Origin: Gyromitra esculenta
Taxonomy: Eukaryota > Ascomycota > Pezizomycetes > Pezizales > Discinaceae
DNA: 64,000 bases
Assembly (NCBI GenBank): GCA_038503075.1
Contig: JBCAML010000007.1
Span: 1,488,001-1,552,000, forward strand
Direction of reading: 5' to 3'
The position numbers and the translations under genes were made by a program. Under the pieces are notes generated by a model, which was given only the letters and a program-made list of their open reading frames with translations, did not search any database and was not told the origin of the DNA. Positions 1-64,000 of this stretch are shown here, piece after piece (position 1 is the first letter of the stretch; every line of letters starts with the position of its first letter).

Positions 1-944
1 AAATGTGTATTTGAGAAGGGCATTGGAGAATGTGATGGTAAGTGAATCAAAAAAAAGTATTAGGTAAGTTGTACTTGAGAGAGACACCAGGAAAGGCATC
101 AACTAATACGTAATTAGATCTAGAAAATGCATCAAATAGTACATTTACTACACTCGTCACCCCCAATACACATTTATTTACACGTTTCCTCACTTATTTT
201 GTATGGTAATGTGTAAATTGACTCATTAGCCAGTGCTGTAGAGTAAACCCTTTGGAGAGTTATTCTATCACCAGATGTAAATTTTGCACCACGAGAAACT
301 TTCTAATCGCACACGAATTCAAAATAGGCAAAACCAAAGCTGAAGCCCGAGATTGTACATGCTTTCTACTCTATGCGTCACTCAGGATCTATAAAAATTT
401 TCCCTCGGTATTTGGTATTTGCATCACAAGTATCACTCGATAGTTCGACCATGAAGTTTTAGCGTTGCTCTATCTTAGTGAATACGAACGATCGCTATAG
501 CACGTATCAATGAACAAAGCGGGTGATATTTCTAGGTATGTAAGCAGTATGTAAACCTCGATTCAGATTTGAATATCAAACACCAGTCTTCAAAAGCCAC
601 CCAGAGTAGCCTGCGGCACGGACACCCCAACATCTACTTGCCTTCCGGGAGACAAGTACTCACAAGCAGATCCACAGCTTATATTGCGACTAAACACATT
701 CGAAATTACTGACTGCACGCACCAAAGCAAACACCAATTCTACGCTTTGGCCCTTTCATGGGACTCACTTTTGTCCGTCGGGGACGACGATCAAGGGGGG
801 CTCGGATATGAGAACCGGAGAAACAGAACAAAGCGAACTACCTTATTTTTCACCCGGTCCAACTTACCTGCCTGGTTTCCATACTGAGATAGCCGTACGG
901 AAGTCGAGTTGAATTATATCGGATGTAGGAGAAAACCCACTAAC

Positions 945-977
945 TCCCGAATCCCCGAATCCCCGAATCCCCGATGC
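945..977. repeat. 8-bp tandem repeat (CCCCGAAT)n
   Basis: Four back-to-back copies of an 8-base unit CCCCGAAT, the first and last imperfect, seen directly in the sequence. The unit does not match the fungal telomere repeat TTAGGG. It is a simple tandem with no evident function. Confidence 0.8.
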
Positions 978-1865
978 TCATTGATATGTCCCTCCTCGCC
1001 TCGTCGAATTTACGGTCGAGCCTTACGTTATCCATCAAAGATCAAAACGCGAAACGAGTTAGGTTCGCGTTATATCAGTTCATGAGATCATCGTGTTTTG
1101 CAACCCCCTGGGTTCAAGTTGAATAGGGCACGAGATGAGGCCTTCGGAAATGGTTTCTGGGAGCTTGGCGATCAAGTCAGGTGATTTCTGATCAGGCCGA
1201 GGCTGGCTTCGGGTTTTGGAGGAGGGAGGAGCCGTTCGTCCAAGGCTTGAAAGTATGTACTCTACATGTAGGTATCAGATCGGGTTGATGTCCTTTGTTG
1301 CTAGTGTCACGTCTCGGATGCTTTGAAACTGACGATTGAGTCTAAGCCCCCCTGACTTCTTGTTTCTAACGGAATGGCCCCTCCGTCTATCTAGCACAGC
1401 GAAAAAGGTACCATCCCCAAGACAGCCGTCCCATGACGTAGGATACACCGGAAACTCCCGGGTGTCCTCTCAATGTGAAATGAGTGAGACTGCATGATCC
1501 AGAAGGGATTTGGGCCCAAGCCTCGTATCACTGACTAAGCCCTGCTCCACAGAGGCTATTATTAGACGGCGGACAAGAGTGGCCGGGTAGGGCAGACATG
1601 CCATTCCCAATTTCATTTGTTTTTACGCACGGGCTTATCGAGATTGACTGTGGTTCTGAAATTGCAGCAGTGGAAATTGTTTTTCGCGGGCTGTGATATC
1701 ATTCCCCGCCTGCTTTGAGAGTGGCGCTGGCTCGTTGGCGTGTTGGCGAGACCCTCGGCTACCTGATCCGCAAACAGGACAGGGAGAAAGAGGAGGGGAG
1801 AAGCGGGGAAATGGCGTCGCTACCTGCGCATCCATGATCCATCCTGCATGCGCGCAGTGCACGTT

Positions 1866-1897
1866 GCAGCGCAGCGCAGTGCAGTGCAGTGCAGTGC
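1866..1897. repeat. Imperfect GCAGT/GCAGC tandem
   Basis: A short pentanucleotide tandem with units GCAGC, GCAGT and variants, visible by eye. It lies inside the spurious overlapping open frames and probably explains why more than one frame stays open there. Confidence 0.7.
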
Positions 1898-2687
1898 GGG
1901 GGGACTGTGGAGCACGGTGCTTGGCACGGCCAAGCCCAGGATCTGCAGCTGCAGCACGCAGCGGAACCAAAGCCGGAAGGATCATGTCACCTCACTCACC
2001 ACCACGGGTTGCCGTGTCGTCAAAAGAAAAAGCAGCAGTGCGAAGGGCCTCCTTGGCAACGGCAGCAAAACGCACCGCTTGCTTGCGCCTTCCTATAGCG
2101 GATTTCCCGACGCGAGCACCAAAGCCGTCCGCCGACAGCACTCCGTCGCCATGGCAACCCCACCGCAGTCCCCTACTAACGGTAGCGTGCCTTCCGAATC
2201 AATCTTGGACCAAGATTCCGCTTCGGTGTGTTCAAGCGCTCTTGCTGTGAACGGTAACTGCAACACGGCCGGTCGGCCGATCGGCAGCCAGGGCCTGGAT
2301 GAGGGGATATTTTCCTCCAAAATCGCAGCAAAGCAAAGCAAATTATCGCTAAACGACCATGCCATGTCGCTAGGCTGCATGCGGGTGCAAAATGGATCGC
2401 AAGTTGGTTCATGAGTATCGGAACATCTAGACCCCGAATTCTGATGCGGCAGGGACTTCTGCAGACTGAGACGCCACCGATGCAGCTTTGGCTTTATCAT
2501 TGACCACAATTCCAGGCACAAATGCGCAAATGCGGGGTCCTTGGAACAACGCATGACTGTGGGATATTTGGATCTCTAGACTGATGCGCCGAAAAAAAAA
2601 CATCGGCGATATGGCTAGATGACAGCGCCACTAGGACCCTCTCTCCCACCACCACCCCCCCCCCCAGAACATAGACCTCCTCGAATG

Positions 2688-2696
2688 TATATATAT
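2688..2696 (+). promoter_or_regulatory. TATA-like element
   Basis: An alternating TATATATAT run about 57-65 bases upstream of the acetyltransferase start codon at 2753. The spacing suits a core promoter with a short 5' leader. This is a positional inference with no experimental support. Confidence 0.45.
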
Positions 2697-2752
2697 GTCG
2701 TATTCCGGACGCTCCTGCGGTCCAGTCTCCCCCCCGCAAACCCATATCTACA

Positions 2753-3610
2753 ATGTCTAAATCCACATCGTCTACATCCACCTCAACCTCCACCTCCACC
2801 TCCACCTCTTCATCTACAATGCCCCCACAAAAGATGAATATCACAGTGCGCGAAGCCACAGTCAAAGACCTCAATCGCATTGCAGACATCAGCAGTCTTG
2901 CCTTCCTCAACAATGCCCTATTCGACAACCTAAATCCAAAGCGACACGAATACTTTGAATCATTCCGATACACACGCCTTCGATATGCACGAAATGCCAT
3001 GCTGAAGCCCTCAATGAGGTTGCTGGTAGCAGAGACCGACTGCGGCGAAGTCGTAGGCTACGCAATGTGGGAAAGACTTGGGAACGACCCAATTGCACAG
3101 AGAGTAAAAGCTGAACGAGACGGAATACTCCTACGTAAGGCTCTCCCCTACCCCCCACCAATTGCTCACCCTCCTCGTCTTTCTAGATTAGATCAATGAG
3201 ATTAATTGTTCCAAATATTAGGGCTGGAAAGATTTCTCGTCAATGTCACGGACCGAATAAACTCATACATCGCACCCGATCCTTCGGCCGATCCAAGGGC
3301 CGCTACCCGATTACGAATAGCTAGCAACACGCTTGAAAAGCTTCACTGGGACACAGCAGAGCGGAAGATTCGATGGCATCTGCATTGGCTAGGTGTCGAC
3401 CCCCAGCACCAGAGGAAAGGAGTTGGGCGACATTTGGCACAGTGGGGTTTGGACAGAGCTATTGAGGACCGGGTATGGGCAGGAATAGAGTCTAGCGCTG
3501 TGGGAGAGAAGCTGTATACGAGCATGGGGTTCAAGGTAATAGGGGATCGATTACCGTGCATAGAGGGGATAAACATGGGGACTGTGATGGCTTGGGATCC
3601 AAAGCGATGA
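2753..3610 (+). CDS. GNAT-family N-acetyltransferase
   Basis: Two exons, 2753-3134 and 3222-3610, with an 87-bp GT-AG intron that restores one frame (phase 1) and gives 256 aa. The N-terminus is a Ser/Thr tract encoded by a TCCACC-type microsatellite. The acetyltransferase fold begins near residue 28 with a beta strand of the form NITVREATVKDL. The acetyl-CoA loop (motif A, Q/RxxGxG/A) is seen as QRKGVG at about 191-196, followed by a typical motif B with YTSMGFKVIG. Such enzymes move an acetyl group from acetyl-CoA to an amine; the substrate cannot be read from sequence. There is no signal peptide, so it is probably cytosolic. A second in-frame ATG at 2834 just before the conserved domain is a possible alternative start; 2753 was chosen because it follows the TATA-like element and has an A at -3. 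Confidence 0.88.
2757..2815 (+). repeat. TCCACC-type microsatellite inside the coding region
   Basis: A hexanucleotide-like tandem (TCCACC, TCAACC and variants) that encodes the Ser/Thr tract at the start of the acetyltransferase. Its length is likely to vary between strains. If translation starts at 2834 instead, the tract is only leader sequence. Confidence 0.7.
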
Positions 3611-6600
3611 CCGCAAAAAAACAAAAAAACAAAAAAAAGGCCAAAAATTCTTGTATGATATTTTTTTTTACTTCTGGATTTAGCGAAATGTACAAATAGT
3701 AATTAACACAACCCAAAGTCTGCGCAAAGGGAAAGAGAGAGAAAGAAAAAAAAACTAGACCAAGCAGCGAGAGCATTGTCTGAAAAGCCAGAACGGGACG
3801 TTAATCTACACCTCAGACACCCCAAGCCGATCAAACAGTCGAGCAACCCAGAGCCGCAAGCGCCCCGTCAGAAAAGCCAGCCAGCCAGCCCTCGCGCAAT
3901 TTCATTTCGTGGGGCTGTGGCCTAAGCAAGTCCGATCGTCAAAATAACAAAGCATAGCTATAGCTTCGGCATTGCATGCCTCGCTGTGTTTTTTGGCCCC
4001 TATGGAAGCGATTGGGGGGGGGAGGAGGGAGCGTCCAAGCCCTACAACGTAAACATGTATGTCGCTCCAGTGTCCTTCCTGCCCACAATCGCTAATCAAG
4101 GTAACCTTAAGTTGCAGAGTCGACGCGGTTTGGCACGGTTAAATACGCCCGTTACACAAAGCCAGTAAGCCTCAACCACAACCCATGTCCGCGACACTCT
4201 GGCTTTGCGATGCGCGAAGCAATGCAACATGGACCAATAAAAATATTTTTATCTCCCGCGCGATCCTTTTATCAATGCATAACGGGTCGACGCGAATGAT
4301 GCGATGATGAGTGAGGGAGGGAGAGAGGGAGAGAGAGAGAGCGGGGTTGATCTGTCGGAGCACTTTTTGGAATATGTACAGCATCTCTCTCACTCCGATC
4401 ACCGGGAACCACGATAGGAGACATACCGCCCCTCGGGATACTGTCGAACTACAAGCTAGGGAAATCGGCAATGAGTGCTATCATCGAGCCTGTAAGTTTT
4501 TGACACACGTATCTAAAAAATCAACAAAGTGGGACCTTCCCCAGAATACAAGTCTGGGCAGGAAGCACGGTTAATTACACTGGCAAATTATGCCATCGAA
4601 ATATTCGAGAATACCGACTGGTGGAACGGAATCATTGGCTAGGAAAAAATGTAAAATGAAAACGAAGGAATCGGAAATAAGAATGAAGCACAAGCTATTT
4701 TTGGAGCACATAACAAATAAATCGTAAACACGAAGTAGCAAATTTTCCCTCTCTCTCTCCCTTGAATAAAGACAATCGGCCGATTTAAACGGGTAACTTT
4801 AATCGAGTGATATTTCATGAACATGAGCGACATGCATTCCTAACTCGACTAACCTCGTCCCGCATCTTTTCAGTGTTCCTCTAATTAGCGAGAATTCGTT
4901 ATACCGAGAAACTGGGCCCGTTTCTGAGGGATCTTTGGTGAAAATAAGGATAAATGTTGTCATCGATGGGACAATTTTTCCTCGGCCAAGACCCCGATTC
5001 CTCGGTAAGGCGATATCTGGAAGACCAGGGAAGATCGTAGCCGGGCCATCAGATTTATCTATTCGCACAGAACTCGTGGCGGAAGAACTAGCTTTTGTAC
5101 AGAGTCCTTGGTCCAAGTCTGAGACGCAATGATCACGACTGGGTTCGGCGATGCAGGTAATCTACGACCTGCGTTATGACATGCCAGACACCATACAATG
5201 GAGGATTTCACAAGGCTGACGGCTCAAGCAGGCTGATCATGATGCATGCGCCGTTGGTCAACTGTACATACTCTAGCTCGAGGTTCCAGAGCCATGTGCT
5301 TTCCAGCGAACCAGACGTCTGATGGTTCTGGTCACTAGCATGGCCTTTGGCATCCAGAATAGGACTGCTGTTACCGAAAAGCAAATCTCGTTACTAGCAT
5401 ATCCGTATAATATATCTGGAAGCCTTGTTCCAGTATCTCTTTCCATGGAGTCTTCCAATGGAGAGGAGTGTTTGATCAGCTTAGCAGGGCGCGTGCTGAT
5501 CCATGAGTAGATAATTCAATGGCACGCTAACCGGGAATCGGATGTACAAGTATTAACTGCTTGATTTTCCCTTCGTTCTGGTGGAAAACAAGAAATCGTA
5601 TTCGAGATAGAGTTTCCGATAGAGGTGGTGGTCTTTCAACAGCTGAAGCCCGAAACCTACCCAAAGTCCTATCCCCGCATCTTTACTCCACGTTAAGCAA
5701 TACGATCGAGTGAATTTTCTGCAATCATGGAGCGTCAGAAAGAAAAAAAAAAGAAACAATATAAACACGTATATGTACAGCAGTTGGTCTGTGGAGTGTA
5801 ATGCTTATATTTTTGTTCCTGGAACATTGGTAGACGTATGGACACCCAATGCTTGTCACGTCGCGTTGTTTCAGCATATCGCCGCACCCCCACCCTGTGC
5901 CCTCGACCCGCTAGGATTTAACGCGCTTCATACATACTGAAAGTCGCTAACGGGCATGCCGGACTTCGGAGGTGCTTGCCACCTGTGATTGGTGCAACGG
6001 TGGCACGACGGCAATCCCATGGTAGAGCAGAGCACTCGCTCGATATGCGTCCCAATAGTGGGGTAGGCAGGAAGATGTCGGTGATACGATGGTAACGAGT
6101 TGCTTCGAGCTGTTCGATTAGGAATGCAATGCCGACTGGCATTCCGGCCACGATGATGTCTCTGCGCTTCGTCAAGAAGCACTTTTCTGGAGGTGGTTGC
6201 GCAGGGACGGTTGCCGAGGGTCTTGGGTTTTCAGAGATACATACATGTATGGTATCTCACGGCCCGGGGTCGCGAGACGCAAAGTGTTGATGTGGGGGCA
6301 CCCGTCGAGCCTTCCGGTCTATTTTCGGTTGTTCGCAAGCCTTCGGTGCGCAGAGAATTGGTTTTTCCGAATGTTTCTGCTGGCCCACAAAAGCAATTAA
6401 AGAACTCTCGGCTGGAACGAGTGATCTGATACTGCATGCTCACCCCCCCACCCGTGCCGCTCGACAAGATTAAGAAAGCCACAGCCTTCCCGCAACCACG
6501 ATGCATGTTTGTTGTGTTTGAATTATGCGTTTTTTCTCGCATCCTCGCTTTGAAAATTGAACCAGTTCTCGTTGACAAAAGGTGGTTGCTAGAGATAGTG

Positions 6601-7708
6601 GCGATCGAGTCTGTTGTTTCTTGTGTTTTCTTTTACCAGAACCTCGTTTAGAAGTTCTGAGGCTTTTTACAAAGAACACACAGTAAAATTAATCTGTTCT
6701 GCTATCCTCAGACTTCTCCCTCCGGCCATTACTGACCGGTTGCTATATTATAATCAAATTTTATCCAGAAGATCGTACGCACATGCTCACCGCAAAATGA
6801 GTGTTTAGTCTAGACCTTATTCCCTGTGTCTTCCCTTGGTGATCGAGATCTGAATCTCGTGTCGAAATGAGGTTGCGATGGCCTAAGCGCGCTTGGGGAT
6901 GGGCAGGGATGCCAGACATCCCGCCATTTGGGATTACTCTTCAAATATTAGATATTTACAGATAATACTGTAGTAACCTTGTCGCATTGATACCCGTGAC
7001 GATATCTGTGGTTTTCGCGAATCGGACTGCGCCACTTTTGGGGCAGAAAACCGAGTGATCATCTGTGCTTGGTAATGGTTTATTATTGCTATTTATTTAC
7101 TCATTGGGCACATTCAGCGCATCAGTTATGATATTCTTAGCAATAGCTACGTGTACCTCAATGTGCAAGAATCGACTGCAAAATATTTAAAAAAAAATTA
7201 CGAAGATAAGAATCAACCAAGTAAAAATAAGCTTGTAGCGCGGAAATACGACAGAATGTATCAGATATATCGATATAATGTTGCGACCGGTTAGCTGGCC
7301 AATATTTTACCAATGTGGTGAGCACGAGGGTTAGTTTAAGCTTCCCGGAAATTACTGATACAGGGGATAGGAGTTTGGGATTTTCTGTGTACGAAAGATG
7401 GTGTGTGGTCAGCTATCACAAGCTCAAGCCTCTTCCGCATTCCTGGTGCTGGGTGTGATATATAATTTCCAAACGGTGCAACTATGCACGCATGTAGTAT
7501 TTGTAGATCCGTAGATCCCTAGCTTAGAATCCGGCATATGAGCCAACCGTCTATGTTACCATATGTTCCCATGTTTTTCAAGTCCTGATACATGGTAGCG
7601 GCTCCCAAACCTCCCCGCATCGACCCCACTCTCCCATCTTCAAAACCACCTAAATACTCTCTATCGCCATAAACATCTTTATATCCCCTATTCCTCTCTA
7701 TGCCATTA
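3611..7708. other. Intergenic, about 4.1 kb, no supported gene
   Basis: I find only short, unrelated open frames here, none with a recognisable domain or a convincing splice chain. Simple features include a GA-rich tract (about 4317-4341), several A or T runs, and an AT-rich stretch from about 6940 to 7320. The last 100 bases before 7709 are a C/T-rich leader to the tRNA genes. Confidence 0.55.
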
Positions 7709-7791
7709 GATTCAGTGGTGTAGGGGTATCACGGGCGCTTGCCATATCTTATGATTTGCGCCCGACCCGGGTTCGATTCCCGGCTGATTCA
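7709..7791 (+). tRNA. tRNA-Gly (anticodon GCC), intron-containing
   Basis: Cloverleaf read by eye: acceptor 5' strand 7709-7715, 3' strand 7784-7790, discriminator A at 7791. Box A (TGGTGTAGGGG) starts at 7716 and box B carries GTTCGATTC. The anticodon stem GGCGC/GCGCC encloses 19 nt. With the intron in its standard place after position 37, this gives loop TT-GCC-A..T and a 12-nt intron, hence tRNA-Gly(GCC). Acceptor pair 3-70 is a T-T mismatch, present also in the second copy near 63.5 kb. Only five bases separate this gene from the initiator tRNA-Met that follows, and there is no T-run between them, so the two are probably made as one Pol III transcript. Confidence 0.9.
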
Positions 7792-7796
7792 AGCAA

Positions 7797-7868
7797 AGCA
7801 ACATGGCGCAGCGGAAGCGCGCCGGGCTCATAACCCGGAGGTCGCACGATCGAAACGTGCTGTTGCTA
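7797..7868 (+). tRNA. Initiator tRNA-Met (CAT)
   Basis: A 72-nt cloverleaf with a perfect 7-bp acceptor stem (7797-7803 with 7861-7867) and discriminator A at 7868. The body has the eukaryotic initiator marks: A1-T72 pair, a GGG/CCC run flanking the CAT anticodon loop, and GATCGAAA in the T arm in place of TTCG (A54 and A60). It serves translation initiation, not elongation. It lies five bases after tRNA-Gly and is followed by a T8 run. Confidence 0.95.
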
Positions 7869-8871
7869 TATTTTTTTTCACTTTTGTTTCTATGGACGCA
7901 GCAATCCCTTTTTTTTTTTTTTGGCTGTTTGGGAAGGGAAAGTGGAGGCGGAAATACGAAGGACTAATTCAAGAAAATTGTGGAGAAAAAAAAAAAAGAA
8001 AGAAAGAAAGAAAGGGTCTGAAATCAAGCTTTATCAATAGCTTCTTTGCTTTATTGGAGCATTTTACGCTCAATTACTTCTATATCGTACTTGATGCAAC
8101 TGTCGTATTCTTCTTCCCCACAAAGTGGCTCGATTTAAAAGTTGTGCAGAGACCAAGATGGGATCGTGAAATCAATGCCAATGATATCCTTCCTTCCTTC
8201 GCTCCTCGGAGCAAAAACCTCATTCGATGATGTCACTCTCCCAACCACCACCACCCCAGTGAACTTAACTCGTGCAGACGGACCTGGTACCAACTATCTA
8301 ATGCACATCATATGCAGAGAAGAAGAAAAACGCACAGACCATCTTATCAAAGTGGACGTTAAGATCGACTTCAGTACTCAATCTAATTTCCTAAATTAGG
8401 ATTCGACAGGAATGCGGGGATGGCCGGTTCTTTTTTCTTTCTTTTTTTCTTGTGATACGAGGCGTTTTTTTGTATGACTGGGGATTTACTACGCTTGTAG
8501 GGGTATAACCCGCATGGAATTTCTAGGGTGGGTGTAAAGGTTGAAGTGTGTGTGTGGTATGGGTGTAACTGGAGGTCATCTAGCTTGAATATTGAATAGG
8601 TTTGCTCTGGAGGTTAATTAAATAGAGATCAGTACCTTCAGATTCTTAACCAATACTCTTGGAGGGCCTGTTTCGGTATCTGGGACTTTTTATTGGATTT
8701 TGAAATGTCCAATTCTGAGCCGAGTGATATGCTGTGATATCAAATATTTGAGAGAGGCTGTAAAGAGTAGAATTTAGACTTATATAATTTTCTAGAATAC
8801 ATTGTATTTATAACTATATTCATAGACCTGAAAGTCTCGCTTAATACACAAGAGAAATAGACGTATGTATC
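7869..8871. other. Intergenic between the tRNA pair and the ABC transporter 3' end
   Basis: Contains a long T-run near 7910, a GAAA tetranucleotide tandem (about 7997-8016), and two open frames that begin within or just after the tRNAs and match no family. The right half is AT-rich and probably includes the 3' untranslated region of the minus-strand transporter gene. Confidence 0.55.
7871..7878 (+). terminator. RNA polymerase III terminator (T8)
   Basis: Eight T on the coding strand two bases after the end of the initiator tRNA-Met. This is the first T-run of four or more after the tRNA-Gly internal promoter, which supports a shared transcript for both tRNAs. Confidence 0.85.
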
Positions 8872-11800
8872 CTATGTTCGCGGTTCACTAGACTGCATCT
8901 TAACAGCATCAGCAAAGCTTTCTTGCTCTATATTCACCCTTTTTGCTGGCCCCGCTTCTGCTGCACTTTTCTCGCTCGACTCTCCCTCCTGGCTTGTCTT
9001 GACCTCAACACTTTCCTCATCACCTGTTTTGGCTTCCTCACTCGTTAACTCATCCGCCGTATGCTCCTCTGGGGAGCTCGCCACAACCACTCCACTCCCC
9101 CTCGTCCCACCACTATTTCCACTACTCTCAGCCATTTCTACAGCTTGCTGTATTTTACGAGCAAGCGCATCATCATACCCCGGCAACTCTTCGCTCTCTT
9201 CGCCATCACCCCTCACAAACACTCTGGCGAGTTCCCTTTCCACCTCCTTTAATCGCTCCCGTAGCGCCTCAACATTCTTGACTTTCTCTCGTAGCTCCCT
9301 GAGTTCGTTCTCGACACTGCTGCGTTCTCGTTCGGTGCCAATGCGATCGAATTCCCAACCGCCGTTGGGGCCGTCGAGTTGAAGCTGGAAAGTGTGGTAT
9401 TTTTTCAACTGGGCACGGGTGGAAATAGTAATTAGGGTTATGCCACGCTCCTTAGCAGTCTCATAGAGGAGCCCTTCAACGTCTTGGCTGACTGCAGAGG
9501 TGCCTTCATCGATGATTGCATATTTTGGTTCCTGTAGGTGCGATTAAATGATGAGCCTCATGTGATTGAAGTAGGAATGTAAAGGAAGGTAACGTAAAAG
9601 AGATAGCAAAGGGGCTTACATGGTACAACAACCTTGCCATACTAATCCTTTGCTTCTCACCACCACTCAGCACGTCTTTCCACTCCTTCCTACAGTCCCA
9701 TCCGCCTTCTCTATCCGGAAGATACCCTAACCTCACCGCATCCAATATCTCTCGTAAATCATTATCTGTCTTCCCATCCGATTTCATGTCCATTTCCGAA
9801 TGTGGATATATCACTTGATCCCGCAATGTTCCTTGAGCAAGATAAACGCGCTGTGGGAGGAACATGATCCCGCCCATGCCGCCTTCTCGTGGTCTACTGA
9901 CTAGCCCGCGGTACACTGGCCATAGCCCTGCCACTACCCGGGCGATACTAGACTTACCGACGCCGTTCGGGCCGAGTACGAGTAGATGTTCACCTTCGCG
10001 AACTGTGATGTCGAGACTCTCTACGAGCTCCTCACCGCCGCGTGGCCAGAGACCTGGCGCAACGACGGGAACACCTTCAAGTCGGACACCATCAAACCCT
10101 TTGTGAAGAGTACCCTGGATATCCGCACTCCCGTATAGCTCCGGTCTGGGCGTAGAGTACGCATGGGAATGAACACGGTGGAGTGTGGATATGAGTGTGT
10201 AGACCCGAGAGGTATATCCAGCGAGTTCAGAGAGATCTTTGAAAGAGTACATCATGCGCCCACCAGCATCAGCGAGAGAGAGCATAAGACGCTTATTAGT
10301 AATAAACCCTTTCATTCGGTCATGTTCGCGGCCGGAAATGCCAGAGGCGGATTCAGAAGCCGAGAGCTCAAGGAGGCCACCAAGGCCGCCCCAGGCGGGG
10401 AGGAAGACGGGAAGAGACGTAAAGAGATACCCGAGTGCCGCTGCAATTTTGTTAATTTCGTTACTCGGAAAATCACTCGGAATGGGAACTTACACCATCC
10501 GTACTTTAAGACAAAATCTTCAAGCATGTTGTAGCGAATCTTCATCTGTGTTACGGATTCCAAGTTAGCGTGCATCCGTAAATAAAAGAAAAATACCTCC
10601 ATACGCTGTAGATTCCCTCCATTAGTGTCTTCAAGTCCTTGAATCCCTTCTCCAAAAACCCTCTCTCCATTTCTGCACCACCATAAAACGCAACTTCCTC
10701 AGCATTACCGATTAGCCGTGCTACATCGCTCGTTAGCCAATCTTATCAAACTTCCAATAGCTGATCCACACATACTATGCAGCCCCCTAAATTCACCCTC
10801 TCTCTTCCCCTGTGCCGCTGCAAGCCTGCCAAATGGCGGCGAGAATTTCTTCAACATCCATGCTGTCGCGCCATAATTAAACAAAATCCCTGCTAATGCC
10901 AACGGCCCCAGAGACCTCATAAGCTGGTAATTAAACACGACCAAATCCAAAAACGGCTTTCCGAGAGATGAATACAACGCTGCAGCAGAATCACAAAAGA
11001 GCGGCAGATCAGAGGTGATAAACTGATCTGCGCCGCCGCCAGTTAATCCACCATCTAGATTATGTAACTTGTAATAGGCTTGCTTGTCGTTCAAGTAGAG
11101 GTCATGTATGTAACGTGTTAGGCGTGTACGGAATGCTATCGAGATCTTTGATTGGAGAAATTTAATCTGCAGGACCAGCGAGCTATCAGTAAGCTGGTAG
11201 GGGCAAGGATCGTAGGGCTGAAGAATGATGCATAAGACATACCATAGCGTTACAATACACAGCTGGAACGCCAACACTGAGCCACTTGCCAATTCCCCAA
11301 GCAAATGCCTTGCCGTTCCCCGCGACAAGATCTCTGACGATTTCACCGTCTAACCTTGCTACCACCAAACTCAAATAACTGCCGATGATACGTCAGCCCA
11401 GCTCAAGTTCAGCCTTATCCACTATGCAAGTGTGGGGAAAGTGATACATACGTCCTGCTGACCAGGAAAAAGGTGTGCATCAATAGCAAGAAGCTCTCTT
11501 TGCTCGTTAAACGCGGGATCATAATGCTGAGCAGACTCAAGAATTGGTGTAGGAACGCTAAGTTTAGCCCTGGTTTCGTGTTGACTGGTGGGCCTTCCCC
11601 TCCACCAACACCACTGCCGGATCGAAATCCGCGGCCTCCCGGGGGCTCGAGGAAGAGTCGACGGTGGGCATCGAATGTGGTGGATTTGGTCGGGTTAATG
11701 ACGACCTTGGCAGTTGTCGTTTTGTAGGGAACGTAGATCAATCGCGAACCTAGAACACCAGCTCGTATTAAAATCCAGCACCCGTTATCTGAAACAAAGC

Positions 11801-12033
11801 TTCGGGGTAAGCCTACCATCTTTCAGCTGGATTGCTGAGTTACGGCGAACCAGCACTCGGCCGCGACCTTCATCTGCCTTCTTTCGGCGACGGCGCTCCC
11901 AGAGGCCACCTAATACGGCGCAGAGTACAGTCGCTGCAAGGATGCGAAGTGATTTGGGAGACGACCTGAGGAGCTGTAAATACTGCTGAAGAAGAGACGA
12001 GAGCGCAGGACGCAAAGTTGACTGATTGGCCAT
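8872..12033 (-). CDS. Peroxisomal fatty-acyl ABC half-transporter (ABCD/PXA family)
   Basis: Eight exons: 12033-11817, 11749-11452, 11378-11243, 11166-10776, 10720-10605, 10545-10494, 10440-9620, 9531-8872. The seven introns are 53-88 bp, the frame closes exactly, and the product is 896 aa. ABCD proteins form dimers in the peroxisomal membrane and import long-chain fatty acyl-CoA for beta-oxidation. The N-terminus has a hydrophobic helix followed by a basic stretch (WERRRRKK). The transmembrane domain carries ABCD signatures such as LDGEIVRDLVAG, NLDGG, ADQFI and NAEEVAFYGG. The nucleotide-binding domain has Walker A GPNGVGKS (about 560-567), signature LSGGEKQR (661-668) and Walker B AIIDEGTSA (D685/E686). 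A charged, coiled-coil-like tail of about 160 residues follows, rich in Glu and Ser. Yeast Pxa1 and Pxa2 have similar lengths; I cannot say which of the two this corresponds to. Confidence 0.95.
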
Positions 12034-13356
12034 GGCGTAGCTAGAAGTAAGGTCAAGTTTGGCCGACGAATAGGATCACGAGGCCAGCATAAGGTGAGAG
12101 CTGATGACAGCAGGAAAGTGGATTCACTAGATAACCGATGAGGAGGTGATGGAGATGGCGGATATGGATGGAGGTGGTTGTGGCTGCGCAATAGACGGAG
12201 CGAGTTGTGGGGTAAAAAAACCTGGAGGAGGCTCGACTAGACTCGGGCCGTTGGAGGTTCACGATTATCACGAGCGAACCCAACGTTCGCTGCTTCGGAG
12301 AAGAGAGACGGACGCGCACGAGTCTCATTGCCGCCGAGGCATGTGACGCAGTTCTTCACCAGAGACAGGCACAAGCCACCAGAAACCGGGTAAGGAAGGG
12401 GCTTGACTGAGTGGCTTGTGTATCTGTCCAGCACTGTAACAAATGGATGCTGTGACCCCCACCGTCATCAATGAACTCCTCAATGCGAATCTTCTTGCTT
12501 TTGTTAGCATTTGCGGATGGCTCTTTGAATACTGGCAGCTGCTCTGCGCGGGGCAGGGTGTTCCCCTTCTGGATGGCAAACTAGACCTTGCTGGGGTAAA
12601 TTAGCTAAGGGCTGGATGTTCTGTAGGTCGTGGTCCAGCCCTTTCTCGAGCTCAAAACATTGGACCCTCCGGTTGCTTGGAGGTGGCTAAATGCATTAAA
12701 GGGATCGAGTACTCTATTGCCCTTCTCTTGATGATGCGTGTTTATCTTTCCCCAGCTACAGTAACAAGATTAGTTGACGGTAGATCTGAGACCTACATAT
12801 ATCTAGATCTACCCAGCAATTTATGTTTGCCTTCCCTGATGGTGGTAATTCTCCAGGCTCTGCTTCTGTTTCTGTTTCTGGCTTTGTTTAAGACACGGTC
12901 CCAAGCTATGATGGTCTTTGGCGTCCTGTGCTGTATGGAACAGCAAGCATTGTGTCGTGATGGAATCAAAATATCTACCAGTCAACCATCTGCACTAAAA
13001 CGGGAGTGAGAGTTTGCTATGCTGCCTTGTCTTGTTGAGACTGGATGACGCAACACAGATGTTAAGCAGCCTGTAGCTCGTCCCTGGTGCTTCCGAGCAG
13101 CGATCGATTATAAACGCCACATTTCCATAAGCGCTGTTTCCACCGGCCGCGCCACCCTCACCACCCGCAGTTGTTTCGTCGTACCGCCACATCCGTTTCC
13201 ACCAAAAGGTAAGAAAAAAAAACTTAACCGTGGTTCCCCGAGCCCCCGATCGCTATCAAACGTCCATCAACCATCCCCGCCAAAAACATATCCCCCCCAC
13301 CCACCCGCCTCCCCCCTCAACTCGCCCTCCTGCCTAGACCACAAAAACAAATAACA
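12034..13356. other. Intergenic between divergent genes
   Basis: A 1.3-kb spacer between the transporter start (minus strand) and the ATP synthase g start (plus strand), so it must hold two outward-facing promoters. An open frame at 12677-13009 has a hydrophobic stretch but no recognisable domain, and I do not call it. The 100 bases before 13357 are strikingly C-rich and pyrimidine-biased, a common feature of fungal leaders. Confidence 0.55.
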
Positions 13357-14176
13357 ATGCGTTCCTCCCTTCTCCGGACCCCAGCGGTCAGGCAATTGAC
13401 TGCCCGCCGTTTCGCAACTTCGACCGCCCCATCCGAGGCCACCGCGAAGGCCCAGGATGCTGCCAAAAAAGCCCAAGACGTAGCGAAGGTTGCTGCAGGC
13501 AAGCTCGGTTCCGCCGCGAGCGGGCTCGGAAACTCGCTGCTAAAGATTGGAGGCAGGACGGGGAGGTTGATCCACCGTGTGAATGGTGCGTATATGTATT
13601 CTGCGGGGGAATTGAAGAGGAGAGGGTTTATCCGGGGCTGGGTTTCTCGGGGGCTTTGAGGAGTCGCGAAACCAATTTGATATCGAATTTTTTTTAATAT
13701 CAATGATTATTCAAATGATACGTGTGCTGATGGGGAGTATCGATAGCTACGATTCCGACACTTCAGTACTACTCTCGTGTCGGCCTCGAATTGTCCAAGA
13801 TCGTCTTCCACGGACAAAAGATGTCACCTCCGTAAGCCTTCCCGCTCCTTCACCGTAAATCACTCATCCATCTTCACCCACCCCACTACTAACACCCACA
13901 AACAGTAAACTCGAAACATTCAAGACCACCTTCTCTCCCATCACAAACACCATCAAAGGCCTCCAATCCTCTCCCGGCGCCACCATGTCCTCCCTTTCAT
14001 CCTCCGTCTCGGCCAACCCGATCACGATCCTTAACAGCATCAGAAACATATCCAGGCAGCAGATCATGCAGACCGGTGTGATCGCCGCCGAAATTATCGG
14101 CTTCTTTACCGTGGGCGAGATCATCGGCAGGAGGAAGTTGATTGGATATCGTGGTGATGCTGGTGTGCACCATTAG
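13357..14176 (+). CDS. ATP20: Mitochondrial F1Fo-ATP synthase subunit g
   Basis: Three exons, 13357-13585, 13747-13831 and 13906-14176, with introns of 161 and 74 bp, giving 194 aa. Subunit g is a small inner-membrane protein of the Fo stalk that helps ATP synthase dimers form and shapes cristae; it is not part of the catalytic core. The N-terminus is an Arg/Ser/Thr/Ala presequence (RFATSTAPSE), followed by an Ala/Lys-rich helix (KAQDAAKKAQDVAKVAAGKL). The family core follows: GRTGRLIHRVN, IPTLQYYSRVGLELSKIVFH across the exon 1-2 join, then RQQIMQTGVIAAEIIGFFTVGE with the single C-terminal membrane helix and its GxxxG-like face. The start was chosen for its CAACAATG context and the presequence. 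Confidence 0.93.
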
Positions 14177-16061
14177 GATGGAGGCATGGCGTTGTGGGTG
14201 GGGGCATGGATTCGGACAAAGGTGTGAGATTTTTTTTGTTCCAGAGGGAGGGGGGCGGGGTGCAGGGGGATGGGAATTTTTTTGTATAATCCTTTAGAAG
14301 CGTGTCGTAAAAGAAATATTTTCAAAAAGAAGAAAGCCAACTAATGTGCTGCTCTTCTTTTATGGGAGTCATGAATGCATGGATTGGACGGAAGGTAGGA
14401 TTCATTGATATATGGCGTAATAATCAGTCACCTATTAGCACTCGCGCTCACGGCTCTGACTTGTGTGAAGAGTAGAGCGAGTGGGATATACCAATTATCC
14501 TTGCAGATTCTTTGGTAGGAGTGTAATTGTTGATAAAAGAGGAATTGTGGATCTCGAACTCTCCAAGACACTTGAGTTCATCCTAAACTTCGCTGCCGAA
14601 AACGGTTACGAATACCAGGTATGGCCAGCATGCGTTACGGCAGGGAATTTTCCTGTCAATTGAAAGGATTGATAAGAAGGATTCCGCTGGTCCAATCAAT
14701 CACCTGACCAGAGTCAACCCAAAACAGCAATCTCCTGACAAAATGCACAGCGACGTTATGTCTGGTAACGGAAAACTAAATGCAAGGTATCCAAATTGCT
14801 CCTTATCCTTCAAATGCTGTCAATTGCGTACTCCACCCCTACTAAACACGTCTAGCTATCAGCCTAACATCCAACATCCAACATTAGATGGTAGATCAAC
14901 CGCCGCCGTAGTGCTATTCAATCACGACTCCCCATTCTCTTCAACATCCCGTACCACTATTCCTCATTCCGCGGGCGGGCCTCGATAAGGTGCCACACGC
15001 TGTGAAATTGGGATTGCCTGAACACCCACTTGCAATCGTTCAGCCCTTCGCTAACACGGTTCTGACTGAGGCGAAACGAAAAGAAAAAGAAAGCGAGGAG
15101 AAGAAGAAAAAAACGAGAAAAAAACTACCAGTCCCCAGCTCATAGAAAGCGTATACGTGGTTTGATTGGAGGAGAAGGGTTTCTCGATAACGCAGCAAAC
15201 GTTTCCCTCCGCTGAAGGTGTGGATTGCGTCTGGCCAAGTTTTATGCATGATATACTCGGCGCGCGTTTGCAATCTGCACTGACCGCCTGTTCCATCCGA
15301 AGCGCCCGGGTATATTTTTCGGGCTAGTGCGGAGTGGTTTTCCATCCCGACCGTTGGAACGCCCGCCCGCCCGAGCCTATAAGCGAACCGTGCAAGACAG
15401 CTCCATCGTCCTGTCAAGGAATTGTCGTCACGATGATTTGTACCAAAGTACCTGTGTGGATTTAACATGCCAGCTTTTTTAAATCCAAAGACGGATATAA
15501 CATCATGCCATTGTCAGCGTCCTTCGGAGGGGGCTTAGGATTTTGCAGAGAGCAACGACCGAGACTCCGAAGCTCCGTAGCGAGATAGTTTTGCGCTTAT
15601 GGCGCTTATCTACCAGATGGTCATCCTCCGATAGGGACTGGAGGAAGAAGAGCTCTTCAGAGTCGATCCCCGCTCGTTCTCGCCCCTGGCCCTACCGCGC
15701 GGTGGGGCTCCGCACGTGTCAGGTTCCCTGCAGCGCGTACCCACTAACATCCGGCATAGTCGCATCGTTCGCATCCCAACCCAGCCTCAGGATCATCCAT
15801 TCTCACCGGTGCGGCGCCCAGTAGCTGAGGGCTGTTGAAAAAAAATGCAATGAGGTGTCCGATCAGGGTGTGTTACTGGGGGGAAACCTGGCAGAGTGGG
15901 CTGTCGTATGAGGTTCCTGTCATATACTTGCACCCCCCTCCCCCCATCGTCGTCACCCGTTTCCCTCCCCTTCCCCTCTTGGTTCCTGTTTCTTCTTTTT
16001 CTTTGTTGAATATTCAATCTCTATTCTCTCTGGCCCCTCGTCGTATGTATGCATCGCCAAC
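14177..16061. other. Intergenic, about 1.9 kb, no supported gene
   Basis: The first 200 bases look like the 3' region of the ATP synthase g gene (G- then T-rich). Short open frames at 14481-14663, 14743-14988, 15040-15468 and 15543-15824 match nothing and lack splice partners. The last 130 bases are C/T-rich and probably the leader of the membrane-protein gene at 16062. Confidence 0.5.
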
Positions 16062-17624
16062 ATGGCCGCCATCGGAGGTCCTGTCGCGATCAAAACCCTC
16101 TTTGCTCTACTCGTTGCGACTGCTGTGATAGTACCGATCTTGACCGCTGTACGTCTGTTCATCATCCTCCGTGGAGCTCGTGCCCGGAAAGATCGTGTGG
16201 GAGGGGGGTTCACGGCGACCTATGTGGGAGAAGGGTTCTTGGTGGCCGTGGCCATCTTTAATACCGTGGAATCGATGTTGTGGATTTGGAACTGCATACA
16301 GGAGATGAAAGAGGGTGGGGCTAGGGTTAAGGCCATTAATGAACAGTATCTTCAGGTATTTTAATATTCCCTCTTTCTTCCTTTTCCCCCTTCCCCCTCC
16401 CCCCTTACTTCTAGTTTGCGTGTACTGTACATAGAGTATGTAGTTAATTGAAATCACGGGGTTGTTTTTTTTTCCTGCAGAGAACTTTTTGGGCTTCCGT
16501 ATTCTACATTGTCCATCTCTGGACCCTTAAAGGCGCTTTCCTGAGCCTATACTACGACCTTATCCCTACGCTGAACTGGAAAAGTCGGTGGCTGCTATAT
16601 GGTACGACGGGGTTGACTGTGTTGTCGTTCCAAGGTGTGGTGGCTGGACAGACGATGTACTGCCGACCGATATCGACGAATTGGTTGGAAACTCTATTAT
16701 TTATCCTATCTAATACGAACCCCCATGTTGACGGCATGCAGGTCTACGGGATCAGATTTCTGCTCCCATATTACATCCAGAAATTGGATCATTGGCTCGT
16801 CGTGGGCCAACATCGGCACAGACCTTCTTAGTAACCATTTTTCATTCCATTTTACGCCATTGTGCTAACCTGCTTTCTTAGTCTCTGCAATCCCGCTATG
16901 TATAATATCGACCCTTAAACTTACGTCCCGCGAACGTTACGGTTTCCTCGCTATCTACGCCCTCGGCTCACTCTCCGTCCTTGCATCTATCCTCCGCTTC
17001 GCAGCTCTTATTCAAGAATCCAACACATCCTTCTCACCGGTTCCCTCCTCTTCAACAGTAATTGATACGGGTTGGTTGGATGTACTACACGCTGTTATTA
17101 TGTGGTCGACCATCGAGCTGCTAAGTGCGCATATCTGCTTCTGTATACCGGCCTTCCGGGTATTTGTTCGGAAGAAGCGACGTGTGAGTGCTAGCGAGAG
17201 TGAGAGATGTGTGGAGAGTAGGAGCACTATAAGGAATATGCCGACTGTGACGACCACGGGGGTGGGGGGTGGGGACTGGTTCGATTATTCGGCGATTAGC
17301 CCTCTTGAGAGTAGTCCGATCACGCCGTTGACGGCGCGGGCTTATAGCGATGAGATAGGAGGAGGAGGAGGGCCGAGGGAGGATAGGAGGAGTTGGGGGA
17401 TGGGGAGGCGGTGGGAAGATGTTGGAGTGATGGAGGCGAGGGTTGGGGATCGGGGGAGTAGGGGGAGCAGAGGGCATTGGACGTTCGAAGAAAGAGGGTT
17501 GGGGGGTAGTGGGGTGCCTGGAGGATGGATGCCGGTACCAAGTGAGGAGAGGGTATCGAGTGAGGAAAGAGCGTCCAGTGAGGAAAGAGCGTCTAGTGAA
17601 GGAAGGGCGTCAGGTGAAGTGTAG
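16062..17624 (+). CDS. PTH11/SAT4-like seven-helix integral membrane protein
   Basis: Four exons, 16062-16355, 16481-16683, 16742-16830 and 16882-17624, with introns of 125, 58, 51 and... three in all; the frame closes to 442 aa. Seven hydrophobic helices can be traced over about residues 1-290: the first in FALLVATAVIVPILTAVRL, the third beginning FWASVFYIVHLWTLKGAF, and the sixth around SAIPLCIISTLKL then RERYGFLAIYALGSLSVLA. The Cys-containing loop (YCRPISTNW then SDFCSH) and WANIGTDLL before helix six are typical of the fungal rhodopsin-like/SAT4 family found in Pezizomycotina. Some members (PTH11 of the rice blast fungus) act in surface sensing; the ligand and role here are unknown. The cytoplasmic tail of about 150 residues is Gly/Arg/Ser-rich and ends in four imperfect SSEERA repeats. 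The second donor, GTTGGA, is weak, so that join is the least certain. Confidence 0.85.
17535..17615 (+). repeat. Tandem repeat encoding (S)SEERA units
   Basis: Imperfect direct repeats of about 18 bases (AGTGAGGAAAGAGCGTC and variants) at the 3' end of the PTH11-like gene. They encode four or five copies of SSEERA/SSEGRA next to the stop codon. The degree of identity suggests recent slippage. Confidence 0.75.
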
Positions 17625-18570
17625 GTGGGCTGTGTTTGTGGTCATACTTGTTAAATTTTGGGTTTGGAGTTTGGCGGGTTTATTATATCCTGGGGATTTT
17701 GGGAGATAGTCATTCATCGACGTGGCGTTATGTATTTACTGGACTTTTGTTGTATCATATTTACTGTAATTACTGTTGGTTATGTGGGCTTGGATTACTT
17801 GTACGAGTATTCTCGTACTTCGAGTCACAGACTATCACTTGCGAGCCACCAACTTAACAGTAGTATCTTTTTTTGTTTGTCTATATGATTAAGTGCTTGA
17901 AGCCTTGGGGCTATTAAATTTATGCTTTACCCTTAAATATCTCAATTACAGAAGTGGAACTTCAAGAAAGAAGAGTTTTAATAGATTGCGCCCCTAATTA
18001 TGTGATTAAACTTGATATTTTATAAAGCCCACGCTAGTGTGCTTGGCCAACTGAGTGATATTTCATGATTTAACTGGGAAGCGAAAAAAAAAGGGTAAAA
18101 GGAAAACGGTAATCCTCACGAGTTTGAGCACTAAGACCTTCTTTTAAAGAGTTAAGTTGCGAAGGGTTAGACACGGTATATAGGTGATTGTTAACGTATT
18201 CGCTGCGCTAGCTTACTGTCGACGGATGTCTGACTGCATACTGCGGACCGGCTTTCATCTGCGTGAACTCTGCACACACGGAACTAATTAGTAAACAGCT
18301 TTTGTCTCATCACTACACCAGTTGCTATCTAATTTCTACTTGCGATTTCTCTCCGAGCAAATCAGAGTCCGCAAGATATGTCTCAGACTTCCATACATTT
18401 GAACACTTTTCTAGATCCGGCTGCGCGCGATTAAATGAAGCTATCTGGCATGTGCATTCTATGAAAAGGCTCTCGTAACTTCATTAAGTAACAGCAGTAT
18501 ATACTTACAACCAACTAAAAATACACATTTATACAATTAACCAGACGCCCCTCCCAAAAAATCAGTTAAA
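17625..18570. other. Intergenic between convergent genes
   Basis: The 3' flanks of the PTH11-like gene (+) and the kelch gene (-). The sequence is AT-rich with only short open frames, and I see no gene or repeat of note. Confidence 0.55.
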
Positions 18571-20786
18571 TCAGATCCAATTCCCCTCTGGCATATTCAC
18601 AGGGTTAACCAGCCTCTCCGCCAAACTATTTCTATCACACTCCCCCATTCCCGGCAACTCAAATGGATTCCCATTACTGTCCCTCATCCTCCAGTATGGC
18701 GGTAAATCCGCCTCCAGCTCTACAACCTTCTTCCCCATCTTCGGCTTTCCTAGACTGCCCAGCAACTCTGCAAACGCACCGAGTGAGACTGTAGCGTGGA
18801 GCTCCGCGGGTGGGCGTGAATATTGGCCGTTCATACGATTAGATTTCGCGCCATGGATGCGGTTGAGGTGGATGAAAATAAAAGCGAGGAATATGACAAT
18901 GAGGGGAATGCCTATGGCAAGACCTATAATAGTGGATTTGGAGAGTTTTTTGGATGACGGGGGAGAATCGGCGTTCGTTGGTGTTTTTGGTGGTAATGGC
19001 ACTGACGCAGTAGATTTAATCCTGAAAACTTTATCAAGCCCATTCGCCCACACGGCTGGCGCCGTAATATTTGCATTTCCCTTAGCATTTCCTCCAATAA
19101 CAACTGATACATTTGCCGGCACCTCCCATTCTGCTTCGTCTGGCAGATACGTCGGAGCCCAATCCAAAGTCACCATATCATAGAGTGCAATTGCATGTGG
19201 TTCCCAATCACATTCGCCGGGAAGCTTTTCAAAACGTCGCCCGCCAGCAGTTAGAAGTTGTCTGTTTCCAACAACATGACAGGTATGACCTATCCGTTTG
19301 TCGTTTCCTTCAAAGACTTTAATCCAGCGAAAAGATGGGATGGAGAGAATGTAAACGTCATCAAAGTAATTGGTACCGTCCCAGCCGCCGTAAAGGAAAC
19401 TTAAATATTGCAGATTCCTGTCAACTTGGCTTTCGAAAAGTATTCAAAAATTAATAACGGTGGTCTTACATGTTGTGGCTAGAATTATCGGGCGCTGAAA
19501 CGTCAACGATACAAAATTCTTTTCTGGCCCTAGGAACGTCGCCTGTGGCAGTTTGATTGTACCAGATCCCGCCGCCGTCTGTCCCATTGCCGATTGAGGC
19601 AATGTCAAAAATCGAGATTTGGTCCATGGGAAACTACGGATTGTTAGAATGACAAAATTTCGGTTCAATTATAGAATGTTACAAACCAATTGACCTGGAT
19701 ATCGACGTCAGTGTTTGTTAAGTAACTACTGATGTATGATGAGTACAGACGCGTGATTTCCTCGGCTGAGGAGATCAAGGACTCTCTCTAAACATCATTT
19801 ATCAAGATCTAAAGATAACTATCAAGACTAACCGTTCGAATGATAACCACCTCCCATTAGAACTAAGATGCCCTTTCCACCTATTCCCGGGATATACAGC
19901 ATCTCGGAATTCACCCTTATTCCATCCTCCCCCAATGCATCTGTCGAAAGGTTCCGAATAACCTCGGTGGTGAAGTTGAGGAGGAAGAACCTATTGGCAT
20001 AGGTAACCCCAGTCAAATATTCTGTCTCTGGCGAGGTTCCATTATCGATTTCACCTCCTAGATGGAAGGCAAGCCCTTGATCTGGCGCAACAGCACTGGC
20101 ACCACCCGATAACCTAGGGAAGTTCTTCCCGCCCTCCGACGGCAGCTCAACGGCATCCCATTTTGCTTTCCCCAAATTATATCTCCACATCACAACGTCA
20201 TCGGTGGTTGGAGGTGCGTATCCAACGAATGAGTCGTTAAGCCGGCTAGTTTTTCCACCATAAAGATATAGGTAGTTCTTGTATGGCCACAGTGCGCCGT
20301 CGATGAGAGGGGGCGGCATTATGATTTCCGCCGATGTCTGATTTCCGTCTTCGATTTCAAAGGGCATGCTATCTCGCCAAGTCCATACCCGTGTCATATC
20401 CAGAGCTAAGAGGTTTTTGTCTGTGGAAAGTAAGGATCAACTAAAAACCGGTCATTGGGTTGATAGGGAGAACTAACTTGTCCCCACAGTCCGAGTGTCG
20501 AGTGCTAGACTCCCATTCGCGCGCTTATCGACGAAGACCTGTACGCCACCCTCAATGTAAAGGGTCCCATTAAGAAGAGCAGCTTTATTGACCAATTAGC
20601 ACTAAACAGATTGAAGGAGGTAAGCCACTTACACTGTTGATCCCATCTGCTACATAGGTTATTAATAGGATCCAAGTTTTGTGAAATAGCTGGCAGAGGT
20701 TGCAAAAGTATTGTAACCAAAAAGATGAACGAGGTAAAGCTATTTCCCAAGACCGGTTTCTCGAAGCTCCAGAAGTTGAGAATCAT
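18571..20786 (-). CDS. Kelch-repeat protein with signal peptide and single membrane helix
   Basis: Six exons: 20786-20633, 20582-20478, 20420-19833, 19783-19687, 19633-19470, 19424-18571. Introns are 45-57 bp and the product is 653 aa. A signal peptide is visible (SFTSFIFLVTILLQPLPAIS, ending near residue 35). The extracellular part has kelch-type beta-propeller features: NGTLYIEGG, YLYLYGGK, LSGGASA, LVLMGGG, YGGWDGTNYFDDVYIL, and GHTCHVVGNRQLLTAGG near the last blade, with several N-glycosylation sequons. A membrane helix lies at about 533-556 (STIIGLAIGIPLIVIFLAFI), followed by a cytoplasmic tail of about 97 residues. Such fungal proteins are thought to sit in the plasma membrane or cell surface and bind carbohydrate or protein partners; the function here is unknown. 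The joins at 19784-19832 and 19425-19469 were set by frame and motif and are less certain. Confidence 0.85.
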
Positions 20787-23700
20787 TGCTACAAAGACGC
20801 CGTCGATCAACGAACAGTAACTCGGAAGTAGGAAAATAAAGAGCGGAGCCGACGGAAGTTTGCCCAAAACCGGGAGGGAAGTAAATGGACATGCAGTCTA
20901 ACAGGAATTCCTGGCTTTTAAGAACACCAAACATATGCGTGCGTAACACTAAAGATATATACCCAGTATCTCACTTACAGAATTTGTCCCAAAGGGTAGT
21001 GAACCACTAGCTCGATTGCGAAACACAGCCCAAATATCGCAAGGGTTTCGCATCTGCAGGGGAAATCGGGTGGAAAATTCGCCTGTGCTATGGTGCGCGT
21101 TGTCTTGTGTTCAAGATCAACCAGTCATGCCGGGATGTGGGATGTCTCTGTCTTACTACAAGTTGCTTTTCCGCAAAATTCTTCTGTTTAAATATTCTCA
21201 CCAATCCTTCAATTCAATTAGTACAAAAATCTAAATCTGCTTCCAAAAGTAAGATATGGTATATTGTAATTTTCACAGCAAAACCGGGGTTTCTATCTGC
21301 GGCTGCTCGTCATATCTTGTAGAGAGATCTTCCAAGGGCCTCGGATTCCTGGGCAATTTGGCTGGCCGTGAATGCCGACTCAAAATCGTCGGCAACGTCT
21401 GAGCCTAAGCACACTATAGTTTGACTGTCTTAGCTTACATGTTGCATGGGGGCTGTGATTAATAACCCGGGATCCTGATTCGTACCCACCTACTTCACCT
21501 ATAACGTGATTAGTGGCAAGATTTTCAAGTTGACTTTGAAGGAGAGGGTTTACTTCCCAATAATTACTGTGGCATGGGATTTATTCTTGGCGGGAGGAAG
21601 CAGGTTTAAGTGGGCTTTTCTGCGATGCATGATCCTGGAATTCTGGTACAGCCTAAGCAATAATCGCGACTATAGATGGGGGACTAGAGAAAAAATCCGG
21701 GAATATATGGTTAAACCCCCTAAAGGTCATTACAGGCCCCTAGACAGTAGATCGAAATCTCTCATAGATGACAAAGTCTGCGAGATCCAAAGCCACATAA
21801 CAGGCCGTAGAAACAGTCACGTAAATTAACCTCGCAATGTGATGGGGTGGGCAGTGCTATCTACTCGGCTTGCCGTTGTGTGTGCTAGCTACATGTATAT
21901 AACTAGCTGTGCACAATAGTTCAACCGGTTCCCCACAAAACGTGGACATTTTTTGTTTCCACGGTAAAACTCTTTTACAGCGGTATTGATCGTGTTCCTG
22001 TCAACCCGTATGACTGCATTAACATGTTCAATCTATCGATATACCTAGGATTAGATATTTGAGTATAATTCGGGCTGCACATACATGTATCCGTGGAGTG
22101 GCTGCGCTGGGAAAAGCCTAATCTGAGGCTTAGAGCATATTCCCCACAAATATTTTGGTAGGGCTACAGGTTTTTCAAAGCCTGTGGCATGGAATCTTAA
22201 ATTGCCGAGAGCACTCTTGTCATGATAAGCATGCATATTCGCCTGTTGTACAAGAAACTACCTACAATATTACCGACGGCAGCACGCGGGATTAATTCAA
22301 AGGCGCTTAAAACTGCTTCTTTAAATATCTATATTATCCTTGCTTCTATTTTGAGCAAGGCATTGTAATTCCGCATCGGATTTAATAGTGGCCTAAACGC
22401 AAATTCATTGATCGCTTGTATTTGAGCTCGATGGAAACCTTGAAGTTATCGATACTAGAGCTTAATAATCGTTACTATGAAAAAGTGACGAAAATTTTCG
22501 GCTAGTTATCTCCCGGACAAGCGTTAAATTTTCAGCTCCCCGTAGATATCCTTGCTTCTTTCGCATTAGCTCTTCTGCATTGTTTCTTTCGCACTATTTT
22601 TTACAATACATACCACTAGACTGCACAAAAATAACCCACGCGGCGAGGCGATTCCAGCTTTCCATACCCTCGCTAGAGTATAGTTCTGGGTTGCTAGAGC
22701 ACCCCCACACAAACAGAAACTCAAGAACCCAATTTTGTCTTTTGGGTGTAGGGGTCTTTCGACCTAGAATTACCGGGTTGAAGCTTTTCTCATGTCCTCT
22801 ATATTGACATATCGGACTTACTTGTAGGAGTGGGATGTCTTTGCGACACTAAAACAAGCTAGTTGTTTGATTCCAGCAATAGGAGTTTTAAGTAATATAT
22901 TATTTCCCCGAAAATCGGTGTGCTATAGGTCTGGAGGGCAACAAGAGATAAATGTCCTCTGGATTAGCTAATAAGTCAGTGGCCTTAGTAGGTGGAGAAG
23001 TATTTCTAACCTAGAATTCGGATAGCCGTTCTGCTTCATATGATCATTTCGATCACTCGGTTTTCGAGGCTCAGGCTGCCTTAATTTTGCGAGCACAGCA
23101 ATAAGAGTAGCGAGGGAATATTTGGTCCTGAATGTAAAGAGCTCCTTTCCTTATGAAGTAGGTAGAAAATTAGAGCAAGGCGTGGATTAATCCTCGCAAT
23201 GGAGTGCCTCTAATTGATTACCGAATTCACGCAGTCTAGGAGCAGACTCTTCCAAGGTAAAAAATAAAAATAAAAATAAGAGCTCAATACGCGTAATATA
23301 TGCGCATAAACTGTGTTTACTTTCTGAAAACTGGATGCTCACCTCCCGAACTCGGGTTCAGCTGCCTTCAAATTATTTGCCCCTAGATCCAGAGATCTAT
23401 GGTGGGGTTGTAATTATGTGAACCTTCCATATTTCACGACGAGCATTAGTATTGCCTAGCGAACCAATCTTTTCGGGGAATCTTCGGTACATACTTCCAA
23501 GATGATCGTGATGAGAGAATTATAACCTGCGATCGATCACGAAGATACATGCTGAATCAGATTCAGATTGAAGGCTAAAGATGTAGATGATTAGAAGGTT
23601 GAAGATTCTACGCATGGACATCTCCTTGATCAAGGGTAAGCCGCCACATTTTCCGGCGACCAAGATTCTGGTAGCTATGCCTAAATCCTCGGCATGTCGT

Positions 23701-26017
23701 CTTGTAACAAAAGTAATCGAGAAGGGTGTACCACTTGGGGGTGGACAAGGTTCGAAACCCCATGTTACTTTCTCCCGGAAACGTTTCTCAGTGAGAATCC
23801 TGGCTAAAAAACAGCCCTGTTGATCCATCAGACGTCCCATGGGCAAATAGTGGTGACTAGGTATTACTCTTTGAATTCTTACGCCTGTTGCGCGCCGCGC
23901 CTCTAGTTTATCGCTCCCCGGGTTCTAGATAGGTTAAGTTACCGTTTTATTCGGATAGGTAATAAAACAGGCATGGGAAAAGCCATGGCCAAACAGACAA
24001 AAGGCTACGTAATTCATGTAGTTGCTTACTTCTCATGACCTCATGGTCACTGAAGATGGTTTTGGTATAAGTTTCAGCTTATGCTCAGGCCTTTGTGTAT
24101 ACGTACTTATTATTTGTAGGATAATTTACCAGAAAACTCGGCATCCTATCTAGATCTAATATCTACGCGCTCATATCTTTAGGTCGATTTTTTTTAGCAA
24201 TCGGCGTAAAAGTCTGAAACGACATAAACTTAAATTCTAGAGGCGTTTTCTTACCACGGTGTTGGATCTGTTCAAACGATCCCGAGAGATTGGTAAGTCT
24301 TTAATGACATATCTGACTAGCCCAGTCTAGTACATTCCGGGCAGAGCCTTTGGGGATTAACAAAAGGCTTGTTATTAGTGATATTTGCTCTAGGGACTTT
24401 TCATTAATAAATTTACTCGGATTCATCCTAATAATGATGACCGATATGATGGGCGGGACGGCTTGAGCCGACCCATTTAACACGTCGATTGTTTGTACAT
24501 AGGTACCCATGAAATGACGACAGCAGGCCAGCAAAACTGGGAACTTCGAGTTGTTTGATTATATGCACTTCTTTAACGTTGCGCGTTTTGGGTCTCGACG
24601 GCTGACTTAAGCTCATTGCTTTATACGGGGACAATGAACTTACTTTTGCTTTGCTTTTCCTTTTTTCTTTCTTTCTCCTCCGTTTCCAAAGTAAGGCCTG
24701 CCCTAACTTCTGTCGTGGGGATACATAATATAGGCCATTAGGGACATGACCTGAACTCGATCTTTGCACACGGAAATGAGCGTGCAAGGGAGCGTTTCCG
24801 TAACAAGTGACGATTCAACGTCCGCTTATGCGTGGTTCCGTTCTGGTGGGTTGAGTCACAAAACCACGCCTTGGACACAACAACTGGAGGCTCAAGTCTC
24901 TCTATCTTGAGATAAATGAAATGATTGTCAAGGTTAGGCGAGCGATTTAAGGTTGTGCTATTCCGTCGGGTTGTGGAAGTATTTCGGGTCTTTGTTCAAG
25001 AACGCATTCAACCATTCTTTGTGCTGGGTCCTACAACCACAAACTTGGCCCGCCTTGTAGCTCTCATCGAATCTATCAGCAAAAAAGTTTGAATAGCGCC
25101 GTGGTCGAGATTTTGTTCTATAGTGTCATGGAAACATTAAAATTTCCGAGTCAACAAATCACTGATATCTATTTTGGGGTACCCAAGCTGAGCAAACCGT
25201 CATCATCTCGAGATTGAGTTATGGTCTATTCTACCATCCAATAGCTCATCATAATTACGACTTTCACTTACTATCACCTCGCACCCTCTCTTTGTGCTTT
25301 CGAGTTTCGACATGTTGCTAACCTTGGCTACGCTCAGCTGCATTGAATACTACTGTCACGGTCATTTTCCTACTGCTTCTTTCAGGCGACCACCCCCCTA
25401 CGAGCTCTATTGCTGCAGGTTGATGTGCCCCGCTTCATTCTACAGCCCGAGAGAGCTTTATCGGAAATTTCTTCCGTTGTGTGATTCGACTTTTGGTCGT
25501 GCGCCTTGTCAACTTAGTATCGAATCTCGTCTTTGTTGCGTCTTGTTTCCTGAGATCATTCCGTGTCCTTGCTTTTATAGAAATAAAAGATAGAATACTC
25601 GCTGGCAGCCGTTTTCCGGATTTTGGAGTATCGCCGAAGCAACAAACTTGACCAACGGTCACAGCGGAAACCTTCTCTCGTCTTTCTCTTTGAATTACCG
25701 TGTTTTGAATTTTACTACCCACGCACAACCCTCGAGTATATAGTGCGTCACTCGCACGGATGGTCATTCCGAACTTTTTCACTTTCTCCTAATTAAAGGT
25801 TGTTCTCACCTACACTGTGTTTCAGAGGCGATTTACTTAATTATTGTGAGTTGTGATTCTAGCTTTATAAATTTGTTACTGTTATATCATGACTGATTCG
25901 GCTCCCACCAGCCAGAAAGCCCCATAGAAATATTTTTATATTCTACTAGGTCTTCTTGTTATTCGAATCAGCTTCTACTTCTAGTGCTTTCTAGCATAGC
26001 CTTGGAGAAAGCTTGAC
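20787..26017. other. AT-rich gene-poor region, about 5.2 kb
   Basis: I find no gene I can support. The longest open frames (21506-21829 on +, 23520-23846 and 24301-24787 on -) show no domain, no homologous motif and no splice partners. The sequence is irregularly AT-rich and could be decayed transposon or spacer, but I see no terminal repeats, reverse transcriptase or transposase motifs. The last few hundred bases carry the promoter for the gene at 26018. Confidence 0.5.
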
Positions 26018-27548
26018 ATGACGGTCAAAACCTCTCAAATTTTCTCACCTGAAGTTGAGGGGCCATTACCATATCCTACTTTCCAGTTAGTCGGTATGCC
26101 AACCTCTAGTAGCTCTACGAATCCCACCAAAGATACCTATTTCCTTCGTGGGACCGCCAGGATGCCTTCCATCTCATTTTCACCTTCACCCACTACAATT
26201 GCAACCAGAAGAGTTAGTTCCAGGTCTCAAACTCCATCTGAGGAGGTTGACTTCCTGAAATCCATAGACTGCAGACATGACTATCCGTCAATTCAACTGC
26301 ATGGTGGATCTCTCACCCCACCATTGAGTGCCACGGAAATCTTGAGTCCAACCGTTATTGCTGCAAGAGAGTACTACCTCAACCTTAGTATTCGAAGCAA
26401 CATTGAAACCTCACTGCAGTCGGGTTCAGAAATTGGAACACCGCAAAGAATGTTCCCTTCTACGTTAAAACCAGTCACGCCGTGCTCTGGTGTTCCGCGG
26501 AGACATTCATTTGCTATAGAACCGTATCTTAATGGCTCGGAACAGATGAACGACCTCAAGTCGCGAGTGCTAGAAGTATGGCGACGAGGAAGTGCCACTC
26601 CTACTTCTAATCGCGAGAATTTTGAGCAAAGCATTAGTCCTTCTAGAGTTCCTGGCAACCGCAAAAGATGGATTCAAAAGATGCTTCAGGACGAGAACAA
26701 TAAACTTGCACGTTCGCCATCTCTCTCGCCCCGCTCGATGTCAACAGAACCTCTAGAGTTTCCAATAGAGGCCGAGCGACAAATACATAACCCGCTTGAG
26801 CCACGATACCTTGGAAACATCCCATTCTCATACACGACTAATAAGTTGCGGGAATGGGGTGATGTATATCTCTTCAATTCCACTACGGCAGACGCCTTCA
26901 TCCGTGCCATTCCCATCCCAACTCCCGCACGACCGTCCTCTCCCCCACTTTCCCTCAACCAATCGCTATCAGATTTCTCCTTAAACGATAAAGCCGAGAA
27001 AGAAAGTGAGGATATCGAGTTGTCTGAGCCACTCCTAACACCTAAGCAAATCGTCAAAGTAAAAGTGGTTCCACAATGCAGAAATCGCAAATCCTTCTTC
27101 ATGCAAAAAGCATTTCCAATTCGCAAGCCGGCCACTTCCCAAACGCACCGAATCAACAGACACTCCTCTACTCCTCGTTACCACCTCAGACATCCTCATA
27201 GGGACCACCAGGGAACCAAAGTTGAGGCTTTGCGGAGCGCCATTACTGAACTTGGACGGCAGCCTGCTGTCCCGATTCGTATGTATCTCTTCTTCCAGTC
27301 CTCCCGGTAATGGTTGTTATTTGGCTAATATTCAGCCCTCAGATATTGAATATGCACTGTACAGAGCGCCGCTGCTCGCGGCTGTGCTGCTGTGTGAGCA
27401 CGTGAAGAGAGGCGATACGATAGAGATTCCGTTGCCGTTTCCAGAGGCATGGGAGGATGTTATTGAGTGGATCTACACAGGGAATAGTGGTGCCGATGTG
27501 AGCACAAAGGTTCGGGAGACCATTGAGTATCTTGGCGGGAGAATCTAG
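26018..27548 (+). CDS. Hypothetical Ser/Pro-rich protein with conserved-looking C-terminus
   Basis: Two exons, 26018-27278 and 27343-27548, joined by a 64-bp GT-AG intron (phase 1) to give 488 aa. I do not recognise the protein as a whole. The first 400 residues are Ser/Thr/Pro-rich and look disordered, with many SP and TP sites that could be phosphorylated. The short C-terminal part (YALYRAPLLAAVLLCEHV, RGDTIEIPLPFPEAWEDV, IEWIYTG) is compact and resembles the end of BTB-like folds, where the final helices follow a hydrophobic strand and a W-x-YTG segment. That resemblance is my inference only. There is no signal peptide or membrane helix. The length and even composition of the open frame make it a real gene, but no neighbour suggests its role. 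Confidence 0.72.
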
Positions 27549-27895
27549 TTTATGATTTATCCATTTGCTTTCTTTTTCATTTGCTTATAGCATGGTAATG
27601 AAGTTCTTAAAGCTTGTTTGTCGAGATCACTTGTTGAAGAAGCAATTAGCATGTGATAATGCATGATGAATGATAGTTTACTTTCACGCACACAAAGTTA
27701 TGTAGTTTAAAGGGAGGTCGTAGCAGATACTTCGTATTAATATTCTTTGAAAATACGATTTCATCAAAAGTCATTCGATATCTATAGTAGATGATACACA
27801 AGACCCAAATGCAACGCTGATTCGTCATAGCTACCGTTCTAAACCCGAAAGGCTATCATACACCAATGCTTTCTCATTTTACTCATCAATTACAT
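27549..27895. other. Intergenic between convergent genes
   Basis: AT-rich 3' flanks of the gene at 26018 (+) and the acyl-CoA dehydrogenase gene (-). Nothing else is seen. Confidence 0.6.
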
Positions 27896-29335
27896 CTACA
27901 CTTTGTACTCCTTCTGCAACAGCTTTGCAATGGTTTGTAGCTGAATGTTGCTTGTTCCTTCATAGATTGCTCCGATCTTAGAGTCCCTCCAGAATTTCTC
28001 CGCTAGGCCCTCCCTCACAAAGCCCATTCCACCCATCCATTCGATCGCGCTTCCTGACACCCGTTGCGCAACCTGAGACGCATACAATTTCGCCATAGCC
28101 GCCTCCCTAACAAATCCTTCGCCAGCCCTGACTCCACCGGCCTCTTTGACTCGAACAGCGTTGTAAACTAGGGCGCGCGCAGCTTCGATCTCGGTACGGG
28201 CTTGGGCAATCTGGAATTGCATCCCTTGAAATTCGCCGATGTATTTCCCAAACTGTTTACGGTCATTCCAGACGTACTTGACCGCATTCTCCCACGCACC
28301 GAGTGCGAGACCAGTCATTTGCGCGGCAATGCCGATTCGGCCTTCGTTCAGGAGAGATATGGCATATTTGTATCCCTCGCCCTCATTCCCAAGCAAATTC
28401 TCTGCAGGCACCTCTACGTCGTCAAACGTAAGCACGCACGTACTGCTAGCCTTAATACCTAGCTTCTTTTCCTTCTTCGCGATTTCAAATCCGGGCATGC
28501 CCTTCTCGACGACAAAAGCCGTGATTCCTTTGTAGCCGCGTTCCGGTGCGATATTGGCAAAGACAATGAAGATCTCCGATTCAGCAGCGTTAGTGATCCA
28601 CATTTTCTGACCTGTGATTTTGTAGGAAGCTCCTGATTTGACAGCTTTGGTTTGGAGGGCGAACGCGTCGGAGCCCGAAGCGGGTTCGGAGAGGCAGAAT
28701 GAGCCAACGGTGCCAGTAGCGAGACGAGTAAGGTACTTCTTTTTGAGAGCGGAGGAGCCATAAGTACGGAAGGCAGTGTTGACAAGTGTGTTGTGAACAT
28801 CTACTAGGACGGAAACCTGGGTGACTTTTAGTTACCATTTTCTTACGAGAAATTACGCCCAAGGCTCCGAACCCCTAGCCACTCCTTGTTCTTTTTTGCA
28901 AAGCCAACTTCCCAACTTCCTTCCTAAAAAAAAACTCTCAACAAAAAATAAAGGGAGAGAGCTTACTGAAGGATCCACTCTCGCTAGCTCTTCAATCGCT
29001 ACCACAGCTCCCCCAAATCCCATTCCAGAACCACCATACTCTTCCTCAATTTCTACACCCATAAGCCCCTGTTCAAATAGCTGCTCCACAATCCCTTTAT
29101 CCATTTTCTCGGCCTCATCCATCTCCCTAACCTTAGGAAGCACAACTTCTCGCGCAAAACGTCCCACCGCCTCCTTCAACATTTCTTCGGTCTCTGTGAG
29201 GTGAAAAATAGGAGTTGGGTTCATCTCGGAAAAGTTACGCCTGAGCACTGACGATAGCAAGGGTGCTACACCTGGCCGTAGTACTACTGAAGGCCGACGA
29301 AACGTCCGAGGGAGGACAGATCGAAGAGAAGCCAT
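27896..29335 (-). CDS. Acyl-CoA dehydrogenase, mitochondrial (short/branched-chain type)
   Basis: Two exons, 29335-28967 and 28816-27896, with a 150-bp intron in phase 0, giving 429 aa. The enzyme is an FAD flavoprotein that makes the first double bond in acyl-CoA breakdown and passes electrons to ETF. The N-terminus is an Arg-rich mitochondrial presequence (RSVLPRTFRRPSVVLRP, then LLSSVLRRNFSE). The family core is clear: EEYGGSGMGFGG, then VDVHNTL, GSFCLSEPASGSDA, GQKMWITNA, FDDVEVPAENLLG, LNEGRIGIAAQ and RDRKQFGK-like DRKQFGKYIGEF. The catalytic Glu is predicted in AIYEGTSNIQ (about residue 409), as in the short/branched-chain (ACADSB) and short-chain enzymes and unlike isovaleryl-CoA dehydrogenase. 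The LQTIAK ending also fits ACADSB, suggesting a role in isoleucine or short-chain acyl catabolism. Confidence 0.95.
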
Positions 29336-30777
29336 AGTTTGGGTGTTGTTTGGTGCTAAACGCGGTAGAAGAGCTAACCGTAGCGAAGAACAGTTTCAAA
29401 GGTACCGAAGGACTTACAAGCGAGTACAGAATATCAGCAAGAGGGGTATGTATTATCCAGCAGACGAGTTAAGTGGTGGAGGAAGAAGCTGGGTGAGTTA
29501 TCGAGGAGCGCCAAGAACCCCACACTAATGACCGAAAGCCGTAGCAAAGCGAGACACTTGATGGCATGTGACGATCCGTTCCCCCAGAAATCGGTACGGA
29601 CTCGGCTTTTTGTCGAAAAATGTCATACCATGCCATCTGACGGCTGGGCATTCCACTAATTCAGTCCTGCCAACGAGACAGATCTAAAGACTCGACAAAC
29701 CCCATCGCTGTTTCTGTGGGTACTTTTGTTAAACGTTTAACCCAAGTATCTTTCTGTTACTATTAGGCGTTAGCAGGAGTGAAGGGGGTCAAGACCCCCC
29801 CAACTACCCTTTAAGCCCTAGTAATTAACCGCATCGGAGGATGAAAACTAGAAGTTACCCCTGAGGAACCTATCGTCAGTCCAAATTTCTGTTGTTTTGG
29901 TTCCTGGCCAGAGCCGCACTCTCGCGATCTGCATGGTGGCTAATGCATACCATGACGTCAGGTCCAAGCAACATGAGACATCACTCATTTGACAAATCAA
30001 CAAACACTCAAAACATCAAGACGCAGCATAATCAGAAACTCGATGCAAGTAAGAGAAATTTCTGGAGTTAAGCCCAGCTTGCGGGTGTATCGTCTGGACT
30101 ATCTTGATGTGGCTGCCACTTCTGATTGAGCAGCCAGAAGATTTAGCTTTTAGTCTGAAAGTAGTACATACATGTACCCATCCACTGATTCAACTCTTCG
30201 AATGAAATAACTTCGACCTTGTTCTGGTGAACATAACTAATAATTTGGACTTCTTGGCGGCTTCGAGACATGGCATACATGTAGCTTACAAATGGTCAGC
30301 TAAAGGAACTTCTCAACAAAAAAACTATTCCTCACCACATGTTTTGCCTCAGATTGAGTCTCGTTTTTCTAGCGCAAGGAACGGACGAAACGCTGGTGAT
30401 TGAAATTTTCATGCAGCTGCTCGGCCGGCTGGTGTGCCGGCACCGGCTCATCCGCCAGTGGGGTCCCGAAATGAGCAAGTTCATTCTCAACACCGAATCA
30501 GGAAGCCCCAAAAAGTACCCGGTGAGGCATTTCCGTGGGCCAACAGTGGCGCCGTGTTTCCCGTTCGTGTGTGTGCGATAAATCTAATCTTATCAGATGT
30601 TCTAATGAAACCGCGTTCCGGGAGGTCCGCTTGCATAAATCTCTCACCCCGGGTACGGAACAGCGAAGTGTGCCTTTATTTATCTCGGAGTGGGTTATTT
30701 CAAATTTCCCTTTTTCTCCTTCCCTTCTTCCTCCTCCTCCTTGTCCCCCGTTGTTGAGAACTCATCACTGGTCCACT
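29336..30777. other. Intergenic between divergent genes
   Basis: A 1.4-kb spacer with promoters facing both ways. Includes a small GC hairpin at about 29787-29803 (GGGGGTC, AA, GACCCCC). An open frame from 30535 runs into the next gene but its upstream part is not protein-like. The 60 bases before 30778 are C/T-rich, typical of a fungal leader. Confidence 0.5.
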
Positions 30778-31869
30778 ATGATTGCTTCCATATCGTCGCT
30801 CGTTCCTTTGCTCCTGCTCGTATCGCAGATCGCGGCCACGCCAAATTACGTGCGCCGTGCGGAATCCACAACTGATGCTTCTACTACAGAAGCACCAACA
30901 CCGACACCCTGGATAAGCGTCTCGGACGATGGTACCCCAACAACGGTCACACCTGTGGTGTCCACAAATACGGCCGGCCAAACAACTACGATTGACGTCG
31001 AGCCTACCGGAACATCCGGTCCAACGACCGATAACTCTGGCAACAGTGGCAATAAAGACGTCTATGCCAGGTGCGATAGCTCGAAGTACGAGTTAGCAGA
31101 AACAGGGAACAGGCAACCGTTTGTTCCTTTCTGCGCGCCGAGCAATGGGACAAAATGGTGGTATTCAGGAAACTACTACGTGACCTGGAACCCAGGTTAT
31201 TATTCGAGGAACTCCTCTGTCAAGATCGTACTGAACTACGTGACACCTGGCGGGGCTGGGAGGGTTGCTAAAAGTGTACGTATTCTCTTAAAAAAAAAAT
31301 CTGGAAAAGCATGCACTGACAACGACACGTAGTGGGAAACCGCCAGTGGCTTCGGTTTCATCAACATCGAACCCGACAAGAATTGGCTGATCAACCAAAC
31401 CGCCCTTGACGATGGCGACGAATATAAGCTCGATAATCAAACCATGTTCTTCACAATCGCGGACAGCAACCCTAGCTCCACCACCGATAACATCCAATCC
31501 GGCCCCACTATTGTCCTTACCGCGAAGCCCACCGCATCCAGCGCAGATACATCACCACGCAACCGCCCAAGCCCGTCTACCCTTGCCCTCGCAATTGGAC
31601 TCCCACTTATCGCAGCATTCGCATTTGGTAGTATCTGTTGCCTCCACTTCTGCATGCGTAATAAGCGCAATGTTGGGCCGATCTCAATTGGTGGCGGACG
31701 TAAGCACTTCTCGAAGCGCGGATATTCAGGCAGGGCGGAGAGGAGGAGAAAGGCGGCAATGGGTGGCCAAGCCGCGTACAGGGACGATGTCGATGATGGG
31801 ATCAACGCCAGCCCGATTGATGAGCGAAGCCCTGAATGGGAATTGGCGAACGTTAAGGGTGGGAAATAA
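30778..31869 (+). CDS. Predicted cell-surface single-pass membrane protein
   Basis: Two exons, 30778-31275 and 31333-31869, joined in phase 0 over a 57-bp intron; 344 aa. A signal peptide covers about residues 1-21 (LVPLLLLVSQIAATPNY). A Thr/Ser/Pro-rich stretch follows that is likely O-glycosylated. A globular ectodomain has Cys pairs and a WWYSGNYYVTWNP motif with several N-glycosylation sites. A Ser/Thr stalk leads to a membrane helix at about 249-271 (STLALAIGLPLIAAFAFGSI). The cytoplasmic tail is basic, then acidic. The architecture fits a family of uncharacterised ascomycete plasma-membrane proteins; I cannot name a function. The start was chosen because the signal peptide follows directly. 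Confidence 0.85.
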
Positions 31870-33870
31870 GATATATGCTAAACCAAATGCGACAAGAGAC
31901 AAAGTATGACCTGATGGTACGAAGGATGATATCTTCTGGGATTGGCGGGACTTTTTAGTAACTCGTTTAACTGTAATTACATGCTCTGTTCTGTTTTTAC
32001 TATTATTTATTACACCGGGTGATCAAACGATGGGTCGGAGGGGGTTGTGTCAAAGACATGTCGTGGAGAAGGGATGTGTAGCGGCACAGCCATGCTGTAT
32101 GATATCATAATATACGTAGAAAGAAATATCAATGATTTTTTTTGTCAATATCCTATCTACACGTAGTTAAGTGCTTTCTCGCTAGAAGTGGCTGACGTTG
32201 GAATAAAGTATAAGACAAGATCGCCACTCGCACAATGCGCAATGCATCGCTATGACAAACCGCACGGACATTTCGATCGCGCTCGGGCACGAAAATCTAT
32301 ATATGAACTTGAAAACATTAGGGGTCCAAGCTACCTAGTGGATTGTAATTCGGTAAAGCTGCGGAAACCTAAGCTGGGAATAAAAATCTCTAACTGGTTA
32401 GGGGGTAAACAAATAATTGTTTATGTTCTGTGTATTTATTAGACCTATACGTGACATAGCGGAGAGTCTTTATAGGGCCCGGACTAATGTTTTCTCTCTT
32501 GGTTTAATAGGATTTAGGTTTTATAATGCAGGATTCTAGAATCAAGAGTGCTTGGCCCGAATCATGGATAGTCACTCGCTTATTGTTATCCGCTGATTGT
32601 GCTCACAGTTATGGGGATTGGAGTTGGATTGGAGTTTAGCCGTTACACCCATGGCGATAAAACACGTTCAATATACACCTCCAGTGTTAATTTTTTTTTT
32701 TAGGAATACTAGACCAAAAGCGTTAGCACATATCATTGAGAGTGACTGATTGAAAGGAGCTGGCCTTTCTCAGTCCCTACAAACAAACCACAATTCAACA
32801 AACAAAAGCATAGATCTAACTCTTCCCCGTCTTATTACTAGAATAGAGTCAACACGACACCGAAGTAGTAACACCGAAGTAACAACCGCTACATATGCGA
32901 CAAGATATAAACTATACAGAGCCATCAACAACCACCGCTACATAACCAACTAACCATCATGAATACAATTACCAATAACATCGCAAAATCAATATAGGGT
33001 AGTTCCTAGAACGAAACTTCGGTCATAAAACCCTTCTAGGGGTGACGGGATGATCACCTGTAAGAAGTCTGACTCTATGTTGGAAGTTCTGCGAGTGGCA
33101 TATACCTCCAACTGGATACCAAAGAGGGCGAATTATAGCTAGCTTACAGGGAATAGCAGGTATGGCCATTCCATTCCTCTCTCTTTCACTACTTCTAGTA
33201 GGACTTTTCTAGAATTATATGCAGATCTCATAACCAGGACGAAGCCTCGATCACAGAGATCATAAAGTATTGTAGGGCGTCTATCAAGCCTTCGGGTCAG
33301 GTGCCATCATGCATCCAATCAATTATTAATGTGAGCGTCTTAGAGAGAGTGAAGTAGAAAATAAGGTAAGATTTACCTTGTATTTTTTTCTTCTCTTTAA
33401 ATCGAGTTTGACATCTCTATTTCGACAATCGCTATATGTATCAACACCAATTCCCAGTCTAAACACAACCAACAAATTAGTTACTTATTTCGCATACGCG
33501 TCCTAAGATATATAGCAATCTCAAGTCATATGAGAATGGATATTGTCGGTGGGTTTTAGTAATTTTATTTTTATTTCAGGGCCCCCAAACGGGGCCAGGT
33601 GTTTCAGTATTCTTACATCTAATATACATATATTTGCAGTTTTTTTTGTGTAATAGCCATTACTTTATACCTTCTATTTTCTGTTTTGCGTAGTTATTTT
33701 TTTCAATCTTTCTTAATTTTTCATCTGTATATTGTTCGACTGAACTCCAACCCACCATCTCCCTTTTTTTCTTCTCCCTCTTCCTATTGCTTTACGATCC
33801 ACTTTCCCTTCCCATCAAACCATTAAGCCTCCTAACCCCAGGCGATTTAGGCGTTGAAGATGGGATGCAT
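31870..33870. other. Intergenic between convergent genes, AT-rich
   Basis: About 2 kb with no gene I can support. Contains a short direct repeat around 32860-32885 (ACACCGAAGTA twice) and many T-runs (33350-33780). It includes the 3' ends of the surface-protein gene (+) and the GFA gene (-). Confidence 0.55.
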
Positions 33871-34608
33871 TTATTCATCCGCTACCGGATAAGTCTTCGC
33901 AATCTCGGGCTGAAACGGCATGCGGTGTTTCCCAAAGAGTTCCATCTCGATGGGAACTTTTTTGAGCCTCTCGTCGTCGAAGAGGAGGGAGTGCATAGTG
34001 TAGCGCTCACCGAGGGCCTTTTCGTGGTGATACGCATGGGTCGTGCCTGAGAGCAGGAAGAGGGGGTGTTAGTGGTGGTAAGATAAAGATGGAGGTAAGG
34101 AGAAAGGTAGTTAGAGAGGATGTGGGGAGTACAGTTGGGGCAGTAGAACTATGAGTAATATTAGCTTTAGATCAAATAGGAATAGATTGGGGGTGTGACT
34201 AACGCAGTCGACCGGGTTTCCAGATTCGCCAGTGTAGGTGTAGACCTTGGGCTTTCCTTTAGTCATTTTGACATCGCTCTATTTGTGGTTAGCTGTTACT
34301 GACTCCCCTCAAAAACCATAGAGGGGGGAGAGGGTATACCTTCGGGACCATCATGTTCACTGTGTATTCCCCTCCTCCAAATGCCTTACAGGGTATCTAA
34401 TGATTCACACAATCAGCACTAGAACCCCCTCAGACCAAAAGATATATGTAGGCCATAACGATTGGATATAGCATACACAGTGACACAAGACTTGACCAGG
34501 TAGTTTCTCCTGGTCGAAATGGGCGGTCCATTCGAGCTCACCGCAAAGACAGTGAGCTGAAGCGTCCATGGCTGATTGTTTCGATTTCGGATTATATGCA
34601 CAGGCCAT
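33871..34608 (-). CDS. GFA/CENP-V-family zinc protein (glutathione-dependent formaldehyde-activating-like)
   Basis: Five exons: 34608-34477, 34396-34340, 34278-34204, 34148-34133 and 34046-33871; the product is 151 aa. Exon 4 is only 16 nt. The family fold binds zinc through three Cys clusters, all seen here: HCLCGELEW (C20, C22), LCHC-IPC (C42, C44, C47, the last added by exon 2) and CFYCPNC (C91, C94). The last pair is encoded by the 16-nt exon together with its flanks. Further family signs are KGKPKVYTYTGESGNPVDC and THAYHH. Bacterial Gfa was described as joining formaldehyde and glutathione, but most fungal members have no known substrate. It is cytosolic by lack of targeting signals. It lies head to head with DUS3, 586 bp apart. 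Leaving out the microexon breaks both the reading frame and the zinc site, which supports the model. Confidence 0.9.
34133..34148 (-). other. 16-nt microexon of the GFA-family gene
   Basis: Flanked on the coding strand by ATAG on the left and GTACTC on the right. It changes phase from 0 to 1 and encodes F-Y-C-P-N plus the first base of the next Cys codon, restoring the CxxC zinc ligand pair that every family member needs. Confidence 0.85.
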
Positions 34609-35194
34609 GATAGACAGGGGGAAGGGGAAAAAAGGGAAATTGTGGTGACTTATATATTGTGATTTGGTCTGGGGAGGAGGAGGTGGTGGTGACGTGAGAC
34701 TTGCATTATGTAGAGGTAGAGCCTGAAATTGTCGGTGGTCTTGTCCAGCGAATGGATAGAGGCGATTATGACGTTGGCGATTTGCAGAAGCGAAGAGATA
34801 GGGGGGAAGATACGGTTAAAATGCAGTAAATAGGATTGGTGATATATGTGAGGCGCCGGCTGGGGAATACGATTGTTGTTACTCGGGGAGTCTCCGGCAA
34901 TGGTCGCTACGGCGAGCGCCAGTTAGGGTAAGGATGAATGGTCTCGCCTTTAGTGATTATAGCCTGTTGCAGTTCCAATGAAGATACATGCAGTAATGCC
35001 AGTATCTAAAGAGTACGTGCTCTAGAAAGCTGACTACCAAAGCCGTACATCTCATCACTGTAAATCACTCGATGGCTTAGTTAATCAGCTCAATCTTATC
35101 TTATCAGCCTCCATCTCCAGTCCTGGCCACAAACTTCCCGCCCCACCAAATCTCAACTTCCCTCCTCGCGTTCTTTCATCCCACATCTTCAACA
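34609..35194. promoter_or_regulatory. Shared promoter region, GFA gene and DUS3
   Basis: A 586-bp spacer between two start codons pointing away from each other, so both promoters must lie here. The left part is G-rich on + (pyrimidine-rich on the GFA coding strand) and the right part is C/T-rich before DUS3. I see no defined TATA box or known operator. Confidence 0.5.
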
Positions 35195-37575
35195 ATGTCG
35201 TCAGAAGAACCCACCATGAAGCGTCCCGCAATTGCACCCGACGAAGACACCGACACAGCCATGACCTCTCCACCCATCACAAAGAAGCCTCGCCTCGATA
35301 GTAGAGACTCTAATGGCGTCGTTGGAATTAAGCCTGAGTGGGTCACTTTCTCTCTCTTAACGTCATGAGCTATTCTGACTCAATTGAACTAGGTTCCTTC
35401 TCTACAACACTCCTCGCATACTTCCCCCTGCTGCCAAAGATGACGATGACGCCGAAGCTGCTCGCCATACCGCCAATGGTGACAATGACCGTGACAATAG
35501 GCGGAAACGCGAGCGTGGGCAGAATAAAGCGCGGAAGTTCCATTTTGCGAGAGATCAGGTTAAGTTGTGTAATAGCCTCGTCACCGTCCTTAGGGAAGGA
35601 TTATTTGTGGAAACGGTGTGCGAGTTTGCAAAACTACGGGGAAATGATAATCCAGAGAGAGGCGGGCGGGGTGGTAATAAAGGGCGGGGCGGGAGGGGCG
35701 GGAGGCGTGGAGGAAGAGACAGGAACGCAGAGAGGGAAGAGGAGGTAAAGATAGAGGGCGAAGGAGTTAAGAAGGAGGTAAAAGAGGAGGGGACGGATGA
35801 AGGGAAGGAGCCCGAAGGACCCAAGCTCTGCGCGTTTTCACACACACTGCGCGACTATCTTAAAGAGAAGCGGGAGGATATCGATGGTGTCTGCCCGGTC
35901 TGGGAAAAACGAGGGTACTGTGCTAGCGGTTGGAGATGCAGGTGGCTTAAATCGCACAGCAAGGAGGAGAATGGGGAACTCATTCTCATCATTGACGAGG
36001 AGAAAAAGAAAGCCTACGAAGATGCAGCTGCCGCAGCTCGGAAGGAAAAGATTGAAAACTCGAAATTCATCCCGGGGCTCAGAGCTGATGACGAAAGGCC
36101 TCAGGAATGGGAGAAGGAAGTTCCGGTAGGTGGTTTCGACGACCCATACGGAGAAGGCATCAACAATATCCCCATGAGCGTCAAGATCAATCTGCGGAAA
36201 AATGCATTCCCGCTCACTAAGAGCGCGATTTACCAAAAGTACATCGACGAAGCTAAAGAAGAGCTCGACATCCACGGCGAAAGAGATGAGAATCGCGCAA
36301 CCTACGTCGAGGAGCCCATTCGTCCAGAAGAGAAACGAAAAATCTTCATAAGCAAAGACACCCCTCTCCTCGCCCCACTCACCACAACCGGCAATCTTCC
36401 CTTCCGCCGCCTCTGTTCCTCTCTCGGTGCCGCTCTCACATACTCCGAAATGGCTATGTCCCTCCCGCTCCTACAAGGGCACAAACCGGAATGGGCCCTC
36501 CTCAAAGCACATACCACGGAGCTCCCTCAATTCGGCGCTCAGATCTGCGCAACCAAGATCCCGATGGCCATAAAAGCAACCGAAGTTCTCACATCTCTCT
36601 TCCCATCCGCCGCATCTTCTCGTCACGGCCTCTCCCTTGTCGATCTCAACTGCGGCTGCCCAATCGACCTAGTCTACCGCCAAGGCGGTGGCTCTGCATT
36701 ATTAGAGCAGCAGGGTAAGCTGCTAAAGATGCTGGGCGGAATGAACTATGTATCCGGAGAAACGCCAATTACTGTCAAGATTCGAATGGGTTGTAAAGAC
36801 GCCCACCCAACCGCAAAGAAACTCGTACAGAAGGTCTTCGATAAAGGTTATGTCCAAGCGATCACGCTACACGGAAGGAGCAGACAGCAGCGATACACGC
36901 GGGCCGCTGACTGGGGATTTATCGCTGAAACCGCAACGCTAATCAAGGGACTTAGAGAAACCGCTGATGCGGCGGCCGATACTGCAGTTGAAAAGGAGGG
37001 CCGTGAGAAGCCGAATGTATATTTTGTTGGTAACGGCGACGTTTACTCACACTACGATTATTACGAAGGCATCGAGAAGAGTGGCGTCGATGGCGCTATG
37101 GTGGCTCGCGGGGCGCTAATTAAGCCGTGGATTTTCGAGGAAATCACTACTGGACAATATCTTGATAAGAGTGCGACTGAGAGGCTCGAATACGTCAAGG
37201 AGTATGCTCGCTACGGACTTGAGTGCTGGGGTGGGGATGAGCTCGGCATTGCGACGACAAGAAGATTCTTGCTCGAGTGGTTGAGTTTTGGGTGTAGATA
37301 TGTTCCAATTGGGATTCTGGAGAAGTTGCCGCCAAGGATTCAGGATAGACCCCCGGCTTGGAAGGGAAGGAACGAGCTTGAGACGCTGCTGGGGAGTGGG
37401 GATTATAAAGATTGGATTAAGATTTCGGAAATGTTCTTGGGGAAGTGTCCCGATGACTTTCATTTCACGCCGAAACATAAGGTATGTGGTTACTCGTTTG
37501 CGTTAAGTGAGGCGAATGATGCTGACCTTCTGGGCGTAGTCTAATGCGCATGCCGATATGGAGGCGGAGGGGTAA
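35195..37575 (+). CDS. DUS3: tRNA-dihydrouridine(47) synthase [NAD(P)+]
   Basis: Three exons, 35195-35337, 35393-37481 and 37540-37575 (introns 55 and 58 bp), giving 755 aa. The enzyme reduces uridine 47 in the variable loop of cytoplasmic tRNA using FMN and NAD(P)H. The N-terminus is disordered with a basic stretch (KKPRLDSRD). Two CCCH-type zinc fingers follow. The second is standard (C215, C224, C230, H236); the first (C107, C124, C194, H198) is split by an RGG-rich and then acidic insert of about 65 residues. The TIM-barrel Dus domain begins near PLLAPLTTTGNLPFRRLC, and the catalytic Cys lies in LNCGCPID (about C470). FMN-binding segments include KIRMG, ITLHGRS, FVGNGDV and GAMVARGAL. The conserved FTPKHKSNAHADMEAEG ending is completed only by the short third exon. 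Confidence 0.96.
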
Positions 37576-37895
37576 AAGAGTGGTGGGATCTGTTGGGTAA
37601 TTTCCCATGAAACTGGGGATGGAAGCAGGTGTATGGGAGTAAATTTAACGCGAGATTTGCCAATTGGATTGTATTACTAGCAACTGTACTATACTCTACA
37701 AAGATTCCGAAATAAAGGTGCTGGAACCTTCCCGCACGATTGCTTCAACTTAACTGGCTCATAATTTAACACACAAAATCCCGATCGATCCAAATTATTC
37801 CTATCCTACATCTAACCCAATATAATACATCAAATTCCATAATCCTACTACTACTTTTCACAAAACCTTCAATCCCTTTGCCATTGCCTCGCACT
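37576..37895. other. Intergenic, convergent 3' ends
   Basis: AT-rich 3' flanks of DUS3 (+) and the small gene on the minus strand. Nothing else is seen. Confidence 0.6.
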
Positions 37896-38163
37896 TCAGC
37901 TCTCCAGCGCCCTAACCAACTCTTTGATATCCGTGGGGTCCGTTGCACGCTCCTAGAGAGATCAATCTTAGCTCGAAGCCCATATTTATTAAGATCAAAA
38001 GTAGCAATACCGTTGCCCTGATCCAGATTTTCTCCGCCATATCAGGGCCAACTGGAAGCAACGTCGAGATCTCAAGCCAGGATTTATCCTGAAAGTGATG
38101 CAATGTGAGGATGGCGACACGAATTGAAAGCGGTATATCTTCGTAATTTTGTCTACCAGACAT
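37896..38163 (-). CDS. Small hypothetical protein (69 aa), possible helix-turn-helix
   Basis: Two exons, 38163-38011 and 37952-37896, with a 58-bp phase-0 intron. The gene is supported by clean splice sites and by a decayed tandem relative (38538-38834) that keeps the intron at the same position. The product is mostly helical in appearance, with the pattern IPLSIRVAILTLHHF, KSWLEISTLLPV and ERATDPTDIKELV. The 'SWLEI..LL' segment recalls the helix-turn-helix of Tc1-like transposases and Myb-like domains. That is inference from pattern only, and no function is claimed. Too small to carry an enzymatic domain. Confidence 0.65.
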
Positions 38164-38537
38164 GAGCGAGAATTTATGTGAAGCTTTGTATGAGATTTTT
38201 TTCCCCTCTTTCTTTCGCTATGTTGTGTAGATGTGGAGGAGTATGTAGTTCCGCCACTGTAGTTTTTGATGATGCTTTTCTACTTAGGGAATTCACGTGC
38301 TTTAATTCTAATAGTGGGTGTGTGACACTTTCATAACGTGCTGGCGAGTTATGAGGCTGGTTTTGAGATCGTGGCTTTTGGTATAGGGGCTTTTTAGTTT
38401 CGGACTGTGTTGTGCTATTTGGTAAATTCTGTCACGTCGATTCTTCAAACTCTTTGACGCGACTAGTATTCTAGGTACGTATATCCTTACTTCTATTACT
38501 TACAGAAAGTGTTTCTAGTCCGTATGCAGCATCTTTA

Positions 38538-38834
38538 TTACTCTGTTATCTCTGCTAACGCATCGAGGAGCGGCCTGCGGCTGGCGTCCGTAGGATCTTT
38601 CGCGTGTTCCTACAAAATCTAAGCAACGTGCTTTACATTCCATTCCTGGAAATTACTGGGGAAAATACCTTTGTCATCTCGTAAGCTTTCTGAGCCGTGT
38701 CAGGGTCAACCGGAAGTACTAAGGAAATCTCGTCCTGGTCTTACCCATTATGATATGCAATGTGACGATGACACCACAGATTGCGGGTGATGGGAGAGGA
38801 GGGATTTGAAGTCCAAGCATTTGAGCATACAGGT
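38538..38834 (-). pseudogene. Frameshifted tandem relative of the 69-aa gene
   Basis: On the minus strand the segment encodes LPVDPDTAQKAYEMTK, then an intron (38668-38610, GT-AG) at the same place and phase as in the neighbour, then EHAKDPTD and a stop at 38540-38538. Compare LPVGPDMAEKIWIRAT and ERATDPTD in the intact gene. Further upstream the match continues (PSPAICGVIVTLHI against PLSIRVAILTLHHF) but in another frame, with about one base missing near 38745. It therefore looks like a tandem duplicate broken by a frameshift. An unrecognised splice could restore it, so the pseudogene call is tentative. The upstream limit is approximate. Confidence 0.6.
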
Positions 38835-39954
38835 AGAATATGGTACTGTGGATTTAAAGTAGAGTTCGTGACTTGAATCTTCTTTTCCCCCCCTACGTTG
38901 TCGAGATGGTGCGGAGCCTCGATTCCGTCACCATTATTTCTTATAATAACCCTTGTTTAATTAAGTGATTGAGTATATTCTATCAAGACTACAAGTGATT
39001 AAATTTCCTCATATTGGTTGATTTCTGACCTTGTTCTTGAGGTTATCATATCTTCTGTTCGAATGTCAGTGCAGTACAATCGCCCTATAAGAATACGGTT
39101 AGTTCCGAAAATCATATTTTTATAAAAGAGTTATTCTTATATGAAAAGCAAGCCACACTCAAAATTACCCCTGTCGGGACTAGATTCGGCATTATTACAA
39201 GGCGAGTATTCTTATAGGGCGATTGTACTATATTGCTAATTCTTTAATCTTGTGCAAGCTCAATGGTGACATCATTAGAGAGTGGTCCGTTTAATAAGGT
39301 TTGGTGCCTGATCCTCTCTCGGGTCTTGCCGAGTCTCCGGACTGCGTATTTTTGAGGACACTATCCACCTATTAACTACATGTAGGGGGAAGGTTGGCAT
39401 GCGTAAGTATGGCGGTGCAAAAATAGTCAGAGGGGATGCGAAGTTCCTAGGATAGCATTTCTTTAAAACGTTGCATATTTACGGTGTAACATTGGGTTAC
39501 ATGCTTGGTCGTATTCGGGTTAACAGCGTGATCTGTTTATAAGTTTTACAGCAGCTTTCCTCTTCTCCATCGTTGTGGATAAGAAATCCCGTCTTCCAGT
39601 GTGTAAATTATCGTTCCAAATGTATGCGCAATAAGTTCTCCGATGTTTTGGGGTCATGCCTTGGAAAAGTGACGTATTTGCGTGGAACGACAATGCCAAG
39701 ACGCACATGTGGCTTTTACGCTTCGAGCTGTGCTGCGTGCGTAAACAGGGCAGTAGCAAAGCCACCTTTCCCGTCTTCCTCGAATGACTTAATATCTCCA
39801 CGTCTCCCCCTCTCTTCTTCTCATCTTGAGCTCTCTTTCCCTCCATCCTTACCAGTGATCATCTCGCTGAAAGTCTCCAATCGCCGCATTTCTCATCAAG
39901 AGCATCACCGTATCGTAGCATCAATCCACTCTTTGTTTTGGTTGAACTGAAAAT
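38835..39954. other. Intergenic with a MITE
   Basis: Holds a 149-bp TA-flanked inverted-repeat element (39077-39225) and, from about 39500, the leader region of the BAP31-like gene. Open frames at 39520-39846 (-) and 39573-39950 (+) overlap in opposite directions and match no family. Confidence 0.55.
39077..39225. mobile_element. Tc1/mariner-type MITE, 149 bp
   Basis: Perfect terminal inverted repeats CAATCGCCCTATAAGAATAC (39077-39096) and its reverse complement (39206-39225). The element is flanked on both sides by TA, the target duplication of the Tc1/mariner superfamily. Adjacent AG/CT extends the match to 24 bp in all. The centre is AT-rich with no open frame, so it is non-autonomous. 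It lies 1.1 kb upstream of the BAP31-like gene. Confidence 0.8.
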
Positions 39955-40912
39955 ATGACACTCTACTACACTCTTGTTTGTACTCCTCAGCTCCACTTTC
40001 AGTCTCCACCTAGAGACAGTATTTTCGTCTTATACCCTACGTCTTTTCATCTCACGAACTTTCAGTTCGTGGATGTGGACTCGATGTTATGGCGTTGGTG
40101 ACGAAAACGGCTATGACGTAGCGAGCACAAGGCTGACGATTTCTTAGGTGTTTTTCCTTCTCCTCGTGGAGATGGGAGTTTTCATGCTCCTTATTGTTCC
40201 TCTACCATTCACATGGCGTAAGGCCATCTTCACCTTCATATCCGAAAATCCATTTATAGCGAAGTTACAGTATGGTATGAAGGTACGTTGTACACCTCAA
40301 ACTAGTCCTCGTTCACTCGGGACTAGGTACTACACTGAAATTGGGGTATTTTTCTAACGTCATTTGAAATTAGATTACGTTCGTCTTCATCCTAATCTTG
40401 TTCATCGACTCCGTAAATCGTGTATATAGCGTTACTAGCGAACTCTCACGAAACACGAACCGTGACGGTCAACAAGCTACCGTATTGGGCCATGAAAGGA
40501 TGGAGGTTCAAGCTAGGAAGTTTTACTCGCAACGTAACATGTTAGTTGCCCATTTCTCATCTATTGATAATCCTTTACTTTCAAAGCTCGTAGGATTCTA
40601 ATTAGGACGAAATATAGGTACCTTTGTGGCTTCACGCTTTTCCTCTCTTTGATTCTTAACCGCACCTATGTCCTCATCCTAGACGTTCTGAAGCTTGAGC
40701 AAACCGTTAGGCAACTTCGCGCCGAGAGCAACGAGCGCGTCAGGGACGGCGTCGATAGCGATTTGGCCAAGAAGTTGGAAGCAAAGGAGAGGGAGTTGGC
40801 AATTATTAAGAAGCAGGCTGATGGGCTTAGTAGGGAGTATGGCGAGCTGAGCGATCGTTACACTGCTATGGAGAGGAGTGGTGGTGTAGCAACGCCGAAG
40901 AAGGATCTTTAA
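39955..40912 (+). CDS. BAP31/Yet-family endoplasmic reticulum membrane protein
   Basis: Four exons, 39955-39975, 40148-40282, 40374-40540 and 40618-40912 (introns 172, 91 and 77 bp), giving 205 aa. The first exon is only 21 nt (MTLYYTL). BAP31 and yeast Yet1/Yet3 are ER proteins with three membrane helices and a cytosolic coiled coil; they help membrane-protein export and, in yeast, inositol-linked regulation. All the marks are here: MTLYYTLVFFLLLVEMGVF, PLPFTWRK, a second helix ITFVFILILFIDSV followed by NRVY, the conserved ARKFYSQRNMYL, and a third helix FTLFLSLILNRTYVLI. A heptad-rich coiled coil then runs from about residue 140 to near the end. No KKXX ending is seen (ends KKDL, a variant with lysines at -4 and -3, which could act in ER retrieval). 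Confidence 0.93.
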
Positions 40913-41386
40913 ATCGGTGCTCGAATTGAGTGAACGAAGTGGTGGTGCGGGGCTGAAAATCATGTTTCATGTCTCTCAATCTTGGTGTTGCTTTAAAATG
41001 AAGGACGGTTGTGGAAGGTTGCGCCGGGAGGGTAATGTTTTTCCACAGATATCTGGGAGACTAAGCTTAAGAGCATTGTTTTTTTTCTTCTATTTCCTTA
41101 TATTATTGTCTAAATAAGAAATGACGGATGGTTTTTGATACGCCCTATATGCTCGATACATGTAGCTGTGATGATTTTCTACTAATCATAAACGTTTATT
41201 TTACGTCATTACGCCACATACAAAAACCCAGCGTCACTCCTCGCCCTGCATTCTCAATTCACCATCCAATTACATAACATAACCAGTGCCCAATACCAAT
41301 ATTGCTAAATGCGACTTCCATTCTCACTTTGGTAGAAAATTCTATCAATTGATACTTCTGGGCTCATAAAGATTCCCGTTTTAGTT
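40913..41386. other. Intergenic
   Basis: The 3' flank of the BAP31-like gene and the promoter of the aminotransferase gene on the same strand. AT-rich, nothing else seen. Confidence 0.6.
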
Positions 41387-42977
41387 ATGCCTCATTCCAA
41401 ACTTACCCAAGTACCTCCCACGAACATAATTGACCTCCTCCGAGGCCACCCTTCCACACAGCTTCTAGCAACCTCTGAGATTGCTGAAGCCGCCATGATA
41501 ATTCTTAATTCCCCCAATCTGCCAGTTGATAGCTACGCCGAGACACGTCATCCGTTACACTATGACCCTGACCAAGGGAATGAAATTACTCGGAAGGAAA
41601 TTGGAAAGTGGGTAAAGGAACGGTATGCATTGGAAGAGGACATTGGGCCGTAAGTCTTCTGGCATTTCAAGTGAAAATTTCAGAGAACAATGGTTGAGAA
41701 GATCAATCAATTAAAGAGAGCGGATCACTTTCACTTCGGAGCATCCTACGGCCTCATGCAAATACTTCAGCAATGCACTAGTCCAAGTACAGGTTACACG
41801 AAAAAAGCTTTCCTTGTCAGCCCAACTTACTTTCTAGCTGCAAAGGTGTTTGAAGGTCTCCAAATAACTCCCCAGCACTCCCCCGATACACTAGTAACTA
41901 ACTATATCAACCTTAGATTCCGGCTTCACCGGTAAATTGACAGCAATCCCCTCCAGCTCCACCAGCATTGATCTTGCCCTCCTCCGCCGTCACCTACAAC
42001 ACATCACTGCTACTACCCGCGACGTTCCCCTCTCTGAAGGTCTCGCCCCTATCTCCCGTGGTGAACCTAGCTTAAAACGGATTTACAAATTTATTCTTTA
42101 TTGTGTTCCCACAAATTCTAACCCAACCGGGCAAACATGGGATCTGGAGACAAGACAAGAGGTAGTCAGGATCGCGCGAGAGTGGGATATGCTGATCATC
42201 TCTGATGACGTCTACGACTTCCTCGAGAATGTTGGAGACAAGAGTTCTCGGGGTGAAGACGGGAAACTACTCCCAAGGCTCGTCAGTATCGACCGTGATA
42301 TCCTTCTCAAAGAAGGGAGGTTGAACGACGACGGAGGAAAGGAAGCAGGTGTGACCGTCAGCAATTGCTCTTTTTCGAAGCTACTAGGTCCAGGGCTGAG
42401 GTGCGGGTGGATTGAGAGTGCAACAGGCGTGTTGGTGAAAATCATGGGACAGGGGGGTGCGAGCCATAGTGTATGCCCGCAATATAACCAATCTTTTTTT
42501 CTCTCACCAGATTCCTCACGGGTGATCACTCGTCCGCTAACTAGCAATCAGGGTGGTGCGCCATCTCACTTCACATCAGCACTAATTCACCAGCTCGTCG
42601 TGACCCGCAAAATCGATACCATCATCAAGCGTCTCACTAACACGTATACAAACCGTTGCGCGGCAATCAAACGAGCGGTCAATGCATATCTCCCTGATTG
42701 TACTGTTATCTGTGGTGGAAATGGCGGGTTTTTTATGTGGGTTGGGCTGCCACCAGATTATGATGCGAGGGAGATCGTGAAAATGGCTCTCAAGGAAGGC
42801 GTTATAGTGATGAATGGGGATATGAGTGAGTGTCCTGGGGACGGAAATAAGTTAGGGTGGGGGAAGAGATGGGTTAGGATATCTGTGAGTTGGTGTGATG
42901 AAGAAACAGCAGTAGAAGGTGTAAGAAGGTTGGGCGTAGCGGTGGGGAGATGGGAGAAGAAGGCAGAGAGTTACTAG
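41387..42977 (+). CDS. PLP-dependent aminotransferase, class I/II (fold type I)
   Basis: Four exons: 41387-41649, 41719-41855, 41917-42470 and 42552-42977; 459 aa. The first intron was taken as 69 bp because the nearer acceptor would make it only 36 bp. Aminotransferase marks are LRGHPST at the start, GASYGLMQIL (phosphate-binding loop), VPTNSNPTGQ, IISDDVYDFL (Asp about 230 to the PLP ring nitrogen) and SNCSFSKLLGPGLRCGW with the Schiff-base Lys near 288. The sequence type resembles fungal enzymes grouped with aromatic or 2-aminoadipate aminotransferases; the substrate is not determinable here. The third intron is 81 bp, in frame and without a stop, so an unspliced form would add 27 residues. 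It was called because removing it joins GQGGASHS to GGAPSHF, a conserved run. No targeting signal is seen. Confidence 0.88.
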
Positions 42978-43687
42978 AGAACTTATCATAAGTAGTTGGT
43001 TATTCATGACCTAAGTAAATAAAATAAGATGTTACAGTAAGTGTGGCCTCGCATACTAGTCCACCAAAAGAGAGGCCGTCTCTAAAATAAACAGGTCCTA
43101 AAAATTTATGTTTGTTATGTAAATATCAAGAAAGCAGATAAGCCTGGGGAGGTTCGAACAAATTTAGATTAAAGCGTTATCAGTTCCTAATCAAGCAAAA
43201 TGTGATGGCCTTTCGTGATCGCGTTGATTTCAACTCACATTCACTCACTCATGACCCTGTCACACGCACCACGCCTAAGTACGTACTCACAGAAAGTACG
43301 TTAATCACAATTCAATGTCAATACCAGAAATATTTTAAAAGGTAAAGGGTATCGTTTAAATTGCCCAGATTCAAGCAAAGCAGATCTAACTACAATTCCA
43401 TCGCACTCATCTAAAGCGTAAATCAAAATACCGTAATCAAATCATGGCTTCTCTATGAACCAAAACGGAAAAAGAGAAAAGAGAAGTAGAAGAAAATCAG
43501 GACCAACTATATGTCTATAGCAAGAATTAAAAGCAAAAAATTAAATAAAGACCTGCCAGTCCAAAAATGTCATAGCCCAAACCGCAAGCCCAAAACCGAA
43601 CCAAAGGAAATAGAAACCCGTATACCGACACCCACGACCAACCGACCCAAACGCAAGCCAAAAAAATATCACCATTAGTCACATCCT
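42978..43687. other. Intergenic between convergent genes
   Basis: The 3' flanks of the aminotransferase gene (+) and NMA111 (-). AT-rich; an open frame at 43527-43784 (-) overlaps the NMA111 end and is hydrophobic by chance. No gene is called. Confidence 0.6.
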
Positions 43688-46600
43688 CTAAACGCTCCCT
43701 TGTACAAACTCCATACCAGACACCCGCTCCTGCACCCATTTCCTCACACCTCCTTCCTCTCTCTTCCATGACAGCACAGGCCAAAACCTCTCGTCAACCT
43801 TGACGCTCACCACACTCGTGATGCCCTTGCGGTTGACCTGCTTGATACGGATGTATTCGCCAGTCTTCCATTGCTTGGACCTAACGACATCAACGAGGTC
43901 GTCGATACCGCCGATAGGCACGCCATCAACTTCAAGAATCCAGTGTGTGGGTCTAATGTTATCCAGCGCTGGTGATCCATAGGATACACCACCGACATAG
44001 CAGCCAGGAGTAGTTAGTGGGATTAATGGGGATGGGTTCTTGGAGTCGACTTGTTCCAGCACGGCAGCATGGGTGGAATGAACGATAGCACCGAAGAACT
44101 GAACCACATGTGTCCCTGTGGTGGGGTACGCACGAGTCGTGGGCACAGTCAGGGTAATTTCTGACCTACCACGGAGGACGACCATTTCCACAGAGTCCTT
44201 GTGTTCGAAGTCGAGCTCGGCAAGCTGGGAAACACGGTGGATGGGCTTTCCGTCGATCTCGAGAACAATATCGGCGATCTTGGGTGCTTTCTCTTCATCC
44301 TCAGCCGGGGTCGGCGATGGTCGGAGTCGTGATTCAACGATGAGAGGCCGAGGAACACCGCGGATCTTCTTGGCCTCCTTGACGTAGGCATCGAAGCGCT
44401 TTTGAGACAAGCCCATGGTAGAAACAGTGGCGAGTGGCATATCAGAGAACTCGATTCCCAGATCACGGCGGGGAGGTTCGATCAGACCCTGACCGTTTTC
44501 CGCGTTGATACGGGCAACGACCGGGAGGACATAGCGTCTGATATCAAGACCCTGAGTCCAGTAGGAATCATCACCAGACTTGTTCTGCGAGGAAACGGCC
44601 ATGTAGTAGGCTGCGACCTTCAAGTTCCTCTTCTCCTCGTCCGAAGCAGTCTTGGAAGGCTTGCGAACGATAACACCACCCCAACACCCAGAAGACTCGG
44701 AAACGTTGATGTTTTCGATGTTAATCATCCTGTGACGCGGAGGGTTGCATTGCCAAGTATTGAAGTTGACGCCAATGGAAGCAATCGAGGTCTCTTTTTG
44801 GACTAGAAGTTGGTCGCTACTCAAGCCGACAACCTTCACCTCGTCGCGGACCTTAAGAGGCTTCTCATCCCAATCCGGTACGCTTACGTTTTTGGGGAGA
44901 AGGCTGCTGTCGAAGGTGACAAGTGCAAATTGACCCATGTAGACGACGCGACCAGGAAGGTTCTTGTTGGATACAGTGAGTCGGATATCCAACATCTCCG
45001 TTGGAACCGACGAGCGATCGAAGAGCACAAGCGGGATTGGAGAGAGGGAAACGATCATTCCGACGCCAGAATAATTTGAGGCGGAGGTGTGGCCGTATAT
45101 GGAGTAAGGGAGGCGGCAAACGACGTTGACGAGGGCAGACTTAAGCTTGTCAAGACCGACATCTTCTGGGTCCTCCTCTTCGTCCTCTTCAGTGACTGCC
45201 GTCTCCTCTTCTTCCTTCTTAGCTTCCTCGATCTTTTTCGGTGGTGCTGGTTCGAGTTCACGTCTGATCCAGGTTCCTGCAACATCGTCGCGCTCGAACA
45301 AGGCCCCAAGGAAGAAATGGCGGTCAATGTCAACCATTAACATCTGATCTTCGTTTCTACCCATGGATCTGGTCATGAAAGGAACACGTTCGTAATCAGG
45401 AATACTCTTGAACACTTCGATGAATTGATCAAGGTTCTTTGTTGGCCTTCCGGCAACATGAGTGATAAGGAAATCTCGACTCCATGAAGACCACAGAAGG
45501 AATCCAGAGGCTGTCAAAAGTTAGTTTATACTTCAAATGCAGAAAAAGAGACAAGGTCACAAACCTGCACAAAAGACACCAGTCCCCAATTGCACATTGT
45601 GGCTCCTTCCCACTTGATAGCTCAGGTCGTGAATCACCGCGCCTCCAATTTCCAAAAATCGGTTAGGAGTGATTGAATGTAAATCCTGAACTGTGCAGAC
45701 AACCTGCAATTTACCCCTGGGCCCTGACTTGCCCTCTTTTCCAGACCTAAAAATGTCCAAAATAATATCTTTTCCAACATGGTCATCAATGATACTCCAG
45801 AGACCGATAAAGTTCGTGATGTACTGCCCATTGCATGTGAACAGAATATCACCTGGCTCTAACCCGGGCACCCTAATAACACCAGCTTGAATATCCTCTT
45901 TCGACCTAACAGGCTTCTTGTCCGAACTCGCAGGCCCACCCTTGAGAACACGGACAACACTGAGTAATCCAGTTGCACTGGTATTCCTGACTCTGCATTC
46001 CTCTTCAACCTCTTCCCTCAAACCAAGTCTTCGTAATTCATCGTAGCTGGTGTGAAGGAACTCGGTCTGAAGCGTACCACGACTTACTTTCTCTCCTCTC
46101 TTAATTTTTTCGACCGCGCGAACGACTCGGTCTAGAGGGAGATAAAAGGAGCTTTGCGAGGAATTGCTTCCACCAGCGTTCAAGGCGATAGCTTGACCAT
46201 GAATGTTCAAAACCGGTGAGCCAGATGATCCGCCAGATGTCCCTGAGGCGGCTTGCATGTAAAACGTGTTAAAATCGTTGTACGAGTCAACGCCATAGCT
46301 TGGCGCATGCCTGTCCAACCTGGCAAGGGTGGAACCAAGAATCGATAACTTCTCGCCAGCATCGTTACCAACGACCTTAATATCCTCACCAACTCTAGCA
46401 AGATCCGGTCGGAGTTCGATTTCCTCGACGTTGATGTGCTTAAGCTTCGCCGGATCGTATCGGAACACACCAAAATCGTGGATGGGGTCGCGGTAAACCG
46501 GGTAACAAGGGATTTCCTCGTAGTTAACGAAGACAGCGACAGAAGTGATCGGCGCAGGCGAAACAACGTGCCGATTTGAAAGGATCAATCCGTGTTTTTT

Positions 46601-47224
46601 CGAGATAACGAATCCAGTCGCAGTATAGTCGCCAGCTGACTCGGTATCAAAGGGTCTGGTGGTTGTCGCCTTAATGGACACAATACCGTTGATCACGCGA
46701 GCAATTGTCCTATCCCAAGTCTCCTTATCGGACTGCGATGCAGTTGACATGACGCTGTGGTTGGAAGTGAAGCTCAACGCTGACATGCTCCTCGACAGCG
46801 GCGGCGTGGGAAGCGAGTGGATTGGCATTTTCTTGCTCGGGACTGGCTGCTCAATCTTCGGGGTCTGTATTTCAAGGATGGGCTTATCCTCCTCAGATTC
46901 TAGCTCAGTCTCGCTCGAATCATCTTTAGGTAGGGGTATAGCGGCGGCCACAGTAGCCTTCTTCAGTTCTTTCTTGAGGACTTGCTTGAGCTCGACTCTT
47001 GGGATACCGAGACTAGCAGAGTGCATAGGAGATGTGGAGATTGCCAGCTCGCTTCCAATCTGCAGAGGGAAATAAGAGACATCGTCACGGGATTGATGGT
47101 GTCGTAGAGCTGAATCTGGGGTAGGAACTTGGGGGGTTTTTACAATGTTTTCAGCTTGTGCGGGTTGGAGATTCTGTGTAGGTCGGGCAATGGGGGCGTT
47201 TGGGTCCTCCATATTCACAGGCAT
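43688..47224 (-). CDS. NMA111: Pro-apoptotic serine protease, nuclear HtrA family
   Basis: Two exons, 47224-45565 and 45510-43688, with a 54-bp intron in phase 1, giving 1160 aa. NMA111 is a nuclear HtrA protease with two protease-like and several PDZ domains; in yeast it acts in heat stress, lipid homeostasis and cell death. The first protease domain starts at [15 protein letters not shown] (about 170) and has the full triad: His219 in SNRHVV, Asp250 in PIHDFGVF, Ser334 in GSSGSPV. PDZ segments include [16 protein letters not shown]. The second protease-like domain is degenerate, with SGCWGGV where the active Ser should lie, as in the family. The N-terminal 165 residues are Ser/Pro/Lys-rich and longer than usual (the yeast protein is close to 1000 aa). 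A later start such as the Met near residue 148 is possible. Confidence 0.95.
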
Positions 47225-50200
47225 ATAGCGAGAGTAGTAACGAATGCGCCTGGTATAACTCTTGGGGAGGATAGCCTGGTGCCTCGAAACGAAGCAGGAG
47301 AGTGACCGGGAGGATATGGTGAAGGAGAAAGACCAGATAAGGGAGGCCTCTTGATATGGGAGAGGGAGGAAGATACGTGGGAGGGATGGGGATGGGGGCT
47401 GCTGTCTATTTATCTACTGGTATAGGTGTGCAGCACTGTTTAGGGGGTGGGAAAGGCGCCACGGCTCAGGAGAAAGCCTAGTGACTCAGACAATTCAGAT
47501 ACGCGGTGTCTCCAGTGATTGAGTGAGTGCGCAGCTCCAGACTAACTACAGCAGTGGTGATGTTGGAAGCCTTCAACCCGACTACATCTGTCAGCGGCAA
47601 GCCTGGCGCTTGACCTTGTGTCTAATGAAAGAAATAAACCGAAATTTCCCGCGACAGCTGCACATGGAGTCATTAGCCACTCGTTATTTTTTTCTCGGAG
47701 TCCCGTGAACCTCTCTTCTTCTCCCCCCCTCCCTTTGCTAGTTCCTCGTCGGACCCAATTCACTTCTCCCCCGACCCCCCTTACTTCCCCAGTCCATGAT
47801 CCATCACCCACCTCCCATGGAAAAAGCGGAGGGAATCTTACCAACCGATAAGCCAGATGCAGGGTCCCGCCCATCGTTACCCGTTAGAGAACCCTGGCTC
47901 TTTGTTCTCTGCCTTCTAGATGGCTCTAGTTTGGGTTATCTATCAACTAGCTTTTTTGATGGTGTCCTCGCGTTTTTCTTGAAACGAATTCTCCTGGGTC
48001 GCACCCTATCATATATAATTTAAACTAAAAAAAAAAAAAAATGCTAAAGGGGTGGGAGGATAGAGAAATGATATTCATAAGCCTCCGATCTTACATACCT
48101 TACTTACTCGGGCTCGCTGTACCTCTTATCCCTTTCTCACACTCCTTACGCATAATAAGCTATCCAATCCGGACAGGTCCCGGAAACCCTTCTTGAGAGA
48201 CAATCCCTCCCATATAAAAAAAGAATACAGATATACAAAAAGGGTCTAGGTCACGAGTATAGAGGCTCTTGAAAATCAAAGAAAAGTTTAACCTGGGACT
48301 GCAGTAGCGGAGCAGAGCCTCTCGGAACGAGAGTACTTCGATGAGCTAGAGTTTAGCACATCGCAAGCTTGTTCAGGGTCCGGCTCCCGGTCGGGTTGCG
48401 GCTTCTCGAAAAGCGGAGGAAGCGCTGTTTGCTTTGATTTGTTCCCACTCCTATCGATACACACCACATGTCAGTCAGCCCTCAACAACCGGCGTCTACC
48501 CGTTCACCGCAGGAAAGCCTGCGAGCTGTGTTGGTGCCCTGCAACAGTATCAGCCGCATACAGATACAGATATGAGCAGGGGTAGGACCCTGTGCTGAGC
48601 GGTAGTTGTTTCACAGACGTTCGAGAAAACGTGTTCTAAAAGACCCCATTTCTCTCCCCGGTACTGATAAATTGTTGGCCTATAGTTCTATGGATAACGG
48701 CTTCCATCGATTTGCACTCTCAAAAGGAAAAATAATTAGCCATAATTCCACCTAATGGTTTTTGTGGGGTTTCGCGATAGAGTCCTACGACTTCACCTTG
48801 CAGTCTAGATCGGTCGATTTTTGCCACTCTAGAGAAATATTCCGCGTTCTCCGCTCTCTACGAATTTCAGCTCACCCCAGAGAAATGGGTGGTTCTAGTT
48901 GCACAACTAATGGGGATCCGATGGCGCTTTTCGGGGGTGCTCGCATGAATTTCCACTGAGGCTGAGGCTGGAAAGCCAATCCAACCCGTGAAAGAAGCTT
49001 TTTTGTTACCCTAGGTTATTTCATTGCTATCAGCATTACCTGAGGTACGACGAAACTATGCTGCCTATATCAGCTAGTATCAGCCAGCCTCCCCCTCTAA
49101 AAAAAAATAAGCTCAGATGAATTTAAGGTAGGCGCGATAAGTAATTGAACTGCGCAATGACCAGTCACAGATGAATGACATCAATATTCGGTTCAGCACG
49201 CACTGACAACCTCGTTTATCTTATGGGGGGAAATATATGTACGCCATAGGGACATTGTGGCTTTCAGATCGTGTTTCAGTAATTCGCGATAAGCTGTGGT
49301 TTACTGGAGCCTTATGAACACTACCTAGATATGGTGATATACGCGCTGCGCATGAGTGCCACCAACTGTTAGGTAGTCAGTTAAACTAGGTAACTACCAG
49401 TATTCTTAGAATCTACACGCACAAACTAATTTAATAAAAACACTAAATAAAAGAGTACCACAAAAAAGTACCCATCAACAAATCCAATTCGGTACAAGGC
49501 TCCGGAAGGAAATAACGACGGAAGGCACGGATGCCCATATTGTTTCACACAAATACCGTTGGCAGAATGTCGTGACAATCTCCACATTCTAGGATTTAAA
49601 GCGTTGTGCTAGTCATCCCTCTACCTGAACATATATTCGGCTATACTCTCGATGTCTCTGTTATGTTTCCTGCGCACCTTTTCTCGAGAAAAACGATGCA
49701 TTGACAGCATTACAGGCGGTCAATGGATAGCTAAAGTGAAAGCAATCTGTGCCGTAATCATACGAATCAGCTTCTCATCTCGAGACTAATGCTAATATCT
49801 ACTAAGAATACTTGTGTAAACGGTGGGAAATAAATCGCCTTTCTTTGATCATGGAGCCCCTTCTTCAAGCATAATGACCAGTTACTAGCTCTGAGGTTCT
49901 ACCTAATGCGAGGTAATAGGGGAGGCTTGATATAGTACATAGGTTGGAATGGACTGATCATCCTAAAGGAAAAGAGCTACTAGTCATATGCCTGTAACGT
50001 TATGAAGCGATTGGACGCGCTGAGAGTTCTTAAAATGGTTTTTCGTTTTGGCTCGGATTCGACTTTCCAATTCAGCTCTTTTACAACCAGAGGCTCTTTT
50101 TACAAGTTTAATAGCCTATCCACAAGAATCGCGGATGCAGCACTGCTTGGTCTGAAGTTAGCAATTAGTAGCGATAAGTAGCGATATACGGATAGTCCAC

Positions 50201-53006
50201 CCCCATATATATTTATTCCGATGCCTTCCGATACTAGGCACTAGCCACGTATATGGGTGTTGCTTATCGCCACGTATATGTAGACAGATTTCAAGGCTTA
50301 GGGGTAGAGTGCGCGTATATCTTTCCTATATAGTGTTGACTAATTTAATTTGTTTGCATGGTATGCTGTATTGTATTTATCTAGGAAATAATGAGCACAA
50401 CTAAACTAGACAATTCTCAATTGATCTTTGTAAAACCTGCTAGGCTAGCAAACAAGGAACAATTTCTTACAGATAGGTTTGAATTTCTGAATATATACAC
50501 GTGCACGTATGCATATATTTCACTCAAATATTTGAGCCCTTCCAACCTGATTGTATTCATTCCTCGCGAGATAGGTAATACAACGATATTTCCTCCTAAC
50601 TGCAACCGACTCGGCATCAAGAAACACTGCTAATTATTTAAAAATGTGCAACTGTGCTCAGATGCGCATGCGTAAATATTAGCTTGGCTCTAAGGATTGA
50701 AGGCATTACTGCGCGTGGATCACGAGCTATCATTATTAGGATATTTATACTATGTACTGCTATACTATGTCTTTTATATATTCTTTAAGACCAGGGCATC
50801 CTCGACTGTTTGTACCACATGCACAATTCGATCCTACACGACACTATATTCGAAGCTTTTTTCAAGTAGTGATAATAAATAAGGTACATATACGGAACAA
50901 GGAGATCATACATGTTAATGCATACGGATATATCACTACATACAATCAAAATATTTTAGTTACTCAAGAAATAAGACCGGCCGCTTAACTCTCAATTATC
51001 GTGGATTCATTGAACACGAGACAATCTGGTATGGCTGTGCTGCGATTCCCCCCAAAGGTATATATATCTTCGTCCAATCATAGCTGCCTAAACATCTCGA
51101 GTGACGATCGATGAATCAGACGTGACCAGTTACCTATCAATTGTCCCGAAGGTGGGTTATCGGGAATTTCCAAGCTAACTCTAAATAAACCGTTAAAATC
51201 AGGGTAGCTCATCCCCATTTTTACCGGACTTAATACGCCTTTTAACATGCGGGGAAACTAAGCAAAATGATGTTGCGGTTCTTATTCCTATTTTTTTAGT
51301 GGGAAATCCTAAATGTTTTGATACGTCCCAATTTAGATCAGCGAAGCATAAAAGGTATTTAAGCTGTTATCCAATCGAAGCGACTAATCATTTAGACCAG
51401 TCAATATTACGAGCAAAAAAAATAAAAACCACCAAAAAAATCCTTCGCGAAATCATACCGGCTGATGATATTGTGAATTTGCGCTCATATCTCATATCAT
51501 CTATTTGATAAACCGCCATGTTGTCTTGTGATGGTGATCCATATGACGAACCAATTGAGACGATGACAATGCACTATGGAGATGCAGGGAGATGCGGCAA
51601 CGAAGAGATGAAAACAAGAAGTCGTTGCTGTGCGTGTGGAAGAGCAAGAGTTTGACAGATAGTCGCAAATTAGAAACTTTGCACTTTTGAGCCAGCCCTG
51701 GTTTTTGACCAACCAGAAGCTGATCTGCACCAATCAGATTGCTAGAAATTGGAGTTGGATCTATTTGCGCAAAGTCTCTATTAGTGAATATATTGAGATA
51801 GGTAATAACGGCTATCAATGTCAGCTTATGTATTACCTTAGCGTGTCCAGGGCCCCCCATACTGTGAAAATATTCGTGGGCACCCTTAGGGCAGCTTTCG
51901 CCACTACGTACTGCTGGATAAATAGACAGTTTCACTTGCATCAATGAAATCTTGCAACGAAAGATTATGTGAGGCTTGCCTTATTTCGACTGCAGCGAAC
52001 ACTATTGTATGACACAACCTGTCATATATCGCGCCTATCGAAATTTAAGCAATTATAGCAACCCTTATTGATAGCTATGGACGGTTTTTACATTAGGTGT
52101 TATTTTTTGGCGGCGGATGCCCGCGAGTAGGCTGCTACTCGGCCAGGCAAGCTCGATGCTGCGCGGGGCGGTGACCGGCGGGCCCATCAACATGGGTTCT
52201 TTCTTCGCCCCAGCGATTTTCTTCACGACTGCGTTTGTGCGAGTCATAGTAGCGTTGATGATGGTAATAAATTGGTAGCGGTAGCGGCAGCTGCAGTAAT
52301 AGAATGATAGAGAGAGAGAAGATACAAGGGAATGCCCCCCACATTGTGCATATGTATATACAGCTAAGGAGGGATACCTAAGCCTCGACTCTGTACCGTA
52401 GGTACCTGAAAACAAGGATACAGTTTTAGCTAACCAAATCGCGAAGCGCTGCTACGGGACCATCAAAAAAGGCATTTTCAGGTACATGCGGTAGAACACG
52501 AGTAATTTTCGAGACTTTAGGAATTAGTATGGTAGCTACATAGCTTAGGGGAAATGGCTAGGTGGGTATTATCGGAGAAAATAGGCTAGTAGATTGAAAT
52601 ACCTTTATGTGATCTGTGGTCTACTCAACAATAACGAGCAGAACTATAGGATGAATGAAATTTACAATTGGCTGAATGTGCATTGAGGCTCAATTATGGC
52701 CAATAAATAGTCAAGAACTGAGCTGAATTTCATACATTCAGCCAACCTGAGAATTACTTTCATTCCATATAGCCCTGTTTGATATCGCTAAGATATTACG
52801 GTATTGAGTAGTAAATCATAGCTCCCAAAAACCGTTATAATAACTCTTTGGGGCAGATATTGGCAAAAGACAATTACATTTTAAATAGGATCGCGCGTGA
52901 GAAACTATGAAAGAAAAAAAGGACCTGCTAGAGACCAAGCATAAATGGAATGCGGAAGTTTTTATAATTTGTCGAAAATTTCTTCCCTCGATACAAACCC
53001 AAATAC
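47225..53006. other. Gene-poor region, about 5.8 kb
   Basis: Only short open frames without family features. Seen here: a poly(A) tract at about 48028-48041, a direct repeat of GCCACGTATATG (about 50242 and 50270), and an imperfect foldback at 52644-52772. The segment from about 48.6 to 52.9 kb is strongly AT-rich. An open frame at 51299-51508 has a Lys/Ile-rich composition but no recognisable domain. The first 300 bases hold the NMA111 promoter. Confidence 0.5.
52644..52772. repeat. Imperfect foldback, possible decayed MITE
   Basis: The left arm (52644-52678, ending TTGGCTGAATG) and the right arm (52735-52772, beginning CATTCAGCCAA) pair over about 35 bases with gaps and a few mismatches; the inner segment shows weaker further pairing. 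No clear target duplication is visible, so the class cannot be assigned. Confidence 0.5.
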
Positions 53007-54124
53007 TTAAACGACCCAAACGACGGCCTTAACTCTAGTCCTATCTTTCACCACGTGGTTCGTAATATACGTCCAATCATTCTCTTCCTCTAAATCAAGG
53101 GTGATGTACTCATCTCCAACCCAGATATCAATGCCTCGAACATGCTGTCTCGGCCCCAAGGCGCATTTCTCTGCGACTTTATCGATGAACAGCGCAAGGG
53201 TAGGTGTTTGGGCGACGTGTATTATCCTCAGTTGGTTGGTTCCTGCGATCTTCGTCTCCAAAACAAATTCTAGGTGTTTAGAGGGAGTTGTGGAGAGAAT
53301 TTCGGGTACCCCCTGTGTCAATGGGGAAGAATTTTTTGTCGGTGAGATGTTAGTCTTTGAGGCGATGACAGGCTTAAAGTTGATGAGGTCGGACGATTCA
53401 AATTTTGTTGTTCTAATCTCCTCTACGGAGAAACTGGCTCTTTTGACTGTTGCTGGAGTATTCTCGCTCTCACTCTCGATCGCAAATAAACTAGATTTAC
53501 GTTTACGCTTCTTCTCTCGGCTTGATGAAGGTGTAGCAATAGCAACCTTTGTCCCTGGTGCACAACCTGGATTTCTCGCGTTGCTAACAGCTGTTGGCAT
53601 TGAGCTAGGATGACGGTTGGTGGCCTTCGTCTTAATACTACGAGCCATGGTAGCAGAGATCTCCTTACAGTTTGAACGGCTAGCGGGAGTGATGGGCGAA
53701 TCCTCCATGTATTCATCGTCAGATCCCTGTTTACCTTTAACAAAGATAGAGGCGGTTCTGCTGGCTTGCGCAGCGTGCCTAAGAAAGAGTAGCAGAAAAG
53801 TCACGATTCTAGGTTTCAAATCAGCATCTCAAAAAAAAACTCAAGAGATAAATACACGTACTCTTCAGCATTTTCCATCACATTCCATTTTCTCTCGGTC
53901 CCTTTTCCCCAGTATTGCACCGCAAGACCACCATTGATATAGCCTTCGACCCAGATGTTCCATGATTCCTTGTGCTTCCTAGGCCCTTCGAGCCCGATAA
54001 TATTATCTGGGTTGCTCAAGTCATCCCTAACATGTCCCCAGAGGGTTCTGAAATCCAGCTCAGAAAAACCGCACATCTCTCGAAGAGATCTTTGTGTATG
54101 AAAATTTCGCTCAGGCATCGACAT
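53007..54124 (-). CDS. Hypothetical protein, 344 aa
   Basis: Two exons, 54124-53862 and 53778-53007, with an 83-bp phase-2 intron. I do not recognise the family. The N-terminal 90 residues look globular (RSLREMCGFSELDFRTLWGHV, then SWNIWVEGYINGGLAVQYW). The middle 150 residues are basic and Ser/Thr-rich with possible nuclear-localisation signals (REKKRKRKSS). The C-terminal 85 residues are again compact: FVLETKIAG, RIIHVAQTPTLALFIDKVAEKC, GIDIWVGDEYITLDLEEENDWTYI. Alternating strands and an acidic loop there suggest a small ubiquitin- or PB1-like fold, an inference from pattern only. The layout, two ordered ends with a basic linker, would suit a nuclear adaptor. Confidence 0.7.
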
Positions 54125-56047
54125 GACGTATAAGGCGAAATTAAAGTACTAGTGTTTACAGTATGGGATGGGGAGATAAATGATGAAGGGTGGAGGGTGA
54201 AGGGTGAAGGGTGAAAGACGAAGAAGAGTGAAAGTTAGGAATGGTGTACCATTGGGTGGACAAGCCCCAAGAGGTATTCGAGGAGGCTCGGATGCTGCAT
54301 CCGTAGAATGGGATTACAGTATTGGCATGGGCCATCACTCGTATCGATTCACGTGACCTTAAGCTTTCCTTCGTACGCCTTACCCCAATATTTTAATAGC
54401 AGGTTTCATCATTTTTAAGCAGCAGAAGAAAATCAAAGAAACTAGTGATCCACGTAGATCAGTAATCGGCGATACAAGTCTAGCACTCAATTGACCAACT
54501 CATTGAGTAAATTTTAGACCAAATCCAACTCCGTAATCTTCACTAGTCTAATTTACTCCTCCTTCATCAAGGCACTAGGAAGCCAAACAACCACAAACTC
54601 CCCACGCAAACGAAAAAGATCACCTTGGTATAGTTTTTAAAGTTCAAGAGCTTTCCTTTGTCCAAGACTCGGTTTTCGGGACAGTGTTTATGCAGCTGGG
54701 GACTACTCTCACAATTGCCGGTTTCGGGTACAATTAATTCGTGTCTGAAGGCTCGCTTATTCACGAATATTATGGCTGATACGGTAATAGAACTTCTTGT
54801 TACTATCAACCCCCGACGGCTATTTTTCTACAACAAGAGCTTGCATCGTCTAAAATTGGTCAATCGGTTGAACAAAAAAATTTCTGATTCGGAAGAATCC
54901 TTTCTTCGTTATTATATACCAAATACTACATATAATTATACTACCAACTATGATATATCGCTTCTAACTAGCTTGCCCAAGGGCACAAAGCTCGAAGAGC
55001 AAAAAAATTTAAAAAGCGCTTCGATCAGGTAGGGGTAAGTAAATACTTGCTAAACGAAACGAAACCTAAGAAACAAATATAAGAAATTTGAAAATTGGGA
55101 CGAGTTTTTAAGACAGGCAAAACACAAGCAAAACGCACAATGAAGGGGAATAGATAAATAAACAAGAATATAAAAATCGCCGCCATCATCACCATGACCA
55201 CCCAAGACTACGTACTAATACTAAGATTCCATCGCAATGAATATATGCATATCAACTCCCATCCAACGTCCAGCTGGCCAAAATAGTAGGACGAGAGGAA
55301 CGAGGTAAAACACCAGAATAATGAAACTAAAAATCCACTGACCCATGCTTGAAACAAAAACGATGAGAATGCTGCGAGTAGAGACCACAAATACAGGAAA
55401 GGGATCCAAATTTATCTTCAAAAATGTACCAAGAGAGCACAAGAGAGAATAAAAAAAAATCCAAAACTTTCCGAGAGAAGAGTACCCAATAGAAAATAGA
55501 GATAAAAGGGAAAAAAACGCTCGAGAGCTGGTTGCACATACACAAGACAATCAGCCGAGAAGGGAAAAGGAAACTGGAAACTACTAATAAAACGAACTAA
55601 AAAATTAAAGAAAAGAGCACTCCTCTAAATCGAAGGATTTTTCCCTCTCAAAACCAAGGACAAACAAGAAAACAACCCACAAAAAAGGGGCAACATAAAA
55701 ACAGAAGAAAAAAACGGGAACGACATCCGGTACCACAGAAAGAAAAGGGGAACATTGAAGGCAACCTCCGATTCGACTCCCATGGCCTCTCGGTTCTGTT
55801 CCTCCTTTCCTTTTTCACTATCACCGGTGTAACTATATTCCAGCCTCCGATCCCCTTTTGCCCCCTTCGCTTCGGAATTCGAATTGCATTAAGCACTTGA
55901 TGACCGTGATTTCGAGACTTCCTTCCTCCGCCCCTCCTCCCCAGAGAACTTTTTATTTCTCACCAGGATGAACCAATGATGTTCATGAGATCAAATTTCC
56001 AAAGAGTATAATAGAGGAGCCTAGAAAAGCAGACCATGCCCATCATA
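54125..56047. other. Intergenic, about 1.9 kb
   Basis: The promoter of the minus-strand gene at 54124 lies at the left end, with a GA-rich GGGTGAAG tandem near 54190-54215. The right part (about 55.1-56.0 kb) is A-rich on + and is probably the 3' untranslated region of the KIN4-like gene. An open frame at 55221-55550 (-) is hydrophobic but consistent with T-rich sequence, not a gene. An open frame at 54658-55032 (+) matches nothing. Confidence 0.5.
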
Positions 56048-59000
56048 TCAAGCATCACCTTTGCTTCTAATCACACCTCTTCTTCTAAAGAAATCCATAA
56101 CCCTTCTCGCCGGACCGCTGCTACCCCCTGTTCCACTAACTTCTCCCTCTGTGAATTTTCTGTTTTTCTGCAAAACAGTTGGTCGGCGCCCAATATTGCC
56201 ACTGTTACCTCCAATATCGATACTATCGCGTCCAAATCCACCACCAGTAGCAGATGCAGGTGCTGACTCAACCACTAGCGATGTATCAGAACCTGTAAGA
56301 ACTGATTCACCGCCACCAACGTGAGGCACACCAAGTTGCGGCTGGGACGAAGTTTGCGGCTGTGAATCCGGTGCAACAAACTGTCGCCCTCCCGAAAGCC
56401 CTGAAGTGCTTCTCGATGGACGGCGGGCGTGACCAGATCCAGAAATGCTTCGAAGTGAGAAACTCGTAGGTAGTAAACTAAACCGCCTTGATTTACCCCC
56501 AGATGATTTTTCGTATTTGGAGCGCCCGCTCTGATCTAGAGATTGTCGAGGCTCGCCGGCAGCAGTCATTGTCGGGCGCAGGGGACTCTCTGGTTTATCT
56601 GATCCGCCCATGAGCTTGGGGAAAAGCCCTCCAGTCTCACCCCCAGCCCCACCGCCGACAGTATTCGCGCGTTTATGACCTTTAACAGGAGGTTCAGGCT
56701 GTGTTGACAGCCTGCTGGTATATTTAGTAGGTAGAGTTGCTGTGCTTGGCTTACCCATCTCCGACGATCCAATTGCTTCGCTGTTGTCTGGTTGGGGAAT
56801 TGGGTTGCTGATTGTGTACGGTTTCCCACTTTTCGGTATTGCGATTTTCCCTTGAGCATTGTTATTGTTAGCAGCCACACTTGGCGCCCCAGGTCTCGAA
56901 TAACTACCGCCCCGCGATGGCATACGATTTGAACCCCCCAGAGAATTCGCAGTATTCGGCCTTGCAGATGTTACCCCGGGTTCGGCCGCGGTAAACACCT
57001 TCCCGCTAACGGGCGGGCCATTCCTATCTCGGCTTGGTCTTCTAGAAGGTGGCTTCGAAACCGTTCCGTCACCCGAACCAGGTGCTCTAGACGCTGTAGT
57101 GGATTGATATGCATAACTTGCTGGCCTATTTCTTGAGGATGTCTTGCTTTCAGCGACTTGCAAAATCTCTCTTTCTTTACCCTTTTGCTGATCCGTCGAA
57201 GTTGTCCTAGCGTGGCTCGAGACTATACCGGCCGTAGTTGCTGCCCTAGCAAGATTATCATGATGCTTACTGGTTGGAACAACTGGTGCTGGAGCCGCCG
57301 TATCTGTCTCCTCTATCTCTTGGTTGTCGATAGGGCTCACCGCGGATCCGCGCTTGGTTTGCGACCTTGGCTCAACATACTCGACCTGAACCGTTCGCCT
57401 CTTCGCGTCCACGGGCGCTTTCTGTTGAGTAGTCTGGGGCACAAACTCTTGAGCATGGTGCCTTTGACCAATGGCTCCAGGAGCAGCTGTATGAGGATGA
57501 CTGTTCGTTGAGGAGGGTTCTCGTACAGAAGCTGCACGTGTAAGTGCAGGGGGAGCTCTTTCCAGAGCAGGCTCTTTACATCATATCATTCGTTAGCATT
57601 TAAAAGAAATAAGGATGCAAAAGGACAGAGCGAACCATTGATTGTTACGGTTTCAGCCTGTTTCGAATTGATAGTAGAGCTTGTGATTTTGCTCACAACA
57701 CTCGAAAACGGACTCAACCAGCTATGCCTTGCGACCTCGAATAAATCGGCGCGTTTCCTCGGATCTGGTACCAATATCCTTCTCAAGAGATCCCTCGCGT
57801 GCGGACTAACATACTCTGGAAAAGTTAACGGTGTCGACACGATATATTTGTAAAGAAGATTAATGTTGTCCCCTTCGGGATTAGCCGGGTCATCGTCGAA
57901 TGGGAGATATCCAGCAAGCATCGCATACTGCAATTCATATCAGCAATCAATCAGGGGTAATGCAGCTAACGGGAGACCAACCAAGATGACACCACAAGAC
58001 CAGACATCAACTTTCTTCCCTGTGTATAACCCATCGCTTACTACCAATTCAGGTGCTGCGTAACAAGGACTTCCACAACTTGTGGCCATCAAATCGCCTC
58101 GCCTCCTAACCTGACCAGGGCCGAGAATATTCAATAAACTCGCCTCTGCCCCTGTTCTTCGATCTGGAGTATTCGGCACACCCTTCTCCAACTCTCTTAA
58201 TAATTCAGGCTCTTCCAACCGATCCTCCAACTCTCCAAGTTCATCATTCGGATCAAAAACGTTGGCGAAACCAAAATCAGTAATAATTATGTTCCGATTC
58301 CTATCCAATAACAAGTTCTCCAATTTAAGATCACGATGGACAATTCCTTTCTTGTGCAGGTAACCCACACCAGAAACCAACTGCGCAAATAGACGACACG
58401 CTGGGGGATCTTTCAAGAAGCGATGGTTGAGAATAAAGTCAAAAAGCTCGCCACCAGAAGCATATTCAAGGATGATTCCAATATGCCGCTCTGTCTCTAC
58501 CATCTCATGAAGACGAACTATGTTTGGGTGGGAAAGAGTCCGGAGGATTGAAATTTCGCGATGGATTTTTGAAAGGCGATTTGGATGGGGTGAGAGAGAG
58601 TCCCGTCGGATGAGCTTGATCGCAACCTTCAAACGAAGTTAGCATATTTTTCCTCCCAAATCCCCTTTTTTTATTTTACAATAAGAAAGATGAGATGAAA
58701 TTACGAAATAAAATAAAAGAGTTGAACAATACCTGTACACCTCCATCCTTCCTCCATCCAAGCTTTACTTTTCCAAACTCTCCCTCTCCTAGCGTTTGTC
58801 CTAGAATGTAATCTCCGAATCTTGTCTCTTTCCGAGTACTACCAGTACTTCTTCCAGGCCCATCCGGTGTATTGACAACTGCTAATCCAGAACTACTACC
58901 TGGTGCCCCATTCCCTCTATTTCTGCTACCACCACTGGTACTGCCGCTGGCTCCATCAGTTCCTTCTTGCCGCCTCCTGCTGTTTGGCGATTGTTCGGAC

Positions 59001-59479
59001 GACTGCTGGACGTTATTGGCAGTTGTGCCGTTTCTAGTAGGATCCCTGGCTGAGTTTGATCTCCCTACTGGTTGGTCTTTACGTGATCTACCGCCATCGT
59101 CTGCCCGTCGGCGATCTCGATCCCTATCTCTCTCTGACTTTTCTCGGTCCCGTCCATCAGTGCTTTGTCCACGAGCACGCCCGTTTGCTGATCTACTCCG
59201 CTCCGTGGATCCTCCAGGTGCTGCTGAAGGTGCAGTGGTTGCTTGACGCTGACTACTAGTTCTTGGGGGGGGTGCAATAGGTGGGCCAGACTGGTTCATA
59301 TTATTGGGATGGTTCTGAGGACTTGGAGGGCTAGGCTGTGCTTCGTTTGATGTCTGGACAGTGGGTGAAAGTCCGGTATAGGTGGTTGGTCGGGGATGTG
59401 AGGGCCTTCCAGCTCTAGGTGGTGATGGGTTTGAAGGTGCAGGAGCAGCGGATGGGGTAGCCGTTGCAACAGATGACAT
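56048..59479 (-). CDS. KIN4: KIN4-like serine/threonine protein kinase
   Basis: Four exons: 59479-58733, 58626-57982, 57927-57636 and 57573-56048 (introns 106, 54 and 62 bp); 1069 aa. In yeast, Kin4 delays mitotic exit when the spindle is misplaced; filamentous homologues are less studied. The first 220 residues are Ser/Pro/Arg-rich and disordered, with a charged RDRDRDRRR tract. The kinase domain has GEGEFGKV (231-238), VAIK (Lys253), HRDLKLEN (Asp348), DFGFAN (366-371) and SCGSPCYAAPE (Glu442). The run YAMLAGYLPFDDDPANPEGDN is diagnostic for the KIN4 branch, as is the PARRVMDFFRRR motif near the C-terminus. Between DFG and SCGSP there are about 40 extra residues compared with the usual loop. 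The long tail of about 500 residues is disordered. The start is set by context AAAAATGTC and the absence of an upstream frame. Confidence 0.92.
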
Positions 59480-61735
59480 TTTTGATGTTTTGTATCAATT
59501 CTATGATAGATGAGCGAGATGTATTTACAGGAGATTGAGCGTTGATTGGTTGACTGACGCCGAGTGGTGGACTCGGCCTTTCCCTTCGACCGGGGGGTTT
59601 GAGAGCCGGTGGAAGAAGAGGGGTGAGAGCGGGAGGAAGGGGGAAGGGGGACAGAGAATACGGGTAGGAGGCCAGGGAGCAACGACGACGGGTAGCTTGG
59701 CAAATTTCCCAAAGAACTCTCGAGGATGGGTTTTGGTGGTCGTCGTGATAATGGATTGTTTACTCACTGAGTAGATGCTGGACAACGGTGCACAGGTCAA
59801 CAGTGGGATGATCGATACGCGACGCTTCCAGCGAGATTAGCCGGATCCTATAGCTGCAAAAGGCAGTGCTCCAGAGCAACGCAGGAAGGCGATGAGGGAA
59901 CTTGAAAAAAAAAATTTAAAAAACGGAGAAGTTTCTCGACGTTGTTGACAATGAACGTCCGTGGGGGTACGGACGGACGTAGGAGAGAGATAGCGGTTGG
60001 TGTGGAGAAGAGTAGTGAGGAGAGCGGATGGGCAGAGAAAAGGGGAAGGGGGTGTGGCTTGCTGCAAAAAACGCGCCCTCCCGTCTCCGTTCGGGTGCTG
60101 GTGATGGTAGTTGATGGAAAACGCGGACCCGAAGATGGAAGAGTCTCTTTCTTGCGATCGCGAACAGCAAAAGGAGTCTTTTCCACTCCTGAAAGCTCTC
60201 TCTCAACGACAACAACAACAATCACGTCCGTACTTGTTGTGGCTACTTACTTTTCAGGAATTTTAGGAACGTTGAATGTGTGACGAGTAAAGGAAGGAAT
60301 AGCCAGCCAGCAGCCCTGTGTCCACCTCGCTTCTCTTTCGCTCGTCCTCTCGCACCCTCGATTCTCACGTCCCACACACACGCGCGCTCCCAAACACTCC
60401 ACCCAACGCAGGAGCTCTGTGATCTTGGTTGCCCTGCTGTTGCGGCTTAAGGGTTGGGGTCGGGTTGCTGCTCGGGGATTGGTGCCGTAGCACGGTCACC
60501 GCGTTTCCGATCTCCCAATCGCCAGCAAACACTTCGTGCTGTCGCACAACGAGGGGGCAGACGGAATCCGCTGTTTCCCACACACTGGATATGTCGCGGA
60601 GTACACAGAACCACAAGTTTAAAACACCGAATGCAATGGATATAACTGAAGAAGGGACGCTGCCACAATGTTGTTCTTCCTCTTCATGTGCTGTCGTCGT
60701 GGGTTGCCTGGCGAAACCTAAAGGCCTGATGCAAAATTAAAGGGACATCACTAGCGTGCCCATTAGTGCAAGCGGAAACGATGAGACAGCCAATACCCCT
60801 TCTGTATTCTGAGACACTGCTGCCCTTTGGCCGATGACGCCGGTCGCCTTCCTTTTGCTTGTGTTCAATTTCCTTCTCCGCAGCCAGCCCGCTTTCGTGA
60901 TCAAAGGAAGCTTCAAGTTTAAAGAAACAAACCGTCGTCAGTAATTGTTTCCTCACCTCTTTTTTCTTACTTCGCCGTCACATGCGGCATAAGGGTCCCA
61001 GCCGTATGCGCATGATGCTGCTGCTGTACATACCCCTATCGGTATCGTCACCGCCAGTGCGGCCAATGAGTAGCCACTAATGTACTTCTCTCCGCGCCCC
61101 ACAATCATGCAATGCAATGCCCGCGTCTCGCTAAACCTGCCAAAGCTCGTCGAGTTCAACCACATCTCATCTCAGTCTCGTAGCAAACAATCTCCCTGCA
61201 ACTTTGAGCACACAAACGAAATAGACCCCAGACAATTCAAACTTTATCCAATCCAAACTGCCATGCCAGAAAATGCCTGTCTATCAGATGTAAGGAGACA
61301 GCTAATCCCCCAATTTTTTAACCCTTAGCATTTAAATTCTAGATCCACGGCTAATGATGGATTTTACAGCACCGTTTAAATGAAACTAATTCTTGGCGTA
61401 ATGCAAAGTTTTTATTCCCGACAACAAAGTGGCTAATGTGCAATCTTCTCTCATGTAATTTTGAAAAGCTGCTTCCGGAACCTCGAATATTTCATCCCAA
61501 CCATTTTTGCTCTCGGTAGACCAGACGATTTCTGTAGGCACATGTGTCGGCTTACGGTGCAACTCTTAATTCGAAACTGGTGTGTGGGGCGGCAAATTTT
61601 ATACGAGGGTCATGAAGAAGTGATATGTATATATAGAACCTTCACTATATGTAGAGTTCGCAAACTAAATATTAAACTTCATCCCGTCATAGCCTGCTAG
61701 CTGTCGAACGCTAAATCCTTGGGCTTCTCATGATG

Positions 61736-62224
61736 ATTACAAACGAGAAAACCTTTCCCATGCCCGCGCTTTTCCTGCAGTACCTTCGGATACCCTCCCC
61801 CCTCTAAGACAACACCCACACCCTTCCACACATGCCCAAGGGAATGCACCTATGAGCATCTCCCAGCAAGCGGTAAATATAGCTTCAAAATATTAACAAG
61901 AAATAAATAAAGTTATAATAAATCTAGTAAAAACCCTTGTTAATTCAGTTTCTTGGAAGTTTCTATATTATCCCTTCATAACTTACCCATGTTTTTTGAT
62001 CTCGGTTTAATTACATGGTAGAGATGTTCTTGGGATAGAGATATTCTTGACATGATTTCTTAGCCAGTATACTTCAACTGTGCCCTAGGACTTAGGGAGG
62101 CGGCTGATTTTTTTATGGTAAGACAATGGTTTTACTTTGGATGGGGGGTGTCTTTGGTGGTCGAGGGTATCCGAAAGTACTGCAGGAAAAGCGCGGGCAT
62201 AGGAAAGGTTTTCTCATTACAAAC
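61736..62224. mobile_element. Mutator-like (MULE) MITE, 471 bp, with 9-bp target duplication
   Basis: Terminal inverted repeats start GAGAAAACCTTTCCCATGCC (61745) and end with the matching complement at 62215. They agree over 53 bases (61745-61797 with 62163-62215) with two mismatches, then continue with weaker matching for about 20 more. The 9-base sequence ATTACAAAC lies directly outside both ends (61736-61744 and 62216-62224). A 9-bp duplication with long terminal inverted repeats is the mark of the Mutator superfamily. The centre is AT-rich without a transposase frame, so the element is non-autonomous. The intact duplication suggests a fairly recent insertion. Confidence 0.85.
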
Positions 62225-62550
62225 ATATGTCTGCCGGGCCGGGGTCCCATGACCAAATCCTACAAGCAGAAAAGTTCCAGAAAATTACCCTATGCGATTC
62301 GTTTCTAACTTCATTCCCAGGTTATCCTTGCGTTGTTTATTTAGCCGATTTTAGCGCCTTTTTGATTCCTTTCTACTTGTGCGCGGTTCGTTGGTCCAAC
62401 GATAGTTCACTCCCCGGCCCGTTAACGGATCGTGTTAAACGATTTTTCGAAAAAAATACCCCCCTTCTCGGATCCATCGACTCCTTACTTTCGGTAAACG
62501 CTGTAGCGAATTTAGCGACGGCAGCTTCTTAGCATCGGCGTAGTCTTTTA

Positions 62551-62592
62551 CTACTAAGCTTCCGTCAAGACTAAATGTATTTAGCTTAGTAG
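62551..62592. repeat. Short perfect inverted repeat
   Basis: CTACTAAGCT (62551-62560) and AGCTTAGTAG (62583-62592) are perfect complements with a 22-base loop. It could be a hairpin in RNA or the end of a decayed element. No gene is near enough to suggest a terminator role. Confidence 0.5.
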
Positions 62593-63381
62593 TTAGGCGC
62601 TTGAGGCACACCAAGGTTTGAATTTATCTAGCACTAACTGGTTACATGTTTTAGCCCATGAACCATCAAGTATCACCAATTTTCGTTTCTTTTATCTCCA
62701 TTTTCATTTATTTTTCTCTACTGGGGAACGAGGAATCCCATTAAATAAAATTATACACGTTTTTGTCCCCTTACATTGACGTTGGGTACCGCCGCATTCT
62801 CCGCAAGAGGTGACACAACGTTGTTCGCGCGTAGGTACCGGTCACAATGATACCTGTACCACTTTTCGCGCGATTATTTACTTTTCATTACCAGGGCCCA
62901 CTCCCTGCGATTCCGTCGCACCAGAAGACACATTCCTCAAGTCTTGCCCCTCACAGTTTAAAACGCGCGAGATAGCTATCGTGTCGCGTTTATTACTATC
63001 TGTTTCGTATCCCAAGACCAGTGGACAACTCCTTCAACAAGGAAATAAATAGTACTATTGTATTTCGACCCCACCAATGGCACCGTTATTATGGGGAATG
63101 GGGGAGATTTAACCTTCTGTGAGGACTTGTGGAGATCGTTCTTGACGAAAAATATGCCATGGCACACTGTTCCCAGGTACGGTAGGCGATTGATATAACC
63201 ATCCTGCACCAGGCACCAGGCCAGCCTCAACCTAACCCAAGCCAGCTCCTGGTACGAACCGTCTAAGGCAGATGTTAGGCGGAGCGATAGAGAAATATGG
63301 TTTGGGCGCGTTTTCTGGGCGGTTGTATTGACATAAAAAACTTAATCACCAGAACATATACAGTGAGTTTAGGGAGAAGGG

Positions 63382-63388
63382 AAAAAAA
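63382..63388 (-). terminator. RNA polymerase III terminator (T7)
   Basis: Seven T on the coding (minus) strand three bases after the end of the initiator tRNA-Met. No T-run of four or more lies between the two tRNAs. Confidence 0.8.
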
Positions 63389-63391
63389 TAT

Positions 63392-63463
63392 TAGCAACAG
63401 CACGTTTCGATCGTGCGACCTCCGGGTTATGAGCCCGGCGCGCTTCCGCTGCGCCATGTTGCT
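63392..63463 (-). tRNA. Initiator tRNA-Met (CAT), second copy
   Basis: Identical over all 72 bases to the copy at 7797-7868, with the same A1-T72 pair and GATCGAAA T-loop that mark an initiator. It lies six bases after the end of a tRNA-Gly(GCC), the same order and orientation as in the first unit, but on the opposite strand of the window. Confidence 0.95.
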
Positions 63464-63469
63464 TAAGCG

Positions 63470-63551
63470 TGAATCAGCCGGGAATCGAACCCGGGTCGGG
63501 CGCAAATCATAAGAATGGCAAGCGCCCGTGATACCCCTACACCACTGAATC
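63470..63551 (-). tRNA. tRNA-Gly (GCC), intron-containing, second copy
   Basis: Same mature sequence as the copy at 7709-7791, including the T-T mismatch at acceptor pair 3-70. The intron is 11 nt here against 12 nt in the first copy. Box A and box B are intact. The six-base spacer to tRNA-iMet differs from the five-base spacer of the first unit, and the flanks outside the units are unrelated. Confidence 0.9.
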
Positions 63552-64000
63552 GGATGTTTACATTGGTCAAAGGTGCTCCATAAAATTATCACCCGTGATT
63601 GCTACTTGTTTAATTACCATCATATAATATCACTCAACAGCATCACAAAACTTTTTTGCACAATAGTCCTCGTACCCTTCCCAAACGCAATTCGGATAGA
63701 TATCAGGCTTGAATGAAACTACCTCCCGCTTTTCGTAAAATTAGTTCTCTGTCTAAACCGCATATGTTTCGTAGCCTCACGCTCTTACTCGGGCCTTGTT
63801 ACCTGTAATAGTGCACAGCGATCCCTTCCATTACGTGATTCTTGATATAAATGTGCTCTATGGATTTCTCATTGAATTAGATTGAGCTTATAATTTCGAC
63901 GTTCCTTAGACTGAACCGTCGTGGAGAGTCCCCACCATCCTGAGGAGATTATCCCTTGGTACAGGAAATAAAGTATGCATTGCTTACCACTCGGGTATTT
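63552..64000. other. Window end, no feature seen
   Basis: Upstream flank of the second tRNA unit. No open frame or repeat of note in the final 450 bases. Confidence 0.6.

What the first reader, a model, noticed from the sequence alone, without database searches (positions are those of the whole stretch)
7709..7878. Probable dicistronic tRNA-Gly(GCC)/initiator tRNA-Met gene, present twice in the window
An intron-containing tRNA-Gly and an initiator tRNA-Met are separated by only 5 bases here and by 6 bases in a second unit at 63392-63551 on the other strand. In both units there is no Pol III stop signal between the genes and a T-run just after tRNA-iMet. The mature tRNAs are identical between units while spacer, intron and flanks differ, so the pairing is maintained, not a fresh copy of a larger segment. 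Fission yeast has dimeric tRNA-Ser/tRNA-iMet genes, also with an intron-bearing first tRNA whose promoter drives both. A Gly/iMet pair would be the same design with another partner, and would tie initiator supply to a glycine tRNA promoter.
Basis: partly seen in the sequence, partly recalled or inferred. Interest (0 to 1): 0.75.

Follow-up and report, generated by a model that had tools for sequence, protein, structure and literature searches.

The report
Paired glycine and initiator tRNA genes
In a morel-like fungus two of the nine genes found for the tRNA that starts every protein sit directly behind a glycine tRNA gene, apparently to borrow its promoter, and most of the other copies carry what looks like a spare promoter element just after the gene instead.

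Summary
Two units (7709-7878 +; 63551-63382 -) hold an intron-bearing tRNA-Gly(GCC), a 5- or 6-nt spacer, tRNA-iMet and a T-run, with no terminator between the genes. In this morel-like genome I found 9 iMet genes, 2 paired and 7 solo, so pairing is not the only source of initiator tRNA. The two units probably share one origin.

The wider pattern is new to the finding. All 9 iMet genes have a poor internal box B (4-5 mismatches; the 75 other tRNA genes examined have 0-3). Paired copies sit behind a perfect tRNA-Gly box B. Six of 7 solo copies have TTCAAWT 3-6 nt after the gene, against 1 of 75 others; in four it is a recognisable box B, the top four downstream scores of 84 genes. The solo copy without it (L015) has changes at G26 and C61.

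Best reading: initiator genes use an outside box B, from an upstream tRNA-Gly or a 3' site. Co-transcription and TFIIIC binding are inferred. S. pombe tRNASer-iMet dimers are the precedent.

The parts
7709..7791 (+). tRNA-Gly(GCC), unit 1: exon 1 7709-7744, intron 7745-7756 (12 nt), exon 2 7757-7791
7770..7780 (+). box B of tRNA-Gly, GGTTCGATTCC, 0 mismatches
   Evidence: consensus recalled
7792..7796 (+). 5-nt spacer, no terminator
7797..7868 (+). tRNA-iMet(CAU), unit 1
7847..7857 (+). weak internal box B of iMet, CGATCGAAACG, 4 mismatches
7871..7878 (+). run of 8 T, likely Pol III terminator
63470..63551 (-). tRNA-Gly(GCC), unit 2: exon 1 63551-63516, intron 63515-63505 (11 nt), exon 2 63504-63470
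63481..63491 (-). box B of tRNA-Gly in unit 2, 0 mismatches
63464..63469 (-). 6-nt spacer, no terminator
63392..63463 (-). tRNA-iMet(CAU), unit 2
63403..63413 (-). weak internal box B of iMet, 4 mismatches
63382..63388 (-). run of 7 T, likely Pol III terminator

Best explanation
Each unit is a dicistronic Pol III gene. TFIIIC binds box A and the perfect box B of tRNA-Gly. Pol III starts upstream of tRNA-Gly, reads through the 5-6 nt spacer, which lacks a terminator, copies iMet and stops at the T-run behind it. RNase P, 3' trimming and splicing then release both tRNAs. The arrangement is useful because the iMet gene's own box B is poor: A54 and A60, marks of an initiator, and the T-stem bases 52 and 62 spoil it. 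Most other iMet genes meet the same problem with an extragenic box-B-like element a few bases after the gene, at a box A to box B distance that other long tRNA genes here also use. Shown: gene layout, missing terminator, poor box B in all nine copies found, 3' motif in 6 of 7 solo copies (box-B-like in 4). Likely from sequence: single origin of the pair. Inferred: co-transcription, TFIIIC binding at the 3' motif, dependence of iMet expression on either.
For: Layout and terminators. 9 of 9 solo Gly genes have a T4+ run starting 4-48 nt downstream, while the 2 paired Gly genes have none until after iMet. Internal box B: 9 of 9 iMet genes have 4-5 mismatches to GGTTCRANTCC, 75 of 75 others 0-3. 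With a box-B matrix built from those 75, the four best scores in the first 30 nt downstream, of 84 genes, belong to solo iMet genes (14.6, 13.8, 8.5, 8.5; next 3.8); the chance that four random genes of 84 all fall among the seven solo iMet genes is 1.8e-5, and a first-order model flank reaches 8.4 with probability 0.0024. TTCAAWT within 30 nt downstream: 6 of 7 solo iMet, 1 of 75 others, Fisher p 1.4e-7. Its distance from box A is 66-69 nt in all six; 13 of 75 other genes have 66-79. Blast of the iMet flanks (1.5 kb each side) at E 0.1 found no similarity among the solo copies except one 24-nt match in T-rich sequence behind the genes. L015, with neither motif nor partner, has changes at G26 and C61.
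Against: No RNA or binding data. In L011 and L013 the 3' motif is degenerate as box B (scores -5.7 and -6.4, 4 mismatches each), and it runs into T-runs (TTTT in L011, TTTTT in L013); so only 4 of 7 solo copies pass as box B, and two of these (8.5) lie just under the weakest internal box B of the other genes (9.5). The motif and the 30-nt window were chosen after looking. L014 and L016 share an extended motif and may not be independent. Six intact copies share nearly the same gene body, so recent gene conversion or copying cannot be excluded. In S. pombe the stand-alone iMet gene, when overexpressed, gave more tRNA than the tandem gene (PMC9362929, passages), so a tandem need not be the stronger arrangement. 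No comparison with other fungal genomes was possible.
Confidence: 0.58

Rival explanations
1. The pair is a plain dicistronic gene with no compensation logic: an iMet copy landed behind a tRNA-Gly by chance and the unit was later copied. iMet genes transcribe well enough from their own boxes.
For: Likely one origin of the pair; only 2 of 9 iMet genes found are paired; all nine keep the same box A region, and one identical solo sequence occurs in four copies (L011-L014) with unrelated flanks. L011, L013 and L015 lack a good outside box B.
Against: Does not explain why, of 84 genes, only iMet genes have so poor a box B and why the four best downstream box-B-like sites all follow solo iMet genes.
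Confidence: 0.25
2. The 3' motif of solo iMet genes acts in RNA: it is a trailer signal for 3' processing or for La or exonuclease handling of pre-iMet, not a promoter element. The pair lacks it because its short trailer is handled differently.
For: The motif lies before the main T-run in five of six copies, so it would be transcribed; the distance from the gene to the first T5+ run is 23-26 nt in five of six (10 in L013). A link between Rex1 and precursor iMet in yeast appears as a cited title in PMC12129344.
Against: No T-stem forms around it: at most 3 of 5 pairs in any copy, G-U counted. Matches extend to box-B flank bases (G53, C61) in four copies.
Confidence: 0.15
3. The genes in a unit are transcribed separately; iMet starts from its own promoter inside or near tRNA-Gly.
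For: iMet keeps box A and part of box B.
Against: A 5-6 nt spacer leaves no room for an upstream TFIIIB site outside tRNA-Gly (inference); no terminator follows the paired tRNA-Gly, unlike the 9 solo Gly genes.
Confidence: 0.1

Closest known systems
Dimeric tRNASer-tRNAiMet genes of Schizosaccharomyces pombe
   Same: Two tRNA genes in tandem, initiator second, expressed as one transcript. PMC9362929 (passages) says 3 of 4 S. pombe iMet genes are expressed as tRNASer-iMet dimeric transcripts (sup9+ with imt07+ is one) and cites Mao 1980.
   Different: Partner is tRNA-Gly(GCC); 2 of 9 iMet genes are paired instead of 3 of 4; six of seven solo iMet genes here have a 3' motif, box-B-like in four. 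Whether S. pombe's solo gene has one was not tested.
tRNAArg-tRNAAsp tandem genes of Saccharomyces cerevisiae
   Same: Two tRNAs from one precursor, split first by RNase P at the second tRNA (PMC12129344, passages).
   Different: No initiator tRNA involved.
Extragenic box B of S. cerevisiae SNR6 (U6)
   Same: A box B outside the RNA-coding part completes a Pol III promoter. PMC9136082 (start of abstract) speaks of widely separated TFIIIC sites on SNR6; the rest is recalled.
   Different: Here the box lies a few bases after a tRNA gene and before the main T-run, and an internal, poor box B exists too.

Membership tests
Dimeric (dicistronic) tRNA genes | Two tRNA genes on one strand, a few nt apart | tested here: met
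   5 and 6 nt; closest other neighbours seen among 84 genes 225 nt
Dimeric (dicistronic) tRNA genes | No Pol III terminator between, one after the second gene | tested here: met
Dimeric (dicistronic) tRNA genes | A dimeric precursor RNA | not testable with these tools
   no RNA data
S. pombe tRNASer-tRNAiMet dimers | Initiator tRNA is the second gene | tested here: met
S. pombe tRNASer-tRNAiMet dimers | First gene is tRNASer | tested here: not met
   it is tRNA-Gly(GCC); so similar design, not a member of that gene family
S. pombe tRNASer-tRNAiMet dimers | Most iMet genes are in dimers (3 of 4) | tested here: not met
   2 of 9 found here
SNR6-like extragenic box B | Box B downstream of the terminator (recalled) | tested here: not met
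   the 3' motif of solo iMet genes starts before the main T5+ run in all six; in L013 it runs into it
SNR6-like extragenic box B | TFIIIC binds it and transcription needs it | not testable with these tools
   no binding data

The most novel reading that the evidence does not exclude
Initiator tRNA genes of this fungal lineage as a class cannot rely on their internal box B, because the bases that define an initiator (A54, A60) damage it, and each working copy borrows an outside box B: either a TFIIIC site a few bases behind the gene, at the box A to box B distance of an intron-bearing tRNA gene, or the promoter of a tRNA-Gly in front. Copies that lose both decay, as L015 suggests.
Probability: 0.42. 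Interest if true: 0.75.

Novelty: new variant of a known kind. Interest (0 to 1): 0.6.

Why it matters
The initiator tRNA must differ from elongators in its T-loop, which is also its promoter. The data suggest that a cell pays for this double use and makes up for it in two different ways, one of which, dicistronic pairing, is also found in S. pombe with another partner. That would offer a reason why initiator tRNA turns up in fungal dimers, and a simple test: count outside box B elements at initiator genes across fungi.

Tried and rejected
Independent maintenance of two pairs: not favoured, since both units share an iMet T-stem variant absent from six of the seven solo copies and introns one edit apart. 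The margin on introns is small: the nearest solo Gly introns (two copies in L020) are two edits from either. A segmental inverted duplication: not supported, since similarity stops at the Gly start and at the T-run. Gapped tRNA-iMet patterns in viral and prokaryote collections: 4 and 2 stretches, all with arrays of 6 to 35 tRNA genes and none an eukaryotic iMet. An initiator-specific pattern in viral contigs: 0 matches. Two further matches of the iMet core pattern, each with 2 mismatches (L038, L039): ARAGORN finds no tRNA there. A T-arm around the 3' motif: not supported. Upstream base preferences at -1 to -4: C at -1 in 5 of 7 solo iMet genes, nothing I could interpret. Folding the three tRNA sequences gave no added insight; minimum-energy folds are not full cloverleafs. 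An S. pombe paper sought by a recalled DOI is not held.

Literature: searches (one search returned nothing) listed, among the rows shown, no paper whose title or shown abstract start describes a tRNA-Gly/iMet dicistron or a 3' box B of iMet genes. I read passages only of three papers. This is no proof that neither is in print.

The control set has limits: the 84 distinct genes are the 62 best Rfam matches (63 of 2006 candidates were scored) plus iMet, Gly and their neighbours; the genome surely has more tRNA genes. Identities are ARAGORN's and some labels of intron-bearing genes may be wrong.

Full report
Observation. The window holds two units, each an intron-bearing tRNA-Gly(GCC) followed by tRNA-iMet on the same strand: 7709-7791 and 7797-7868 on +, 63551-63470 and 63463-63392 on -. 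ARAGORN without its intron option miscalls the first gene as Ala. Spacers are 5 and 6 nt. There is no T-run of four or more from the Gly start to the iMet end, and runs of 8 and 7 T start at +3 and +4 after iMet. The nine solo Gly genes all have a T4+ run starting 4-48 nt downstream. In the stretches fetched around 84 distinct tRNA genes (at least 300 nt on each side of each match) no other two lie closer than 225 nt. For a guessed 200 tRNA genes in 47 Mb, my own arithmetic expects far less than 0.1 same-strand neighbours within 10 nt.

Source. The protein at 43691-45517 - (PDZ domains, NMA111-like) is 90% identical to a Morchella snyderi protein and 80% to Tuber borchii, so the genome (47.1 Mb, 23 contigs) is probably from a morel or a near relative; the species is not known to me. 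Of ten ORFs of the window scanned, seven match ordinary Pfam families (Dus, PDZ/trypsin, ABC transporter, Psg1, aminotransferase) and three match none.

Copy number. Nine iMet genes were found: the two of the window and seven others, none of the seven with another tRNA gene detected within 1.5 kb. Eleven Gly-GCC genes of this type were found, nine of them solo.

Origin. The two units align over 171 nt at 97%, from the first base of Gly to the T-run, and not beyond (4 kb on each side of unit 1 against 59392-64000). All mature bases are identical; spacer, intron and tail differ. Their introns are one edit apart, the nearest solo Gly introns two edits, the rest four or more. Both iMet genes carry a T-stem with G49:C65, shared only with solo copy L015. 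So the pair probably arose once and was copied; both tRNAs stayed unchanged while bases between and around them drifted, by selection or by gene conversion.

Poor box B. Box B spans tRNA positions 52-62 (PMC3978253, passages); the consensus GGTTCGANTCC is recalled. All nine iMet genes differ from it at 4 or 5 places; the other 75 genes differ at 0 to 3. The same paper's passages list A54 as an initiator feature, so part of this weakness is the price of initiator identity; A60 is recalled.

Outside box B. I built a box-B matrix from the 75 other genes and scored the 30 nt behind each of 84 genes. The four best are solo iMet genes L012 (14.6), L017 (13.8), L014 and L016 (8.5 each); the next gene scores 3.8. 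Model flanks reach 8.4 with probability 0.0024; 0 of 84 genes reach it 41-100 nt downstream. In the 60 nt upstream only the two paired iMet genes reach it, through the box B of tRNA-Gly. The T-loop word TTCAAWT occurs within 30 nt downstream of 6 of 7 solo iMet genes and 1 of 75 others (Fisher p 1.4e-7), with 3 to 6 bases between gene and word. It puts the box 66-69 nt from box A; 13 of the 75 other genes, 95-108 nt long through introns or long arms, have 66-79. No T-stem surrounds it (at most 3 of 5 pairs), which favours a DNA site over an RNA arm. Flanks of the solo iMet genes show no similarity to each other in Blast apart from one 24-nt match in T-rich sequence.

Results against. In L011 and L013 the word is there but the flanking box-B bases are lost (scores -5.7 and -6.4), and T-runs of 4 and 5 overlap it. 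L015 has no motif. Word and window were chosen after seeing the data, and L014 and L016 share an extended motif. Two of the four good boxes score just below the weakest internal box B of the other genes (8.5 against 9.5). The control set is the best-scoring part of the tRNA set, not all of it.

L015. It lacks both a partner and the motif, shares the T-stem of the paired type and an early T-run (start at +5, against +3 and +4 in the pairs), and has changes at G26 and C61. That is what a copy that lost its promoter would look like, but it is one case.

Mechanism. Most likely, Pol III starts at tRNA-Gly, reads through iMet and stops at the T-run, and RNase P and splicing release the parts, as RNase P does for the tRNAArg-tRNAAsp precursor of yeast (PMC12129344, passages). 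The 3' motif of solo genes would serve TFIIIC as a better box B. Both are inferences from sequence.

Known relatives. PMC9362929 (passages) reports that three of four S. pombe iMet genes are expressed as tRNASer-iMet dimers. It also reports that the stand-alone gene, overexpressed, gives more initiator tRNA than the tandem, a point against a simple 'pair for more output' view. The present pair has the same design with another partner, so it is a new variant of a known kind. The 3' box at solo initiator genes is the less expected part; my paper searches listed nothing on it, but they see only open-licence papers.

Noticed in passing
7709-7791, 63470-63551 and nine solo genes (L020-L028): 10 of 11 tRNA-Gly(GCC) genes have a U3.U70 mismatch in the acceptor stem; only L028 has a U3:A70 pair (read). 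Seems unusual for a main glycine tRNA.
   Followed up: no
61742-61818 and 62142-62218: 77-bp inverted repeat, 87% identical, arms about 320 bp apart, 1.2 kb from unit 2; could be a small MITE-type element.
   Followed up: no
L095, downstream of tRNA-Asn(GTT): The only non-initiator gene of 75 with TTCAAWT within 30 nt downstream (at +4).
   Followed up: no
L024 (C7:1310867-1310950): A solo tRNA-Gly copy with changes at bases 26 and 29 of exon 1; my notebook called the stem broken, but base 29 would still form a G-U pair.
   Followed up: no
L012, 34 nt upstream of iMet: A second box-B-like site GGTTCGAATTG (score 6.0), the best upstream site apart from those of the paired genes.
   Followed up: no
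contigs C7, C4, C2 and C9 of G000: Of the 11 tRNA-Gly(GCC) genes 8 lie on C7 (1.195-1.552 Mb), 2 on C4, 1 on C2; 4 of 9 iMet genes lie on C9 (1.45-1.66 Mb), suggesting local spread of tRNA genes.
   Followed up: no
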